Assembly: GCA_004292955.1 (NCBI GenBank)
Contig: RDXX01000037.1
Location: 62,001 to 126,000 of the forward strand
Source of the DNA: Oscillatoriales cyanobacterium
GTDB taxonomy: Bacteria > Cyanobacteriota > Cyanobacteriia > Cyanobacteriales > Microcoleaceae
DNA: 64,000 nucleotides
Direction: 5' to 3'
A model generated the notes under the pieces. It saw only the letters and a program-made list of their open reading frames with translations. It was not told the origin of the DNA and did no database searches. The stretch's first letter is position 1, and each line of letters opens with the position of its first letter. A program made the position numbers and the translations under genes. This document shows, piece by piece, positions 1-64,000 of the stretch.

Positions 1-36
1 TCTTTCTTTGTTTCTGGGAATTACGCAAAGTCTAAG

Positions 37-133
37 AAACCGGTTTCTGAGAAAATATCTGCTGGGTAGCAAAACATTTCGAGAGAAACCGGGTTTCTTT
101 TAATTATGCAAAGTCTCAGAAACCGGGTTTCTG
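37..133. repeat. Cluster of REP-type palindromes
   Basis: Three copies of the palindrome GAAACC(G)GGTTTC lie within about 100 bases, near 38, 84 and 118, separated by similar spacer text (GAGAAAATATCT... repeated). The same palindrome recurs near 16.4, 19.4, 22.0-23.3 and 53.6 kb. It belongs to the REP family that surrounds the RAYT gene at 22.1 kb. The ORF called across it (106-294) is a shadow. Confidence 0.75.
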
Positions 134-243
134 AGAAAATATCTATTGGATGGCAAAACATTTCTAGAGCAACGGGCTTTCGGCTAACTATCCATCAGGT
201 TAAGAAACCCGACTCTAATATCAAATTCAAAACAATAATAGAA

Positions 244-354
244 CTAATTGCGTTTAACAGAAGGCGGATTGGTGAAACGCAACCAAGTTGCTAAAGTAGC
301 TACGGCGAAAACTGAAGCCAAGCCGAACGTCAAGAAAGTTTCAAAGGCTGACAT
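244..354 (-). CDS. 36-residue single-pass membrane protein
   Basis: The ORF track starts this frame upstream, but the internal ATG at 354 is preceded by AGAGGAAC at good Shine-Dalgarno spacing. That gives a 36-residue protein starting MSAFETFLTF. It has one hydrophobic helix (about residues 7-26), a small polar N-terminus and a basic tail ending PPSVKRN. Size and shape match the small photosystem, cytochrome b6f or NDH-1 subunits of cyanobacteria, but I cannot match it to a named one. The function is therefore open. The gene stands alone between REP repeats and the HAD gene. Confidence 0.45.
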   Translation of the reverse strand: MSAFETFLTFGLASVFAVATLATWLRFTNPPSVKRN

Positions 355-490
355 AATACTGTTCCTCTTTATTTGAGCGATCGAGTAAATCTTTTCCTTT
401 TTCTTTATATCAGCCTCAATCAATTTCTTCAACCTGTCCGGACATAAAGTATTTACTACTTTACAATGTAAAATATTTCTTTACAAAAAG

Positions 491-1129
491 TTACAGTCTT
501 CCCAGATTACTCATAATATCGAGCAATTCCTGAGGCCGTTCAATCAAAAAATCGGGATTGTGTGCAGCCAAAACTTCCTGAGAATTAAAACCCCAACTTA
601 CCGAAATTACCTTAATACCAGTTTTTCTAGCAGCATCTATATCTCGGATTTCATCTCCTACATACACGACTTCTTCAGGATTTATATGCTCTTTTTTCAG
701 CCATTTATTAATAACTTTATGTTTGCCAAAAGTTGAACCCGAGTAAATAAAGCTGAAAGTGTTTTGCAACCCGTTGATTTCTAGCAAGGCTAAGACATTC
801 TCTTGGGAATTAGAGGTGATAATCCCCAATTGAAAGCCAAGGTTTTTTAACTCTAGCAAAACTTCTTTAATTCCCGCAAATAATTCAATTTTAGGAATTT
901 CACTGCGTAACTCTGCTTTCAATTTTCTAATCAGCAGCGGGAATTTGAAGATAGAAATGCCAGAATACCGGAGGATTTGCCAAGAAGTTAAGTTGCTTAA
1001 TTGAGCGAGTTCATCTTTTGTCGCAGACTTAAAGCCGAATTCTGCTGACAAACGGTTGGTGATGTTCAGAAGAATATCGATTGTATCTGCTAAAGTACCG
1101 TCAAAATCAAAAATAATTACTTTGGTCAT
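491..1129 (-). CDS. HAD-superfamily hydrolase, phosphoglycolate-phosphatase-like
   Basis: A 212-residue haloacid-dehalogenase-type phosphatase of subfamily IA. Motif I is DFDGTLADT at residues 8-16, with both nucleophile and acid Asp. Motif II is the Ser/Thr of IITSNS near residue 105. The Lys of motif III lies in the FGKHK region, and motif IV is the VGDEIRDIDAA segment near 157-167. An alpha-helical cap sits between motifs I and II. The family removes phosphate from small phosphorylated metabolites such as 2-phosphoglycolate; the real substrate cannot be read from sequence. It is monocistronic, and the ATG at 1129 gives the expected family length. Confidence 0.85.
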   Translation of the reverse strand: MTKVIIFDFDGTLADTIDILLNITNRLSAEFGFKSATKDELAQLSNLTSWQILRYSGISIFKFPLLIRKLKAELRSEIPKIELFAGIKEVLLELKNLGFQLGIITSNSQENVLALLEINGLQNTFSFIYSGSTFGKHKVINKWLKKEHINPEEVVYVGDEIRDIDAARKTGIKVISVSWGFNSQEVLAAHNPDFLIERPQELLDIMSNLGRL

Positions 1130-1207
1130 TGGGGAAGATTAAATCACGAGGGGGAAATCTCTTCTATATTACTCATTGCCTTTTGATTGTTAACGCAAAA
1201 AAAAGAT

Positions 1208-1278
1208 AGCAACGGCGGGAATCGCACCCGCATCTCCCGGTATACTCCAGGGAATTCTACCATTTAAACTACGTTGCT
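1208..1278 (-). tRNA. Degenerate tRNA-like gene (glycine-type D and T arms)
   Basis: The minus strand folds as a 71-nt cloverleaf. The acceptor is AGCAACG with CGTTGCT (7 bp). The D arm resembles bacterial tRNA-Gly (GTTT...GGTAGAA). The T arm is GCGGG-TGCGATT-CCCGC, with T55 replaced by G. The anticodon arm is abnormal: CCC(T)GG pairs with CCGGG around a bulged T, and the loop reads AGTATA with no U33, so an anticodon cannot be assigned safely. A T-rich run (TCTTTTTTTTG) follows directly and could terminate transcription. It may be a decayed tRNA or a tRNA-like RNA from a mobile tRNA array. Confidence 0.45.
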
Positions 1279-1447
1279 GGTGGCAGCGAACCGAATCAAA
1301 CGGTTGTCTCTCGCCTTGACAAGCGAATTTCTGGATGTGGTACCCGCCACGTGATTTATCCGTGGAATCAATCCCAAATCGAAAATCTAAAATCCTCTCT
1401 TCCCCCGAATTTATCCGTGGGGTCGCCTCTAAAAGAGCTACGCTGCC
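1279..1447 (-). pseudogene. tRNA-like sequence enlarged by an internal insertion
   Basis: A perfect 7-bp acceptor pair, GGCAGCG at the 5' end and CGCTGCC at the 3' end, is followed by A-CCA. The CCA runs straight into the next tRNA-like gene. The T arm reads AACCG-TTTGATT-CGGTT, and a D-arm-like GCTCTTTTAGAG follows the 5' acceptor. The middle is about 80 nt too long. A 12-bp direct repeat (ATTTATCCGTGG on the plus strand, 1354-1365 and 1409-1420) flanks filler of the type seen elsewhere in this genome, suggesting an insertion. A long-variable-arm-like hairpin (TTCGC...GCGAG) remains. Confidence 0.4.
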
Positions 1448-1525
1448 CCATTGCATTATACATTTTAAATGCAACTATTTGAGAATTGCCAAGCTGACAA
1501 ACTCTAGACATAAATAACTATCAAG

Positions 1526-1588
1526 TAGGGTGTGTCAGTTGCGATAATTGTTATTTCCTGCCAACCATCTCAAAACTGACGCACCATT
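1526..1588. repeat. MITE-like inverted-repeat element
   Basis: GGTGTGTCAGTT at 1529-1540 is matched by the near-perfect inverted copy AACTGACGCACC at 1574-1585, around a 33-bp AT-rich centre. Another element with GGTGCGTCGC ends lies at 5050-5108. The surrounding gap (1475-1710) otherwise holds no gene. Confidence 0.5.
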
Positions 1589-1697
1589 TTTTCTTGGTAG
1601 GTTCGTTTGCAGACATCGATTTTAAAAGAAGGAAGTTCGGCAACGAGCAATGTACGGGATGTAACGGATGTCAGAAAGAAGGAAAAAAAGACTGAAA

Positions 1698-1731
1698 CTA
1701 CTGACAACTATCAACTGTCAACTGTCAACTG
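1698..1731. repeat. Short tandem heptamer repeat (CAACTGT)n
   Basis: A few tandem copies of TCAACTG lie just 3' of the queG stop codon. The same heptamer is found near 8.6, 9.6, 31.1, 35.3 and 61.1 kb. It matches the class of short tandemly repeated repetitive sequences known from filamentous cyanobacteria. Confidence 0.7.
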
Positions 1732-2694
1732 ACTATTAATTTGATTTGCTTTCGCATTCCGCCGCAACATTTCGGGTTTAATTCGCCGCAGCGCCGAAGC
1801 TGTAAATCGGCGGTTCCATTCTTCATCGGAAATCTCCGCTAATTCTGCAAGTGTCGGTGCTATGTTTTCAGGATAAGGCTCAAATTCTGCAACATCCGTT
1901 GGTTTGGCAAATCGCTGATTCCAGGGACAAACATCTTGACAAATGTCGCAACCTGCTACCCAACCTTGTAAATTAGATGCAATTTCGTCGGGCAGTTTTT
2001 CGGCTCGATTCTCGATCGTATGATAAGCTATGCACCGATCGGCATTCACGACAAAAGGCTCAGTAATTGCCCCCGTCGGACAGGCCTCAATGCAGCGAGT
2101 GCAAGTACCGCAATGTTCGGTGTGTGGCGCATCCGGCTCTAACTCGATATTAGTCAAAATTTCGCCCAAAAACACCCAAGAACCGTATTCTCGCGAAATT
2201 ACATTACCATTTTTAGCCATCCAGCCAATCCCCGCCCGCTGGGCCCACACTTTATCCTGAACCGGCCCGGTATCAGCATAATACCGTGCTTCAATTCCTT
2301 CGCCTTGCGATCGCACCCAATTTGCTAACAGCTTCAGTTTTTTGTGCAAAATTTTGTGGTAATCCCGCCCCCAGCCGTAGCGAGAGATTTTAGCATACTC
2401 TCTGACTGCATCGTCCCCCCCCTCCAACGGGGGATTCTCGGGGCGTTGGTGAGGCGTGTAGTAATTGAGGGCGACACATATTAATGACTGCACATCTGGC
2501 ACGAGCGATCGAATATCCAGCCGTTTCGGGTTAGCCATCCATGCCATATCCGCCTGATAACCCTTGTCCAGCCAAGCCTGCAATCTTTGTTTTTCTCGAT
2601 CGACATCTGCGTCTGCTGAGGCGATCCCGACTTTGTGAAATCCCAACTCTAGGCCTTTTTGCTTAATGCGATCGCTATTAATTGTTATTTTCAT
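1711..2694 (-). CDS. queG: Epoxyqueuosine reductase QueG
   Basis: A cytoplasmic cobalamin- and [4Fe-4S]-dependent enzyme of the QueG family. It reduces epoxyqueuosine to queuosine at position 34 of tRNA-His, -Asp, -Asn and -Tyr. Two ferredoxin-like clusters are visible: CGTCTRCIEACPTGA near residue 200 and the CDICQDVCPWN region near 255-265. The N-terminal part (GFHKVGIA) is the family's usual start. The ORF track begins five codons earlier; the second Met (MKITINSD) matches the family start better, though neither has a clear Shine-Dalgarno. A proline/glycine insert, NPPLEGGDD near residue 97, interrupts the usual YTPHQRP...YAKISRY region and is encoded by a C/G-rich palindrome. It looks like an intergenic repeat captured in frame. 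Confidence 0.92.
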   Translation of the reverse strand: MKITINSDRIKQKGLELGFHKVGIASADADVDREKQRLQAWLDKGYQADMAWMANPKRLDIRSLVPDVQSLICVALNYYTPHQRPENPPLEGGDDAVREYAKISRYGWGRDYHKILHKKLKLLANWVRSQGEGIEARYYADTGPVQDKVWAQRAGIGWMAKNGNVISREYGSWVFLGEILTNIELEPDAPHTEHCGTCTRCIEACPTGAITEPFVVNADRCIAYHTIENRAEKLPDEIASNLQGWVAGCDICQDVCPWNQRFAKPTDVAEFEPYPENIAPTLAELAEISDEEWNRRFTASALRRIKPEMLRRNAKANQINSQLTVDS

Positions 2695-2905
2695 CGGATA
2701 AAAAACCATATCACAAAATGGGCTATAAGTCTATTAATATTTAGACTGATTTTACGACAGAATTCATAATACTTTCACAATCTTTATATTTATAAATTTG
2801 AACTGTAATTTGTCAAAAACGTTACATAATTTTAATTAAGGGAGAATTCGATTCGCACATCTCAAGTACGGAAATCAAACCTACAGCGAATCCCACAGTA
2901 TAAAC

Positions 2906-3868
2906 ATGGCAGTTAGCATTCAATCAGCTCAATCTATTTTCTCGAACACCGAGATTGCTAGTGCTGTTCCGGCCACCACGGACTCGTTCTACAAACTCAG
3001 CGTTGAAGACCAACTCGCACTGCTCTGGTATGCTTACACGGAAATGGGCATTTCCATTACCGCAGCAGCCCCCGGAGTAGCCAGCATGGCGCTGGTTGAA
3101 GGCGTCCTGGGCGAAATCAAACAGATGTCGCCGGCTGCTCAAAGCAAAACCATGTTTGACCTAGCCAGCAACGCCGACACCACCATCGGCCGGATTTACA
3201 CTTCATTGCGCGTCAATACTAAACTCGGTTTCTGGTACGAGTTGGGACAGTTGATGAAACAGGGCGCTGTCGCTCCCATCCCTGCTGGCTATCAAATGTC
3301 TCCCGAAGCAACCCAAGTCCTTGAAACCATCAAGAAGCTCGATCCGGGTCAACAAATTACTGTACTTCGCAACACCGTAGTTCACATGGGCTACGATCCC
3401 GATTTCAGCCAAGAATACGGCAAACGCTCTGCTCCTCGCAGCACTCCAACCGCTGTAGCAGAGCGGGTGAAAACCCAGATTGAGGGTATCAGCGAGCAAA
3501 CTGTGCTCAGCTACATCGACAACATGAACGCCTTCGACTTCACCCCAGCCGTCGGTTTATTTGCTGAAGACGGTGCTCTCCAACCGCCTTTCCAAAAGCC
3601 GATCGTCGGTCGCGAAGCTATCCTCAACTATATGCGGGAAGAGTGCATCGGCCTGAAAATGCTGCCCGAGCGAGGTGTGTCGGAGCCTGCTGAAGATGGC
3701 TACCGCCAAGTGAAAGTCACGGGTAAAGTCGAAACTCCTTGGTTCGGCGCCAATGTGGGTATGAACATCGCGTGGCGGTTTATGCTCGATCCTCAAGGTC
3801 AAATTTTCTTTGTGGCGATCGACTTGTTGGCTTCTCCTAAGGAATTGATGAATTTGATGCGCAAATAG
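2906..3868 (+). CDS. ocp: Orange carotenoid protein OCP
   Basis: A full-length 320-residue water-soluble photoprotective carotenoprotein. It binds a ketocarotenoid and, after blue-green light activation, docks on phycobilisomes and quenches excitation. The all-helical N-terminal domain (about 20-165) carries the known ligands and lock residues Y44, N104, W110 and R155 in place. The NTF2-like C-terminal domain has Tyr203 and Trp290, the usual Y201/W288 keto-oxygen hydrogen bonders, and Glu246, the partner of R155. The linker (166-190) is intact. The gene is monocistronic with a terminator-like hairpin behind it. The fluorescence recovery protein gene often found downstream is absent; a CTDH gene follows instead. 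Confidence 0.97.
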   Translation: MAVSIQSAQSIFSNTEIASAVPATTDSFYKLSVEDQLALLWYAYTEMGISITAAAPGVASMALVEGVLGEIKQMSPAAQSKTMFDLASNADTTIGRIYTSLRVNTKLGFWYELGQLMKQGAVAPIPAGYQMSPEATQVLETIKKLDPGQQITVLRNTVVHMGYDPDFSQEYGKRSAPRSTPTAVAERVKTQIEGISEQTVLSYIDNMNAFDFTPAVGLFAEDGALQPPFQKPIVGREAILNYMREECIGLKMLPERGVSEPAEDGYRQVKVTGKVETPWFGANVGMNIAWRFMLDPQGQIFFVAIDLLASPKELMNLMRK

Positions 3869-3898
3869 CATCTTCTTGTTTAACAAAGACTCTACAGC

Positions 3899-3935
3899 AA
3901 CCCAGATGCCACGAGGTGTCTGGGTTTAGTTGATT
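3899..3935 (+). terminator. Hairpin terminator after ocp
   Basis: AACCCAGA and TCTGGGTT form an 8-bp stem around a 12-nt loop, 30 bases after the ocp stop codon. A T-rich stretch follows. It probably ends the ocp transcript and would separate ocp from the CTDH gene. Confidence 0.65.
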
Positions 3936-4208
3936 TGAGATTTGAGATTTTTCGATTTTTGATTTGAGATTTGAAGGATTCAAGGATTGGGAATGGCTGA
4001 TGGCATAAGGGTTTGCGACTTGCCTACAGTTGCATTATTTTTGGTAACTGGTACAATTTCGGTCGATCGGCCTCAAAGCTCCAGGAGGCGCATAGCATTA
4101 TTGATTTTTTTTAGATAAAATTTATGACCCTAGCTATATCTTTTGATGGATTTGCTGTGACCAAGAGAATGATTACATTAGATTCATTCATCTCCAATCA
4201 TTTCTTAT

Positions 4209-4640
4209 ATGACCGCCACAACTCGACCTATTTTAACTCGCTCTATAAATATCGTCGGTCTCACAAAGCCTGCGCTAGAGCAATATTTTGAAACTTTTAA
4301 CGCGGGCGATTTTGAAGCGACCGCTAATTTGTTTGCTGAGGACGGGGTTCTGCACGCGCCCTTTGAAGAGCCAATTATCGGCAAAAGCTCGATCGCCCGT
4401 TATCTAAAAACAGAAGCGCCAGGAATGCATCTCGAACCCCAGCAAAGTGCAAGCAAAATTTTAGAAGATGGCACAGTTGAAATTCAGGTCAGCGGCCGGG
4501 TGCAAACTCCCGCATTTGGTATTAATGTCGGATGGGTTTTTCTGCTCAATTTTCAGCAAGAAATTCTTTCTGTTACCGTCAAACTCTTAGCGTCTCCCCA
4601 AGAATTGCTGACTCTGCGACCTAAGAAATTCGGTTCTTAA
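4209..4640 (+). CDS. CTDH, stand-alone homologue of the OCP C-terminal domain
   Basis: A 143-residue NTF2-like protein aligning along its length with the C-terminal domain of OCP. Shared features are the YFETFNAGDFEA helix, the LFAEDGVL...PF..PI.GK segment, and the LLASPQELL end. The Tyr and Trp that hold the carotenoid keto group in OCP are present (LEQYFETF, VGWVFLL). Four residues of OCP (MNIA) are missing before the Trp, and the OCP WFGANV is AFGINV. CTDHs are known to take up, dimerise around and deliver carotenoids. This one contains no cysteine at all, so the disulfide control described for a homologue cannot apply. It lies 340 bp downstream of ocp, beyond a probable terminator. Confidence 0.88.
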   Translation: MTATTRPILTRSINIVGLTKPALEQYFETFNAGDFEATANLFAEDGVLHAPFEEPIIGKSSIARYLKTEAPGMHLEPQQSASKILEDGTVEIQVSGRVQTPAFGINVGWVFLLNFQQEILSVTVKLLASPQELLTLRPKKFGS

Positions 4641-4784
4641 TATAGGAATTATCCAGGGAGTGAGGCACAAATTGGTAATTGGTAATTGCCAAGAAAGCGA
4701 CCGCAATGAAATTGTTTTATAGTGAGGAATAACCTCATCTCCAGAGGGAGCATCCCAATGAATGCAAAAAAGCAATTTTTTTAC

Positions 4785-4838
4785 AGTGCTATCCCCGAAA
4801 AGCGAGTGTTGAATATATCGCTCTTCGGGGACAGCACT
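4785..4838. repeat. 54-bp near-perfect hairpin
   Basis: The 21-nt arms AGTGCTATCCCCGAAAAGCGA and TCGCTCTTCGGGGACAGCACT pair throughout, with only two G-U-type mismatches, around a 12-nt AT-rich loop. It lies in the 720-bp gap between the CTDH gene and the anti-sigma gene. It may be a MITE or a strong RNA hairpin. The ORF drawn through it is not convincing. Confidence 0.6.
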
Positions 4839-5049
4839 ATAAAATCAAAACTGAGAGGCTCCCATCTATCTAAGCATAGCCAACGCTATAGAAAGCCGAT
4901 TTTTTCAGTATTTATCAGCCCGCAACAGTACCTAGAGCAACCGCAGCCGACAGCTAAAACGTTGTTATGTTATACGATTTATAAAAAGTATTGGTACATA
5001 ATTGTTGGGGATGAGTAAAACGAGGAGTTGTTTGCTTAACTCGCGATAG

Positions 5050-5108
5050 AGGTGCGTCGCTACTCTAAAAGTCGCTTTTCTTTACGGATTTTTAATAGCG
5101 ACGCACCC
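5050..5108. repeat. MITE-like element with GGTGCGTCGC ends
   Basis: AGGTGCGTCGCTA at 5050-5062 faces TAGCGACGCACC at about 5096-5107, with an AT-rich 33-bp middle. The end sequence resembles that of the element at 1526-1588. Confidence 0.5.
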
Positions 5109-5219
5109 TACAGCTACTGTTGCTTGTTTCTTCTTAATTCTTTCTTCTTCCTTCGGCTCTACAATCTTAGAGTCTGGTTAGAGAGGGACGAGATTGCAAG
5201 AAAAAGTGGCTGTCACCGC

Positions 5220-5357
5220 ACGGTGCGACAGACAACCACTAGAATCAAAAACATTGTCAATCACTAATGACTAATGACTAATGACTAAACGGTGCGACAG
5301 ACAACCACTAGAATCAAAAACATTGTCAATCACTAATGACTAATGACTAATGACTAA
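5220..5357. repeat. Perfect 69-bp tandem duplication
   Basis: ACGGTGCGACAGACAACC... occurs twice head to tail at 5220-5288 and 5289-5357, ending in a CTAATGA heptamer microsatellite. The heptamer probably mediated the duplication. It lies immediately 3' of the anti-sigma-factor gene. Confidence 0.9.
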
Positions 5358-5364
5358 TGACTAA

Positions 5365-5787
5365 TTAAGATTTTTCCGGCAAACTCGCTTCCAACTTCAG
5401 ACAGTTACGACCGTCTAATTGCAAAGTGTAGTCCACCCGATCCATAAGTCGGCTCATAATCAGCCAGCCATAGCCACTTTCTTGTTTAGCTTCCGGCCTC
5501 GGGGGACTGTAAGTATCCATTTCGTAACCTTTACCGTAATCCCAAATTTCTAAACCAATATCCCGATTTTTTAAATTCAAGCGAATTAAAACTGGCAGAT
5601 TGGGTTGATCTTTGTGAGCATGGCGGATCACGTTAGAATAGGCTTCTGCTAACACCAAGCGCAAACGATTCGACTGACGCGGCCAATCGACGTGCTCTCC
5701 TAGCTCAACTTCCAAACTGCTCAGCAACCAATTTTCAACTATTGTTAAAAACCGCAAGTCGCTTGGCACATGAAGCTCAGTATTCAT
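5365..5787 (-). CDS. Anti-sigma regulatory factor (RsbW-like ATPase)
   Basis: A 140-residue GHKL-type ATPase/kinase of the anti-sigma-factor family. The N box is EAYSNVIRHAH near residues 69-79. The G1 box is WDYGKGYE near 103-110 and the G2 region is GYGWLIM near 125. Proteins of this kind bind a sigma factor or an anti-sigma-factor antagonist and phosphorylate the antagonist. The next gene upstream on the same strand encodes a response regulator with a SpoIIE/PP2C phosphatase domain, the usual opposing activity. A partner-switching module is therefore likely. No STAS antagonist is present in the window. Confidence 0.85.
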   Translation of the reverse strand: MNTELHVPSDLRFLTIVENWLLSSLEVELGEHVDWPRQSNRLRLVLAEAYSNVIRHAHKDQPNLPVLIRLNLKNRDIGLEIWDYGKGYEMDTYSPPRPEAKQESGYGWLIMSRLMDRVDYTLQLDGRNCLKLEASLPEKS

Positions 5788-6662
5788 AAAAAAATCCCGT
5801 AAGTTTGAAAACCCTGTGTCTTCAGACCAGGTTTGACACTCGAGCGGGCTAAAGCCGCTGAGATTCTACTGACAGAATTAGACAAAGGGTGTGACCTAAA
5901 TCTAATCTCGTTACGACCGTCAAGCGCCGTCTACTTAGTCACTCATCGTCAAGCGATAGTTACTAGCTAATGATTGTTGTTTCTAATGCTTTCAGAATCC
6001 ATCACTAAGCCAAGACGCGGTACGCTCGACATCCTGCCATTATTAGCTCTTTTTGTGTTGCCTCTCAATAGGCGTACTAAGTTGCAGGGATTTCTCCGAT
6101 ACTAGGATGTTTCAAGACGTAGATGTTTTTGTTCTTACTCACAATCTAAATTGTATCATACTACGAAGAACACGGGGACTAAAGTCCTCCGCGTCGCTTT
6201 CCTAGGAAGGACTAAAGTCTCTGAGTTTCCCGCATCCCGTATTAGTTTTATGAAACATGACGCACCAAATTTATCTGGCGTTAATATTTGCCGCTACATA
6301 GAGGATACTCAATGGCGGGCGATCGATGCAATACAATTTTTTTGAAAGCCTCGATCGCAAAGCATCAGTTAAAAGTTAGGCATTTACCCCGCCCAAAAAA
6401 CGGATACCGTGCCACTTACCACCGTCGTGGAGAGATCCAAATTTTAGAGGAAAGTTCAAGCTCCCGCGATTGAATGCGAGAGTCAAATCTCAAATCTCAA
6501 ATCTCAAATCGACTGACGCGCTAGTTCTGTAACTTTTGCCGTTAGCGAAGCTTGCAGAAGAGCATCGCCCGCGTTCTCTGTATTAATCTGTAGGCCCTAA
6601 ACTGACGGCTGGAGTTTTTGAGACCCAAAGCCCCCGACTCTTCGTCGGCATGACTGACAGAT
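5788..6662. other. 875-bp gap with transposon-end remnant and small palindromes
   Basis: No convincing gene. At 5832-5867 (minus strand) lies AGAATCTCAGCGGCTTTAG...GAGTGTCAA, which matches the right-end hairpin of the tnpB element at 48.93-48.96 kb. It is probably a remnant of an IS1341-type element. At 6174-6216 the repeated GGACTAAAGTCC palindrome appears twice. A further CCGACTCTTCGTCGG hairpin lies near 6637. The two short ORFs called here (6151, 6288) run through these repeats. Confidence 0.45.
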
Positions 6663-8336
6663 TCAGAGAACCTCCAGAGAGAGTATGGTTTGGTCGTCTT
6701 CCTGAACGGGATTGTCAGCTCGGATGTAAGCCAACAAATTGTCCAAGTTGAAAGAACCAGGCTCTTGAATCAAAAGTTGCCAAAGCCCTTCTTGTTGTAG
6801 CATAGAACGGGTTTCTTCGCCCCCTGCGACCGCCTTAGTGGTCACGCTAGCTTCAGTAATCCCGTCACTTGTCAGCAGAAATACATCTCCTGACTTTAAT
6901 TCGATCGCACCAGCTTTACCTTTCCAGACTGGCAATATCCCCAAGGGAATACCGCGAGCTTTGAGGAAATTCGGCTCTGCTGGCGTTGCACCGCTAGCTG
7001 CTTGAGCTTTCACCTCTGAGTTAGACCAAACGATCGGATAAATGTGACCAGCATTAGCAAAAGCCAGGTGTCCTGTTGACGGAGTGTAACGAGCTACAAC
7101 CATTGTAATAAAATGGTTGTTGCCGATCAGATCGTCAGCCATACTGCTGTTCATATTCTGCATCACTCTCTCGGGTTCGGGAGAAACTTCTTGAGAAAGT
7201 TCGCGCCGCATCACCGAAATCGCGCTAGCCATAAATAGAGCAGCCGGAACACCCTTACCGGAAACATCTCCCACAGCTATCCAAATATCCCCTTGAGAGT
7301 GGACGTAGACCTCAAAAAAGTCGCCGCCAACTTCCCGCGCGGGATAGCAACAAGCTTGCACCCTGACAGTTTCAAAATCCGGCCAACTTTGGCGCAACAA
7401 GTTTGTTTGGATTTGGCGGGCCACCTCCAACTCGTTTTGCATCTGATTGGCTAAATCCAGAGTGCGCTGATAGAGCTTAGCTTGAGACAGGGCGAGAGCA
7501 GCTTGAGCTGCTACACCTTCTATTAACTCTATCTCTTCTCCCGACCAAGGGTTAGTGCCACCTTGCTGACACAGGGCTAGTACCGCCAGCAAGTCTTGCT
7601 GATAAGTTAGGGGCACAGCAATCTCAACCGAGTTACCGTCAGCCCCACTGTTGGCGCTGACTTGAGTTTGGCGGCTGGCTACGGCTTGAACCAGCAAATT
7701 TTCATCAAAAGAAAAGCTGCTAGGTTCGGCGTTTTGGGCTTGGTAGGGAAAGGTACTGGGTAATAGTCGATCGACCTCTACCGGCCGCAGCATACAATAG
7801 TTGGCCTCAAAAGTTTGACCTACGGTTTGAACAATAGTTTGTACCATACTAGAGTAATCTAGCGACCCGCGAATCACGCCCATCACCTCATTAAACAGAG
7901 ATTCCTTGCGTAAAGCGCGGCGCAGTGCAACGCTGCGCTGCTTGTAGTATTTGTAAGTTTCTGACGCTTGATTGATAACTGATTTGAGCTCTTCAGGATT
8001 CCACGGTTTGGTGATGTACTTGAAAACTTGACCTGCATTAATTGCTTCTACCAAGTCTTCAACATCGGTGTATCCTGTCAGCAGAATCCGAATCGTATCA
8101 GGAAAGCGATCGACTGTTTTCCCCAAGAACTCGGTACCATTCATTTCTGGCATCCGCTGGTCAGATATAATCACCGCCATCTCGCCCTGTTCGTCTAGAA
8201 CGGACAGGGCGCTGAGGGCGCTATCTGCTTTGTAAACCTGAAAATCGCGTCGAAACGTCCGGTACAGCAAATCCAAGTTGTCGGGTTCGTCATCGACTAC
8301 CATTAGTTTCAGTTTGCTTCCATCTCCCCGACTCAT
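6663..8336 (-). CDS. Response regulator with GAF and SpoIIE-type PP2C phosphatase domains
   Basis: 557 residues in three parts. The receiver domain (about 9-125) has the acidic pair VVDDE, the phospho-acceptor Asp59 in ISDQRMPEMNG, and the Thr and Lys of LLTGYTD and ITKPW. A GAF-like domain (about 150-300) is followed by a helical linker with a coiled-coil look. The PP2C/SpoIIE serine phosphatase domain (about 320-557) carries the metal-binding Asp residues in VGDVSGKG, LTSDGITEA and EDDQT. This is the RsbU/IcfG-type architecture that dephosphorylates an anti-sigma antagonist in response to a two-component signal. The anti-sigma kinase gene lies downstream on the same strand. Confidence 0.9.
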   Translation of the reverse strand: MSRGDGSKLKLMVVDDEPDNLDLLYRTFRRDFQVYKADSALSALSVLDEQGEMAVIISDQRMPEMNGTEFLGKTVDRFPDTIRILLTGYTDVEDLVEAINAGQVFKYITKPWNPEELKSVINQASETYKYYKQRSVALRRALRKESLFNEVMGVIRGSLDYSSMVQTIVQTVGQTFEANYCMLRPVEVDRLLPSTFPYQAQNAEPSSFSFDENLLVQAVASRQTQVSANSGADGNSVEIAVPLTYQQDLLAVLALCQQGGTNPWSGEEIELIEGVAAQAALALSQAKLYQRTLDLANQMQNELEVARQIQTNLLRQSWPDFETVRVQACCYPAREVGGDFFEVYVHSQGDIWIAVGDVSGKGVPAALFMASAISVMRRELSQEVSPEPERVMQNMNSSMADDLIGNNHFITMVVARYTPSTGHLAFANAGHIYPIVWSNSEVKAQAASGATPAEPNFLKARGIPLGILPVWKGKAGAIELKSGDVFLLTSDGITEASVTTKAVAGGEETRSMLQQEGLWQLLIQEPGSFNLDNLLAYIRADNPVQEDDQTILSLEVL

Positions 8337-8455
8337 GCTATTCCCTACTCCTAGGCGAATTAATCAGGTCTAAAACTAGCTTGTCAAGTACCCTTGGCTG
8401 ATTGGGCCGAGCCGAATCAGGATCAGGGGTTCGGGTTTCATAGGTCAGTGCCATG

Positions 8456-8566
8456 TTAGTGATACCACAAGGAAGTTCGGAACTTGCATCCGGTCGCGGC
8501 CTGACCAGAAAGAATTGGTTTAAAGCCCCAAGGTTGAGCGGGAGAAATTAAAATCAGACTATTCAT
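8456..8566 (-). CDS. Putative 36-residue leader peptide, one of two related copies
   Basis: An ATG at 8566 opens a 36-codon frame beginning MNSLILISP and continuing GFKPILSG, preceded by a purine-rich GGATTGGAGTA. A second copy at 31166 on the plus strand encodes MNSLTLISP...GFQPILSG with the same upstream sequence. Differences between copies are partly codon-level. It could be a small conserved peptide, or merely part of a longer dispersed repeat. It lies about 120 bp before the start of the response-regulator/phosphatase gene, so a leader role is conceivable. Confidence 0.3.
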   Translation of the reverse strand: MNSLILISPAQPWGFKPILSGQAATGCKFRTSLWYH

Positions 8567-8602
8567 TACTCCAATCCTCGGACTTCCTTCTTAGAGGTCG
8601 CC

Positions 8603-8640
8603 CTCAACTGTCAACTGTCAACTGTCAACTGTCAACTGAA
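8603..8640. repeat. (CAACTGT)n heptamer tract
   Basis: About five tandem copies of TCAACTG lie between rsmH and the repeated leader-like sequence. The copy near 31.1 kb has the same heptamer at the same relative place, so the two form one composite repeat. Confidence 0.75.
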
Positions 8641-8690
8641 CAGACCTCGCCGCCTTTGAGAGCTCGTCCTTTATTCCCGTTACAGCCGAA

Positions 8691-9593
8691 TCAAGTTAAT
8701 TTTTCTGCCAGTCTGAGCTTAGCAGAACGAGAGCGGGGATTTCTAGCTAGTTCGTCGGATTGTGGCACGATCGGCTTTTTTGTCAGTACCTGCAAACACT
8801 CTGTTGCTCTCAACTGGTGCTTGACCGGCCTGTCTTCGAGACTGTGAAAAGTAATAATTCCAATTCTCCCACCGGGTTTTAACCATTTAGGCGCTTGGTT
8901 GAGGAAAGTGTCTAAAGACGCTAGTTCGGAGTTGACAGCTATTCTCAAAGCTTGGAAAGTGCGGGTGGCGGGATGGATTCTACCGTTGCGCTGCTTGGGT
9001 GGGAAGGTAGAGGCGATCGCACCTGCGAGCTCTGTAGTAGTTTCAAAAGGACGCGATTGCACAATCCGCCTCGCGATGCGCCGCGACAGTCGTTCCTCGC
9101 CGTACCTGTAAATAATATCTGCTAGTTTAACTTCTTCCCAGTGATTGATAATCTCTTCTGCGGTCAAAGATTGCTGCTGGTTCATACGCATATCTAGTTG
9201 AGCTGGATGGCGAAAACTAAAGCCTCGTTCCGGTGTATCGAACTGAGCAGAGCTAACGCCCAAGTCTGCTATAATACCATCAAATTTGGCATCAGGAGAC
9301 TGATATTGGGCAAAATTGCCGTGCCAAAACTCGACGGGCGAGTTGGCAAATCGGGATTGGCAAAAACGGATGGCTTCTGTATCGCGATCGATCGCCACCA
9401 CCGTCACATCAGGGGCCGCCGCCAAAATCAAACTCGTGTGTCCGCCGCCCCCAAGCGTCGCATCCAAATAGCGCCCGCCGGCACGCACAGCTAAACCCGC
9501 AATTAACTCACTTCCCAAAACAGGAACGTGATAGGTGTCAACACTGACATCCGATCCAGGGGTATCCTTTTCAGATAGCTCGATATCCTTCAT
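8691..9593 (-). CDS. rsmH: 16S rRNA (cytosine1402-N4)-methyltransferase RsmH
   Basis: A 300-residue class I SAM-dependent methyltransferase of the RsmH/MraW family. It methylates N4 of C1402 in the decoding centre of 16S rRNA. The N-terminal HVPVL motif, the SAM-binding [16 protein letters not shown] near residue 42, [19 protein letters not shown], and the C-terminal [12 protein letters not shown] are all family signatures. The protein is slightly short of the usual 305-315 but complete. In many bacteria it heads the division/cell-wall cluster; here it stands alone next to ndhH on the opposite strand. Confidence 0.95.
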
Positions 9594-9627
9594 AATCTAT
9601 AAAAGTGAAACAAAAATCAACAATAGT

Positions 9628-9821
9628 CAGTTGTCAGTTGTCAGTTGTCAGTTGTCAGTTGTCAGTTGTCAGTTGTCAGTTGTCAGTTGTTCTCAGTTCC
9701 TAGTTAGAAAGTTTTTTTGCTAATGAGCAATGACCTGTTTGAGCAATTACCACTGACCAATGCCCAATGCCCAATGACCAATTACCAATGACCAATTACC
9801 TATTACCAATTACCTATTATT
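9628..9821. repeat. Low-complexity block between rsmH and ndhH
   Basis: About eight tandem TCAGTTG heptamers (9629-9690) are followed by an irregular run of ACCAATG, CCCAATG and ACCAATTACC units up to the ndhH start codon. No promoter-like or coding signal stands out. The repeat reaches within a few bases of the ndhH ATG. Confidence 0.75.
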
Positions 9822-11006
9822 ATGTCAAGAATTGAGACTAGAACTGAACCAATGGTGCTCAACATGGGCCCGCACCACCCATCCATGCACGGCGTACTCC
9901 GGTTAATTGTCACCCTGGACGGCGAAGACGTAGTGGACTGCGAGCCTGTTTTGGGCTATCTACACCGCGGCATGGAAAAAATTGCCGAAAACCGCACCAA
10001 CGTGATGTACGTCCCCTACGTGAGCCGCTGGGACTACGCTGCGGGGATGTTTAACGAAGCGGTGACAGTCAATGCGCCGGAAAAGTTAGCGAATATAGCT
10101 GTCCCCAAACGGGCGAGTTACATTCGGGTAATCATGCTGGAGTTGAACCGGATTGCTAACCACTTGATGTGGGTGGGGCCGTTTTTGGCAGACGTGGGCG
10201 CGCAAACTCCCTTTTTCTACACTATGCGCGATCGCGAACCAATTCTCGACTTGTGGGAAGCAGCCACCGGCTACCGCATGGTAAACAACAACTACTTCCG
10301 CATCGGCGGAGTCGCAGCAGATTTACCCTACGGTTGGGTAGACAAATGCGAAGATTTCTGCGATTACTTCCTTCCCAAAATTGACGAATACGAACGTTTA
10401 ATTACCAACAATCCGATCTTCCGCCGCCGGATTGAAGGACTGGGTACGATTTCCCGCGCCGAAGCGATTAACTGGGGACTATCGGGCCCCATGTTGCGCG
10501 GTTCCGGTGTGAATTGGGATTTGCGGAAAGTTGACCATTACGAATGTTACGACGACTTCGACTGGGAAGTTTGCACCGAAGCTGCGGGCGATTGTTTAGC
10601 CCGCTACTTAGTCCGAATTCGGGAAATGCGCGAGTCAGTTAAAATCCTCTATCAAGCCTTGAAAGCACTCCCCGGCGGCCCTTACGAAAACTTGGAAGCC
10701 AAGCGCTTAGAAAGCGGGCCAAAATCTGAGTGGAACAGTTTCGACTATCAGTTTATTGGCAAAAAAGTAGCGCCAACTTTCAAGATTCCTAAGGGCGAAC
10801 ATTACGTGCGTGTTGAAAGCGGCAAGGGTGAGTTGGGAATCTATATTATCGGCGATGACAGCGTGTTTCCTTGGCGCTGGAAGATTCGCGCTGCGGATTT
10901 CAATAATTTGCAGATTTTGCCCCACATCGTGCGCGGTGTAAAGATTGCGGACTTGGTGGCGATTCTGGGCAGTATCGATATTATCATGGGTTCTGTCGAT
11001 CGCTAG
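9822..11006 (+). CDS. ndhH: NAD(P)H-quinone oxidoreductase subunit H (NDH-1)
   Basis: A 394-residue 49-kDa-type subunit of the thylakoid NDH-1 complex, which carries out respiration, cyclic electron flow and CO2 uptake. It lines the plastoquinone-binding cavity with NdhK. Family signatures are [14 protein letters not shown] near residue 15, [12 protein letters not shown] near 45-56, and the C-terminal [12 protein letters not shown]. Arg49 in LHRG corresponds to the Arg that NDUFAF7 methylates in mitochondrial NDUFS2, and a gene for an NDUFAF7/MidA-like methyltransferase lies 1 kb downstream. It is monocistronic. Confidence 0.97.
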
Positions 11007-11070
11007 ATGAAAAAGGGCGATCGTATTTTTGGGCTATTTGCTAAAAAGTGCGATCTCCCTTTTTTTGAAT
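11007..11070 (+). terminator. Probable terminator after ndhH
   Basis: GAAAAAGGGCGATCG shortly after the stop codon is inversely repeated as GCGATCTCCCTTTTTTT about 25 nt later, ending in a run of seven T. The long loop makes this a weaker prediction than a standard terminator. Confidence 0.4.
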
Positions 11071-11100
11071 CCTCGATCGGCTACTATAAACTATGGAATC

Positions 11101-11772
11101 TCAACAATAAAAATCATAGCTAAAAATTACTTGAGATCCGCACTGCGTGCAAATATACTCACTAATATCCTCATCTACTCTTAACCAGCGCAAGTTTGTG
11201 CTGTTGCAGTAGGGGCAATACTGAGTGACAGATAAACTTTCAGTGGGGATACACTGCCATTTTGGTAAATTAACAGCTACCTCTGACTCTAGGGAAGTTA
11301 ATGTATTAACAGGTAAACTCCATACCCTATCTAGTAATTCATTGACTTTGAAACTTAATTCATTAACATTTTCAACCCACAAATAGCCGCAGCGGACAGC
11401 ACGACAGATCGAAACGTTTCTCTCTTCTTCAATAAATATAGAGTTTCCCTTGGGATCGATCGCCTCGCATTTCCACAATGTTAATACTATAGGAACTTCT
11501 TGTGCGTAATTCACTATCAAAGCCGGGATATCGTTTAGTTGATGTTCTGTAAAACAAGCCACCCATATATCGCCGGCAATTCTCTTGCATCTTTCTAAAG
11601 AAACGCAATTTTTTAACAAATTATCGAAGGCGATGATATCTTTGTCTACTTCATCGTGACCTAAGTAATTATTGCGTCTTTTTGTGTCTGCAAGATCGAA
11701 GATAACTAAATAAGCTGGTAATAATAACTCGCTTGAATTTTTGAACTCTTCTAAACAAGACTCTCTCGACAT
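11101..11772 (-). CDS. Divergent GGDEF-like protein with C-terminal zinc ribbon
   Basis: A 223-residue protein. Residues about 20-75 follow a GGDEF-domain pattern: VIFDLADTKRRNNYLGHDEVDKD, then CKRIAGDIW where an active diguanylate cyclase has RxGGDEF. The catalytic signature is thus reduced to AGDIW and the domain should be inactive as a cyclase, possibly serving as a nucleotide sensor. Residues about 183-222 are a zinc ribbon with two CxxC knuckles (CPYC and CTQC), followed by a terminal Cys. No partner gene is adjacent. The family is not one I can name; the GGDEF relationship is an inference from the spacing of conserved residues. Confidence 0.5.
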   Translation of the reverse strand: MSRESCLEEFKNSSELLLPAYLVIFDLADTKRRNNYLGHDEVDKDIIAFDNLLKNCVSLERCKRIAGDIWVACFTEHQLNDIPALIVNYAQEVPIVLTLWKCEAIDPKGNSIFIEEERNVSICRAVRCGYLWVENVNELSFKVNELLDRVWSLPVNTLTSLESEVAVNLPKWQCIPTESLSVTQYCPYCNSTNLRWLRVDEDISEYICTQCGSQVIFSYDFYC

Positions 11773-12019
11773 ACAGAAGGATTATATTTAAAAGCTAAGG
11801 CTAGCTTATCACAGCGAGCGAAAATTGCCAATCTCAAATCTCAATTTTGCGATCGGCGTCAAAATGATATAATAAATTTTGAAAAATAGAGATGTTACAG
11901 AATGAATGCCAAATTTATGAACATCAAAATTTCTCTCTTTTCTCTTCCTCTGTGTCCTCTGCGCCCTCTGCGGTTAAAAAATCTTTATTTCCTCAATAAA
12001 ATAACATCAACTATAAACT

Positions 12020-13234
12020 ATGACAGTCCAGCAATTAGATATTAACGATAGCAACCCCGAACTCTGCGCTTTAATCAGCGAAAGAATTGCCGCCAGTCCC
12101 CAGCAGCGCATTACCTTTGCGGAATATATGGACTTGGCACTATATCACCCGCAGTATGGTTACTATAATGGCGATCGACCGAACATCGGCAAACAAGGCG
12201 ATTTTATCACGTCGCCTCATTGGAGCGCAGATTTTGCTGAGGTTTTGGGCGAGCAATTTGTGGAAATGTGGCAAATTCTCGGCAAACCTCATCATTTTAC
12301 TATAGTAGAAATGGGTGCGGGGCGGGGAACCTTTGCCACACATTTACTGCAATACCTGCAACGACAACATCCCGATTTATTTAAAATATTAGAATACATT
12401 ATTGTTGAGATTTCCCCTGTACAGCAAGCGGTGCAGCAGCAAAACTTAGCTGAATTTAAAATAGTCAAGTGGTGCAAGTGGGATGAAATAGCTAATAACT
12501 CGATTGTCGGATGCTTCTTTTCTAACGAGTTAGTAGATGCTTTTCCAGTCCATCAATTTATCATCGAACAAGGGCAACTTCGGGAAATTTACGTTACCGC
12601 AAACGAAGAAAAAAACGAACAATCTGGAAGCAAGTTTATTGAAGTAGTAGGCGAGCTTTCAAATCCTAAGATTGCCGAATATTTTGATTTAGTAGGAATT
12701 GATTTATCGGCAAGTGTCTATGGGGATGGTTATCGCAGTGAAGTTAATTTAGCAGCTTTAGAGTGGATAAAAACAGTTGCAGAAAAATTGCAGCGCGGTT
12801 ATTTGTTGACAATTGATTACGGCCATCCGGCGCACCGATATTACAATCCGAGACGCACAGAGGGAACGCTGCAATGTTATTACCGCCACCGCTATCACAG
12901 CAATCCTTATATTAATGTGGGGTGGCAGGATTTAACGGCCCACGCTGATTTTACGGCGCTGGAAAAACAAGGTGAATTGTGCGGTTTGGAGATGATGGGT
13001 TTTACTCAGCAGGCTTGGTTTTTGATGGTGTTGGGTGTGGGCGATAGAATTGCTTCTCTATCTGCAAATGATGCACAAGTATTGGATTTGGCAACATTTT
13101 TACGCAGGCGGGAAGCGCTGTATCAATTGATCGATCAGATGGGTTTGGGGGGGTTTGGGGTTTTGGTGCAGTGTAAGGGGCTGAGTGAGGAGGAGAAAGG
13201 GGAAAAGCTTAAAGGCTTGAGAGTGCCAGATTAG
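12020..13234 (+). CDS. SAM-dependent methyltransferase, MidA/NDUFAF7 family (DUF185)
   Basis: A 404-residue member of the COG1565/Methyltransf_28 family. The N-terminal region has ISERIAASPQQRITFAEYMDLALYHPQYGYY. The SAM-binding loop is VEMGAGRGTFA near residue 97-107. FFSNELVDAFPVHQF and LTIDYGH further downstream are family signatures. The mitochondrial member NDUFAF7 dimethylates an arginine of the NdhH homologue NDUFS2 during complex I assembly, and the Dictyostelium member is MidA. The proximity to ndhH suggests, but does not show, the same role here. The ATG at 12020 gives the expected start. Confidence 0.85.
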   Translation: MTVQQLDINDSNPELCALISERIAASPQQRITFAEYMDLALYHPQYGYYNGDRPNIGKQGDFITSPHWSADFAEVLGEQFVEMWQILGKPHHFTIVEMGAGRGTFATHLLQYLQRQHPDLFKILEYIIVEISPVQQAVQQQNLAEFKIVKWCKWDEIANNSIVGCFFSNELVDAFPVHQFIIEQGQLREIYVTANEEKNEQSGSKFIEVVGELSNPKIAEYFDLVGIDLSASVYGDGYRSEVNLAALEWIKTVAEKLQRGYLLTIDYGHPAHRYYNPRRTEGTLQCYYRHRYHSNPYINVGWQDLTAHADFTALEKQGELCGLEMMGFTQQAWFLMVLGVGDRIASLSANDAQVLDLATFLRRREALYQLIDQMGLGGFGVLVQCKGLSEEEKGEKLKGLRVPD

Positions 13235-13291
13235 TTATTTAGATGAGTTTTTAAAGTTGATATTTGGGGAGAATCTCAGTTTTGCATTTAC

Positions 13292-13349
13292 AGTGCGAGC
13301 GTCCCCGCTCGCGTGCTTGTACAAGCACGCGAGCGGGGACGCTCGCACT
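13292..13349. repeat. Perfect 58-bp palindrome
   Basis: The 29-nt arm AGTGCGAGCGTCCCCGCTCG... is repeated perfectly in inverse orientation with no spacer, centred between 13320 and 13321 on TTGTACAA. It lies 57 bp after the MidA-like gene and could end transcription, or be a palindromic mobile element. A second hairpin, GCCTCAG...CTGAGGC, lies near 13455-13475. The rest of this 339-bp gap has no gene. Confidence 0.9.
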
Positions 13350-13573
13350 ACCATAAAAAATGCTTCTTGCACAGTCAACTAATACTGTTTTATAATTCTC
13401 GGAGAATCGACCTTAACAACCTCGGAGCGACGTGAAAAAAAACTTCCCAAAAGCCTCAGCTTGTTGCTGAGGCTCGCGAATTAAATAACTTACAAATTTA
13501 ATTGTTATTGTGGGACGGGCGGGACACACCACAAACTTCTGTAAATTATTTAATTCACTATCCTGAGTAATTT

Positions 13574-14191
13574 CTAGTCGATCGCAAGGCCGTATTTCTG
13601 TGCGGAGTCGAGAGAAACGTCTGGAAGATTGAGCAGCAGTTTATCCCATGTACTGTGATTTTGTAAAGCCTCTACAACTACTCGTAGCGGCTCAGATAAA
13701 ATGGTTTGAAAGTCTGCTTCTTCAGGAAACTGAATTTTAAATGCTAATTGCTCTTGAGGAGGTGTGAATTGAGCATTAACATTGTCGCGATTTCCTCTTG
13801 CATCAATGCGATACCAGCCTACTTTGGGTAAGTAAACTGCATTGAAACCGTGCAAGGTGTAGGGCGCACCTTTGTCATCAAAGCTCAATCTTTGGTAGCA
13901 AAAACCTGCGGGAATGTTGTTGGCCCTCAGCAATGCTGCTAATAGGTGACTTTTGGCAAAACAATAACCTGTTTTGTGCTTTAGTACATCGGATGCTCGA
14001 CAGGTGACGGGATTCATCTGATAGTCGTAGCTGTGGCGAATTTCGTCTCTAACCCACTCAAAACTAGATTGGGCGATCGCCTCTGATGTATGATGTTGTG
14101 ATGCTATCTTGTTCGCGAGTGCTAAAATTGCGGGATGATCGCGATCTATAATGTCAGTCGCTGCTAAATAGGTTTTGATTTCTGGAATCAT
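13574..14191 (-). CDS. Transglutaminase-like cysteine peptidase-fold protein
   Basis: A 205-residue transglutaminase-core protein. The catalytic triad is visible: Cys in KTGYCFAKSHLLAALLRA (about residue 92), His in TLHGFNAVYL (about 133), Asp in WYRIDARGN (about 149). These enzymes cleave or form amide bonds, but the substrate is unknown. Its start codon lies inside the end of the macro-domain gene (38-bp overlap in another frame), so the two are probably translationally coupled. No signal peptide is seen, so a cytoplasmic location is likely. Confidence 0.85.
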   Translation of the reverse strand: MIPEIKTYLAATDIIDRDHPAILALANKIASQHHTSEAIAQSSFEWVRDEIRHSYDYQMNPVTCRASDVLKHKTGYCFAKSHLLAALLRANNIPAGFCYQRLSFDDKGAPYTLHGFNAVYLPKVGWYRIDARGNRDNVNAQFTPPQEQLAFKIQFPEEADFQTILSEPLRVVVEALQNHSTWDKLLLNLPDVSLDSAQKYGLAID

Positions 14192-14711
14192 TTTTCTGAT
14201 AGCCTTTCTGCCTGAGAACTGCTACAATCTTCTCATAAACCTGATGATTCTCCCAATCGAAGCAGCAAAAAGTTATGTTTTGAGGAGCGCCGTTTTTTTG
14301 CATTTCTTCGTAGCAGATTTTGACTGCAATCTCACCTGCTAAATCCTTAGGATATTTGTAAATGCCGGTGCTAATGCAAGGAAATGCGATACTCTCGAAC
14401 TTTTGCTCGATCGCGATTTCCATACATTTGCGGTAACATTGGGCTAAGAGTTCGGGTTCTCCGCAGTCGCCTCCTTGCCATACGGGGCCTACGGTGTGGA
14501 TGATGAAGCGCGCAGGTAAGCGATATCCTTTTGTGAGTTTAGCATCCCCGGTTTTGCATCCTCGGAGCGATCGACATTCGTCAACAAGTTCCGGGCCTGC
14601 TGCTTTGTGGATTGCGCCATCTACTCCACCACCTCCAAGCAAACTGGTATTTGCAGCATTGACGATCGCGTCTACTTTCAGTTGTGTGATGTTGCCTAAA
14701 ATAACTTGCAT
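14154..14711 (-). CDS. Macro-domain protein (ADP-ribose / O-acetyl-ADP-ribose hydrolase type)
   Basis: A 185-residue MacroD/YmdB-type macro domain. The ADP-ribose-binding motifs are IVNAANTSLLGGGGVDGAIH near residue 15-34 and the FPCISTGIYKYP loop near 110-121. The pattern is that of hydrolases that remove ADP-ribose from proteins or deacetylate O-acetyl-ADP-ribose. The last 12 codons overlap the start of the transglutaminase-like gene, indicating one operon. Upstream of the start at 14711 there is only a short AT-rich leader. Confidence 0.9.
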   Translation of the reverse strand: MQVILGNITQLKVDAIVNAANTSLLGGGGVDGAIHKAAGPELVDECRSLRGCKTGDAKLTKGYRLPARFIIHTVGPVWQGGDCGEPELLAQCYRKCMEIAIEQKFESIAFPCISTGIYKYPKDLAGEIAVKICYEEMQKNGAPQNITFCCFDWENHQVYEKIVAVLRQKGYQKNDSRNQNLFSSD

Positions 14712-14796
14712 AAAAATAATTAAGCTTTAAAAGTCCATACCTATAATGATACAGAGAGAGTGGGTGCGATCGCAAAATGAACAATTTGGAATCGCA

Positions 14797-15654
14797 TCAA
14801 ATCCCAGATTCAGTACAAGCTAGATTCAAATCATCAATCAACCCCAATCGTTGCGCCCAGTCTGTTAAGTAACCCCGATCCAAATGCTCAGATTGGACTT
14901 TCAGAATTCCCAAAACATCATTCCATTGTTTTTGAGACTTAGATTGTTGCCGCCAGAGCAGTTTTGCCAACACAATATCTTCAGGAGAAGCAATCCAAAA
15001 TTGTTCTACACCAGCTTCGTCAAGGGCTTCTAGTCGTCGCCTTGTCATTTTTGAGCGATCGAACTCAGTATCAGAATTCAGCACGATATCGGCGTTTAAT
15101 ACGGAAGTCATGTGAGTGACACTCAACACCATCCCTCTGCCCTTTTGAATATCTTCTACCGAACCTGGAGGGCAGTAAAAACCAGCCGTTTCTAGTGCTT
15201 CAACTAATCGAAAAATATTGTCCCGGAGTAATTCAATTACTAAATCTAAATCCCGTGTCGTTCTAGGATCGCCATAGACAGAAGCGGCAACGCCTCCTGT
15301 AATATAATAAGGAATAGATAATGTTTGAAAAATTGGGTGCAACAGTCGGGCGATGTGGCTGGGGTCTTGCGTCCACATAGAGGGTTCACTGGTGGGGGTT
15401 AAAATTGGCAGCCATTTGCTACGTAAGATCGATCGGGCAAATCGCTCTTTGTAAGTTGAGGGACAAGCTTTTTTCATGCCGCGCAAGCTAACAGTTTTTG
15501 CCCAACGATTTAATTTTACCCCTATTTGCCAGCGTTGGGAATTGGTGAGTTGTCGCAGTAGGTAGAAATCAATTGCATCAGCTTCAGGAGTTTTATCATC
15601 TGACTGGGGACGATATCCAGGTTTGATGGATATTTTCGGTATGGATTGAATCAT
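14797..15654 (-). CDS. Nucleotidyltransferase-fold protein
   Basis: 285 residues. The C-terminal two thirds contain a minimal nucleotidyltransferase fold, with YYITGGVAASVYGDPRTTRDLDLVI near residue 112-136; TRDLDL supplies the catalytic acidic pair and a later VLNADIVL the third Asp. This is the AbiEii/DUF6036-like pattern, used by toxins and antitoxins that nucleotidylate proteins or tRNA. The N-terminal 90 residues are basic and not recognisable. A typical AbiEi-like or HTH partner is not adjacent, so a toxin function is only a possibility. Confidence 0.6.
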   Translation of the reverse strand: MIQSIPKISIKPGYRPQSDDKTPEADAIDFYLLRQLTNSQRWQIGVKLNRWAKTVSLRGMKKACPSTYKERFARSILRSKWLPILTPTSEPSMWTQDPSHIARLLHPIFQTLSIPYYITGGVAASVYGDPRTTRDLDLVIELLRDNIFRLVEALETAGFYCPPGSVEDIQKGRGMVLSVTHMTSVLNADIVLNSDTEFDRSKMTRRRLEALDEAGVEQFWIASPEDIVLAKLLWRQQSKSQKQWNDVLGILKVQSEHLDRGYLTDWAQRLGLIDDLNLACTESGI

Positions 15655-15736
15655 TTTGCTTGTTGATTTCCCTAGTTCTATACATGATATCAGTTAACAA
15701 GTCTAACCACATAATTGCCGTATTCTTGATGATCAA

Positions 15737-16094
15737 CTACTCATCAAGAATCATATTTTCAAACAAAATAGGTTCAATTCTCTTCAAGACTTCTTTAACT
15801 AAATCTTCTGGACATTCACCGATCGAACTTGCTTGCCTTGCGCGATAATCTTGCATAACGTAGTTGATCTGTCATAATTACACCTGTCACCGCTTCACCT
15901 TCTGGAATGGGAACATAAAACGGATTTTTTCGTTGTGTGGTGCTAATCGGACAGACAAACACAAACCCCATTTTTTGGTTAAATTTAGTTTGACTCACAA
16001 CCAGTGCAGGTCGAGTACCCATTTGTTCGTGTCCGGCTTGAGGATCGAAATTGAGGCGAATAAAATGACCTCGTTCGGGGATGTAGTTTACCAA
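15737..16094 (-). pseudogene. mazF: mazF-type endoribonuclease toxin, frameshifted
   Basis: The frame in the ORF track reads as a PemK/MazF toxin (IPERGHFIRLNFDPQAGHEQ, RPALVVSQ, VCPIS, GVIMTDQLR), then drifts into unrelated RYARLSRKASKFDR and stops. Shifting by one base after LRY restores the expected family end, QDYRARQASSIGECPEDLVK, continuing to a stop at 15737. The gene therefore carries a single-base insertion near 15866, which should remove the C-terminal third of the toxin. The start is probably the TTG at 16094, overlapping the mazE stop. Confidence 0.75.
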
Positions 16095-16336
16095 ACTTCT
16101 TCTCCTTCTGGTTTCCCCCAAGAGATTTCTTCGCTGGGTTCTATTTCGCCTGCCAATAGTTCATCTAGGGTATATTTGGAAATTTTCTGATTTACAGGTT
16201 CTATGACCATTTTTCCATTTTCTATACTGCAAATTACGGAATCATCTGCTTTCAGATTGAACAATTTTACAATATAGTCTGGTATTGGCAAAGCTAAGGA
16301 ATTACCCAAGTTGCTGAGGTGTATTTTTGCTGTCAT
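16088..16336 (-). CDS. mazE: MazE-type antitoxin (AbrB-like)
   Basis: An 82-residue antitoxin with an N-terminal SpoVT/AbrB DNA-binding fold: KIHLSNLGNSLALPIPDYIVKLFNLKADDSV. An acidic, likely disordered C-terminus (LLAGEIEPSEEISWGKPEGEEVW) would wrap the toxin. Its stop overlaps the toxin start by several bases, the standard TA arrangement. Its partner is frameshifted, so the antitoxin is now an orphan or acts on other MazF proteins. Confidence 0.85.
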   Translation of the reverse strand: MTAKIHLSNLGNSLALPIPDYIVKLFNLKADDSVICSIENGKMVIEPVNQKISKYTLDELLAGEIEPSEEISWGKPEGEEVW

Positions 16337-16407
16337 ACATTTGCGATTTTAATGCTCAGGTTTATCTATTATAACCGCTAGATAAGGTTGGGCGCGATCG
16401 GGCGCAG

Positions 16408-16516
16408 GGGTTCAGAAACCGGGTTTCTTCGTAAAATCTCGTGGGGAGGCGTCAATTGTCGCAGAAACCCGGTTTCTTGGATTTCGCGGGGGGACTCAGA
16501 AACGGGGTTTCTTCAC
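16408..16516. repeat. Three REP palindromes
   Basis: CAGAAACCGGGTTTCTTCG, CGCAGAAACCCGGTTTCTTGG and CAGAAACGGGGTTTCTTCAC follow one another at about 45-bp spacing in alternating orientation. This is the same arrangement as in the large array at 22.75-23.34 kb. Confidence 0.85.
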
Positions 16517-16531
16517 AAACCTAGTCAACTA

Positions 16532-16756
16532 TTAAAGTTGAAACAAGGGGAGGGTTTGTCCGGTAATTGCCTCATGGAAGCCTTGCTGAATCCCTTCGAG
16601 GACTGTTTCAATGGGGTCATCATCAGGATCGATGTCAGTATCTTCCGGTACTAAAACAATAATCCTAACGTGGCTGTGGTTGGCAAAAGCAAGGGGGCGA
16701 TCGATACAAAGCATTCCTCGATCGTCAATTTTTCCAGTAGTTTCAATCGCTTTCAT
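16532..16756 (-). CDS. Small antitoxin-like protein
   Basis: A 74-residue protein starting MKAIETTGKIDDRGMLCIDRPLAF and continuing VRIIVLVPED. This two-part pattern, a beta-strand N-terminus and an acidic tail, is common in small cyanobacterial proteins encoded beside RelE/ParE or PIN toxins. The tail (QGFHEAITGQTLPLFQL) ends just before a REP repeat and may have been shortened by it. It lies 23 bp downstream of the broken ParE/RelE-like gene, so it may belong to an array of toxin-antitoxin genes. Confidence 0.5.
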   Translation of the reverse strand: MKAIETTGKIDDRGMLCIDRPLAFANHSHVRIIVLVPEDTDIDPDDDPIETVLEGIQQGFHEAITGQTLPLFQL

Positions 16757-16778
16757 AATATCAGAAACTCGATACAGT

Positions 16779-17079
16779 TCACTCAGAGAATAAATCTTCT
16801 AAATCTCGGTAGCCGCTAACAACCCGCAGAACTTCAATTCCTGCTTCGATCGCACTGTAGAAAATTAGGTAATCATCGATCGGAAAACTCCGTACATTTT
16901 CCATTAACTCATCCCGATTGCGTCCCAGAAGGAGGAAACTTCGAGAGAGTTTGACACTTATTGTTAATTCTGTCCAGAAAGCTTTCTGCTGCATCAAAAC
17001 CGCTGCGATCGGCAATATAGTCCATAATGTTTTCTATATCCCGACTTGCCGGAACTGTAAATCTACAAATCTGATTCAT
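16779..17079 (-). pseudogene. ParE/RelE-type toxin, frameshifted
   Basis: From the ATG at 17079 the frame reads MNQICRFTVPASRDIENIMD and so on to KFPPSG, then runs into a stop at 16909. The other half, GRNRDELMENVRSFPIDDYL to the end at 16779, is in the neighbouring frame. Joined at the GGG of TTCTGGGACG, the two make a complete ParE-like toxin of about 100 residues. One base is therefore inserted or lost there. The 78-residue ORF in the track is only the distal half with a spurious start. Confidence 0.75.
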
Positions 17080-17334
17080 CTATCTGCTTGCGTGCGTGCG
17101 ACGTTGTTGCAGCTTTAAGCGCAAACTCCGAAACATATCTTCAGCATTAATTACTTCACTTCGATCGGCCGCATCCATTCCCAGACGAATTTCTTGCTGG
17201 AGTTCTTTGAAGCGTCCTTTATAAATATGCTCCCATTTATCTGACTGCAAGAGTTTGATGAAAGCTAAGACTTCTTGTTGCTGGTCTGGCGATAAGACCT
17301 TCACATTTTCCAAAATGGCTTGTTCGACGGTCAT
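17080..17334 (-). CDS. Antitoxin of the ParE/RelE-like locus (DUF2281-like)
   Basis: An 84-residue protein starting MTVEQAILENVKVLSPDQQQEVLAFIKLL, the pattern of DUF2281-type antitoxins. An acidic/basic C-terminus follows (ADRSEVINAEDMFRSLRLKLQQ). Its stop codon directly abuts the start codon of the toxin, so the two were one operon. The toxin is now frameshifted. Confidence 0.65.
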   Translation of the reverse strand: MTVEQAILENVKVLSPDQQQEVLAFIKLLQSDKWEHIYKGRFKELQQEIRLGMDAADRSEVINAEDMFRSLRLKLQQRRTHASR

Positions 17335-17368
17335 AATTATCCCTTTTTTTTGATTGTTATTCTACAAT

Positions 17369-17517
17369 CTAGTAACAACATTATATCGCACGGGTGGCTT
17401 GACAGCAATTCAGGGGTGAGTTCAATTGCGATCGGTTGTCGATCGCTCAATTAAATCGCAAATAACTTCCAGGTAGCGTCGCAACTGCTACAGTATTTCC
17501 CAACAAATCGAAAAACT
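17369..17517. repeat. Copy A of the DUF4926-associated repeat
   Basis: About 149 bp starting CTAGTAACAACATTATATC and ending in the terminal coding part of a DUF4926 gene (reverse complement encodes TVAVATLPGSYLR-like sequence). It matches 20787-20945 over its whole length and the gene ends at 19.47 and 21.88 kb in part. No intact gene is here. Confidence 0.8.
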
Positions 17518-17714
17518 AAATGATTAATAAAATAGTCAATTTGACTCATCTCATCTAGATTAATCTATTTTTATGCTATCGTCTGATTTTATTAAAGAGT
17601 AGCTCACCGACTTGTGCTACCGTCTAGGGGTTGCGATTGGCTTCCCTGGTGTCGCAGGCGATCGCGAGCCGGAAAAAATCCCATCCTCTTATCCCACATT
17701 CCCAATCCTCCATT

Positions 17715-19268
17715 ATGATAGCTAAAAACTCTCCCACAATTGGACTGATTGAACCTCCAGCAACGGGACTCTATGATGCAGAAGGTAAAAATTGGACTTC
17801 TTTATACAGACATCGTTCCTTAATCAGCAAGCAAGTTTTGATTCCTGACTTGCAAGCAGGAGGATTTGATGCCCGATTGGTCAACCTCAGAGACGACAAT
17901 TATAGTGAAGAATTTGGGGAAATTGTCTGGAAAGGGATGACCCTGCGGAAAACTTACGTTGGGGGCAAAATTGCTGCCCTAGATCCCCAGGCCTTCGATG
18001 CTTGGGGCATTACAGTGAATTTCTCCCAAGACCGTCAAGTCACTTGTATGGTGATTGAGCATCTGGCTAAGGGAGGTCGTCCCATTGTCGTTGGTGGGTC
18101 GGATGCTTTCGCTGAACCGCACCACTACTTGAAGGCTGGCGCAGCAGCAGTCGTTCAGGATAAATCTGGGGCAGCGAATTGGGCTATTTTTGACTATGTA
18201 CTGGGAAAAACCCCACGAGAAGAACTCACGGGTGTCATTCTCGCAGATGGTAGACAGTATCCCAGGAAGGCTAAAGCCAAAAGTCCAGAGGAGTGGGCAC
18301 TACCATCGGTGGAAGTGGCGCGGGAGTGTTTAGGGACACTGCCCAATGTCCAGGGAACTGTTCCAGTAGGTTCGTTGGTAGCTGACATTGGTTGCGATCG
18401 CACCTGCGATTTTTGCATGACACCTACCTACGGCACTGGCTTTCGGAGAATGTCTCCTGAAACATCCCTCAAATGGTTGGCGATTCAGAAAGAAGCGGGG
18501 GCTCGATCGATCAATATCGGTTCCGATCAATTCCTCGCCCGTGGACTCTTTCCTGAGGGGCGACAAGAGATCCTCGACATTACCAATGGTGCGCGGGAGA
18601 TGGGAATAACTCTGATGTGGCCCAATGGTTTAGAACTGAGGAAAACAACTCTCGGCGCTGGGCGTAACTATGAAAGCAGCGACCTCAGACCTGACGAAGA
18701 ACTGATTGAAGCACTGTTTGGCTGGGACGGCAAAGTCGGTTGTCCTTTGGCTTATATCCCTGCCGAACGTCCCGTTTTTGGACGAGAAGCTTACAAGAAG
18801 CTCCTTCCTTGGCAAGAGCATTGTACCTTGATGAAATCTGTGGTCAGAACTGGTGTACCTGTGATTGCTTATGGGATCATTATCGGGCTACCCGACGATG
18901 ACCATGAGGACTTGTTACTTCTTGAGGAAGCCATCTCAGAATTGGTCGATGAACTGGTAGAGATTAACCCGCAATTGGAATTTCAGACTTCGTGCTACAG
19001 CATTATTCCCTTGCCCGGAACTCCGCAATCTTATGACTTACGGAAATCAGGAATGCTACAGTTTGAAGACCCCTGTCTTTGGGGGGTATGGACAACGACT
19101 TCCAATACTAAGCACCTTACCTACGAGCAGGTTTCCGATTGGCAAATTCGTCTATCTAAGATTCGGAGATCTCCGTCTGAATTTACCAACTATAACGGCG
19201 AATATTCAGCGATGGTTAGTGACGCTTCCTCCGACGACTCAAAGGTTGTGTTGGCAAATTTGAACTAA
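17715..19268 (+). CDS. B12-binding-type radical SAM protein
   Basis: About 517 residues from the preferred ATG at 17715 (MIAKNSPTIGLIEPP); the track starts at an upstream TTG. The N-terminal half looks like a cobalamin-binding/Rossmann domain (GIIEPP-like start, ITVNFSQDRQVT, GRPIVVGGSDAFAEPHHY). The radical SAM core has the [4Fe-4S] motif CDRTCDFC (Cx3Cx2C) near residue 235, and later IIIGLPDDDHEDLL. Proteins of this build include C-methylases and hopanoid- or tetrapyrrole-modifying enzymes. The substrate is unknown and no biosynthetic partner is adjacent. Confidence 0.8.
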   Translation: MIAKNSPTIGLIEPPATGLYDAEGKNWTSLYRHRSLISKQVLIPDLQAGGFDARLVNLRDDNYSEEFGEIVWKGMTLRKTYVGGKIAALDPQAFDAWGITVNFSQDRQVTCMVIEHLAKGGRPIVVGGSDAFAEPHHYLKAGAAAVVQDKSGAANWAIFDYVLGKTPREELTGVILADGRQYPRKAKAKSPEEWALPSVEVARECLGTLPNVQGTVPVGSLVADIGCDRTCDFCMTPTYGTGFRRMSPETSLKWLAIQKEAGARSINIGSDQFLARGLFPEGRQEILDITNGAREMGITLMWPNGLELRKTTLGAGRNYESSDLRPDEELIEALFGWDGKVGCPLAYIPAERPVFGREAYKKLLPWQEHCTLMKSVVRTGVPVIAYGIIIGLPDDDHEDLLLLEEAISELVDELVEINPQLEFQTSCYSIIPLPGTPQSYDLRKSGMLQFEDPCLWGVWTTTSNTKHLTYEQVSDWQIRLSKIRRSPSEFTNYNGEYSAMVSDASSDDSKVVLANLN

Positions 19269-19399
19269 ACACCGCTCGTGGGAGATTACATCGGCGAATT
19301 TGCGAGCGAGGATGAAGAAAATGAAGAGGAATCTGAGGTATAATCAATGCCTTTTTGACGCTTAGCAGAACGCTCGATTTCCCAAGGTACAAGCGATCG

Positions 19400-19455
19400 C
19401 CCCAAACCCGGTTTCTCGGATTAGCGTGCGGGTTTCAGAAACCGGGTTTCTGTGA
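19400..19455. repeat. Pair of REP palindromes
   Basis: AAACCCGGTTTCTCGG and CAGAAACCGGGTTTCTGTG lie 20 bp apart, just beyond the DUF4926 gene. Confidence 0.8.
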
Positions 19456-19459
19456 CAAT

Positions 19460-19660
19460 TCAAATTGCGGGCGATCGCAAATAACTTCCAGGTAGCGTCG
19501 CAACTGCTACAGTATTTCCCAACAGATCGAAGAACTCAACGCTATAACCTATTTCTAGTCCTTCAATGTGATGCTGTTCGACCACTGTACCGATATCGCC
19601 GGTATCAAGTCCTTCTTCTGGAATGTTGCACAGCAAGATGACATCTGAATAAAGTTTCAT
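19460..19660 (-). CDS. DUF4926 protein, copy 1
   Basis: A 66-residue protein of the DUF4926 family. It shows DVILLCNIPEEGLDTGDIGTVVEQHHIEG, then YSVEFFDLLGNTVAVATL. It probably folds as a small SH3-like beta barrel; the function is unknown. A near twin is encoded at 20875-21075, and loose 3' pieces lie at 17.4 and 21.9 kb. It sits directly downstream of xisI on the same strand. Confidence 0.75.
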   Translation of the reverse strand: MKLYSDVILLCNIPEEGLDTGDIGTVVEQHHIEGLEIGYSVEFFDLLGNTVAVATLPGSYLRSPAI

Positions 19661-19666
19661 AAACTG

Positions 19667-20011
19667 CTAGGAAACTACTGCAAAATCGGTGTATTGCCGC
19701 ATTCCAGGCTCGTGAAATGCCAAGACAATATCTTCCTTGGGAACTCCTGCACGCACCAAATCCGTTGCAATCCCATCTTCTGTCCAGTCTTCCTCAATCC
19801 AGAATTTACGATCGCGAATCCGAACATATACAGTCATGCCGGTAATTCGTTCTCCCTTTTGCCAGCCCAGATTCATCCACATATAATGACCGTTTTGTTC
19901 GTCGGTAATTAAGAATGTTTCGATGTCTGGTTGAGGACGGCGATTAGACAATTCTACATACTCGGTTAAAATCCGTTTGATTAGCTTGGGATACTCGGTT
20001 AGTTTATCCAT
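19667..20011 (-). CDS. xisI: XisI-like protein
   Basis: 114 residues with the full XisI pattern: MDKLTEYPKLIKRILTEY, HYMWMNLGWQKGERITGMTVYVRIRDRKFWIEEDWTEDGIATDL and VPKEDIVLAFHEPGMRQYTDFAV. In Anabaena, XisH and XisI assist the XisF recombinase in excising the fdxN element during heterocyst formation. Homologues are common in cyanobacteria without such elements, where their role is unclear. The start codon overlaps the end of a xisH fragment (ATGGATAAAC overlaps TGGATAAACTAA), the usual xisHI arrangement. Confidence 0.88.
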   Translation of the reverse strand: MDKLTEYPKLIKRILTEYVELSNRRPQPDIETFLITDEQNGHYMWMNLGWQKGERITGMTVYVRIRDRKFWIEEDWTEDGIATDLVRAGVPKEDIVLAFHEPGMRQYTDFAVVS

Positions 20012-20110
20012 TGTACTATTTCCTCTACTTCTGTATTGACGACAATTAGCGGAAGTTGATGTCTGTTTACAATTAATTGAATCGCATCTTGAGTGAAGAA
20101 GGTTCTATAG
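19999..20110 (-). pseudogene. xisH: xisH, C-terminal fragment
   Basis: An open frame too short for the track encodes SYRTFFTQDAIQLIVNRHQ, then LPLIVVNTEVEEIVQWIN and a stop. This is the standard C-terminus of XisH. About 100 N-terminal residues are missing; the frame is cut at the end of the S1-domain gene (stop at 20105). A deletion or recombination has fused the two loci. Confidence 0.75.
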
Positions 20111-20431
20111 CTGACTTGCAACAGGAATTTTTAACTTGACAAGGGCTTTTTGTAGAACACTGGGTTTAACGCTCAACCAAACTTGTTGGCGATCGTCTTT
20201 AGTGTAGCCAATGACAACAGCACCAACAGGCGAATCAATATCGGGATACATTTCTGGTGTCATCGAGCCGGTATCGAGAAAGTCTGAAATTTGAATAAGT
20301 CCTTTTACCTCTGCATCGCCTAGATTGACAAAAACTCCAAAAGGTTTATGAAATTCAATCTTGCCGTATATGAGTTTTCCAAGTGGATACTTGGACTCGA
20401 TCGAGTTCCAAAATTCTTGATTCATAGTCAA
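20105..20431 (-). CDS. S1-type RNA-binding-domain protein
   Basis: A 108-residue protein with an S1-like OB fold: YPLGKLIYGKIEFHKPFGVFVNLGDAEVKGLIQISDFLD, then VGAVVIGYTKDDRQQVWLSVKP. It is encoded directly downstream of, and abutting, the 116-residue gene, so the two form an operon. In cyanobacteria such short S1 proteins often follow small toxin-like genes. The C-terminal end (KIPVASQL) is at the recombination junction with xisH. Confidence 0.65.
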   Translation of the reverse strand: MTMNQEFWNSIESKYPLGKLIYGKIEFHKPFGVFVNLGDAEVKGLIQISDFLDTGSMTPEMYPDIDSPVGAVVIGYTKDDRQQVWLSVKPSVLQKALVKLKIPVASQL

Positions 20432-20782
20432 CTATTGCTGTTTTAGGATTCTAGGAAACTGATTCAAAATGGGAAAAATATTGTGCGGGATTGCTAGTTC
20501 AATACTTGGGCCGCCCTGATAGAATCTTTCCAGTGGCTTAAATGTTATCTCGTAAGTTTGCTTGTCTATTATCACCTCCAATATTCCTTGCTGGTAATGA
20601 TTGTTATATTCTTCAGCCAGACTTCTCGAATCGGGGGCTGCGAAGTAGCATTTGCCATTTTCGTAGGGTGGATTGTGTGGAAAGTCCGCTGGCTGGAAAC
20701 CATCTTGCAGTAATTTTTGCGCTAACCCTGGTTGGGGAGCTTTATAAATTGTGACTGTCTGAGTAGAATTATCTGATGTCAT
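20432..20782 (-). CDS. Uncharacterised 116-residue protein
   Basis: I do not recognise the family. It has a globular mixed composition, no membrane segment, and a segment YFAAPDSRSLAEEYNNHYQQGILEV that weakly recalls ADP-ribosyltransferase-type folds (Y..A...A..Y......G.LEV). That resemblance is too slight to assign activity. The stop codon abuts the start of the S1-domain gene. The pair is flanked by DUF4926 repeats. Confidence 0.45.
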   Translation of the reverse strand: MTSDNSTQTVTIYKAPQPGLAQKLLQDGFQPADFPHNPPYENGKCYFAAPDSRSLAEEYNNHYQQGILEVIIDKQTYEITFKPLERFYQGGPSIELAIPHNIFPILNQFPRILKQQ

Positions 20783-20786
20783 CTAT

Positions 20787-20945
20787 CTAGTAACAACATT
20801 ATATCAAACGGGTGGGGCAACAGCAATTCGAGGGTGAGTTCAATTGCGATGGGTTGTGTAGCGGTTGCGATCGCTCAATTAAATCGCAAATAACTTCCAG
20901 GTAGCGTCGCAACTGCTACTGTGTTTCCCAACAGATCGAAAAACT
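20787..20945. repeat. Copy B of the DUF4926-associated repeat
   Basis: Same sequence as 17369-17517 with small differences (CTAGTAACAACATTATATC ... AATAACTTCCAGGTAGCGTC). Here it runs into an intact DUF4926 gene. Confidence 0.8.
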
Positions 20946-21075
20946 CAACGCTATAACGTGTTTCTAGTCCTGCAACGTGATGCTGTTCAACAACTGTACC
21001 GATATCGCCGGGAGAAAGTCCTTCTTCGGGAAAGTTGCATAGTAAGATGACATCTGAAGAAAGTTGATAATTCAT
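20875..21075 (-). CDS. DUF4926 protein, copy 2
   Basis: 66 residues, about 85 percent identical by eye to copy 1 at 19460-19660, sharing SSDVILLCN.PEEGL..GDIGTVVEQHH and FFDLLGNTVAVATLPGSYLR. The difference is concentrated at the N-terminus and last few residues. A duplicated cassette with the upstream non-coding sequence is implied. Confidence 0.75.
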   Translation of the reverse strand: MNYQLSSDVILLCNFPEEGLSPGDIGTVVEQHHVAGLETRYSVEFFDLLGNTVAVATLPGSYLRFN

Positions 21076-21177
21076 ATTGAAACTTCATTGTAAATCTTGT
21101 CACGGTTCCGATTGACCTTAAGTTGTGGTAATCTAGAATGATTGTAGCCGATCGTTTTAGTCATTTGAGGAGCCACC

Positions 21178-21894
21178 ATGAAAACAATTGGGCTAATTGG
21201 GGGAATGAGTTGGGAATCTTCTATTGAGTATTACCGCATTATTAACGAGGTCACCAAGAGCAAGCTTGGGGGATTGCATTCTGCTAAAAGCGTGATGTAC
21301 TCAGTTGACTTTGCAGAAATCGAGGCTTTGCAACATCAAAGTCGTTGGCAAGAAGCAGCAGGTTTGATGGTTGCAGCAGCACAAAGCCTTGAACGGGCAG
21401 GAGCCGATTTTATCGTTCTCTGTACTAACACAATGCATAAACTTGCGGATGAGATTGAGGCAAATATTCAAGTTCCGTTTCTCCATATTGCGGATACGAC
21501 GGCTGAGAAGATTCAGTCCAGTGGCATTCAAAAGATCGGCTTGTTAGGTACTCGTTTTACGATGGAGCAGGATTTCTATCGAGGGCGACTGGTTGATAAA
21601 TACGGGATAGAGGTGCTCATTCCAAATGATGATGAACGAGAGGTGGTACATCGAGTCATTTATGAAGAACTATGTCTTGGAATTATCAATCCAGAATCGA
21701 GGAAGCAATATATCGAGATTATGAATAGCTTAGTTGAATCCGGTGCAGAAGGCATTATTTTAGGCTGCACAGAGATTGAGTTACTAATTCATACTGGAGA
21801 TGCTATGGTTGGATTGTTTCCGACAACGAGGATTCATGCAGAAGCAGCAGTAGAAAAAGCAACAACTGCGGTACTTATTTGCGATCGCAAATAA
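21178..21894 (+). CDS. Aspartate/glutamate racemase family protein
   Basis: A 238-residue PLP-independent racemase of the Asp/Glu/hydantoin family. Two catalytic cysteines are present: FIVLCTNTMHK near residue 82 and IILGCTEIELL near 200. The N-terminus MKTIGLIGGMSWESSIEYY is typical of aspartate racemases, and a good AGGAGCC ribosome-binding site precedes the ATG. The last residues (LICDRK, stop) are supplied by copy D of the DUF4926 repeat, so the original C-terminus has been replaced. D-aspartate or D-glutamate for cell wall is the likely product. Confidence 0.88.
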   Translation: MKTIGLIGGMSWESSIEYYRIINEVTKSKLGGLHSAKSVMYSVDFAEIEALQHQSRWQEAAGLMVAAAQSLERAGADFIVLCTNTMHKLADEIEANIQVPFLHIADTTAEKIQSSGIQKIGLLGTRFTMEQDFYRGRLVDKYGIEVLIPNDDEREVVHRVIYEELCLGIINPESRKQYIEIMNSLVESGAEGIILGCTEIELLIHTGDAMVGLFPTTRIHAEAAVEKATTAVLICDRK

Positions 21895-22140
21895 CTTCCA
21901 GGTAGCGTCGCAACTGCTACAGTGTTTCCCAACAGATCGAAGAATTCAACGTTATTTTGGGGCTGTTGGTAGGGGGTGAGAAACCGGGTTTCTTCCTGAA
22001 TCTGGGTGGGGATTCGGAGATTGTCGCAGAAACCCGGTTTCTTGGATTTTGGGGCGATTCGTGGGGAGTTAGAAACCGGGTTTCTTCCTGAATCTGGGTG
22101 GGGATTCGGAGATTGTCGCAGAAACCCGGTTTCTGGGACT
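21881..22140. repeat. DUF4926 3' fragment followed by four REP palindromes
   Basis: 21881-21953 repeats the final coding part of the DUF4926 genes. From 21978 to 22136 two BIME-like units follow, each GAGAAACCGGGTTTCTTCC ... about 33 bp ... CGCAGAAACCCGGTTTCT, ending five bases before the RAYT stop codon. Confidence 0.85.
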
Positions 22141-22144
22141 TTGG

Positions 22145-22711
22145 CTATTCTTCAAAGGTTAGATGCTGGATTAATTTATCGCTAGTTAAGTCTTCTAAAA
22201 AGTAGCGATAAGCGTCTGCTGACTGAAATTGCGATCGCACTTCATCTATTTTAGGTAAACTCCCCCGACGCAAATCAATATATTCTTGATAGCTGGAAAA
22301 TTCCCAATCTTCGGCTTTTTTAACTATATTAGCTGAAACTGGGTTTAAGTGAATATAGCGAGTGAGGTGCAATAAATACTCTTCTCTATCTACATGAATT
22401 GCCCCAAACCGTCCCTGAAATAGTGAACCTACCCTTTGATAGCGTTTATTGATAGCTTTAGCATAAGAGAGAGTAAATGTCTGCATCAGTTTGGAAAAAC
22501 GATCAGTTTTCAGGTAAACTAATAAATGATAGTGGTTCGGCATCAAACAATAGGCAATAATATCGACATCATTCGTAACCAGATGGTTTCTTAATTGGCG
22601 TAAAAAATAAATATAGTTTTGTTGTTCAAAAAAAATGAGCTGACGGTTATTACCTCGGTTATAAACATGGTAGTAATTACCCGCTTGTAAGATAACTTCA
22701 CGACGTGGCAT
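22145..22711 (-). CDS. REP-associated tyrosine transposase (RAYT, Y1 HUH family)
   Basis: A 188-residue single-copy HUH endonuclease of the TnpA-REP family. It shows YYHVYNRGNNRQLIF near the start, the HUH metal motif MPNHYHLLVY near residue 57, GSLFQGRFGAIHVDREEYLL, and RYIHLNPVSANIV with the likely catalytic Tyr. RAYTs nick at REP palindromes and are domesticated relatives of IS200. The gene is directly bracketed by GAAACCGGGTTTC palindromes on both sides (21.98-22.14 and 22.75-23.34 kb), the arrangement expected if these are its REP substrates. Confidence 0.92.
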   Translation of the reverse strand: MPRREVILQAGNYYHVYNRGNNRQLIFFEQQNYIYFLRQLRNHLVTNDVDIIAYCLMPNHYHLLVYLKTDRFSKLMQTFTLSYAKAINKRYQRVGSLFQGRFGAIHVDREEYLLHLTRYIHLNPVSANIVKKAEDWEFSSYQEYIDLRRGSLPKIDEVRSQFQSADAYRYFLEDLTSDKLIQHLTFEE

Positions 22712-22749
22712 ATGGCATATCGGTGGGTAGGTGAGGGAACTGGTGGGGG

Positions 22750-23341
22750 GTTAGAAACCGGGTTTCTCACCCAAATCTTGGCATCCTCACCAAGATTATC
22801 GCAGAAACCCGGTTTCTTGGACTAGGCGCGGGGCTCAGAAACCGGGTTTCTTCCTAAATCTTGGTGGGATGCCGAGATTGTCGCAGAAACCCGGTTTCTT
22901 GGATTGTGCGCGGGGGTTCAGAAACCGGGTTTCTCACCCAAATCTTGGCATCCTCACCAAAATTATCGCAGAAACCCGGTTTCTTGGATTGTGCGCGGGG
23001 GCTCAGAAACCGGGTTTCTTTCCTAAATCTTGGTATCTTCACCAAAATTATCGCAGAAACCCGGTTTCTTGGATTGTGCGTGGGGGCTCAGAAACCGGGT
23101 TTCTTCCTAAATCTTGGTGGGGATGCCGAGATTGTCGCAGAAACCCGGTTTCTTGGACTTTGGGGTGATTAGTGGGGGCTCAGAAACCGGGTTTCTTCCT
23201 AAATCTTGGTGGGGATTCCAAGATTGTCGCAGAAACCCGGTTTCTTGGACTTTGGGGTGATTCGTGGGGAGTTAGAAACCGGGTTTCTTCCTAAATCTTG
23301 GTGGGGATGCCAAGATTGTCGCAGAAACCCGGTTTCTTGGA
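22750..23341. repeat. Array of REP/BIME palindromes
   Basis: About six paired units fill almost 600 bp. A unit is AGAAACCGGGTTTCTTCC, then AAATCTTGG with short variants (about 30-35 bp), then CGCAGAAACCCGGTTTCTTGG. Orientation alternates, so each unit is an inverted pair that can fold into a large hairpin. The array runs up to the gltS stop codon. ORFs called through it (22854, 22861, 22869) are artefacts with repeating peptides. Confidence 0.92.
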
Positions 23342-26300
23342 CTAACTTCCACCAATCCGGGCCACATCACGAGCGTTTTCTTCAAATGCAGCCGTCAGCG
23401 CATCATCACCGCTTAAACCCGCAGCGATCGCCCTTTCAATGGCCTGCAACACCCGCTTATAATCCTTCGGCATCACCTTCACAAACACCGGCAACATCCC
23501 ATCCCAATTTGCCAAGACTTTCGCCGCTTTCGCACTTCCAGTCAAATCAAAATGAGTCTGAATCAACTCCCGCAAATCGCTAATTTCCTCAACATCCTCC
23601 AGTTTTTCCAGCGCCACCATCGACATATTGCAGCGAGTTGCAAAATCACCGGCCTCATCCAAAATGTAAGCAACGCCACCACTCATTCCCGCTGCAAAAT
23701 TGCGCCCGGTTTCGCCCAAAACTACAACTTTGCCGCCAGTCATGTACTCGCAACCGTGATCGCCGACACCCTCGACTACTGCGTTAACGCCGGAGTTACG
23801 CACCCCAAAACGTTCCCCAGCCAGCCCTCGGATGAAAACCTCGCCAGATGTCGCTCCGTAAAGCACTACGTTGCCGACAATCACGTTTTCTTCTGCGATG
23901 AAGGTAGAATCTGGCGACGGGTACAGGATGATTTTGCCACCGCTGAGACCCTTGCCCAAATAGTCGTTGGCTTCGCCTTCGAGCTCTAGGGTGACTCCCT
24001 TGGGCACGAATGCGCCAAAGCTTTGTCCAGCGCTGCCTTGGAAGTGTAGGTGCACGGTGTCATCGGGCAAGCCTTCCCAGTGGCGTTTGGTGATTTCGTT
24101 GCCGAGAATTGTGCCGACAACGCGGTTGACGTTGGTAATTGGGAGTTTGGCGCGGACTGGTTCGCCGTGTTCGATCGCACTTTTGCACAAATCCAGCAGT
24201 ACACTAAGGTCGATCGACTTTTCCAACCCGTGATCCTGCGACATCTGACAATAGCGCCCAACATCCGCCCCAACATCCGGCTGATACAGGATGTTGGAGA
24301 AGTCCAAACCCTTGGCCTTCCAGTGTTCCGCCGCTTGTTTCGCTTCCAAAACATCGGTGCGCCCGACCATTTCATTCAGCGTGCGGAAGCCCAATTGCGC
24401 CATGATTTCGCGGACTTCTTGGGCGATGAATGTCATAAAGTTTACCGTGTGTTCAGGATCTCCCGTGAAGTTTTTCCGCAACAGGGGGTCTTGTGTCGCA
24501 ACACCGACGGGGCAAGTGTTCTGGTGGCAAACACGCATCATGATGCAGCCCAATGTTACCAGCGGCGCGGTGGCAAATCCGAATTCCTCAGCGCCAAGCA
24601 AGGCAGCAATTGCTACATCGCGGCCGGTTTTGAGTTGTCCGTCGGTTTCCACGGCAATTCGGCTGCGGAGATTGTTGAGTACCAGGGTTTGGTGAGTTTC
24701 GGCCAATCCCAACTCCCAAGGTAATCCGCAGTGTTTGATCGAAGTTTGGGGTGACGCGCCTGTACCGCCGTCGTAGCCTGAGATCAGCACGACATCGGCG
24801 TGGGCTTTGGCTACACCGGCTGCGATCGTCCCGACTCCCACTTCCGACACTAATTTGACGCTAATCCGCGCTTCCCGGTTGGCATTTTTCAAGTCGTGAA
24901 TCAATTCGGCCAAATCTTCGATCGAATAAATGTCGTGGTGAGGAGGAGGTGAAATCAAGCCGACACCAGGAGTTGAGTGCCGTACCTTGGCAATCCACGG
25001 GTATACTTTTTTACCGGGTAACTGCCCGCCTTCTCCGGGTTTTGCCCCTTGCGCCATCTTGATTTGGAGTTCCTTCGCTTGGGATAAGTACAAGCTGGTA
25101 ACACCGAAACGCCCGGAAGCAACTTGTTTGATCGCACTGTTTTTCGAGTCACCGCGATCGTTTGTCCAAGTATAGCGATCGGGATCTTCGCCACCTTCAC
25201 CAGTGTTCGATTTGCCACCAATGCGGTTCATGGCGACGGCTAAAGATTCGTGGGCTTCTTGGGAAATCGAACCATAACTCATCGCCCCAGTTTTGAAGCG
25301 TTTGATAATAGATTCGATGGGCTCAACTTCCTCAATCGGAATTGATTCTCGCTGCTTGAATTCCAGCAAACCGCGCAGGGTAAAATGCTGTTGACTTTGT
25401 TCGTTAACCAGCCCGGAATACTGTTTGAAAAGTGGATAACTGCCTTCGCGCACGGCTTTTTGCAGGGCGTGAATAGTTTGCGGGCTGAACAAGTGGGCTT
25501 CACCTTCCTTCCGCCATTGATATTCGCCGCCGACATCGAGGGTGTGTCCGCTGGATGGGCGATCGGGGAAGGCGTGAGTATGGCGTAAAATCGCTTCTTG
25601 GGCGATGACTTCGAGGTCTACTCCGGCAATTCGCGATGCTGTCCAAGTGAAGTATTTATCGACTACGGATTTGTTTAAGCCGATCGCCTCAAATATCTGA
25701 GCACCACGGTAACTTTGAATGGTGGAAATCCCAATTTTCGACGCAACCTTAGTCACGCCTTTGGTTGCGGCTTTCACGTAGTTTTTGCAAGCTGTTTTGG
25801 TATCAACATTTACCAGCAAACCTTCGCGGATCGAATCTGCGATCGTCTCAAAAGCCAAATACGGATTGATCGCACCGCAACCATATCCGATTAAAGTCGC
25901 AAAGTGATGAACTTCGCGCGGTTCGCCGGATTCGAGCACGAGCCCCGCCCGCGTGCGCGTACTTTGGCGGATCAAGTGGTGGTGGAGTCCCGCAACTGCT
26001 AGCAATGCTGGAATTGGAGCGTTTTCGGCATCGATTCCCCGATCGCACAAAATGAGAATATTCACCCCAGAGGCGATCGCGCGATCGGCTGCGGCAAAAA
26101 CATCTTCTAAGGCTTGTTCCAAACCTTTTACACCAGTTTTGGGGTCGAATAAAATCGGTATCGTAATCGACTTGAAATTGCCTTGGGAAACGTGTTTGAG
26201 TTTAGCCAATTCTTCATTGCTGAGAATTGGTGTTTTCAACTCAATTAAATGACAACTTTCTGGTTCCGGCTTCAGCAAATTGCGTTCAGATCCAATTGTC

Positions 26301-27949
26301 GTTTCCGCAGAAGTGACAATCTCTTCGCGGATCGAATCAATGGGCGGATTGGTAACTTGAGCAAACAGTTGCTGGAAATATTCGTAAAGCAGTTTTTGCC
26401 TGTTCGACAAAACGGCAAGTGGCGTATCCGCGCCCATCGCGCCGACAGCTTCCACCCCATCTTTTGCCATTGGTGCTAACAGCAACCGCAGTTCTTCAAA
26501 GGTGTAGCCAAAAGCCATTTGCTGCTGCAATAAAGGCACTGGGTTGGCTGCCCCCTTGGGGGGGTTGGGGGGGTTGGCTTCCGTAGCATCTGGAAGTTTG
26601 GCAATCTCGACCATGTGCTTATCAATCCACTCGCGATACGGATGTTCCGAAGCGATTTGATGTTTGATTTCATCGTCAGAAATGATGCGGCCTTCTGCGG
26701 TATTTACCAGGAACATCCGGCCTGGTTGCAAGCGGCCTTTTGAAAGAATTCGTTCCGGTGCGATCGGCAAAACACCCGCTTCCGATGCCATAATTACTAA
26801 GTCATCCTTAGTGATGCAATAACGAGAAGGACGCAAACCATTGCGATCGAGCACAGCCCCGATCGATGTACCATCAGTAAACGCGATCGAAGCAGGCCCA
26901 TCCCAAGGTTCCATCAAACAGGAATGGTATTCGTAGAAAGCCTTTTTCTCATCACTCATCGACTCGTGTGCTGTCCACGGTTCGGGAATCATCATCATGA
27001 TGGCATGAGGCAAAGAACGCCCAGCCAAAGTCAGCAATTCTAAAGCATTATCAAAAATAGTTGAGTCACTACCATCGACATTGATTAAATTGGGGATTTT
27101 CTTTAAATCATCGCCGAATAGTTCCGACTCGAACATTGATTGCCGCGCGTTCATCCAGTTGATGTTGCCGCGCATGGTGTTAATTTCGCCGTTGTGGGCG
27201 ATGTAGCGGTAAGGGTGCGATCGTTCCCAACTTGGAAAAGTATTGGTGCTGAAGCGCGAGTGAACCAGTGCTAGAGCGCTTTCCATGTCGGGGTCGTGTA
27301 GTTCGGGATAATAATCTCCAACTTGCACCGGCATCAACATTCCCTTGTAGACGATCGTCCGGCATGACAGTGTGGAATTATACCAGTATGGGTCTTTGTC
27401 TGTCCTGCGAATCGCATTGTGGGCGCGTTTGCGGATCACGTATAGTTTGCGCTCAAAAGCCGCCTCGTCCATACCTGGGGTGCGGCTGACAAACACTTGC
27501 TGCATAAATGGTTCGCTAGCTTTGGCGGTGTCGCCCAGAGACGAGTTATCTGTGGGGACATCGCGCCAACCGAGCACGGGACATCCTTCTTCGGCGGCGA
27601 TTTCGGCAAAGATGCGTTTGCCATTTTCCCGTTGAGTCCGATCGCGCGATGAGTAAATCGCACCAACACCGTACTCGCCGGCTGCTGGAAGTTCGATGTT
27701 TTCGGCTGCGGCTGCTTTCTTCAGAAACTTGTGGGGCACTTGCATCAAAATGCCCGCGCCGTCTCCGGTATTGGCTTCGCAGCCGCACGCACCCCGATGG
27801 TCAAGATTTAACAGGATTGTCAATGCCTGTTCAACTATTTCGTGGGATTTGTTACCCTTGACGTGTACAATAAATCCGACTCCGCAAGCATCGTGCTCGA
27901 ACTGCGGATCGTACAGCCCTTGTTTTTGTGGCAGTCCGTTGTTGTTCAT
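23342..27949 (-). CDS. gltS: Ferredoxin-dependent glutamate synthase
   Basis: A 1535-residue GOGAT that makes two glutamates from glutamine and 2-oxoglutarate with electrons from ferredoxin. The N-terminal glutaminase follows a short propeptide; Cys22 in DACGVGF becomes the N-terminal nucleophile. The central and FMN-binding synthase domains contain the [3Fe-4S] motif CHQNTCPVG near residue 1170. The C-terminal GXGXG beta-helix ends DVARIGGS. An insert [13 protein letters not shown] near residue 460 is encoded by a CCCCCTTGGGGGGG repeat and appears unusual for the family. Not the NADH-type small-subunit arrangement: no gltD nearby. The stop codon abuts the REP array. Confidence 0.95.
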
Positions 27950-28097
27950 TTTGATGTATCTCTCAAAGTGGCGAAAAGATTTTGATCTAGAGTAGAGCGT
28001 GGGATGGCGATCGACCTAGTATCCAGGGTAAGCGCACGTTAAATAGTAGCTCAGGATACAGATTAATAAGCCAGATACTGAAGTTAAAGGTGCAATG

Positions 28098-28235
28098 CTA
28101 AAGGTTTGTGAGATTTCCCCGCTTCGAGGCTGACACAAGGTGACACTCTCTGGGTGTTCCCACCTCTTGGTTCCCGTTATGTCTCAAGGATTTGCGCCCG
28201 CTGTTGAACTGACCACACAGGAGTGCGGTTCCCTT
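28098..28235 (-). pseudogene. TnpB C-terminal remnant
   Basis: An open frame too short for the track encodes LCGQFNSGRKSLRHNG, then NQEVGTPRECHLVSASKRGNL and a stop. This has the look of the extreme C-terminus of IS1341-type TnpB proteins. It is cut at 28234 by the end of the IS701-like element. Identification rests on resemblance of a short tail, so it is tentative. Confidence 0.4.
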
Positions 28236-29602
28236 AGCGGGACTTAAACAAATTTTAAGCCCAAACAAGGCCTAAACTGGCTTTATAAGCGGAGAATACG
28301 TCCCAATTTTGGTTCAACCATTTCACAAATCTAAAAGATATGGCTGTCCGAAATGCTTCGAGTGCATCATTAAAAGTGTTTAAAGGTTTGTTTGCCCATT
28401 GGCGCCTTAATCCTCCTGTTAAGGTATGCCAGAGAATGAAAGTGTAAGCACAAAACACCATAATGAAATGTCTTTTTAGGCTGATTTCATCTCTGACTTG
28501 ATATTCATTTAAGCCCAACCAGCCCTTGGCTTCCCGATAGAAAACTTCAACCCAATTTATGAGTGAATAAGTTTTTACTATCCACTCCTTTGTCGCTGTT
28601 GATACGTCAACATTACCGATCAAATAATCTATTTCAGTGGCGGTATCGAAAGTTTCTGCATTCATGACGATGGCCATTACTTTCTTACCCGTGCATTTTG
28701 ATAATTCGACGAATTGAATTGCTACCCATACTGTTCTAGGTCGTTCTAAAGAAAGTTGAATTTTTGTGAAAGCCTCTACAGGTAAGGCTTTAGCTAAATT
28801 ATCTACTCGAATCTCTTCTGTTTCATCTACTGTTTTTTGAATTATTACTTTACGATTCTTGGCAAGTCCTCCGATATATTTTAGTTTTCGGTTTTCCAAT
28901 TCTTGTAAAAAACTGGTGTTATTACCATACCCTGCATCCATCAAGACTATTCCTGGTTTATAGCCTCTCGCTAAGGTCTTGTCGATTAAATTTATGGCTA
29001 TTTCTGGCTTCTTTTTGAAGTCTGGGTCATCTTTTCCTTTTGGTAATGAGTCGGCTTTTTTATATAATTCAATATCTAATGGCAGGCTCTTCTTACCATC
29101 ATATAGATGACTGGTAACTACTACTACCCCATTATCAGTTTTTCCGATTTGTCCGATGTATTGTCTGCCTACAGCGTCGGTAAAGTTACCACTTTTTCTA
29201 TGTCCTGAATCATCTATTATCAGGCTAAATCCTCGACTAATCTTGGCGCAAGTTGCACTGATTCATTACGTCTAAGCGACGTTCGTTGAGTTCATTGAAT
29301 GACCAAGGCGCTGTTGTTAAAAAATGATGTAATTTGTGGTAAGTTACTCCGACAGCGTTTTCTGCCATCTGTGACAGGTTTTTTCGTTCGCTTTCTCCCA
29401 ATAATCCCCCTAAATAGTTCCTAAACTCTCGTTTTTGGGCAAGATGACCAAAAATATCGTCAAATCTTTGACACCATCTATCGAAGCAGGGGGGCATCGC
29501 GGCAGGGGTTGTCTCTTTCATGGGTCATTTTTTAACGTTATCTGCTTGCTATGTAAGCATTATAACCTATTTTTATCGTATTTTCTGTTTAAGTCCCGCT
29601 AA
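28234..29602. mobile_element. IS701-family insertion sequence
   Basis: 1369 bp bounded by perfect 17-bp terminal inverted repeats: TTAGCGGGACTTAAACA at 28234-28250 and TGTTTAAGTCCCGCTAA at 29586-29602. It carries one frameshifted transposase gene on the minus strand. No simple direct target duplication is visible outside the repeats. It lies between a tnpB remnant and a GST gene that lacks its start. Confidence 0.85.
28255..29521 (-). pseudogene. IS701-family transposase, frameshifted
   Basis: The N-terminal part (29521 down) encodes MKETTPAAMPPCFDRWCQRF...NYLGGLLGESERK, ending NQCNLRQD at a stop at 29237. A one-base shift near 29245 leads into SRGFSLIIDDSGHRKSG, which stays open to 28255 and contains the DDE residues: Asp in IIDDSGH, Asp in LMDAGYGNN, Glu in FYREAKGWLGL. 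The combined protein would be about 420 residues, normal for the family. The frameshift makes autonomous activity doubtful unless programmed slippage occurs. Confidence 0.85.
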
Positions 29603-30272
29603 TGCCCGTCGCGTCTGGATTGCTTTGCTAGAAAAAGAGATTGAGTTTGAATTGGTGTCGATGAAATTAAACGGCGATCAGTTTCAACCAGATTTTTTGG
29701 ATATTAGCCCTTTTCACCACATTCCGGTTTTGGCTGATGGCGATTTTCATTTAATAGAAAGTCTCGCTATGCTTGATTATCTGGAAGCTAAGTATCCGAC
29801 GATCGCACTATTGCCACAGAATGCTCGGGATTTGGCGATCGTCCGCATGGTACAAATGGTAACAGTCAACGAATTGACACCAGCGCTGAGTCCCTTTGTC
29901 CGCCAGACTTTCGGCGGCGCAGGCGAACCGGAGAATCTGGAAAAATCTGCGCTGCAAGTGGCGGCGGTACTCAGATTTTTTGAGGAGTTGTTGGGCGATA
30001 CACCTTTTTTTGGCAGTAACACGATTACCCTGGCGGATGTTGTGGCTGGTGTTTCCGTGCCTTGGCTGCCCGAGTTAGGCTTGTCTTTGGAGGAATACCC
30101 CAAATTGGAGGATTGGTGCGATCGCTTAAATTCCCGCGCTTCTTGGAAAGAAACACAAGCCAGTCCGGAACTGGTGGAAGCTTTTAAAGCGCAGATGAAA
30201 CAGTTGATGAAAGGTAAACAACAGCAGCCTTTAAATGATGAAATTAATGAGCTTAGAAGAGAAGATAAATAA
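29520..30272 (+). CDS. Glutathione S-transferase family protein, 5' end replaced by IS
   Basis: 250 residues, of which the first 28 or so (MGHFLTLSACYVSII...) come from the end of the IS701-like element. The GST proper begins at NARRVWIALLEKEIEFELV. It continues through the thioredoxin-like beta-alpha region with FHHIPVLADGDFHLIESLAMLDYLE (glutathione-binding Glu-Ser) and the helical C-terminal domain ending near EYPKLEDWCDRL. The first beta strand and active-site loop of the family (usually M.LYY.PLS.NARR) are lost, so function is doubtful. Related proteins include maleylacetoacetate-isomerase-like GSTs. Confidence 0.7.
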   Translation: MGHFLTLSACYVSIITYFYRIFCLSPANARRVWIALLEKEIEFELVSMKLNGDQFQPDFLDISPFHHIPVLADGDFHLIESLAMLDYLEAKYPTIALLPQNARDLAIVRMVQMVTVNELTPALSPFVRQTFGGAGEPENLEKSALQVAAVLRFFEELLGDTPFFGSNTITLADVVAGVSVPWLPELGLSLEEYPKLEDWCDRLNSRASWKETQASPELVEAFKAQMKQLMKGKQQQPLNDEINELRREDK

Positions 30273-30383
30273 GTGGGGGCGGGTTTTTGAGATTGTCAAT
30301 TATTGGCACGTATTGTTGGTGAACCCGCCCCTACAGCAATTATGTCTATTTACCAATGCCCCATGCCCCATACCCCTATCCCC

Positions 30384-31106
30384 ATGAACGACTTAATTTA
30401 CAAATATCCCCCTCTCTTACCCGGCACTTTAATCAAGCGGTACAAACGATTTTTCGCAGAAATCGAACTGGCTTCGGGAGAAATTATCACCGCGCACTGT
30501 CCGAATACTGGCCCGATGACTGGTGTTTTAATTCCCGGCAATCCAGTGCTAGTATCTCCCAGTGACAATCCCAAACGCAAGTTAGCTTATACTTGGGAAT
30601 TAATTAAAGTTTGCGATACTGTACCAACCTGGGTGGGAGTTAATACCGGGCTGCCAAATCGAGTAATTAAATTAGCTTTGGAATTGCGATTGTTTCCTGA
30701 ATTGGGAAATTACAGTTTGATTCAGCCGGAAGTTGTTTACGGAAAAGATAAAAAAAGTCGAGTGGATTTTTGGCTGACTGGTGGGGAAAAACCGATTTTT
30801 GTGGAAGTTAAAAATACAACTTGGGTTAAAGATACATTAGCTTTATTTCCCGATACAGTCACAGAACGGGGACAGAAACATTTAAGAGAATTGATCGAAG
30901 TGGTGCGGCAGGGTTCGAGGGCTGTAATGCTGTATTTTATTAATCGCGGCGATTGTACGGATTTTGCGCCTGGGGATAGTGCCGATCGCATTTACGGACA
31001 ATTGTTCAGACAGGCCATCAGTGAAGGTGTGGAAGTTTTGCCTTGCCGCTTTGACGTAACTCCCGAAGGTGTCCGGTATTTGGGTTTGGCAAAACTGGAT
31101 ATTTGA
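30384..31106 (+). CDS. sfsA: SfsA, DNA-binding PD-(D/E)xK nuclease-like protein
   Basis: 240 residues from the preferred ATG at 30384 (MNDLIYKYPPLLPG). The track starts 27 codons upstream in a repeat-like region. N-terminal OB-like domain: GTLIKRYKRFFAEIEL...ITAHCPNTGPMTGV. C-terminal nuclease fold: RVDFWLTGG...IFVEVKNTTW, containing the D...ExK residues. SfsA proteins were named for sugar-fermentation stimulation in E. coli and bind DNA or RNA; the cellular role in cyanobacteria is not settled. The gene is monocistronic. Confidence 0.92.
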   Translation: MNDLIYKYPPLLPGTLIKRYKRFFAEIELASGEIITAHCPNTGPMTGVLIPGNPVLVSPSDNPKRKLAYTWELIKVCDTVPTWVGVNTGLPNRVIKLALELRLFPELGNYSLIQPEVVYGKDKKSRVDFWLTGGEKPIFVEVKNTTWVKDTLALFPDTVTERGQKHLRELIEVVRQGSRAVMLYFINRGDCTDFAPGDSADRIYGQLFRQAISEGVEVLPCRFDVTPEGVRYLGLAKLDI

Positions 31107-31165
31107 CAGTTGACCGCTTGACAGTTTGAGAGCAACCTCTACCTAGAAGGAAGAGGATTGGAGTA

Positions 31166-31375
31166 ATGAATAGTCTGACTTTAATTTCTCCCTCAAATGA
31201 TTCCGGCTTTCAACCAATTCTTTCTGGTAACTGTTGCTTTGAGGATCGAAAATCCGTGAACCGAGTAACTCCCGTCGTCGATGAAAAAGCAAACCGGATC
31301 GATTACCTTTTTTGTTTAGAAACAGGCAAGATGCCCGTTCCACAATATAGCCTTTCTCACAAAGATGAGGTATGA
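31166..31375 (+). CDS. Putative small ORF, second copy of leader-like peptide
   Basis: 69 codons starting MNSLTLISPSNDSGFQPILSG, matching the 36-codon minus-strand copy at 8456-8566 for its first 21 residues. The shared region extends upstream (GAAGAGGATTGGAGTAATG) and has a heptamer tract before it. The second half runs into the MITE at 31346, so only the start is conserved. It may be a repeat rather than a gene. Confidence 0.25.
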   Translation: MNSLTLISPSNDSGFQPILSGNCCFEDRKSVNRVTPVVDEKANRIDYLFCLETGKMPVPQYSLSHKDEV

Positions 31376-31453
31376 CTGACAGCTTACATAACCTCCCAGA
31401 CAAAGAGGGCTCTCTTCCCAACAACGTCCGCGAATCTTTCTGAGAACCACAAT
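31346..31453. mobile_element. Solo MITE related to the tnpB element left end
   Basis: About 108 bp starting TATAGCCTTTCTCACAAAG and ending TCTTTCTGAGAACC. It shares most bases with 47379-47487, which directly precedes the tnpB gene. Terminal parts are inverted repeats of each other. It therefore looks like a non-autonomous copy mobilised by the IS1341/IS605-type machinery. Confidence 0.6.
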
Positions 31454-31548
31454 ACATGAATTTTCTTGTGGGGAGTAGGGGTTGGGCATCCTGCCCGCGC
31501 CAAAATACAATTTAGATGCGGGACAACTTACTTAAAAAAAGAGGCAAT

Positions 31549-32637
31549 TTAATCTGCCAAATCTGGGAAAACTTCCCGGACGGCCGGATGCACCAGTCGG
31601 TGATTCTGCACGTTCAATCCCTTCGCCAAACTCGGATTCATTTCCAAAGCTTTAATCCCGTTATTTGCCAACTGCAAAACATAAGGCAAAGTGCTGTTAT
31701 TCAAAGCTTGAGTTGCAGTCCAAGGCACTGCACCGGGCATATTTGGTACGCCATAATGCACAACTCCTTCCTCTACATAAGTAGGATTTGTGTGAGAAGT
31801 TACTCGCAAAGTTTCGACACAGCCACCTTGATCGACGGCTACGTCAACAATTACAGAACCGGGCTGCATTTTGGCGACAAATTCGCGCGAAAGTAGCACC
31901 GGAGCTCTTTTTCCTAAGACTAAAACTGCACCGATTAATAAGTCAGCATCGGGAACAACTGCTTCTATTTGCAAAGGACTGCTGTAAAGGTATTCTACTC
32001 TGGAACCGAATAAAGTTTCCAAGTAGGCTAGCCGATCGACATTTACATCTAAAATCTGCACCCTAGCGCCCATTCCGACAGCAATGCGGGCTGCTTCTGT
32101 GCCGACGATTCCGCCGCCCAAAATTACAACTTTGCCCGGTCTTACCCCCGGTACGCCCCCCAAAAGTACGCCTTTGCCGCCTTGCTGTCGTTCCAGAAAC
32201 CGAGCACCGAACTGCACGGCCAAACGCCCTGCAATAATGCTCATCGGGGTTAGCAGGGGCAATTTCCTGTCGGGGAGTTCGACGGTTTCGTAGGCGATAG
32301 CCTGGACTCCGCTGTTGATTAAGTGCTCGGTTAATGTGCGATCGGCTGCCAAGTGCAAATATGTAAATAGCAACTGCTCTTTTTGGATCAGCGGATACTC
32401 AGTAGGTAATGGTTCCTTAACTTTGACAATTAGTTGCCGGTTCCAGACATCTGAAGCCTTCGAGACAATCTTCGCCCCGGCTTCAATGTAGTCCTCATCA
32501 GCAAAACCAGCCCCAGCCCCAGCATTCGTTTCGACGAAAACTGTGTGGCCTTTGTCCGAACAAGCCCGCACGCTGGTGGGACTGAGTCCGACTCGAAACT
32601 CTAAATCCTTGATTTCCTTGGGGACGCCTATTTCCAT
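31549..32637 (-). CDS. ald: Alanine dehydrogenase
   Basis: A 362-residue NAD-dependent enzyme interconverting alanine and pyruvate plus ammonia. Family features are MEIGVPKEIKDLEFRVGL at the N-terminus, KVKEPLP near residue 72, the Rossmann motif VVILGGGIVGTEAARIAVGMGA near 170-191, and the C-terminal MPGAVPWTATQALNN. The length and both ends match the family. Next to it on the same strand lies an unrelated methyltransferase gene about 100 bp upstream; no operon is clear. Confidence 0.96.
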   Translation of the reverse strand: MEIGVPKEIKDLEFRVGLSPTSVRACSDKGHTVFVETNAGAGAGFADEDYIEAGAKIVSKASDVWNRQLIVKVKEPLPTEYPLIQKEQLLFTYLHLAADRTLTEHLINSGVQAIAYETVELPDRKLPLLTPMSIIAGRLAVQFGARFLERQQGGKGVLLGGVPGVRPGKVVILGGGIVGTEAARIAVGMGARVQILDVNVDRLAYLETLFGSRVEYLYSSPLQIEAVVPDADLLIGAVLVLGKRAPVLLSREFVAKMQPGSVIVDVAVDQGGCVETLRVTSHTNPTYVEEGVVHYGVPNMPGAVPWTATQALNNSTLPYVLQLANNGIKALEMNPSLAKGLNVQNHRLVHPAVREVFPDLAD

Positions 32638-32740
32638 CTATAACCTCAAATTTCAGGCTTATGTCGATCGAATTTAACGCAAAAATCAGCCCTAGCGGGA
32701 CAATACCATTGGAGATTTTAGATTTGGGAATCGGGCTGGG

Positions 32741-33586
32741 CTAGGAGAATATTTGTTTGATTTTCAGCCATTGCGATCGCAATTTCCAAAATTTGTCATT
32801 TTCCATAAGGTCGATCGATCTTTTAGCCTGCTCCAACTCTAACTCAAGCTGCTGCATCCGAGCTTGCGAACTCTGCAATTGGGACTTAACCTCCTGCAAC
32901 TGAATTCGCACCTCCTTTTCCCCAGTATTTTTCTTAATCGCAATATCGTGATAGCCTAGGAACTGAAGCGCCAGAAATACTATTTCCCAGTCATTCGCAA
33001 TACAAAACTCATTAACTGCTTTCGCCACACCGTAAGGCATGATTTCGCATACAGACCAATTCGTATAATCGTTAAAAACCATCATCCCGTCAGATTTCAC
33101 CTTTGTATAACCTCGATTGATATCTTTGCATACACCTTCATAAGAATGATCGGCATCGATGTAAATCCAATCAAAATACTCTTCTGGAAAACCGCCTAAA
33201 ATTGTCGATGAATCACCTTCGTGAAGTTCGACAGTCCCATTTTCTATCCCTGCTTGCAATAGGGGATTTTGTTTGCGATCGATTTCCGCTTTAAATGCCT
33301 CGAAATTACCATCAATTAAATGCAGCTTTTGGGGCTGGGTAATAGCAAGTATTTTCTCGGCAAATCGCCCATATTGAGTGCCAACCTCTGCAACCACACT
33401 ATTTTTAGGTAAACATTCCAATATTTTGATGCGACTTTCAACCAGGCGACAGTTTTTGACATGGCAATTTTGCAGTGTTGGCGAAACAAGTACCAATGGA
33501 TTGTCATTAAAATTATTCCATTTCTCATTATCCCAGCCTTCAGTCGCTGCTAAAAAATTTTGTTTGTATTGCAGAAAGTCAAACAT
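32741..33586 (-). CDS. Class I SAM-dependent methyltransferase with C-terminal coiled coil
   Basis: 281 residues. The methyltransferase core has VAEVGTQYGRFAEKIL (motif I) near residue 66, KLHLIDGNFEAFK near 90, and DWIYIDADHSYEGVCKDI near 140, the last typical of the Methyltransf_24/macrocin-O-methyltransferase-like group. Residues about 215-265 are a predicted coiled coil rich in Gln and Glu (VKSQLQSSQARMQQLELELEQ). Such proteins often occur in glycan or natural-product loci, but no such cluster is present. The substrate is unknown. Confidence 0.75.
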   Translation of the reverse strand: MFDFLQYKQNFLAATEGWDNEKWNNFNDNPLVLVSPTLQNCHVKNCRLVESRIKILECLPKNSVVAEVGTQYGRFAEKILAITQPQKLHLIDGNFEAFKAEIDRKQNPLLQAGIENGTVELHEGDSSTILGGFPEEYFDWIYIDADHSYEGVCKDINRGYTKVKSDGMMVFNDYTNWSVCEIMPYGVAKAVNEFCIANDWEIVFLALQFLGYHDIAIKKNTGEKEVRIQLQEVKSQLQSSQARMQQLELELEQAKRSIDLMENDKFWKLRSQWLKIKQIFS

Positions 33587-33694
33587 ACGATCGCAAAAGT
33601 AAGAGAACTTTAATTTGAAAGTAAAGACTTCAGTCCTTACTTTTCCTATATCCTATATAATTTAACAGCAACGATTCACCGCGTCTCAAAAAAA

Positions 33695-35290
33695 ATGCCA
33701 CGCATACCTACATTAACATTCGATCGCGGAACGCTCCTACTGCACCCACCGCCCAGAGGCCGAGACTGGGCGGACTTTGCCACGTGGGACGATCGCGTGG
33801 AAAAATTTCGCATTCGAGCAATTCACTACCGCCCGCTGGTAGAATCGCTTCAGGCCGACTGCACTAACTTCACCGACGACGCCCGCGGATACGAACTACT
33901 CGAACTCGTATCCAGCGTGGCAATGCAGCCTTACCCGCACCAACAAGAAGCCCTAGCAGCTTGGCAAGAAGCAGGAAGCCAAGGAGTAGTCGTCCTCCCC
34001 ACGGCTTCGGGCAAAACTTATGTGGCCCAATTAGCCATGCAAGTCACAGGCCGCAGTACATTAGTCGTAGTACCAACTCTCGATTTAATGCACCAGTGGT
34101 ACGCTAATTTGAAAGCAGCTTTTCCCGACATCGAAATTGGATTGTTAGGCGGAGGTTCGCGGGACAAAACGCCAATTTTAGTAGCAACCTACGACAGCGC
34201 CAGCATTCACGCCGAAACCTTGGGAAATAAATACGGCTTGCTGGTGTTTGACGAATGCCACCATTTACCAACGGACTTTTATCGAGTAATATCCGAATAT
34301 GCGATCGCGCCTTTTCGACTCGGACTGACAGCAACACCCGATCGCACAGACGGACGCCACAGCGACTTACACTTCCTCATCGGCCCCACAGTATATAGCA
34401 AAAAACCCGAAGATTTAGCAGGCGACGCCTTAGCCGACCATAAAATAGTGCAAATCATGGTCAAACTGTCAAAAGAAGAAACCGATCGCTACAGCGAAGC
34501 CATGAACATTCGCAACGACTTCCTCAAACAGTCCAACATCAAAATATCCAGCCTCGAAGGATGGAAACAGTTTATCATGGCCAGCGCGCGATCGCCCCTA
34601 GGAAGGCGCGCCATGATTGCCCACCGCCAAGCCAAAGAAATCGCCCTTTGTACCGAAGGCAAATTGCGAATCTTAGCTCAAATTTTAGCCGAACACTCTC
34701 CGCAGCGCACCCTAATCTTCACCGGAGACAACGCCACAGTCTACCGAATTTCCCAAGAATTTCTCATCCCCACAATTACCCACCAAACCCCAGTCAAAGA
34801 AAGGCACGAAATCCTCGATAAATTTCGCAGCGGCGAATACAAAACCCTAGTCGCATCCCACGTTCTCAACGAAGGAGTGGACGTACCCGACGCCAGAATT
34901 GCTATTATACTGTCAGGTACGGGAAGCGAACGCGAATACATCCAAAGATTGGGTCGAGTTTTGCGAAAAAGCAGCGATGTAAATAAACTAGCAATTCTCT
35001 ACGAAGTCGTCACCGAAGACACCACCGAAGAAAGAACATCCCAGCGCCGCCGAGGCGGAATGCAAGTTCACAAACCCCAACCAAAAACACCAATAGAACC
35101 ACCACCAGCAGAATATCCAAAATTAGAAACAGTCAAACCAACACCGATTTACGGAGTCAACCGAGAGACAACCAAAAAAGCAGCAGAAACACCAGCAAAA
35201 TGGGGAGATGATGATGACATTCCCAAGACAACCAAAAAAGCCGCAGAATCACTCGCAAAATGGGGAGATGATGATGACATTCCCTGGTAG
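33695..35290 (+). CDS. XPB-like superfamily 2 DNA helicase
   Basis: A 531-residue SF2 helicase of the XPB/Ssl2 group (COG1061). N-terminal damage-recognition-like region (1-85), then motif I LPTASGKT near residue 109-116, motif II DECHH near 188, motif III GLTATPDR near 210, and in the second RecA domain SGTGSEREYIQRLGRVLRKS (motifs V-VI). The tail holds two tandem 20-residue repeats, TTKKAAE..AKWGDDDDIP, from a 60-bp DNA duplication; one ends the protein. It is followed by the DUF790/Bax1 gene, its archaeal nuclease partner in nucleotide-excision-repair-like reactions. Confidence 0.88.
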   Translation: MPRIPTLTFDRGTLLLHPPPRGRDWADFATWDDRVEKFRIRAIHYRPLVESLQADCTNFTDDARGYELLELVSSVAMQPYPHQQEALAAWQEAGSQGVVVLPTASGKTYVAQLAMQVTGRSTLVVVPTLDLMHQWYANLKAAFPDIEIGLLGGGSRDKTPILVATYDSASIHAETLGNKYGLLVFDECHHLPTDFYRVISEYAIAPFRLGLTATPDRTDGRHSDLHFLIGPTVYSKKPEDLAGDALADHKIVQIMVKLSKEETDRYSEAMNIRNDFLKQSNIKISSLEGWKQFIMASARSPLGRRAMIAHRQAKEIALCTEGKLRILAQILAEHSPQRTLIFTGDNATVYRISQEFLIPTITHQTPVKERHEILDKFRSGEYKTLVASHVLNEGVDVPDARIAIILSGTGSEREYIQRLGRVLRKSSDVNKLAILYEVVTEDTTEERTSQRRRGGMQVHKPQPKTPIEPPPAEYPKLETVKPTPIYGVNRETTKKAAETPAKWGDDDDIPKTTKKAAESLAKWGDDDDIPW

Positions 35291-35318
35291 CACGCCTAAA
35301 TTATTCCTTCTTCCTTCG

Positions 35319-35386
35319 ATCAACTGTCAACTGTCAACTGTCAACTGTCAACTGTCAACTGTCAACTGTCAACTGTCAACTGTCAA
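35319..35386. repeat. (CAACTGT)n tract between helicase and Bax1 genes
   Basis: About nine copies of TCAACTG run right up to the ATG of the DUF790 gene. They replace any usual ribosome-binding site, so translation must be leaderless-like, coupled or start further in. Confidence 0.85.
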
Positions 35387-36601
35387 ATGCTACCAACCGA
35401 TCTACTAAGCCACCGTCAAAACGGCGAATCAATCATCCCGCTACGCCTCAAGATAGATGCTAAAAACCTAGAAGCAGCTACCGAAACGATCGCCTGCTTC
35501 CAGGAGTCGATCGGCAAAACCCAAGGCGAACTCGACGGACGCTTGCTAGAATTAGAAGGCGACAGCCCCGACTATCGGCTGAAACGGGGATTAGCGCACC
35601 TCCTCAAAGGCGGTTTCTCTACTTTGGAAGTTGTTAGCCCCCTAGAACCATTGGAGTTGAGACAGCGCGTATTTGCCTTGTCAGCGCGATCGACACCCAG
35701 CCCACAATCCACCCAAATAACCCTCGAAACAGTAGCCACAGAGCTCAGCCAAGACTTAAACAGAGAAGTTTTTACCCACGAAATCAAAACAGGTTTATAC
35801 GCCGATTTAAACGAAAACAAAATCCTCACCGAATTTGACGCACCAACACCCGAAAACTTACTTCACAGATACAACCTTTCCCAAGTCCAAGGCATATTTT
35901 ACCGAGCAAGTCAAGTTCAATTAACCGCGCACCGCAACGATCCAGGAGAATACAAACTCCTCTTTCGCTATTTAAAATTATTTCAATTAATGACCTACAT
36001 CGAAGGCGATGCAGACCACGGATTTACCCTCACAATCGACGGCCCCACAAGCTTGTTCAAACCCAGCACCCGCTACGGCTTAGCCCTCGCCAAAATGCTG
36101 CCCGCACTCCTACACGTCACCAAATGGAGTATGCACTCAACTCTGCAAACCAAAGATGCTTTCAGCGGCGTTGTGAAAACAGGTAAATTCACCCTAAATT
36201 CCGACTGCGGTTTAGTCAGCCACTATCCCCCAGGCAAACCCTATGATAGTATGTTAGAAGCAGCATTTGCTGGCAGGTGGGATAGCTTAAAAACCGAGTG
36301 GAAACTCGAACGAGAAGTTGACTTAATCCCAATTCCAGGAAGCGTGATGATTCCCGACTTTCGGTTAGTCCATCCCGACGGACGAGTATTTATATTAGAA
36401 ATAGTCGGCTATTGGCGGCCGGAGTATTTGCAAAAGAAATTTGCTCAAGTACACAAATCTGGATGCGACAACTTGATTTTAGCTATTTCCGAACGGCTGA
36501 ATCTGGAAAAAGCTGGGGTTAATGTAAAAGAAGTTCCTGCAAAAATAGTTTGGTTTAAAGATAAATTGCAGCCAAAATCAGTCCTAGAAATCCTCGAATA
36601 G
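35387..36601 (+). CDS. Bax1-like nuclease (DUF790)
   Basis: A 404-residue DUF790 protein, the family of archaeal Bax1 (binds archaeal XPB). Visible parts: an N-terminal region rich in helices, central FYRASQVQLTAHRNDPGEYKLLFRYLKLF..., and the C-terminal nuclease-like core with MIPDFRLVHPDGRVFILEIVGYWRPEYLQKK, carrying an Asp...Glu pattern of the PD-(D/E)xK type. Archaeal Bax1 is a structure-specific endonuclease that works with the XPB helicase, encoded just upstream here. The first Met has no Shine-Dalgarno because it directly follows the heptamer repeat. Confidence 0.85.
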   Translation: MLPTDLLSHRQNGESIIPLRLKIDAKNLEAATETIACFQESIGKTQGELDGRLLELEGDSPDYRLKRGLAHLLKGGFSTLEVVSPLEPLELRQRVFALSARSTPSPQSTQITLETVATELSQDLNREVFTHEIKTGLYADLNENKILTEFDAPTPENLLHRYNLSQVQGIFYRASQVQLTAHRNDPGEYKLLFRYLKLFQLMTYIEGDADHGFTLTIDGPTSLFKPSTRYGLALAKMLPALLHVTKWSMHSTLQTKDAFSGVVKTGKFTLNSDCGLVSHYPPGKPYDSMLEAAFAGRWDSLKTEWKLEREVDLIPIPGSVMIPDFRLVHPDGRVFILEIVGYWRPEYLQKKFAQVHKSGCDNLILAISERLNLEKAGVNVKEVPAKIVWFKDKLQPKSVLEILE

Positions 36602-36785
36602 TACACCAATCAGTAGCAAACTTCTCTCTCCCTCTCTTCCTCTGCGGCCTCTGCGGCCTCTGCGGTTCAAACCTCTTAAATTAAATTATCCTAAAAGAAC
36701 GATCGCACATTCCAACATTCTAGTAAAATAGAAACATCCCCAAAACCTTGCCACCGCGTAGTCTCACCCCCAAACCAATCAAAAA

Positions 36786-37505
36786 ATGGTAGAAACAAGC
36801 ATTGTCGAAAAAATCAAAAAGCTGTTAGCCCTCGCCACCTCATCCAACGAAAACGAATCAACCGCTGCGGCAGCAAAAGCTTCCGTTTTACTGGCGCAGT
36901 ACAATCTCAGCCTCGCCGATTTAGGCCCCAATCACCAAGAAGAGATCGATCAAAGCGGAGTTGAGACAACATCCAAATTTGTCACTTGGAAAATGATCCT
37001 GTTTTCGGGAATTGCGGAAGCCAACGGTTGTACAGGTATGCGGAACAATTATAGTGGTAGTATGTTTTTGGTGGGAAGCTCTACAAATCTGATTGTTTGC
37101 AAGCACCTGTATGAATATTTGAGTTCTGCGATCGAGAAACGGGCGAAATATCGCAAAGGAAGCGGCCGGGGACTGGCGTATCTGAACGCTTTTCGGGTGG
37201 GATGCGCCACAAGGTTGCGACAAAGGCTGCTGGAACAAAAGCGGGAGATGGAGGAGTCGGGGATTCCGGGCTCGGTTGATACAGCGGCTACTCCTGCTAT
37301 TGTAGTGCGATCGATGTTTGAGAAGAATGAACAGGCGATCGCAGATTATTTAGAAAGCCAAGGAGTTAAAGTCAAAACCCGAGCCGGTGCTCAAATCAGC
37401 AGCGAAGTCGGTTTTAATTCCGGTTATGAAGTAGGCGACAAAATTAGCTTGCAGAAGCAAGTGCAACCGGAAGGAGAACAAAAAAAACTTAATCAATCTC
37501 TGTGA
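36786..37505 (+). CDS. DUF2786-domain protein
   Basis: A 239-residue protein. Residues 7-45 (VEKIKKLLALATSSNENESTAAAAKASVLLAQYNL) form the DUF2786 helical domain, seen in many phage and cyanobacterial proteins. The middle part (KFVTWKMILFSGIAEANGC...FLVGSSTNLIVCKHLYEYL) is the domain usually following it. The C-terminus (SEVGFNSGYEVGDKISLQ) has the typical ending. The function is unknown. A single gene, no operon. Confidence 0.75.
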   Translation: MVETSIVEKIKKLLALATSSNENESTAAAAKASVLLAQYNLSLADLGPNHQEEIDQSGVETTSKFVTWKMILFSGIAEANGCTGMRNNYSGSMFLVGSSTNLIVCKHLYEYLSSAIEKRAKYRKGSGRGLAYLNAFRVGCATRLRQRLLEQKREMEESGIPGSVDTAATPAIVVRSMFEKNEQAIADYLESQGVKVKTRAGAQISSEVGFNSGYEVGDKISLQKQVQPEGEQKKLNQSL

Positions 37506-37547
37506 GTTTAACTATAATTTCACAATCAACTTATATTGTTAATTGCT

Positions 37548-38150
37548 ATGCCCTACAGTTCTTTCACCACAATCGGTAAAGTCAAGGAAGCATTTAATCT
37601 AACCACTGTAGAAGCAGTTCGTTTTTTGCCTAACATTGACCCAATTCCCCCTTCTCAAACATTGATTGCTTTTTTGGAAGAAAGCTTACCGTTAGCCTCA
37701 TCTGCAAGCGAAAAAGCTCGTTCAGAAGGAATTATTTATCCTGTCTTGTTAGAAGCGAGACGAATTTTACAGCGACGAGTCAGTTTATTTTCAGGAGAAG
37801 ACTTCACAGTAGATGAATCAATGGGATTAAACGGCGTGTGTGATTTTCTCTTTAGCCGTTCCGAAGAAATTCTAGAAATTGAAGCACCGGCAGTTATCAT
37901 TGTGGAAGCAAAGAAATCTGACATCAGAACAGGATTCGGACAATGTATTGCTGAAATGGTGGCTGCACAAAAATTTAATGAGGCTAAGAAAAAGCCAATT
38001 CCTATCATTTACGGTTCAGTCACCAATGGCACTCAGTGGCGATTTTTGAAACTAGAAGGGCAAACAGTGACAATTGACTTGATTGATTATCCACTGCCTC
38101 CTGTCGATCAAATTTTGGGCTTTTTGGTATGGATGGCACGGGAAATTTAG
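37548..38150 (+). CDS. Hypothetical protein with PD-(D/E)xK nuclease-like core
   Basis: About 200 residues from the second Met (MPYSSFTTIG), preferred over the upstream MLIA start. The segment NGVCDFLFSR...AVIIVEAKKSDIRTGFGQCIAEM has the D...ExK...Q pattern of PD-(D/E)xK nucleases (as in type I restriction or Uma2-like proteins). The C-terminus YGSVTNGTQWRFLKLEGQ is the beta-strand commonly seen after that core. The molecular target is unknown. Confidence 0.65.
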   Translation: MPYSSFTTIGKVKEAFNLTTVEAVRFLPNIDPIPPSQTLIAFLEESLPLASSASEKARSEGIIYPVLLEARRILQRRVSLFSGEDFTVDESMGLNGVCDFLFSRSEEILEIEAPAVIIVEAKKSDIRTGFGQCIAEMVAAQKFNEAKKKPIPIIYGSVTNGTQWRFLKLEGQTVTIDLIDYPLPPVDQILGFLVWMAREI

Positions 38151-38261
38151 CTGATTTGATTTGGACTTATGCTACTGCGTCACATCAGGTAGGGTGTATA
38201 ATATAGGTAGCTGCGAATTCAAGTTAATCTATACGGGTAAAAATTTATTTTACAACTTATT

Positions 38262-38459
38262 TTACAACAAGGTTAAAACAGCAATTAAAACAGATAAGTG
38301 GATCATTGCTGAGGCGACATAAAGCTCCCTGTAAACTGGAATGAATTTTTTTGGAGACACTTTAGGAACTGCTTCACCATCTACAAACTCATAATATACG
38401 TCTCCGTCGGGCAACGCTAGAAATTCTTCTAAAGTGAGTTTGGTTCCGATTCCTACCAT
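38262..38459 (-). pseudogene. Uma2-family gene, frameshifted and truncated
   Basis: The first 40 residues (MVGIGTKLTLEEFLALPDGDVYYEFVDGEAVPKVSPKKF) are a standard Uma2/DUF820 N-terminus. After the AAAAAAA run the family sequence (HSSLQGALCRL) continues in the next frame, so one base was gained or lost. Even in that frame the gene breaks off after about 60 residues, whereas Uma2 proteins are about 190. It is a remnant. Confidence 0.7.
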
Positions 38460-38506
38460 GACTCGTAGCCCTCTCGCTAATTAATTCAAATATCAATTAT
38501 ACAAAA

Positions 38507-38812
38507 TTTCCCAACATTCCTCAAAAAAGACCCGGCGGTTGAAACCGCGGCTACAGAAACAAAACCCGCCTCCGCGGGTTGAAGAATAGGCGGTTAAAAT
38601 TACGTTATTTCCCAACATTCCTCAAAAAAGACCCGGCGGTTGAAACCGCGGCTATACAAACAAAACCCGCCTCCGCGGGTTGAAGAATAGGCGGTTAAAA
38701 TTACGTTTTATATTATTCTCTTGAGTCCGCGGAGGCGGACATTGTTTGTGTAGATGCGGTTTCAACCGCCGTCCGATCTTTGTTTGTGTAGACGCGGTTT
38801 CAACCGTACGTC
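38507..38812. repeat. Two 101-bp tandem units and further GC-rich palindromes
   Basis: TTTCCCAACATTCCTC ... GGCGGTTAAAATTACGTT occurs twice (38507 and 38608). Each unit holds two hairpins, GCGGTTGAAACCGC and CCCGCCTCCGCGGG. Related ...GCGGTTTCAACCG... palindromes fill the rest up to the gun4 stop. No gene is present. Confidence 0.85.
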
Positions 38813-39529
38813 TTACTTCACCCAAGCCCGATGAGCCATCAAAGCCGCAAATGGCTGCACTCCCCGCAACTGATTCGACAGCGGCAAATGACCCCTCGGC
38901 GCGCTCAAATCCCAAATAAACTCTTGCGGATACCGCGTCCAATTATTCCCCTTCTTCCAGCCAATTAACGGCCACAACTTATCCCAATTCTTGCCCGAAC
39001 TCAGCCAAATTTCCCGCTGTACCGAAAAGCCAAATTTGTTTTCGGAATGAACTTTCCACAGGGTATTAATTGTTTGTAAATCTGCCATAGGCAAACTTTC
39101 AACTTCCGTAAAATACAACCACTTTCTCGCGGCAGCAGTCTCGCCCGCCAACCCACAAAGTTTGTTTAAAGTCAATAAATCGGCTTCTTGAAATTCCTGT
39201 AGGGCCAATAATTGTTGCAGCGGAGTGTAGTCAATGTTAGAGTCCGATCGCAATTGCACTACTCCAGTCGGAAAATTCGCCTGCAAAAACTCCCTCGCTC
39301 TGGCAGAATCCGCACAATAAAGAATTTGGTAAGCCTTACCCATTACCGCCGTCGGTTCCTCCGACTTGCGCTCTAATAAAAATTCCATCAATACGTCCCA
39401 GCCCGCATCTGCTATGTGTTGTTGCAGCAGTTGCAGTTGAGTTTTCTCTGAACCCGACCTCAACTGTGAGCGGAGTTCGGCTGTATCGGCGGCCGAGTCT
39501 AATGGAGAAGTAGAAATCGAGTCAGTCAT
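38813..39529 (-). CDS. gun4: GUN4, magnesium-chelatase activator
   Basis: A 238-residue porphyrin-binding GUN4. The N-terminal helical bundle (about 10-85) matches cyanobacterial GUN4. The C-terminal GUN4 domain carries LQQLLALQEFQEADLLTLNKLCGLAG near residue 105-130, ESLPMADLQTINTLWKVHSENKFGFSVQREIW and the PLIGWKKGNNWTRYPQEFIWDLSAPRGHLP groove. GUN4 binds protoporphyrin IX and its Mg derivative and stimulates Mg-chelatase, the first committed step to chlorophyll. Its length (about 233 in relatives) is typical. No chelatase gene is adjacent. Confidence 0.96.
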   Translation of the reverse strand: MTDSISTSPLDSAADTAELRSQLRSGSEKTQLQLLQQHIADAGWDVLMEFLLERKSEEPTAVMGKAYQILYCADSARAREFLQANFPTGVVQLRSDSNIDYTPLQQLLALQEFQEADLLTLNKLCGLAGETAAARKWLYFTEVESLPMADLQTINTLWKVHSENKFGFSVQREIWLSSGKNWDKLWPLIGWKKGNNWTRYPQEFIWDLSAPRGHLPLSNQLRGVQPFAALMAHRAWVK

Positions 39530-39536
39530 GGGAAAC

Positions 39537-39564
39537 TATCAGCTATCAGCTATCAGCTATCAGC
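39537..39564. repeat. CTATCAG heptamer microsatellite
   Basis: Four tandem copies of CTATCAG lie immediately upstream of the gun4 start codon, in the leader. It is a different heptamer from the CAACTGT family. Confidence 0.85.
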
Positions 39565-39762
39565 AATTAGCTGAAGCCCTGGTTTTCCTCCATTGTACAA
39601 TGCTACTGACTCCGATTTACTTCTCTGTACTCCGATGGTTGTGCGCTGCACGACGAGCTAACCTCGCCGCGATCGCACATTCCTCGTCAATAGGAGCGAT
39701 CGCAAATAGCTTTACCCTCAGATTTTTGCGATCGCTCCCATGTAAAAGAGTTTTTCTTGAAC

Positions 39763-40335
39763 CTAGTCGTCCACGATGGAAACCCATGCAGAGAACGAAG
39801 GCGGAAAAAAGTTGATGTCATATTCCGAGTCTTCCCACTCTTTCACCCACAGCGGTACAACGCCCGGGCGAGGAGTTTCCGCAAAGATCCGTTCCTTGGA
39901 TTCGATCGAGTGAAATAGCTGTTTCAAAGTATCTCCCCGATCCAAAGCTTCGCTGAGGATGTCGTCCAACTCAGGATCGACCCGTTTGACGCGGTTTTTG
40001 TCCTCTTCAAGCCACAGAAGTTTCAAAGACTTCAGATCCCTCGGACTGAGAATGCTCTTGTAGTACACGCGCTTGAGCGTCGCTACGGGTTCCAACGAGC
40101 GTTCGATCCGGCGAATTTGCTGAACTCGCAGGTAGTGCCATTCCGCTAAACGCTTCCGTTCCGAAGGCGCGAGAGTTTCCTTCCCCGCTGAGTGTTTGTA
40201 GTCATAGTTAATCAAACTGCAAGCCATATTAGCCAGCAGGTGAATTAACTGTTTTTCTTTGGGTGTCGCCTGACGCCGTTCCTGGGTTCTTGTCAATACG
40301 CGCTGTCTGCGGGTAGTTTCGAGAGTATTTTCCAT
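39763..40335 (-). CDS. Conserved cyanobacterial hypothetical protein
   Basis: 190 residues from the second Met (MENTLETTRRQRVLTRTQERRQ); the track starts 17 codons earlier. It is highly charged and helical with no membrane segment: LAPSERKRLAEWHYLRVQQIRRIERSLEP, then LKSLKLLWLEEDKNRVKRVDPELDDIL, and a C-terminus rich in Trp and Phe. I do not recognise the family. Upstream is a short gap containing no operon partner. Confidence 0.6.
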   Translation of the reverse strand: MENTLETTRRQRVLTRTQERRQATPKEKQLIHLLANMACSLINYDYKHSAGKETLAPSERKRLAEWHYLRVQQIRRIERSLEPVATLKRVYYKSILSPRDLKSLKLLWLEEDKNRVKRVDPELDDILSEALDRGDTLKQLFHSIESKERIFAETPRPGVVPLWVKEWEDSEYDINFFPPSFSAWVSIVDD

Positions 40336-40609
40336 TGGGTTTTTACGAGATGAAATACGATTGTGCCAGATCCGAATCCCGAACATCAGAAGGTAAGGAA
40401 GTTCCTAGGCGGGGAAACTCCACCGACAGACTCGCCTTACCTGTTTATTTTCCCATTCACTTTGTTGAGACTTCAACTCCCCGGATTAGGTGGACTGATA
40501 TTCGGCCCGAGTTTTCACCCCCTTGAGCCAAGGTGGTGGCGACAACAAATACACCACAAACACGATCGCAATCACAACCGCAGCGCCGGCGAACCACTCA
40601 GAGGGCTAA

Positions 40610-40819
40610 TTATTTCCGGCCTTTGCCTGTCTTTACCTCTTCTTGCTCTCCATCTTCATTCGTTCCAGTGTAGTTAATGTCGGGACGACTCTCAAGAGCA
40701 GTCAAACTGCTGGTTGATGAAGATTGTGGGACGATCGCAAAAGCGCTGGCCCTGCTTGTATGGAATAAGCCGATGCCACCGGAGGCAATTACTGCTAATA
40801 CTAAGATGCTGTTTTTCAT
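40610..40819 (-). CDS. Small exported peptide (about 70 residues)
   Basis: From the ATG at 40819: MKNSILVLAVIASGGIGLFHTSRASAFA is a good Sec signal peptide with an A-x-A cleavage site. A 40-residue mature part follows with no cysteine and an acidic/basic tail (EDGEQEEVKTGKGRK). The longer start in the ORF track would bury the signal, so the internal Met is preferred. The function is unknown. Confidence 0.5.
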   Translation of the reverse strand: MKNSILVLAVIASGGIGLFHTSRASAFAIVPQSSSTSSLTALESRPDINYTGTNEDGEQEEVKTGKGRK

Positions 40820-41002
40820 GTTCGATGACCCTGATTTAACGTAGATAGACACCTTTTGGCTAACCCGATCTGTCAGAAGTGGGTTGATGCAATAGCCCAC
40901 TTGTCTTCTGATAAATCTGCCTGCCATAATCAATACAGACAGGCACACCCGAAGAGCGATCGGAAACGCCGGAAGTGACGTGTTACTTATGTCCACGATC
41001 AT

Positions 41003-41891
41003 CCACCAACCAGATTTTTTTGGGTAGTGGGGCTAAGGCCATCAGGGCGTCGATCCATCAGGGAGTTATGCCATCAGGGTGCTCATCTATCGGGTAGTTA
41101 ATTCATCAGGGCGCATCTTCTACTACAATTAGCCACAAACTTAACTTTAATCGTTGAGCCAGTGGCTAGCAGCGCACTGACAGCGCTTTTAAGAATTAAA
41201 CTTTTTGTGGATTTATCCCCAAAAGTTTGTTCTTAAAAATTCCCCCACGCGAAAGCCGGGGAAGTGTCAGCGGCATGGAATTCCATGCAATCTAAGTCAA
41301 CTAAAAAAAACGCAGATTAACGATATCTCCCACTCAAGCAGTCCTCAGCCAAACGCTGGGGTTTTTTATTGGTAGCAGCCATTCCAGTGCTTTGACTGGA
41401 CGGCATTCGGTAGCCAGCCCCCAAGGCAGAACCTTAGGCAGAACCTTAGGCAGTACCTTAAAGGCGCTGCGGTTATGAGTTTCCCTGGCAACATCATACC
41501 ATCGGGTGAAATTCAAAGTATGATTGTAAAAAAATGTGAACCCAATGGCGTTTGGGCATTTTCAATCCGGTTGAGTAAAAATTCAGATGAGGATGCGAAC
41601 GAGTACAAACAAAAAAGTGCCGGAGTACGATCGCCCTCCTGGCTGGATTTACGGTTGGTTGCAAAGATACGGTAAAGATTGACAATGACAACGCTGAGTT
41701 AGTAGACAATAGAGAAAGAGTCACAAAAATTTCAACCACAGTAACACCAGTTCAAAAAAAGAACGCAACTGTAGGTAAACTCCAAACCCTTATTGAATCA
41801 GTCATTGACCAATCTCAAATCTAAAATAGTATGAGCTGGCAATAATTGCAATTTGTAACTTTTCCATCGCACAGCATAGGGGCGCAGCATC
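41003..41891. other. 890-bp gap with repeats and a terminator
   Basis: 41039-41111 has five loosely spaced CATCAGGG or CATC(T)ATCGGG motifs, about 18 bp apart on the plus strand. A good terminator follows at 41344-41367. Three GCAGAACCTTAG units lie near 41427-41455. The short ORFs 41334, 41475 and 41494 overlap these and lack ribosome-binding sites. A small RNA ending at the terminator is conceivable. Confidence 0.4.
41344..41367 (+). terminator. Rho-independent terminator with no gene upstream
   Basis: CCTCAGC-CAAAC-GCTGGGG forms a 7-bp stem followed by TTTTTT on the plus strand. No plus-strand gene ends nearby, so it may terminate an unannotated transcript. Confidence 0.6.
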
Positions 41892-44537
41892 TTGATGAAT
41901 TCGCAGATGACAGCAGAAGTCCACTCAACCAACCAATATCAAGTCGGAGGATATTTGCCTGCCGGTGCGCCCACCTATGTCAGGCGATCGGCAGACAGCG
42001 AACTCTACCAAGGACTCAAAGCCGGACAATTCTGCTACGTATTGAGTTCGCCACAAATGGGAAAGTCCAGCCTGCTAGTGCAAACGGCCAAAAGGTTGCA
42101 AGCAGAAGGTACAGCTTTTGCCGCCGTCAACTTGAGAAGCATTAGCACCCCAGAAATTTCCCTGGAAAAGTGGTATGGTGCGATCGTCCACCGCATCGCC
42201 AGCAGCTTGCGCCTCACAAACAGGTTTGATGCCCTCAAGTGGTGGAACGATCGCGAAGTGCTATCGCCGGTGCAGCGATTGGAGATATTTATCGAAAAAG
42301 TTTTGCTCAAGTCACTGCGGCAAAATTTAGTCATTTTGATAGATGACATTGACACCACCAACATCCTCAATTTCAGTACCAGCGATTTTTTTGCCTCAAT
42401 TCGAGGTTGTTATTCTAAGCGGGCAGAGCAACCAGAATACGATCGCCTGAATTTTGCGGTTTTCGGAGTAGCAGCCCCGTCACAATTGATCCGAGATCCA
42501 AGCTGCAACCCTTTTAATATTGGACGACCAATTAATTTAAGTCGATTGCAACTAGACGAAAGTGTGTCACTAACAAAAGGATTGGCACTCAAAGCTTTTC
42601 GTCCCCAAAAAGTGCTCCAAGAAATATTTACTTGGACGGACGGTCAACCTTTTCTGACTCAAAGACTGTGCCAATTGGTGCTTGAATACGGGTCTTTTAT
42701 TGGCAGAAATTGCGAAGCCCAGCAGGTGGAACAACTGCTCAAACACAGAATTATTAAAAATTGGGAAGACTGGGACGAACCCCCACATTTGACAGCAATT
42801 CGCGATCGCATTTTCTACAGCCGCTGCGATCTCACCAAGCTGTTAACGCTGTACCAGAAAATTTTGCAACCGCCCGACCCCAAAAAACCGGAAGAATTGC
42901 CAGGAGTTGCTGTCGATTATTCTCCCGAACAAATCGAATTGCAACTGTCAGGATTGGTGGTCAAATCTCATGGTAAATTAATAGCTGCTAACCTAGTTTA
43001 TCAATCTGTTTTCAATCAGTTTTGGGTGGAAAAAGAACTGGGAAATCTGGCTCCCTACCGCGAGGCCTTGGCAGCATGGCTGGCTTCGGATCGCGAAGAT
43101 AAGTCGCAGTTATTGACGGGGGAAACTTTGCAGTCAGCCTTGGATTGGGCGGCAAACAAACAATTAAGCCAAGAACACTATTGGTTCTTGAATCCCGGAA
43201 CTTTTCAGAAAAAACCGACAGTCGCTGTCGCACAAGTTGTACAAAGCAGCCCAGACATCGGTGCAGAGAGAATTCTCACCCCGCCCTCAGATACTTTTCT
43301 ATCGGGCAGCAACGAACAGGTATTGTACGATCACATCGTCTCCTGCGTCGAACAAGAATCCCCCGCACAGATAATCGAGCGGTTCCGCAAACTATTTATC
43401 GACGGTATGGGCTACCCCGATCGCGAAATAGAAGCAACTTTGTACAATATAATCTCCGTCAAGCGATCGGATCGGGAGTTTAAATATATCATCCACCGCT
43501 GCTGTTACATCCCGATCAACCGCTGGCAATTGCACTCACAGCACAAATTGAGTATTGCAAATTTAGTAGCTTTATTTAAACAGACTTCTCCCCGATTCGG
43601 GATGGAATTTTACATAGTCAAGCGCTTGCAAGAACAAATAGAATTCTTTACTAAAAGTGCAGAATTCCAGACCCTAGAGCGCTTAGTAAAAGCAGTAGAA
43701 CAAGAGCCACAACCGCAGAAACAAGATAGTCATGCTCCTTTGGGCGAATTGATTTGTCGCTATCCTTATTTGTACGGGCATTCTTTGCTGAGCAAGGAGA
43801 GCGTGGAGGAAGACCAGCAAACCATCAAAAAGCTGGAAATTCAAAGACAGCGACTATTTGAAAAAAACTTGTCTCAATATTTAAATTATTTGGTTGAGCC
43901 GAGAAATACAGAAATAGGAATTGTACAGCCGACGCCAAATCCCACACTTTTGAACGATGCGGAATTGCACTTAGCTGTTAGGGAATTTGCCGGGAAAGTA
44001 ACAGACGATCGCAGCCACAAAGAATCGGCTCAATTTTTTTTGAGAGATGCCAGGAAAACTCAATCCTACAGCTCATTTAAAGTGGATTTATATGAATATT
44101 TGATATCATCGGTAGAACCAGAATATGGCGGTCGTCAATTTAATGATAAGTTGTACAAGTACATCAAAAATACATTTCCGGAAAACGACTCGGCGAAATT
44201 AAATAATATATTGTTAGCTCAGACTTGCAACCAGTTATTCAACTTTTTAGTAGTGGAAAATTCCCAACATCCCAACCACTACATTTTTTATGACTTAGTA
44301 TACAACCTCGGGCCCAGCAGGACAATGGGTTTGCTGCTGAAAATATTACTGCTTTCTGGCAAAGTTAAACCTGAGTTGGAAAAGCGATTTTCTATTTTGT
44401 TCAATCACTATGAAGGTAAAGCTTCTGATGAAATTATGTGGTTTATAAAATCATTGGAAAATTTAAATGTGGCCTTAGTGGTAAATTTTGGGAAGACGGA
44501 TTTGTCTTTGGTTAAACAGCATCTTATTTTGAATTGA
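41892..44537 (+). CDS. 881-residue protein with N-terminal AAA-like domain
   Basis: Residues 19-300 form the AAA-like ATPase common in cyanobacterial signalling proteins. [42 protein letters not shown] contains the Walker A (near 53-60). LVILIDDID near 150 is Walker [18 protein letters not shown] near 255 is the winged-helix junction. In most family members CHAT, TIR or WD40 modules follow. Here the remaining 550 residues are helical with no repeat or effector I recognise. It could be a signal-transduction or conflict protein. Upstream spacing suggests its own promoter; the DUF433/DUF5615 pair follows about 80 bp later. Confidence 0.7.
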
Positions 44538-44620
44538 AAGATCAGCATAGCGGTTTACTTCAAGTTCTATCGGGCAAATATCAGTGATATAATAAATTAT
44601 GTTGAGTATACAGCAAAATT

Positions 44621-44959
44621 ATGCCAACCCAAACGCTCACAGATTATTTCAACTTTCTCACTCCCAGCGATATTCGACTGAAAGGGACAAGAATTGGCAT
44701 TGAAACAATTCTTTATGATTACATCGATTGCGGTCGCGCACCTGATGAAATTGCCCAAACTTATCCTTCCCTCACCCTCGAACAAGTTTATGCGACAATT
44801 CTGTATTATCTCCAAAATCAAGAACCTGTGAGTGATTACCTCAAAAATTGGATAGAACACGGTCACAAAATGAGAGAAGAACAGCGCCTTAATCCCCCGC
44901 CTGTTTCTGAAAAGCTCCGCCAACTGAGGGCAGAAAGAAAAGCCAAAATTAGCCCATGA
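44621..44959 (+). CDS. DUF433-family antitoxin
   Basis: A 112-residue DUF433 protein. DIRLKGTRIGIETILYDYIDCGRAPDEIAQTYPSLTLEQVYATILYYLQN is the winged HTH region typical of this family, used by antitoxins of the VapB45 type. A basic tail follows. Its stop overlaps the next start by four bases (ATGA), so the pair is a tight operon with the PIN-like toxin. Confidence 0.85.
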   Translation: MPTQTLTDYFNFLTPSDIRLKGTRIGIETILYDYIDCGRAPDEIAQTYPSLTLEQVYATILYYLQNQEPVSDYLKNWIEHGHKMREEQRLNPPPVSEKLRQLRAERKAKISP

Positions 44960-45318
44960 ACCTGCAATACCTAATTGATGAAAATGTCAATCCAATTTAT
45001 CCCAATCAAATTAGGCAACGAGAATCAGATATTGCTGTCAAAGTAGTGGGAGAACCGGAAACACCGCCGAAAGGAACTCTCGACCCAGAAATTCTCTACT
45101 GGTGTGAAGATAATAACTGTGTTTTGGTGACAAATAACCGAACTTCTATGCCAGTGCACTTAGCCGAACATATGGCGGTAAATCGTCACATTCCAGGGAT
45201 TTTTATCATCAATCCTAATTTAAGCATTGGCGAAAACCTAGAAGAATTGATTTTAGCGGCTCTGGCATCCCAAGAAAATGAATATCAAGATAGAATTGTT
45301 TTTCTACCTTTCCCTTAG
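44956..45318 (+). CDS. DUF5615 PIN-like toxin
   Basis: A 120-residue PIN-fold protein of the DUF5615 group. LIDENVNP near residue 6 and [21 protein letters not shown] near 50 are the acidic and Asn/Arg sites of the compact PIN-like family. Together with DUF433 it forms a VapBC-like toxin-antitoxin pair (probable RNase). Both genes are intact, unlike the mazF and parE loci upstream. Confidence 0.85.
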
Positions 45319-45413
45319 CAGTTATTAATGTATTCGGGAGGAAACGATTTTTTTGCATTAGTCCGATCGCAATTTTAAAAGGCGCGCTACCCTATCGGTG
45401 TACCATTAACTAT

Positions 45414-46037
45414 ATGATCAGCTATCTCAAAGGCACAGTCGCCAATATCGCCAAAGGCAGCAACCGCGTTATTCTGACTCTCGAAGTTAGTGGAATTGGC
45501 TATGACATCCAAATTTTGCCGCGCGTGACTGGCCAATTACCAGCATCCGGCGAAGTCGCCCAAATCTTTACCCACCAGCAAGTTAAGGAAGACCAAATCG
45601 TATTGTACGGTTTTGGCAGCACGGCCGAACGCGATTTGTTTCGGCAGTTGACGAGTGTTAGCGGTGTGGGTGCTCAACTGGCGATCGCCCTTCTTGATAC
45701 TTTAGGAATGCAAGATTTAGTTCAGGCGATCGTCGGCGGTAACACTCGCATCCTCGCCAAAACCCCCGGCGTGGGCACAAAAACCGCCGAACGCCTCGCC
45801 CTGGAACTCAAAAGCAAACTCTCGGAATGGAGACAGGAAGCAGGTTTGACAACTTCCGTGGCCGCCGGAGTCCCCGCAGCGATTCAAGAAGAAGTGGAGA
45901 TGATTTTGCTGGCGATGGGATATACTGCGACGGAAGTCTTGCAAGCGCTGCAAACCCTCAGTCAAGACAGCAACTTGGCAAACAAAGCTAATGCGGATGA
46001 TTGGATTCGTGAGGCGATCGCCTATTTGAGCCGATAA
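45414..46037 (+). CDS. ruvA: Holliday junction DNA helicase subunit RuvA
   Basis: A 207-residue RuvA with all three domains. Domain I OB fold: [33 protein letters not shown]. Domain II HhH motifs: [16 protein letters not shown] and [21 protein letters not shown]. Domain [24 protein letters not shown], which contacts RuvB. RuvA binds four-way junctions as a tetramer and loads RuvB for branch migration. The length is typical. It is monocistronic, followed by a GGATGGGC-rich palindromic repeat. Confidence 0.96.
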
Positions 46038-46069
46038 TCGGCCACCCAATAGACTTCTTGCAAAATTTA

Positions 46070-46200
46070 TGGCTAACACGGGCAAGATGCCCATCCCACA
46101 ATTTTTTTCCTGTGGGATGGGCTGGAATAAACACCATGGAGGGGCGTCCCGCCCATCCGACATTTTTTTTCCTGTGGGATGGGCGGGACGCCCGTCCTAA
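46070..46200. repeat. GC-rich inverted repeats after ruvA
   Basis: GGGCAAGATGCCCATCCCAC...GTGGGATGGGC and GGGCGTCCCGCCCATCC...GGATGGGCGGGACGCCC, each with TTTTTTCCT in the loop, give two nested hairpins of more than 15 bp. They belong to the same family as sequence near 31.33 and 31.49 kb (GGCAAGATGCCC, GGGCATCCTGCCC). Confidence 0.75.
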
Positions 46201-46331
46201 GTAGGGCTTGCAATTGAAGTCTTTCAGCTCAAAAAACCAACCCATCCGTGTCGAAAATTTGCTCCTTCACCGTTCCGCTGTGATACTATATGGGATTGTG
46301 ACAAACGTACAAAAAAAACTAAACTCAATTC

Positions 46332-46601
46332 ATGGCTCTTACACAACAGCGCAAACAAGAAATCATGGGCGACTTTCAAACCCATGAAACCGACACAGGC
46401 TCAGCAGATGTCCAAATCGCCATGCTGAGCGATCGCATCAGCAAACTCAGCGCCCACCTGAAAATCAACCAAAAAGACTTCGCCTCCCGGCGCGGTTTGA
46501 TGATGATGATCAGCCGCCGCAAGCGCCTCCTGGCCTACCTGCAAAAGGAAAATGTCGATCGTTACAAAGCATTAATTGCCCGTTTAGGCATTCGCGGCTA
46601 A
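46332..46601 (+). CDS. rpsO: 30S ribosomal protein S15
   Basis: 89 residues with the canonical S15 sequence: MALTQQRKQEIMGDFQTHETDTGSADVQIAMLSDRI..., then DFASRRGLMMMISRRKRLLAYLQKEN. It binds the central domain of 16S rRNA early in 30S assembly. It is followed at 170 bp by pam68 on the same strand, a neighbourhood shared with other cyanobacteria. Confidence 0.98.
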   Translation: MALTQQRKQEIMGDFQTHETDTGSADVQIAMLSDRISKLSAHLKINQKDFASRRGLMMMISRRKRLLAYLQKENVDRYKALIARLGIRG

Positions 46602-46771
46602 ACACCAAAGCCAAAATTTGCGACAATATTCAAGAATCTTGGACAAACGCCAGCAGGATTTACGCACTGATAACAAATCCGTTTCAAACCGTTGATTAAC
46701 CATCAGAGTTGCGTAAACCCTCGCCAAGATTTCTTTGATAATTGTTCGAGATTTCAGGTTAAACAAAAAAT

Positions 46772-47248
46772 ATGTCCTCCGAACCACCCACCCAGCGCTT
46801 ACCCTTTGAACCGGCCTCAAATCGGAAAAAAACCGCTAAAAAGCCTCCAGAAGCCGAAGCAAATCCAGTCACAGAAGAACCAAAATCAGACAAAAAGCCC
46901 AAAGCCACCAAAAAAACTGGCCCCCAGGCGCAATCCATCCCAGAAGCAGTCAGCAAACGCATGATTTCCCGCATTGCGGTATTCTGCGGCGCCCCCACAC
47001 TCCTGGGAATTTCCACATTTTTTGTGAGTTATTTGATAGTCAGCAAAGGCTGGTTTGACTTGCCCAACACAGCAGTATTATTGGTAAGCATGGGCTGTTT
47101 TGGTCTAGGCGTACTGGGATTAAGCTACGGAGTCCTCTCGGCTTCCTGGGATGAAGAAAATTCAGGAAGCACTCTCGGGTGGGAAGAATTTAATACTAAT
47201 TTTGGACGGATGCGAGAAGCGTGGCGCGATGCGAAATCTAAAAGTTAG
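46772..47248 (+). CDS. pam68: PAM68-family photosystem II assembly protein (DUF3464)
   Basis: A 158-residue membrane protein. The N-terminal 65 residues are basic and disordered. Two transmembrane helices follow (about 76-97 ISRIAVFCGAPTLLGISTFFVSY and 108-128 AVLLVSMGCFGLGVLGLSYG). The C-terminal SASWDEENSGSTLGWEEFNTNFGRMREAWR is the PAM68 signature. PAM68 helps insert chlorophyll into CP47 during PSII biogenesis at the ribosome. Linkage to rpsO suits that cotranslational role. Confidence 0.92.
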   Translation: MSSEPPTQRLPFEPASNRKKTAKKPPEAEANPVTEEPKSDKKPKATKKTGPQAQSIPEAVSKRMISRIAVFCGAPTLLGISTFFVSYLIVSKGWFDLPNTAVLLVSMGCFGLGVLGLSYGVLSASWDEENSGSTLGWEEFNTNFGRMREAWRDAKSKS

Positions 47249-47378
47249 TCAGTAGTTATAGAAAACATTCGGTAAGCGGAAAACTCAGAGGCTTCAGCCC
47301 TGAGATGCAAGCGACACGGGCGGTTTTAACCGCCGTGAATCTTTCTTGATTCTTAATATTTAAAATTAGAGAAAGACG

Positions 47379-48962
47379 CTATAGCCTTTCTCAAAAAGGT
47401 GAGGTATGACTGACAGGTTATATAACCACTGAAACCAAGAGGGCTGAAGCCCAACAACGTACCTCATCTTTCTGAGAACCGCTATAAGATATAAACAAGG
47501 AGGTGAGCAAGATTGTTGACAAATTACGCTTATAAGTTGCGTCCCAATCAAACGCAAGCATTAAAAATGTCGAACTGGGTAGATATGCTGCGAAGCCTGT
47601 ATAATTGGTGCTTGAATGACAGAATCTGTCAGTACAATCAGCAGTTTATCCAAGGCGATTACTGTGACATTAGAACGAAAGGCGAAGCTTCACCATTGAC
47701 CTGCTTCGTAAGTAAAAGTGGCGCAACTGGAAATCCCTGGAAAAACTCTAAGATTGACAAAGAAGGTAAAGCTAGAAATCCTCGCCGAAGTGCTGGTGAT
47801 ATTCAAATAACAGCATTACCTGAGTTAAAAATAGCTAGACCTTGGTATTCCCAACTAGATTCAACCGTTTTACAACAAAATGTCAAACGCTTAGATATTG
47901 CCTACAAAAACTTCTTTGAAGGTAGAGGATTTCCGAAATTCAAAAATCGGAGTAACTTTACTTCTTTTACCTTCGCAATGGGAGTGAAAATCAAGGGCAA
48001 TAAAATTTACCTACCAAAACTGGGCTGAATGAGGTTTTACAACTCTCGCTCAATCCCAAGTGGTTTTACTATCAAGGCTTGCACAGTTAGAAAACGCCAG
48101 AATGGCTGGTATGTTTCTATTAGAATAGAGGATAAATCTGTACCTGAATACAGCCCCAAAGCTCTCGGCAACAATCCCAAAGTAATCGGTTGCGACTTGG
48201 GACTCACTAAACTGGTTCACCTTTCTGATGGCTACCAAATTGAGAACCCTAGATTTTCAACCAACAAAAAAGCTAAACGCACTCTGAAAATTAGACAGAG
48301 ACGAGTTAACCGCAAAACAAAAGGCAGTAAAAACCGCAAAAAAGCAGTCATCAGAGTTAGCAGATTCCATCAAAAGATTGGTGATAAACGCCAAGCGCAC
48401 CAATGGAAAACTGCGAATTTAATAGTATTTCGTAATATTGATGTAATCGCCTTAGAAGATTTGAACATCTCTGGGATGATGCGTCGATGTAAGGTAAAAA
48501 CTGATGAGGAAACCGGGAGGTTTCTCAAGAATGGGCAATCCAGAAAAAAAGGATTGAATCGCGCTATCTCTGATGCAGGCTGGGGCGACTTAGGATTAAA
48601 GATTGAGTATCTAGCTGCAAAGCAAGGAAAAATCGTAATCAAAGTTAATCCTAAGCACTCTAGCCAAGAATGCAGAAGTTGTGGACACATCGACAAATCA
48701 AATAGAGATGGCGAAAAGTTCATCTGTGTTGAATGTGGCTATCACGAACACGCCGACATTGGCGCTGCCAAAACTATCAGAGATCGAGCATCGAAAATGG
48801 TACGCGGGGACTCCGCGAAACCTGGTGTTGAACACCTAAACGCCCAAAAGATATCAGCACGCACTTGCGTGCAAACGTGCTGAGTTTGGGAACCCTAGCA
48901 GTAGGGATATTAAGAATGAAATTTCTTAAGAATCTCAGTCGCTTCAGCGCTGAGAGTGTCAA
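47379..48962. mobile_element. IS1341-type (TnpB-only) element
   Basis: The left end (47379-47487) is a 109-bp imperfect palindrome, CTATAGCCTTTCTC...GAGAACCGCTATA, also present alone at 31.35 kb. The right end (48928-48962) is the hairpin AGAATCTCAGTCGCTTC...GAGTGTCAA, whose relative lies alone at 5.83 kb. Only a tnpB gene is carried; no tnpA. The region overlapping the tnpB 3' end probably encodes the guide (omega/reRNA). Confidence 0.65.
47513..48883 (+). pseudogene. tnpB: TnpB, interrupted by one in-frame TGA
   Basis: Two ORFs (47513-48028 and 48029-48883) are in the same frame, split only by TGA where the family has Trp (PKLGWMRF...). The joined 456-residue protein is a complete TnpB. 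The N-terminal part (LTNYAYKLRPNQTQALKMSNW), RuvC-I GCDLGLTKLVHLSDG, RuvC-II ALEDLNISGM, zinc finger CRSCG...CVECG, and RuvC-III HADIGAAKTI are all intact. Catalytic D, E and D are present. A single nonsense change, or UGA readthrough, separates it from activity. The second ORF begins with Met and could be made alone. Confidence 0.88.
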
Positions 48963-49269
48963 TAGTCATGAATCAATAGCTTTCTTCGTCGGAAGAGGAC
49001 ACGGCAATGCCGTGTCCTGATATTACTTAGACACTACTAATAGTAGTCAGGTGCCCACTTCACACCCTACCAATAGAGTTTATACGTAATTTCTAGTTAA
49101 ATTGACACCAATTCTACGTAAAATTCCCTACAAAATACTATTTAAGTTTTGTGAACAATTGGTTTTTTGCATAAAACTACTTAGTTGAGCTTGATATAAA
49201 TAAAGTAGTCCTCAATAATTTTTGCAGTTGATATCCCCGACAATTTTTGCGAAGTCGGGGAAGCGCTTA

Positions 49270-49806
49270 ATGGGATTGGAAGGAGCCGGGGCAGCCAGTT
49301 ATTTTTCGGCATTTGGCGAATGTTTGTCGGTTCCCGAATTTGTATTTGTTTTTCGTTCCCGCCGTCCGCCAGGGAATCCGGTTAACGCCATGCTTAGCTT
49401 CGGATATCAAATCCTGTGGAATCATTTACTGTGTTTGATTGAACTCCAAGGACTCGATCCGTATCAAGCTTGTTTGCATCAAACTTCCGAACGTCATGCT
49501 GCTTTAGCTTCAGATTTGATAGAAGAGTTTCGTGCTCCGATTATCGATTCTTTGGTGCTGTGGCTGATTAATTCAAAAGTCATGGATGCCACCCTCGACT
49601 TTGTTTACCGCAATAGCGGCTGTTTCTTGAACGATTCCGGCAGAGCAAAATTTCTCCATGCTTTTTTACGGCGTATGGAAGAAGAAATTCAGACTGATTC
49701 GGGCGAAAAACAGCCGCGCTGGGATTTGTTTGTGCAGCAAGTTAAGGCTTACAAGCAGTTTGTTTACAATCCACAAATGCTGTACAAGCCTTATCGAATT
49801 TATTAG
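49270..49806 (+). CDS. cas1: Cas1, C-terminal domain only
   Basis: About 178 residues from the ATG at 49270; the track starts at a TTG 16 codons upstream. The sequence MGLEGAGAASYFSAF, RRPPGNPVNAMLSFGYQILW, the CLHQTSERHAALASDLIEEFRAPIIDS stretch and FLNDSGRAKFLHAF are the all-helical catalytic domain of Cas1, with the metal-binding Glu, His and Asp in place. The N-terminal beta-sandwich domain (about 100-130 residues) that makes the Cas1 dimer is missing; an in-frame stop at 49216 closes the frame. Integration activity is doubtful. cas2 lies 140 bp downstream. Confidence 0.88.
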   Translation: MGLEGAGAASYFSAFGECLSVPEFVFVFRSRRPPGNPVNAMLSFGYQILWNHLLCLIELQGLDPYQACLHQTSERHAALASDLIEEFRAPIIDSLVLWLINSKVMDATLDFVYRNSGCFLNDSGRAKFLHAFLRRMEEEIQTDSGEKQPRWDLFVQQVKAYKQFVYNPQMLYKPYRIY

Positions 49807-49835
49807 ATTTCAAGACTAACAACGTATTTCTGTCA

Positions 49836-49893
49836 TTGCGAGGAACGAAGCAATCGCCAGGTTTTGCGATTGCTGAGTGACCCTCGCAATGAC
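49836..49893. repeat. Inverted repeat between cas1 and cas2
   Basis: GTCATTGCGAGG...GAAGCAATCGC and GCGATTGCT...CCTCGCAATGAC form a hairpin with arms of about 25 nt. It looks like a MITE inserted into the cas1-cas2 spacer, which is unusually long for this pair (about 140 bp). Confidence 0.75.
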
Positions 49894-49949
49894 ATGATGG
49901 CGTTTATTTATTGCGTAATTCCTGACTTTTGGTCAAGCGGAAATTAATC

Positions 49950-50231
49950 ATGCACTTGTACGTTGTTGTCTATGATATTCCTTGTGACAAGCGTCGCAAG
50001 AAAGTTTTTAACTTGCTTTCCGGTTACGGTACTTGGGTGCAATATTCGGTTTTTGAGTGTGCCCTATCTCAGCGTCAATTTGAGGAGTTGCGCGCTCGCC
50101 TGCGGGGACGGGTTAATTTGGATGAAGATAATATCCGTTTTTATGTTTTGTCAACGCGGGCGATCGGGCAGGTGGAAACTTGGGGTTCTGGCCCGCCGGT
50201 GACTCAACCGCCGACTTCGGTCATTGTTTAA
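49950..50231 (+). CDS. cas2: Cas2
   Basis: 93 residues from the internal ATG (MHLYVVVYDIPCDKRRKKVFNLL), preferred because it matches the Cas2 N-terminus; the track adds seven residues. The beta1 Asp of VVYDIP, GTWVQYSVFECALSQRQFEELRARL and RFYVLST are Cas2 signatures. Cas2 bridges Cas1 dimers in spacer acquisition. The protein is complete. It lies 367 bp upstream of the first CRISPR repeat. Confidence 0.95.
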   Translation: MHLYVVVYDIPCDKRRKKVFNLLSGYGTWVQYSVFECALSQRQFEELRARLRGRVNLDEDNIRFYVLSTRAIGQVETWGSGPPVTQPPTSVIV

Positions 50232-50598
50232 AGTATTTTTTTTAACACTTGACAGCCAGAGAAATCTACGTTACTATGGCTCTATTGCTAGATTATGATT
50301 GTAATCCACACAAGCCCATACAAACTTGCCGTGTTAATTACTACCCAAATCTACAGCACCAGTACCTAGAAAATTGAATAGATTAAAGTAGTGTTTTAGC
50401 GCTTCAATCATTTAGCTATCCGACCGCCTCGCTAAATGGCTGAAACACCGATTATCTCGTATAGGCGGCCGTTCACTTGTCCCGTAAGGGTTTCAGCGAT
50501 TTTTGAGAGCTGATTTTCGGCTCTAAGTGAGCTGAGCATCAGAGGTGGTCGGAAACGGCTTCTAGAGCCTTTACTGGGCACGGCTTTCACAACGAGGT
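50232..50598 (+). promoter_or_regulatory. CRISPR leader
   Basis: A 367-bp non-coding region between cas2 and the first repeat. It is AT-rich at first, then contains the inverted pair TCCGACCGCCTCG near 50418-50430 and GAGGTGGTCGGA near 50540-50551, near-copies of each other. The last bases (CTTTCACAACGAGGT) lie just before repeat 1. Placement next to cas2, with degenerate repeats at the other end of the array, supports this being the leader. Confidence 0.7.
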
Positions 50599-53542
50599 GT
50601 CGCAATTCACTTTTCCCCGCAAGGGGATTGAAACACTAGAAACGCTGCTGACCTCTAAAAGTACCTATGGTCGCAATTCACTTTTCCCCGCAAGGGGATT
50701 GAAACTGTAGGAGTTTTAGCTTTCCATTTCTTACTCATATATATTGGAAGTCGCAATTCACTTTTCCCCGCAAGGGGATTGAAACAATAAATGTAATACT
50801 ACTAACAGACATAGAATTCTCGTCGCAATTCACTTTTCCCCGCAAGGGGATTGAAACAACTAAATTCCTAAACTTTTCAGAGCAGACTTTAGCAAGTCGC
50901 AATTCACTTTTCCCCGCAAGGGGATTGAAACTGTTCCGGCGCTTTGGCATAGCGCGTTAAGGTCGCGCTCGCGGCGATCGAGTCGCAATTCACTTTTCCC
51001 CGCAAGGGGATTGAAACTTCGCCTCCGGCTGCTTTTCCGCCAGGACCTTGAGGCGTAGTGTCGCAATTCACTTTTCCCCGCAAGGGGATTGAAACTCATC
51101 TGGTATCGAAACACCATTTTCAGTTAGGATTTCAAAAAGTCGCAATTCACTTTTCCCCGCAAGGGGATTGAAACTTTCATGACCTCTATAGATAGAACCC
51201 CTAGAAAAAAGAGTATTGGAGTCGCAATTCACTTTTCCCCGCAAGGGGATTGAAACTAAAAGTAGTAGTCTTTTAGAAGAGAATTTAGTGTCTACTAAAG
51301 TCGCAATTCACTTTTCCCCGCAAGGGGATTGAAACTAAAAAACCTGAACTTTTTTTCTTGGCTTTGGATTGATGTCGCAATTCACTTTTCCCCGCAAGGG
51401 GATTGAAACTGAGCGAAACGTTTCATCGTTCTTCTGCTCATCTCAGGTTGTCGCAATTCACTTTTCCCCGCAAGGGGATTGAAACACCAGTGACAGTAAA
51501 GCCACTAAGTTTCGTGAATTTTGTCGCAATTCACTTTTCCCCGCAAGGGGATTGAAACAGCAAAAGAGTTGCTTTTTTTGTTCCACCTGATTGTGAGTCG
51601 CAATTCACTTTTCCCCGCAAGGGGATTGAAACTTTTGAGTAGGGATAGATTTTTCTAGTACTTGCAATCTGTCGTCGCGTCGCAATTCACTTTTCCCCGC
51701 AAGGGGATTGAAACTTTTTTTGCGTAGATTAATGCGACCTCCTCTAGAAGTCTTCTGTCGCAATTCACTTTTCCCCGCAAGGGGATTGAAACACAAATGA
51801 TATCGTTTTCATCAGAGTATTCTTTCTCTTGTAGTCGCAATTCACTTTTCCCCGCAAGGGGATTGAAACTTAAGGCTAAATTCCATGCTATTAAACCTAT
51901 AATAGCAAGGTCGCAATTCACTTTTCCCCGCAAGGGGATTGAAACTTTTTTCCATCTTCATTTAATCTTGGATCATCAAACCGCAGAGTCCAGTCGCAAT
52001 TCACTTTTCCCCGCAAGGGGATTGAAACATACAGTGAATATTACCTTTAGGATAGGTATCTACCAAGTCGCAATTCACTTTTCCCCGCAAGGGGATTGAA
52101 ACTTTCCTTTGTTTTACTTGTTACACCTAGTATAGCACCTAAGCGTCGCAATTCACTTTTCCCCGCAAGGGGATTGAAACTCTATAAAGAAAAGTCCTAG
52201 CTAATTCGTCACTAATTAAGTCGCAATTCACTTTTCCCCGCAAGGGGATTGAAACGAAGGAGTAGAAGATAGATATGAAACTCACATAACACAAAGTCGC
52301 AATTCACTTTTCCCCGCAAGGGGATTGAAACCAAAAATTGCTTCGAGACCATCAGAAATTTTTGCAGTGTCGCAATTCACTTTTCCCCGCAAGGGGATTG
52401 AAACTTTCCGTACAAATTTCTTTACAACTAGTCACTACTGGAGTGTCGCAATTCACTTTTCCCCGCAAGGGGATTGAAACTCAAACCCTTCTCCGAATAA
52501 TTCAGCAGAAGATGCTATTCGAGTCGCAATTCACTTTTCCCCGCAAGGGGATTGAAACGCTTCGATTCGTTCAAAATTGGAGAAGGGGTGATGGTAATTG
52601 GTCGCAATTCACTTTTCCCCGCAAGGGGATTAAAACTCTAGTAGAGATAGTCTCTCCACTGTTTCTAAAGTCGCAATTCACTTTTCCCCGCAAGGGGATT
52701 GAAACTTAGGAACTTCTAGCTCAAGGTCTTCACAAATAGACTTTGCTAGTGTCGCAATTCACTTTTCCCCGCAAGGGGATTGAAACCTCAATATAGTTCT
52801 CTACTACTTTTAAACTATTATCGTCGCAATTCACTTTTCCCCGCAAGGGGATTGAAACGCGACTTAAGACTGTTAAATGGGCAACTCCTCAGAAGTATAA
52901 GGTAAGTCGCAATTCACTTTTCCCCGCAAGGGGATTGAAACGTCGTCTCGTTGTCCCTTTCTACATTTTGGACATACCGTCGCAATTCACTTTTCCCCGC
53001 AAGGGGATTGAAACAAATTCTTTTTCTGATATATCCGAACTGTAAGCCATATTAAGTCGCAATTCACTTTTCCCCGCAAGGGGATTGAAACTATAACCAC
53101 TTGTTCAGAGTAGCAATAGTCGTTGAAATAAAGTCGCAATTCACTTTTCCCCGCAAGGGGATTGAAACTATAATTGCTTTTGATAGATTTTGTGACCATC
53201 AGAAGTCGCAATTCACTTTTCCCCGCAAGGGGATTGAAACTTCCCCCACCAGTCTTTCTGAGAGCAGTCGATATATTGAGTCGCAATTCACTTTTCCCCG
53301 CAAGGGGATTAAAACCCTCCTACTACTTGCTCAATTGTATCTATCATTTTTTTGTGTCGCAATTCACTTTTCCCCGCAAGGGGATTGAAACTCTGGCTTA
53401 TCTGCACGAGCCAGGCTAATGACTAGGTGGCCGAGTCGCTATTCACTTTTCCCCGCAAGGGGATTGAAACTTGAAACAAGAAGTTTCTTGCTCCCAACTA
53501 CCAGAAGAAAACCTATTCAAGTCGCAATTCACTTTTCCCCGC
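50599..53542 (+). CRISPR. CRISPR array, 38 full repeats plus one truncated repeat, 38 spacers
   Basis: The 36-bp repeat starts GTCGCAATTCACTTTTCC and ends CCGCAAGGGGATTGAAAC, with a CCCC...GGGG stem and the common ATTGAAAC 3' end. By hand I place repeats at 50599, 50670, 50750, 50822, and so on to 53435, with 38 spacers of 33-50 bp. Repeats 27 and 36 have GATTAAAAC, and repeat 38 reads GTCGCTATTC. The 39th is cut after 22 bases at 53542, where a REP element begins. Degeneration at this end marks it as distal. ORFs across the array are artefacts. System type cannot be told without effector genes. Confidence 0.98.
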
Positions 53543-53728
53543 TGAGTCTCTCGCGCTGAGTCCGAGAAACCGGGTTTCTATGGCAATTGATGTATTTTCA
53601 CGAGATTTTACGCAGAAACCCGGTTTCTGAGTCTCTCGCGCTGAGTCCGAGAAACCGGGTTTCTATGGCAATTGACGTATTTTCACGAGAAGAAACCCGG
53701 TTTCTGAGTCTCTCGCGCTGAGTCCAAA
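53543..53728. repeat. Two REP units at the distal end of the CRISPR array
   Basis: TGAGTCTCTCGCGCTGAGTC occurs three times, each copy next to a GAAACCGGGTTTC or GAAACCCGGTTTC palindrome (four palindromes, alternating orientation). The first copy directly follows base 22 of the last CRISPR repeat. Confidence 0.88.
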
Positions 53729-53830
53729 AAAGTCCTTACGACAAACCAGTCGATCGCAATTCCATCTATTTTTCTCACTAAATCCGTGTCATAATTCGTG
53801 TCTTAGCGCAACAGACCAAGGGAAAAAAAT

Positions 53831-54892
53831 ATGATTATTGTCATGAAAGCCGGCACTCCAGCGGCCGAGATCGATCGCCTAGACGAAGAACTCCGCACTA
53901 GCTGGGGTTTGACACCAGAAAAAATCGTCGGGCGTTACAAAACCGTCATGGGTTTAGTCGGCGACACCGTTGAGCTCGAACCGATGCAACTGCGGGAAAT
54001 GAGCACCTGGATTGAGGAAGTGCTGCGGGTGGAAAAACCCTACAAACGCGCTTCTCTGGAATACCGCCAAGGTGAACCCAGCGCCGTAGAAGTTGCTACT
54101 CCTTTGGGAACTGTGACGATCGGCTTAAATCACCCGATCGCAGTTGTAGCAGGCCCTTGCTCGGTCGAAAACGAAGAAATGATTGTCGAAACGGCAATGC
54201 GCGTCAAAGCTGCTGGCGCTCAATTTCTGCGTGGTGGAGCCTACAAACCGAGAACTTCCCCCTACGCTTTCCAAGGCCACGGCGAGAGTGCTTTGGGATT
54301 GCTAGCTGCGGCGCGGGAAGCTAGCGGTTTGGGAATTATTACCGAAGTTATGGATGCGGCCGACTTAAGTGCGATCGTAGAAGTAGCTGACGTGGTACAA
54401 GTCGGCGCGAGAAATATGCAGAATTTCTCACTGTTGAAGAAAGTCGGAGCTCAAGACAAACCAATTTTGCTGAAGCGCGGCATTTCCGCCACCATTGAAG
54501 AATGGTTGATGGCTGCCGAGTATATCATGGCTGCGGGCAATCCCAACGTGATTTTGTGCGAGCGCGGTATTCGTGGCTATGACAGGCAGTATACGCGGAA
54601 TACGCTGGATTTGTCGGCGGTTCCAGTGCTGCGGACTCTGACTCACTTACCGGTGATGGTTGACCCCAGTCACGGCACCGGTTGGGCGCAGTTTGTACCT
54701 TCGATGGCCTTTGCGTCGATCGCCTCCGGTACTGATTCCCTGATGATAGAAGTGCACCCGAATCCGAAAAAAGCTTTGTCTGACGGGCCGCAATCGTTAA
54801 CACCGGATCAGTTCGACAAGTTGATGGAAGAATTGGCTGTAATTGGTAAAGTCATGAAACGTTGGCCGCAACCCGTGCCAGTTTTGGCATAG
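53831..54892 (+). CDS. aroF: 3-deoxy-7-phosphoheptulonate synthase (type I-beta)
   Basis: A 353-residue DAHP synthase, the first enzyme of the shikimate pathway (phosphoenolpyruvate plus erythrose 4-phosphate). An N-terminal ferredoxin-like regulatory domain (about 1-70, MIIVMKAGTPAAEIDRLDEELR) precedes the barrel. VVAGPCSVENEEMI, FLRGGAYKPRTSPYAFQGHGE, QVGARNMQNFSLL, LLKRGISATIEEW and VMVDPSHGTG carry the metal- and phosphate-binding residues. Length and architecture fit the type I-beta class. A terminator-like hairpin follows. The gene is monocistronic. Confidence 0.95.
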   Translation: MIIVMKAGTPAAEIDRLDEELRTSWGLTPEKIVGRYKTVMGLVGDTVELEPMQLREMSTWIEEVLRVEKPYKRASLEYRQGEPSAVEVATPLGTVTIGLNHPIAVVAGPCSVENEEMIVETAMRVKAAGAQFLRGGAYKPRTSPYAFQGHGESALGLLAAAREASGLGIITEVMDAADLSAIVEVADVVQVGARNMQNFSLLKKVGAQDKPILLKRGISATIEEWLMAAEYIMAAGNPNVILCERGIRGYDRQYTRNTLDLSAVPVLRTLTHLPVMVDPSHGTGWAQFVPSMAFASIASGTDSLMIEVHPNPKKALSDGPQSLTPDQFDKLMEELAVIGKVMKRWPQPVPVLA

Positions 54893-54915
54893 AAAGATCA
54901 ATCAGTAGGTCATCA

Positions 54916-54950
54916 AAAACCGTAGTATCTACAAGGTACTATGGTTTTTT
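54916..54950 (+). terminator. Rho-independent terminator after aroF
   Basis: AAAACCGTAGTATC pairs with GGTACTATGGTTTT (two mismatches) around a 5-nt loop, followed by TT. It lies 24 bp after the stop codon. Confidence 0.8.
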
Positions 54951-55009
54951 GCATTTACGCTCTACTCAGTGAGTTATATCGTGTGGGATCAATTACCCGC
55001 AGTAAGATT

Positions 55010-55233
55010 AGTTCGTAGTGCGGACTTCAGTCCGCTTTCATGGAGCGGACTTCAGTCCGCAGTTTGCTGTTTTTGTTTGTGATTTTACTGCTAAAATTAA
55101 TGTTGATGTTGTCTGTTTGTAATCTTCTACTATAGCCTTTCTCAAATAAGTCAGGTATGCTCTATACCCCCTATGTCCTATGCCCTATGCCCATGCCTGA
55201 CGATCACCGCACTGTTACTGAGAAAGGCAATAT
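55010..55233. repeat. Palindromes and a third MITE-like copy
   Basis: Two tandem GCGGACTTCAGTCCGC palindromes lie at about 55019-55062. At 55130-55233, CTATAGCCTTTCTCAAATAAG faces CTGAGAAAGGC in inverted orientation. This resembles the termini of the elements at 31.35 and 47.38 kb but has a different centre. The rest of the gap up to 55311 shows nothing else. Confidence 0.6.
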
Positions 55234-55311
55234 CACGCCAGGTAAATTTAATATGTTTCTCATCAACTTTTTCATGTTTTATTCCTGCAAAACTTGGTCG
55301 TGAACTCTTTA

Positions 55312-55911
55312 TTAAAAATTTAGCACAATAAATACGGAAGAACCCTGTTTTTTAACAGCACGAGCGATTAAAGGTGCTTTCTTTTCTAATCCTTCTAAAT
55401 TAAGTTCATTTTCTCGATACATCCGATACCACTCCTGACGTTGTTCAATCACCCATTCACTATTCTGAAGCTGTAACTTTTTGAGAGTAAATTCTGCTCG
55501 ATCGCGATCGCCAGCAGGAACCGCATCAGTCAAAACCAACTGACAAGAAGGTAGGATAATCTCAAACCAATTATCTTCTACTTCAAACGGATCGAGAATT
55601 TGTCGATCGTAAGTTCCTTTGCAGCTATTTACCCGTTGCAAAGCATAGCGATAGTTTTTCCATTCATAAATCAAATGGCGGTTTTCTGGTTTACTTTTAC
55701 TCAAATAATGATCCACAGTACCCATCCGACTCGGTATGTGCATCACCGAATAACCACAAAGATTGTGGAACTCTTTAGCTAATTGAGGTTTGAAGCTAGA
55801 CCAAAAATCTTTTGGTTCTTTACCGGGATTTTTATCTAACCAATGATTCCCTGCTTTTCGCACCTGTTCCTCAAAATTCGTTGGTTCCGGTGGCGGAGTA
55901 AATCGCATCAT
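55312..55911 (-). CDS. HNH nuclease, Septu PtuB-like
   Basis: About 200 residues from the ATG at 55911 (MMRFTPPPEP), which follows GAGGTAGAGTAAAG and lies two bases after the ATPase stop; the track starts ten codons earlier. GTVDHYLSKSKPENRHLIYEWKNYRYALQRVNSCKG follows the HNH layout DHY.SKS...W.NY...N..KG used in PtuB and retron-associated HNH proteins. The zinc-type CxxC is reduced to CGYS. Functionally it would be the DNA- or RNA-cleaving subunit of the ATPase next to it. A wider restriction-modification context is indicated by the upstream methyltransferase gene. Confidence 0.75.
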   Translation of the reverse strand: MMRFTPPPEPTNFEEQVRKAGNHWLDKNPGKEPKDFWSSFKPQLAKEFHNLCGYSVMHIPSRMGTVDHYLSKSKPENRHLIYEWKNYRYALQRVNSCKGTYDRQILDPFEVEDNWFEIILPSCQLVLTDAVPAGDRDRAEFTLKKLQLQNSEWVIEQRQEWYRMYRENELNLEGLEKKAPLIARAVKKQGSSVFIVLNF

Positions 55912-55913
55912 CT

Positions 55914-57602
55914 TTACTCTACCTCGGTGCTGACAATCCATCGAGGCCAGAAGCGATCGTGTTCTGGTAAAACTCGCAGGAGTTCCTGATGAATTTGCTC
56001 TTTAGTTCTCAGGTATTCAGGAAAAGTTTCCATGCTGTCTCCTCGCATGAAGGTATATGCTGCATCAATCGCTATTTCTGCTTCGCGAGAACGCGCTTGT
56101 TTTAATCCAAAAATATCGGAAGTTAGCCACCCCACAGCATCCCCATGTTTTGTCCAAGGAACTTGATTAAGAGTTACATCTTTACCATGTAACTCAAACA
56201 AAAATAACTTATCTTGTTCCTCATCAAATTCAGGCTCGATTGAGGCAAGTACAAGAGGAGAATGAGTGGTCGCTATTAACTGAACTTGCATTTCATTTTT
56301 AAGACTTTTAACTACTTCTAATATCGCAGGAAGAATCGATCGTTGCCAAGCTGGATGTAAGTGAGCTTCAACCTCGTCTATTAAAAAGACTATTTGATCG
56401 ATAGGTTCTTTCTGTCGTAACTTAGCTGCTTCGATATGTTCATGCCACGTCCACATTAGTATGTAAGCAAGTCCTAAAATTCGTTTTATTCCTGCTGATG
56501 CATAGATAATAGGCACATTTCCATAAGGAAAATTTAGCGTAGGAATATCACGGGTATCTTCTATAGAAACCCGTGTGGGCTTCCCAGGTTCCATCAATTC
56601 ATCTTCATGAGAAGAAAGTTTTCTAATCATAGAAGAGAATATTTCAAATGTAGACTCTTCTCGCTGTCGTTGCCAATTGACCCAATCGTGAATTAAACCA
56701 TTACATAGAACTTTATTATCGGTTCTTAAGCCATTCCAAAGATGATCGGAAGTAAAGTTATAGATACTGGACTGTTGACGAACCGGGTCAAAAACTGAAA
56801 ATCCACCATCAACACGGACATAAATAATCAAGCTTCTTAACAAGGGAGGTACTCGCAGATTCAGCCATTTCTCATTTGAAAAACTAAAAAGGCTACGATA
56901 TTCCTCAGAATCTCTCTCATGGCTCAACACAGAAGTAATTTCTGGTGTTTTCCCTTCTACCTGTTGAGGCCAAGCAGGTCGATCAACCCAGTTTCCGGTT
57001 AGTCCCCACCAAGCAATATCTAGCAAAAAAGTTTTACCAAGACCATTGTCTCCAGTAAACAAATTGATTCTTTCGCCGAATTCAACATCGAATTCTGGAG
57101 CTGTTCCCACCCATTTTAGGTGAAGTTCTTTCAGCATCTTATGGTGAATAGATCCATCAAATTCTAAGTAGTATTCAGAATCAGATAATTGATACAGACG
57201 GATATAGTCTCTACCATAGGCTTGAAGTGTCTGGCTTGTAACAGGTTCAAATTGTTTCAGGACACCACTTTTTTCTAGCTTGCCTTTAATCCAACGTCCT
57301 AAAATTTTTAAATCATCTTTGGATCTAAAGTTTTTGTGATTTGCTCCTTGAGTTTGGCAATCAAATGTTAAACCATCATCTGTATGAGCGAGAAAATTAC
57401 CTTTTGGATAGATAGGATCGCTTATTGTTTTTGAATCCACAATAAGTTCAACTTCGTACCAATCTCTTGGGATAACTTTACCAGATTTATTCGCGCGCCC
57501 TTTGCCAAAAAAAGTATTGAGATTTGATTGCTGCTGTTTATCAACTCTTGATAATGATATGTCCACATAGGGTGTTTCTGGAGTTATGGTAGGTATGGAC
57601 AT
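55914..57602 (-). CDS. ABC/SMC-type ATPase with N-terminal DNA-recognition-like domain (PtuA-like)
   Basis: 562 residues. Residues about 45-150 (WYEVELIVDSKTI, FLAHTDDGLTFDCQTQG, NFRSKDDLKILGRWIKGKLE, LQAYGRDYIRLYQL) resemble the B3-like DNA-binding domain I recall from NgoFVII-type restriction enzymes. The rest is an SMC/OLD-like ATPase: Walker A GDNGLGKT at 184-191, signature-like IYASAGIKRILGL, Walker B VFLIDEVEAHLHP, H-loop IATTHSP. A good GAGGTG Shine-Dalgarno precedes the ATG. The downstream HNH gene makes it PtuA-like, but a restriction-type recognition domain would be unusual in Septu. It is the middle gene of the operon. Confidence 0.78.
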   Translation of the reverse strand: MSIPTITPETPYVDISLSRVDKQQQSNLNTFFGKGRANKSGKVIPRDWYEVELIVDSKTISDPIYPKGNFLAHTDDGLTFDCQTQGANHKNFRSKDDLKILGRWIKGKLEKSGVLKQFEPVTSQTLQAYGRDYIRLYQLSDSEYYLEFDGSIHHKMLKELHLKWVGTAPEFDVEFGERINLFTGDNGLGKTFLLDIAWWGLTGNWVDRPAWPQQVEGKTPEITSVLSHERDSEEYRSLFSFSNEKWLNLRVPPLLRSLIIYVRVDGGFSVFDPVRQQSSIYNFTSDHLWNGLRTDNKVLCNGLIHDWVNWQRQREESTFEIFSSMIRKLSSHEDELMEPGKPTRVSIEDTRDIPTLNFPYGNVPIIYASAGIKRILGLAYILMWTWHEHIEAAKLRQKEPIDQIVFLIDEVEAHLHPAWQRSILPAILEVVKSLKNEMQVQLIATTHSPLVLASIEPEFDEEQDKLFLFELHGKDVTLNQVPWTKHGDAVGWLTSDIFGLKQARSREAEIAIDAAYTFMRGDSMETFPEYLRTKEQIHQELLRVLPEHDRFWPRWIVSTEVE

Positions 57603-57619
57603 TAAGTCACCTCACTTGA

Positions 57620-58762
57620 CTAAACATTAATCGTAAATTGTAATTGCTGTTGAGAAGCCTCTGATTCTGCGTGTTCTAATCGTTCTTTAATTGACATTAA
57701 TTGCAATTTTTTATTTAAATTGTATAAATCGATTTTCTGATAATCCTCTTGAAATAAGGGAATCAGTGATTCCACAACTTCAACTATGCCATCGGGCGGA
57801 ACTGCATTGCCAATTTGTCTTCTTACTTCAGTAATAGAACCTTCAAAAACAAAATCATCGGGAAAACTTTGCAACCTTGCTCTTTCCCTATTTGTCAATG
57901 AACGGGGTTCGGGATAATGATATCCCCAAGTACCGCCACCACCACCAGCAATAATTGTAGCACAGGGTTTATCTGGATGAATTCGCCGATAAACGTGGCT
58001 GATCATGCCTTTCACATAGTATGGACTATCTTTGGGAATATCAGTAAAATTCCCTCCCGGTTTGATGCGACTCAAAATTTCAATGGTTCGTGGCTGAATT
58101 TTCTGATGTTCTTGATTATATTTGACTTTTTCGACATTTTTGAGTGCTTGGCCGGCAGTTCGATAAGGATAATTGCGATTTTCACCGTATTTTGGCTGAG
58201 GATGTACAAAGTTAAATCCTGTATCCATGCGAATGCCAACTAATAATACTCTTTGGCGAAATTGGGGGACTCCGTAATCCGCAAAATTGTATAGTTTTGG
58301 TTTGACCAAGTAGCCGGGAGCGATACTTTCAAAGTCGGAAATTATTTGTTTGATTGCTTGATAATTATTGGCGCTTAATAAGCCTTTGACATTTTCTGCT
58401 ACAAAAGCTTTTGGCTGTTTTTTATTAACAAAATCTAGAAAGTATGTGTATAAATTGCCTCTGGTTCCTTCCAGTCCTGGACGTTTCCAAATCATGGAAA
58501 AGTCTTGACAAGGAAATCCTCCTATACATATGTCTGCATCTGGAACTTGGGTAATGTCTATATTTTCTATGCTGTCGTTGACGATGACATTGGCGATATT
58601 TCTGCTGAATGTTTTGCAGGCGTATTTGTTGGAGTCGATCGCCCAAACCACCTCAAATCCGGCTTTGTGGAATGGCAAATCCATGCCGCCACAACCTGAA
58701 AACAATGATATCAGTTGCGGTTTGGTTTTCCAGGCGATCGGCTTGAGACGTTCGATTAACAT
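57620..58762 (-). CDS. DNA (cytosine-5)-methyltransferase
   Basis: A 380-residue m5C methyltransferase. Motif I is LISLFSGCGGMDLPFHKAGF near residue 18, motif IV is GGFPCQDFS with the catalytic Cys near 100, motif VI is FVAENVKGL, and motif VIII is FRQRVLLVGIR. Motif IX-X includes the LTNRERARLQSFPDDF and RRQIGNAVPP segments. The target-recognition region between VIII and IX is short and its site cannot be read. It heads an operon with the ATPase (17 bp gap) and HNH genes, as a protecting methylase of a restriction-type system would. The start is ATG at 58762. Confidence 0.93.
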   Translation of the reverse strand: MLIERLKPIAWKTKPQLISLFSGCGGMDLPFHKAGFEVVWAIDSNKYACKTFSRNIANVIVNDSIENIDITQVPDADICIGGFPCQDFSMIWKRPGLEGTRGNLYTYFLDFVNKKQPKAFVAENVKGLLSANNYQAIKQIISDFESIAPGYLVKPKLYNFADYGVPQFRQRVLLVGIRMDTGFNFVHPQPKYGENRNYPYRTAGQALKNVEKVKYNQEHQKIQPRTIEILSRIKPGGNFTDIPKDSPYYVKGMISHVYRRIHPDKPCATIIAGGGGGTWGYHYPEPRSLTNRERARLQSFPDDFVFEGSITEVRRQIGNAVPPDGIVEVVESLIPLFQEDYQKIDLYNLNKKLQLMSIKERLEHAESEASQQQLQFTINV

Positions 58763-58815
58763 ATTAGTTCGCAGTAGGACAAGGGCTGGCTGAATGCCGG
58801 CACCACAAGATAGTA

Positions 58816-58852
58816 ATTATACCAAAATATAGTCGAATTCGACTATATTTTG
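58816..58852 (-). promoter_or_regulatory. Palindromic operator candidate and -10 box of the MTase operon
   Basis: A perfect 30-bp palindrome (centre GAATTC, 58823-58852) lies 60 bp upstream of the methyltransferase start. On the minus strand it is followed by GGTATAAT, a good -10 box, so the palindrome overlaps the -35 region. It could be an operator for autoregulation, or a terminator for the Uma2 gene that ends just beyond it. Confidence 0.4.
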
Positions 58853-58858
58853 ATAATT

Positions 58859-59629
58859 TCATTCTTCATCGTCTAACTCGATCCCAGCTTGACGCAATTT
58901 TTCTGCTAGTCTTTGGGCGCGGACACTTTCGCGATCGGCCCGTTGCCGTTCTTGTTCAGTTCGTTCTTCCGACCACAACAATAACTCGCCTGCTGCATTC
59001 CACCACCTCAGCCAACAGCCTGTTCTCCCTTCGTGGGTTCCTTCCCAAATACCTAAAAATAGGTCTAATCCGGGTATCCAATAACGCCCGTTTTCATCTG
59101 TTTTTTGTAAGTTATAGTGCTCTGATTCCAAAGCATAAACTTCTAAACGAGCTGTTTTCGCTCGAAATATGACGTATCTCGGTACTTTGATTACTTGCTC
59201 ATAAAAAAACCATTTTCCCACCCGTGAGGTAAATTCTACAGAGTATTCTTCTCCGTAGGTTTCTGAGAGAAATTCCATCACGATTTGAGGAATTGTCCCT
59301 TCTGTATGCGGCGTGTAACTGCGGCGAACTTGCGAGACATTTTTGGGATTTACGGGTTTGATGTACATCCAGTCGGGCGCTTTGCAAATAGTTCGCTGTT
59401 CGTCGGTGGCTGCTTCTGGGAAACTTATGCCGGCACAAAGGGCAAAGTTGGAAACTATTAAGGCATCCTGGATTAATTCGGGAAATTCTGTTAGTGGCTG
59501 GCGTAAAGCTGCGGCTAACAATGGTTGGCTTTCATCTTCCACGGGGTCATCTGGTAGTTGGAAATCTTCTGGTAGTAGCGGCCAGGTGATTGTGAGCTTT
59601 GTGGCTGAGTTTTTAGTTGCTACAAACAT
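58859..59629 (-). CDS. Uma2-family (DUF820) PD-(D/E)xK protein
   Basis: A 256-residue Uma2 protein of the long cyanobacterial type. Key parts: ICKAPDWMYIKPVNP near residue 84, IPQIVMEFLSETYGEEYSVEF, GKWFFYEQVIKVPRYVIF (nuclease-like core with Asp/Glu), IPGLDLFLGIWEGTHEGRTGCWLRWW, and a C-terminal coiled coil ending AEKLRQAGIELDD. The family is greatly amplified in cyanobacteria and its function is not known. It lies upstream of the methyltransferase operon on the same strand but with 96 bp and a palindrome between them. Confidence 0.85.
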   Translation of the reverse strand: MFVATKNSATKLTITWPLLPEDFQLPDDPVEDESQPLLAAALRQPLTEFPELIQDALIVSNFALCAGISFPEAATDEQRTICKAPDWMYIKPVNPKNVSQVRRSYTPHTEGTIPQIVMEFLSETYGEEYSVEFTSRVGKWFFYEQVIKVPRYVIFRAKTARLEVYALESEHYNLQKTDENGRYWIPGLDLFLGIWEGTHEGRTGCWLRWWNAAGELLLWSEERTEQERQRADRESVRAQRLAEKLRQAGIELDDEE

Positions 59630-59699
59630 AGTTTATCAGAGGTTAAATGTTTTAATGGTTAAATTATATCTTTTGGTTTTGGGGATTAATGTTAATATT

Positions 59700-59762
59700 G
59701 TTCGTAGTAAGGACTTTAGTCCTTATCTTCAGAGATTGAGGACTAAAGTCCTTACTACGAAC
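59700..59762. repeat. Palindromic repeat GTTCGTAGTAAGGACTTTAG family
   Basis: A 63-bp inverted repeat, GTTCGTAGTAAGGACTTTAG...CTAAAGTCCTTACTACGAAC with a 12-nt loop. A close relative lies between the fructokinase and gluconokinase genes (63.26 kb), and a degenerate one at 6.17 kb. Confidence 0.88.
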
Positions 59763-59792
59763 CTTAAGAGTTTACTTTTCGATTCGATCGCC

Positions 59793-61067
59793 CTACGCAG
59801 CTTTTATCTTCTGTTTGAGCTCATCTGTCATGGCTAGCAGTTCAGATTGCCCGATCGCACTTTGTTCGCCACTCGCCAACCACTTCAATTGTACAGTCTC
59901 GCTTTCAGCTTCCGCATCCCCCAAAACCAAACACGCAACTGCACCACTTCTGTCAGCTCTTTTGAACTGTTTCCCGAAAGCACTGCCGCTCAAATCTATC
60001 TCTACACTAAAGCCCGCACTCCGCAATTTTTGAGCCAACAATACCGATTGCTGTTCGGCTTTATCGCCCCGGGATACCAAATAGAAATCCAACTGCGGAA
60101 CGGGCAGAGGTTGCAATTTTTGCAGCAGGATAATCAACCGCTCAACACCCATAGCCCAACCGACTGCTGCCGTATCCGGGCCGCCCAATTCCTTGACTAA
60201 ACCGTCGTAGCGGCCGCCTCCACAAACAGTTGCTTGCGCTCCCAAATCCTCGGAGATAATTTCAAAAGCGGTGTAGGTATAGTAATCTAAACCGCGCACC
60301 AATCTCGGATTTAACTGATAGCTAATTCCTAAACTTGTGAGCATTTGCTGCACTTGCTCAAAGTGATCTCGCGATTCCTCACCCAAATATTCCAAAATGC
60401 TCGGCGCACCAGCAACAATTTCTTGAGTGCGCTGATTTTTGCTGTCCAAAATCCGCAGCGGATTGCGAGTCAAGCGATCTTGGGAATCCGCATCTAATTC
60501 GTCTTTGTACGGTGTAAAATAATCAATCAACGCTTGCCGATAATTTTGTCTGTCTTGCTTATTTCCGACAGAATTGATATCGAGGCGCAAATTTTTTAAG
60601 CCGATCGCTTGCAGGATATCACAGGCGATCGCAATTACCTCGACATCTGCACGGGGATCTGCACTCCCCAATACTTCCACGCCAATTTGAGTGAACTGTC
60701 GCTGTCTGCCTGCTTGGGTGCGTTCGTAGCGAAACATCGGCCCAGTATACCACAGACGCTGCACGTCACCAGCCGCGTACAAACTGTTTTCAATAAAAGC
60801 TCGCACTACTCCGGCGGTGCCTTCTGGGCGCAAAGTAGTCGATCGATCGCCCTTATCTTTAAAAGTGTACATTTCTTTGCCCACAACATCGGTAGCTTCG
60901 CCGATGCCGCGTTCAAATAAAGATGTTTGTTCAAAAATTGGCGTCCGAATTTCTCGATAAGCCGCTTTTTTTAAGATATTTCTAGCGACTTCTTCTATAT
61001 TTTGCCAATATTGAATTTCAGCGGGCAAAATATCCCGCGTTCCCGGTAAAGTTTTAATTGCACTCAT
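59793..61067 (-). CDS. hisS: Histidyl-tRNA synthetase
   Basis: A 424-residue class II aminoacyl-tRNA synthetase. Motif 1 region: MSAIKTLPGTRDILPAEIQYW. Motif 2: the RYERTQAGRQRQFTQIGVEVLG region near residue 113. The His-specific signatures are LVRGLDYYTYTAFE and GGRYDGLVKELGG near 260-290. The C-terminal anticodon-binding domain follows (DFYLVSRGDKAEQQSVLLAQKLRSAGF...). Length and domains are complete. No operon partner. Confidence 0.97.
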   Translation of the reverse strand: MSAIKTLPGTRDILPAEIQYWQNIEEVARNILKKAAYREIRTPIFEQTSLFERGIGEATDVVGKEMYTFKDKGDRSTTLRPEGTAGVVRAFIENSLYAAGDVQRLWYTGPMFRYERTQAGRQRQFTQIGVEVLGSADPRADVEVIAIACDILQAIGLKNLRLDINSVGNKQDRQNYRQALIDYFTPYKDELDADSQDRLTRNPLRILDSKNQRTQEIVAGAPSILEYLGEESRDHFEQVQQMLTSLGISYQLNPRLVRGLDYYTYTAFEIISEDLGAQATVCGGGRYDGLVKELGGPDTAAVGWAMGVERLIILLQKLQPLPVPQLDFYLVSRGDKAEQQSVLLAQKLRSAGFSVEIDLSGSAFGKQFKRADRSGAVACLVLGDAEAESETVQLKWLASGEQSAIGQSELLAMTDELKQKIKAA

Positions 61068-61076
61068 TTTTTTAGT

Positions 61077-61250
61077 CAGTTGTCAGTTGGCAGTTGTCAG
61101 TTGTTGGTTGTTGGTTGTTATTTGTTATTTGTTACTCGTCATTTTTGAGCTGGTGATTTTTATTTGTGACTTCGTATTAATTGCTATTTGGCTCGAATGA
61201 CAAACAACCAATAACAAATAACCAATAACAAATAACTAATAACTAATAAC
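61077..61250. repeat. Low-complexity block upstream of hisS
   Basis: TCAGTTG-type heptamers, then TTGGTTGTTATTTG runs and a mirrored AACAACCAATAACAAATAACC stretch. No gene is seen; the block includes the hisS promoter region. Confidence 0.7.
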
Positions 61251-61252
61251 TA

Positions 61253-61534
61253 CTAACTTAATAATTCCCAAGCTCCGTAGCGATCGCCATAATAAGCCAA
61301 AATGCGATCGACCCGCTCGCGGCAGGCCAAATCGAACCCATCAGGATACTGTATCCACAAACCCCCAACTTGGCTGTCGCTGTAATCAAACCGCTGCGAC
61401 TGCTGCGGAATCAAACCGGTTTCCACCCCTTCAACTTGACGCAAATGGGCTGCCACTTCGCGATACACCGCCAGCGGCAATCCCGGGCATTGAATTTGAT
61501 AGCGGAGTTGTTTTTCTTGTGCCGTTTGCATCAT
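61253..61534 (-). CDS. Conserved hypothetical protein, about 93 residues
   Basis: Starting at MMQTAQEKQLRYQIQCPGLPLAVYREVAAHLRQVEGVETGLIPQ; the track's first six residues are uncertain. It ends LAYYGDRYGAWELLS. The mix suggests a small alpha/beta fold. I recognise it only as a conserved cyanobacterial type with no named function. It lies 30 bp downstream of the PedR-like gene on the same strand, so the two may form one operon. Confidence 0.65.
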   Translation of the reverse strand: MMQTAQEKQLRYQIQCPGLPLAVYREVAAHLRQVEGVETGLIPQQSQRFDYSDSQVGGLWIQYPDGFDLACRERVDRILAYYGDRYGAWELLS

Positions 61535-61565
61535 TTCTTTGCCTGTCCCCAACCATAACCCCTAT

Positions 61566-61841
61566 TTAAGATACTTCTTTATCGATCGGCCCCGGTAGAG
61601 GGCAGCAGTTAATATTCTCCATACATACCTTCCCCCACTGCAAAGCCCAGCGCACCAGCGAAACTCGATTGTCAGCGGGCGTCTTGTTCAAGATATTGCT
61701 AATGTGGTTGTCAACAGTACGCTTGCTAATCTCTAACTTCTCAGCAATTTTCTCATTGGTCAATCCCGCCGCTACTAACTCTACCACTTGCAATTCTCTG
61801 TCCGACAGGGTGACAGGGGTGCCAGAGACGCTCCCGTTCAT
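61566..61841 (-). CDS. pedR: Small LuxR-type regulator, PedR-like
   Basis: 91 residues: a stand-alone GerE/LuxR HTH (LSDRELQVVELVAAGLTNEKIAEKLEISKRTVDNHISNIL) with a short N-terminus and a tail containing adjacent cysteines (NINCCPLPGPIDKEVS). Synechocystis PedR (Ssl0564) is a regulator of this size and type that senses photosynthetic electron flow through thioredoxin. The Cys pair would fit a redox switch. The name is an inference from size, domain and Cys; confidence in the LuxR domain is high. Confidence 0.75.
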   Translation of the reverse strand: MNGSVSGTPVTLSDRELQVVELVAAGLTNEKIAEKLEISKRTVDNHISNILNKTPADNRVSLVRWALQWGKVCMENINCCPLPGPIDKEVS

Positions 61842-62257
61842 AAATTTTTCCTATGTGTGCATATTTACCTATATACAATTCTAGAGGATGAGGGATCTAG
61901 TATGAAGAGAAAATTAAATTGGCCCGGGCACGGGATCACCAACTCGCTTGCAGAATCGCAGCAAGATGTGTAAACCCAGCCTTGCACGTGGGGTAGCGGA
62001 TGCTAGATTTACCTGCGCGCACTGGAAATCCGCGCCCAAAAAACCGCAGATGTTGGCACGTCAAACTACTGATACGCCCGCGCTGTACTTGTGCGTTGAG
62101 CGGGTAACTGCCACTATCAGTAAGTCTGATATTATAGGAGCAGCTATTACAAAATAGCTGGCAATTTTCCCTACTGGGAATCTAGGTAGAGATAATTATT
62201 GACCAGTCTGGTGCTAGTCTAAAATCTAAAATCTAAAATCTAAAATCTAAAATCAAT
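61842..62257. other. 415-bp intergenic region
   Basis: Divergent promoter region between pedR and the fructokinase gene. It has GC-rich stretches (CGCGCACTGGAAATCCGCG), but no RNA family could be recognised. 62219-62256 is five tandem AAAATCT heptamers directly before the fructokinase ATG. The ORF at 61948 is not convincing. Confidence 0.4.
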
Positions 62258-63238
62258 ATGACTTATCCTCGCGTTTTGTGTCTGGGTGAAATTTTATTTG
62301 ATTGTTTAGCAGACAAACCAGGAGTATCTCTAGAAGAGGTAGAATCTTGGACGGCATATGCTGGCGGTGCTCCTGCTAATGTTGCCTGTGCTTTAGCTAA
62401 ATTGGGGACGGCGGTGGGATTTATCGGTGCTGTAGGTGGGGATGAATTGGGGGAGTCTCTGGTGCAGGTATTGCAAGAATCAGGGGTTGATATCGCTGGA
62501 GTGCAACGCCATCCGAGTGCGCCGACGCGGCAAGTTTATGTCTTGCGGAATGAAGCGGGCGATCGATCTTTTGCCGGTTTTGGTAAAATGGATACTGCGG
62601 ATTTTGCCGACACCCGCTTCCAGGCTGCCCAAATACCCGAGGCGCTGTTTGAAAATGCGGAGTTTTTAGTGCTCGGCACTTTAGAATTAGCTTACCCTGA
62701 AAGTCGAGAGGCGATCGCCAGAGCGATCGAACTAGCAGAACGTTACGACGTTAAAATTATACTTGACATCAATTGGCGTCCGGTGTTTTGGCCAAATCCA
62801 GACGAAGCAAAAGCACCCATCATACAACTATTAAAAAAAGTAGATTTTCTTAAGTTATCTGACGACGAAGCCGAATGGTTGTTTGGAACTAGCGACGCTG
62901 GAGCTATTACCTACCGTCTCGATTCTGTAGAAGGCGTTTTGGTGACGGCGGGCGATAAAGGTTGCGGCTATTGTCTCTCGCAAAATGAAGGAAAAATCCC
63001 CGCTTTTGCAGTAGATGTTGAGGATACAACAGGTGCCGGCGACGGGTTTGTTGCTGGTTTTGTGCGGCAGTTGTGCAAGTATGGAATTAAGAATTTAGCA
63101 GATCCAGAAATTGCCCAAAACATTGTAACCTATGCCAGTGCCGTGGGTGCGATGACGGCGATGAAGCATGGGGCAATTGCAGCGCAACCAACTGCGGCTG
63201 AAGTAGAAGCTTTCTTGTATTTGTACAACAAAAATTAG
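62258..63238 (+). CDS. Fructokinase (PfkB family)
   Basis: A 326-residue ribokinase-family sugar kinase. LCLGEILFDCLAD starts the fold. AGGAPANVACALAKLG near residue 37 is PfkB signature 1. VEDTTGAGDGFVAGFVRQL near 255 is signature 2 with the catalytic Asp. Substrate-lid residues fit bacterial fructokinases that phosphorylate fructose released from sucrose, but ribokinase-like specificity cannot be excluded. It converges with gntK across a palindromic repeat. Confidence 0.88.
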   Translation: MTYPRVLCLGEILFDCLADKPGVSLEEVESWTAYAGGAPANVACALAKLGTAVGFIGAVGGDELGESLVQVLQESGVDIAGVQRHPSAPTRQVYVLRNEAGDRSFAGFGKMDTADFADTRFQAAQIPEALFENAEFLVLGTLELAYPESREAIARAIELAERYDVKIILDINWRPVFWPNPDEAKAPIIQLLKKVDFLKLSDDEAEWLFGTSDAGAITYRLDSVEGVLVTAGDKGCGYCLSQNEGKIPAFAVDVEDTTGAGDGFVAGFVRQLCKYGIKNLADPEIAQNIVTYASAVGAMTAMKHGAIAAQPTAAEVEAFLYLYNKN

Positions 63239-63254
63239 CACACCAAACCTCTAT

Positions 63255-63314
63255 AGGTTCGTAGTGAGGACTTTAGTCCTCCGAAAGAAGGACTAAAGTC
63301 CTCACTACGAACCT
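63255..63314. terminator. 60-bp palindrome between convergent genes
   Basis: AGGTTCGTAGTGAGGACTTT...AAAGTCCTCACTACGAACCT with an 8-nt loop, then TTTTA. It lies 16 bp after the fructokinase stop and 14 bp before the gntK stop, so it can terminate both. It is also a member of the repeat family at 59.70 kb. Confidence 0.7.
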
Positions 63315-63328
63315 GTTTTATTTTGAGA

Positions 63329-63817
63329 TTAACCGCACATCAAATAATTTATAATTTGGCGGACAATTACCTCTAACGGCTGCGAAGCATCTATAATAAT
63401 TGCATTTTCAGGTTCTTCGAGAGTAGCGAACTGACTTGACAGCAAGTCTGCTTTCATGTAGTGATTTTCGCGAGTTTTTAACCGGGCTGCGAATAGCTCA
63501 AAATCACCTTTGAGATAAACTATTTTCATTCGCTGCTTGTCTCGAAACAGCATTTCGCGGTAAGATGCTTTGAGGCCAGAACAAGCTAACACGACATTTT
63601 TATTTTCCAACAGCCACCTGTCTATTGTACCTTGCAAGTGCAACAGCCAAGGCAGGCGATCGGCATCTTCTAAAGGAATGCCCCGACTCATTTTCTCTAT
63701 GTTTCCTGGCGGGTGAAAATCGTCGGCATCGCTAAAATCCCAATTGAGAGATTCCGCTAGCAACTTGCCAACAGTAGTTTTACCCGAACCGGAGACTCCC
63801 ATCACCATAATAATCAT
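63329..63817 (-). CDS. gntK: Gluconokinase
   Basis: A 162-residue P-loop kinase of the GntK family, making 6-phosphogluconate from gluconate and ATP. Walker A MGVSGSGKTTVG near residue 7. FSDADDFHPPGNIEKMSRGIPLEDADRLPWL near 28-60 and the LACSGLKASYREML region are family signatures, and the C-terminal ADLLSSQFATLEEP is typical. The length is usual. Upstream (63818-64000) is only its promoter region with degenerate repeats. Confidence 0.95.
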   Translation of the reverse strand: MIIMVMGVSGSGKTTVGKLLAESLNWDFSDADDFHPPGNIEKMSRGIPLEDADRLPWLLHLQGTIDRWLLENKNVVLACSGLKASYREMLFRDKQRMKIVYLKGDFELFAARLKTRENHYMKADLLSSQFATLEEPENAIIIDASQPLEVIVRQIINYLMCG

Positions 63818-64000
63818 CGCGCCCCTTTACCGAATACTTAGGATTCGATCGAGTTGTGCGATCGACAAACCGAGTTTCTCAAGTTTTCCGATCGCTCCTG
63901 CACCAGAAAAACTTCAAGAAACCCAGTCTATTTCTAATTCTAGATCAAATTTCTTCCATAGTCGGTCTAATGAAATTATAAGCCAAAACACCGATAATTC

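Follow-up and report, generated by a model that had tools for sequence, protein, structure and literature searches.

Genes at the locus

A palindrome separates a Uma2-family gene from a methyltransferase operon in the window, i.e. the whole 64-kb stretch of DNA analysed here, and all of these genes lie on the minus strand. The first gene of the operon encodes a 5-cytosine DNA methyltransferase (57620-58762) of 380 aa, in which the Pfam DNA_methylase domain begins at residue 17 and there is no N-terminal extension; domain searching found neither an N-terminal helix-turn-helix nor a second DNA-binding domain in the protein. The methyltransferase is present in all 30 genomes of the genus compared (the window genome and 29 others), and several further genera of the family have it too. 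Core to the genus, yet with a downstream partner that varies or is absent, the gene has the character of a methyltransferase that is inherited vertically and often stands alone.

In the window the partner is an ATPase (55914-57602, minus strand) that, according to domain and PADLOC profiles, fuses an NgoFVII_C B3-like DNA-binding domain (residues 19-139, E 2.9e-28) to a PtuA-type AAA ATPase (residues 156-560). It is followed by a gene for a PtuB-like HNH protein (55312-55941, minus strand; PADLOC matches of 7.4e-175 for PtuA and 6.6e-72 for PtuB). Given this combination of a B3 domain, a PtuA-type ATPase and a PtuB-like HNH protein, the operon appears to encode a Septu-like pair coupled to a methyltransferase, and not a plain restriction enzyme. 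Among the other genera of the order, G317, G161 and others have the gene of an NgoFVII-type PLD-B3 restriction enzyme after that of the methyltransferase. G016 and G026 have the B3 domain as a stand-alone protein of 149 aa with the C-terminus YYLEF, and in the window genome and its relatives the same domain is fused to PtuA. The fusion was found only in this genus in searches of related contigs and genomes, and the B3 domain occurs in two of 386 genomes of a phylum-wide sample. The occurrence of the domain within a PLD-B3 enzyme, alone, and fused to PtuA suggests that the recognition domain of a restriction enzyme may have passed to a Septu system, with loss of the nuclease, while the methyltransferase was retained as protection. 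The B3-PtuA ATPase is in this respect a more notable feature of the locus than the palindrome.

The site of NgoFVII is GCSGC (PMC4081073). Neither GCSGC nor GCWGC occurs in the promoter, so they were rejected as a cognate methylation site there, and GCSGC is hardly avoided within the 64 kb. Other sites are strongly avoided in the window (GGWCC, 2 seen against 58 expected; CTGCAG, 0 against 31; TTCGAA, 0 against 30), hinting at other restriction specificities in the lineage. The Uma2-family gene (58859-59629, minus strand), as identified by domain search and genome comparison, is a recombining neighbour outside the operon. G004, G011 and G019 have a truncated copy of this gene or none, with only a C-terminal remnant in the first two, and the Uma2 tree conflicts with that of the methyltransferase, which indicates that recombination is active at the locus.

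The promoter and the palindrome

The palindrome is perfect over 30 bp (58823-58852, CAAAATATAGTCGAATTCGACTATATTTTG), with two 15-bp arms (CAAAATATAGTCGAA and TTCGACTATATTTTG), zero loop and the centre GAATTC, as the original prediction had it. Inverted-repeat analysis and RNA folding extend it to 36 bp (58820-58855), with 18-bp arms and one mismatch that becomes a U.G wobble on the minus-strand RNA. From the Uma2 stop codon it is 3 bp to the 36-bp form and 6 bp to the 30-bp form, and 57 bp separate the 36-bp form from the methyltransferase ATG (58762). The predicted TATAAT-like box directly beside the palindrome was also confirmed, at 58821-58816 on the minus strand, immediately downstream; the span 58816-58852 given in that prediction is the palindrome plus this -10 box. 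With TGG in front, the box forms an extended -10 element (TGGTATAAT, 58816-58824, minus strand), a putative promoter that overlaps the palindrome and from which transcription would start near 58809. A sigma-70 promoter scan did not list the methyltransferase promoter, which lacks a convincing -35 element at the required spacing. Between promoter and ATG, sequence and alignment reveal a small leader hairpin (GCCGGCATTCAGCCAGC, 58785-58801, minus strand), which resembles the GGGCATCNNGCCC palindromes dispersed in the genome; a related motif has 102 strand-wise matches there.

A TTTGGTATRAT-like box (TTTGGTATAAT-like, with the variants TTTGGTATGAT, TTTGGTATAGT and TGTGGTACGAT) is found in 26 of the 30 genomes, where it starts about 60 (60-67) bp before the start codon. 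It is lacking in G009, G022 and G028. In G002 (L078, minus strand, about 1195-1185), a deletion that fuses the end of Uma2 to about codon 9 of the methyltransferase has taken out the promoter, the palindrome region and the start codon. The claim that the palindrome lies over the operon promoter is supported by this extended -10 at a similar distance in 26 genomes. Given its conservation across the genus, the extended -10 is probably a functional element that drives the core cytosine methyltransferase gene.

The palindrome itself is far beyond chance expectation: when the 64-kb window was simulated 60 times with an order-2 Markov model, zero-loop palindromes with arms of at least 12 never arose, and the region, folded as single-stranded RNA, outscores dinucleotide shuffles by 5-6 standard deviations. 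The 7.3-Mb genome has a single copy of the 30-bp palindrome, and of its 20-bp core, with up to three mismatches allowed. The palindrome is therefore not a dispersed repeat, and it belongs to no visible regulon. Mobile carriage by viruses was considered and rejected, as a degenerate form of the core had no match in the viral contigs searched. The window also contains a longer, perfect, G+C-rich palindrome of 58 bp (13292-13349), and long palindromes are therefore not unique to the methyltransferase promoter.

Distribution and origin of the palindrome

The sequence just upstream of the promoter box has at least four architectures in the genus. A near-complete palindrome is confined to one clade (clade A, type A), where it is intact in four genomes (the window genome, G011, G016 and G004), split in G018 and degraded in G019; within type A, G001 and G005 have the palindrome core only. 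The eight genomes of type B carry the short core TCGAATTCGA, or something near it, without extended arms, with one of them, G008, having built a different palindrome. Type C has no related palindrome, and type D has another inverted repeat, mostly decayed. The split in G018 (L003, about 4660-4757) is due to a MITE-like insertion with the ends TATAGCAATCCT...AGGACTGCTATA. G010, G025, G006, G008 and G003 carry intact homologous ATPase/HNH genes without the palindrome. It is retained in G016, which has lost the ATPase part, and it is perfect in G004 and G011 next to the Uma2 remnants. Since the promoter box is found in 26 of 30 genomes and the palindrome in one clade, it is the promoter, and not the palindrome, that is the conserved part. 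Absence of the palindrome beside homologous operons had been named in advance as grounds for abandoning the claim of a regulatory site, which accordingly fails at the level of the genus.

Both arms align base for base with those of less palindromic relatives, and the differences are clustered in the left arm. The left arm CAAAATATAG/TAAAATATAG is restricted to clade A, whereas the left side in G001, G005 and type B reads CAATTGAT[TG]AG or a one-base variant. More fully, G001, G005 and most of type B have CAATTGAT[TG]AGTCGA (CAACTG in G020, CAATGG in G029), and the window has CAAAATATAGTCGA, matching the right arm. Relative to G001, G005 and type B, the window thus differs by one clustered change, in which five bases are replaced by four and the arm grows from 8 to 15. 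A similar but independent cluster distinguishes G008 from G020, where TTC is replaced by AGCGC with the gain of AAGCGCGATCGCGCTT. Computed after the pattern was seen, the probability that random replacement of the tract gives the same gain is 0.004-0.011 for the five-base tract of the window and 0.0004-0.001 for G008. Clustered, pairing-extending changes in both the window and G008 fit template-switch (quasipalindrome) mutation, a process reported to create and repair perfect hairpins (PMC8794818).

Our preferred reading, to which we give a probability of about 0.6, is that the conserved promoter bears the function and that the palindrome is a clade-specific product of template switching at a quasi-palindrome, and not a dedicated control switch. 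An older short core beside the promoter, AGTCGAATTCGA, would have let the nascent strand fold back, so that the right arm, TTCGACTATATTTTG, could be copied into the left arm during replication. A CAATTGATTAG-like sequence would thereby have become CAAAATATAG, with pairing lengthened from 8 to 15-18 bp, and the same kind of change at the same spot may have given the different palindrome of G008. The palindrome may still modulate the promoter passively, through a hairpin or cruciform over the -35 region. While the palindrome, its single copy, its restriction to a clade and the clustered differences that extend its pairing are direct observations, we infer which way the sequence changed, that template switching was the mechanism and that no dedicated regulator exists. 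The outgroup types are without the extended arm. However, the polarity of the left-arm change is not certain, since the tree places G001, with its unextended left arm, weakly within clade A and the conflict between the Uma2 and methyltransferase trees points to recombination; this conflict also makes the Uma2 tree unusable for polarising the left arm.

A paired G.C to A.T change in G004, G016 and G011, which alters both sides and leaves the symmetry perfect, is a further pattern of the kind expected from template switching, but selection for symmetry could explain it too. Covariation is weak, with two of 18 pairs changed on both sides, a level reached by 47 of 500 shuffles, and it was set aside as proof of a selected helix. 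The 66-bp promoter-plus-leader is sometimes more conserved than the gene (100% against 90.6% between G016 and G004), and selection on the right arm is therefore inseparable from selection on the promoter.

Competing readings and known systems

The best rival is that the palindrome is a clade-specific operator, where an unlinked dimeric repressor or activator would bind the dyad over the -35 region and control methyltransferase transcription in clade A. The position is ideal for a repressor, at about -46 to -11 relative to the putative start, a promoter with an extended -10 could cope with a -35 region that departs from the consensus, and the symmetry is perfect in the window genome, G011, G016 and G004 despite the paired base change. 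We nevertheless consider this reading doubtful: the genome has no second site with up to three mismatches in 20 bp, which also led us to reject the regulon of an unlinked transcription factor; the open reading frames listed for the locus (Uma2, the methyltransferase, and the PtuA-like and PtuB-like genes) include no C-protein gene, and the methyltransferase has no helix-turn-helix; and the palindrome is broken by the insertion in G018, has decayed in G019 and does not occur in other lineages with the same operon. A combination of the two, in which template switching made a symmetric operator or cruciform switch de novo in one Microcoleus clade, so that the methyltransferase and B3-PtuA/PtuB would be regulated there and not in sister lineages, is improbable; if true, it would offer the traceable birth of a regulatory palindrome.

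That the palindrome terminates transcription of the upstream Uma2 gene was offered as an alternative in the original prediction. We found this reading, or that of an insulator, in which a hairpin would form in read-through RNA just past the stop codon, unsupported and distinctly unlikely. The palindrome does begin within 3-6 bp of that stop codon and folds strongly, other lineages also have inverted repeats in the gap between Uma2 and the methyltransferase, and termination in cyanobacteria is poorly understood, with many non-canonical transcript ends (PMC13289151). However, the stem is A+T-rich and followed by GGTATAATTACT without a U-tract, a terminator scan gave no match, and the dyad is perfect beside the Uma2 C-terminal fragments of G004 and G011 and absent from B-type genomes in which Uma2 is intact. 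The reading with the least to recommend it, that a dispersed palindromic repeat of a REP- or MITE-like kind was copied into the gap, is very improbable. Such repeats abound in the genome (one half-site has 209 matches and another 102), and the same palindrome is split by a MITE-like insertion in G018, but the single copy of palindrome and core largely refutes this explanation, and the base-for-base alignment of both arms with less palindromic relatives also counts against it. Long hairpins of the GTAGTNAGGACTTTAGTCCT type, whose half-site is the one with 209 genome matches, lie at 63255-63314 and about 59700-59762.

It had also been suggested that the operon may be autoregulated through the palindrome, as restriction-modification operons often are. 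The palindrome's uniqueness in the genome, its absence beside homologous ATPase/HNH genes and its persistence in G016 without the ATPase part give this proposal no support. Autoregulation by the methyltransferase in particular is unlikely, because autoregulating methyltransferases act through an N-terminal helix-turn-helix (PMC3874152), which is predicted to be absent here. The locus resembles autorepressing restriction-modification methyltransferases such as Ecl18kI (PMC3874152) in that a dyad overlaps the methyltransferase promoter, and differs from them in this missing domain and in a dyad that is not conserved with the operon. A palindrome over a promoter can thus resemble an operator in one genome yet dissolve under comparison.

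With C-protein-controlled systems the locus shares AGTC/GACT half-sites near a restriction-modification promoter. The C-box consensus is a tandem GACT-N3-AGTC, whereas here the half-sites are reversed (AGTC-N6-GACT) in one dyad, with no tandem boxes and no visible C gene. The likeness to Septu (PtuA/PtuB) is that the operon encodes a PtuA-like ATPase and a PtuB-like HNH protein; it differs in adding a cytosine methyltransferase and an NgoFVII-type B3 domain fused to PtuA. The closest parallel to our preferred reading is with quasipalindrome template-switch mutations (PMC8794818, PMC7202029). Here the changes are known only from species comparison in a recombining locus, with the polarity partly inferred, and they are like those mutations in being clustered, in copying one arm onto the other with extension of the pairing, and in having occurred at the same site more than once. 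The G020/G008 and G001/window series form a small natural record of palindrome creation at one promoter, in which one can study how mutation bias, and not selection, may give rise to regulatory symmetry.
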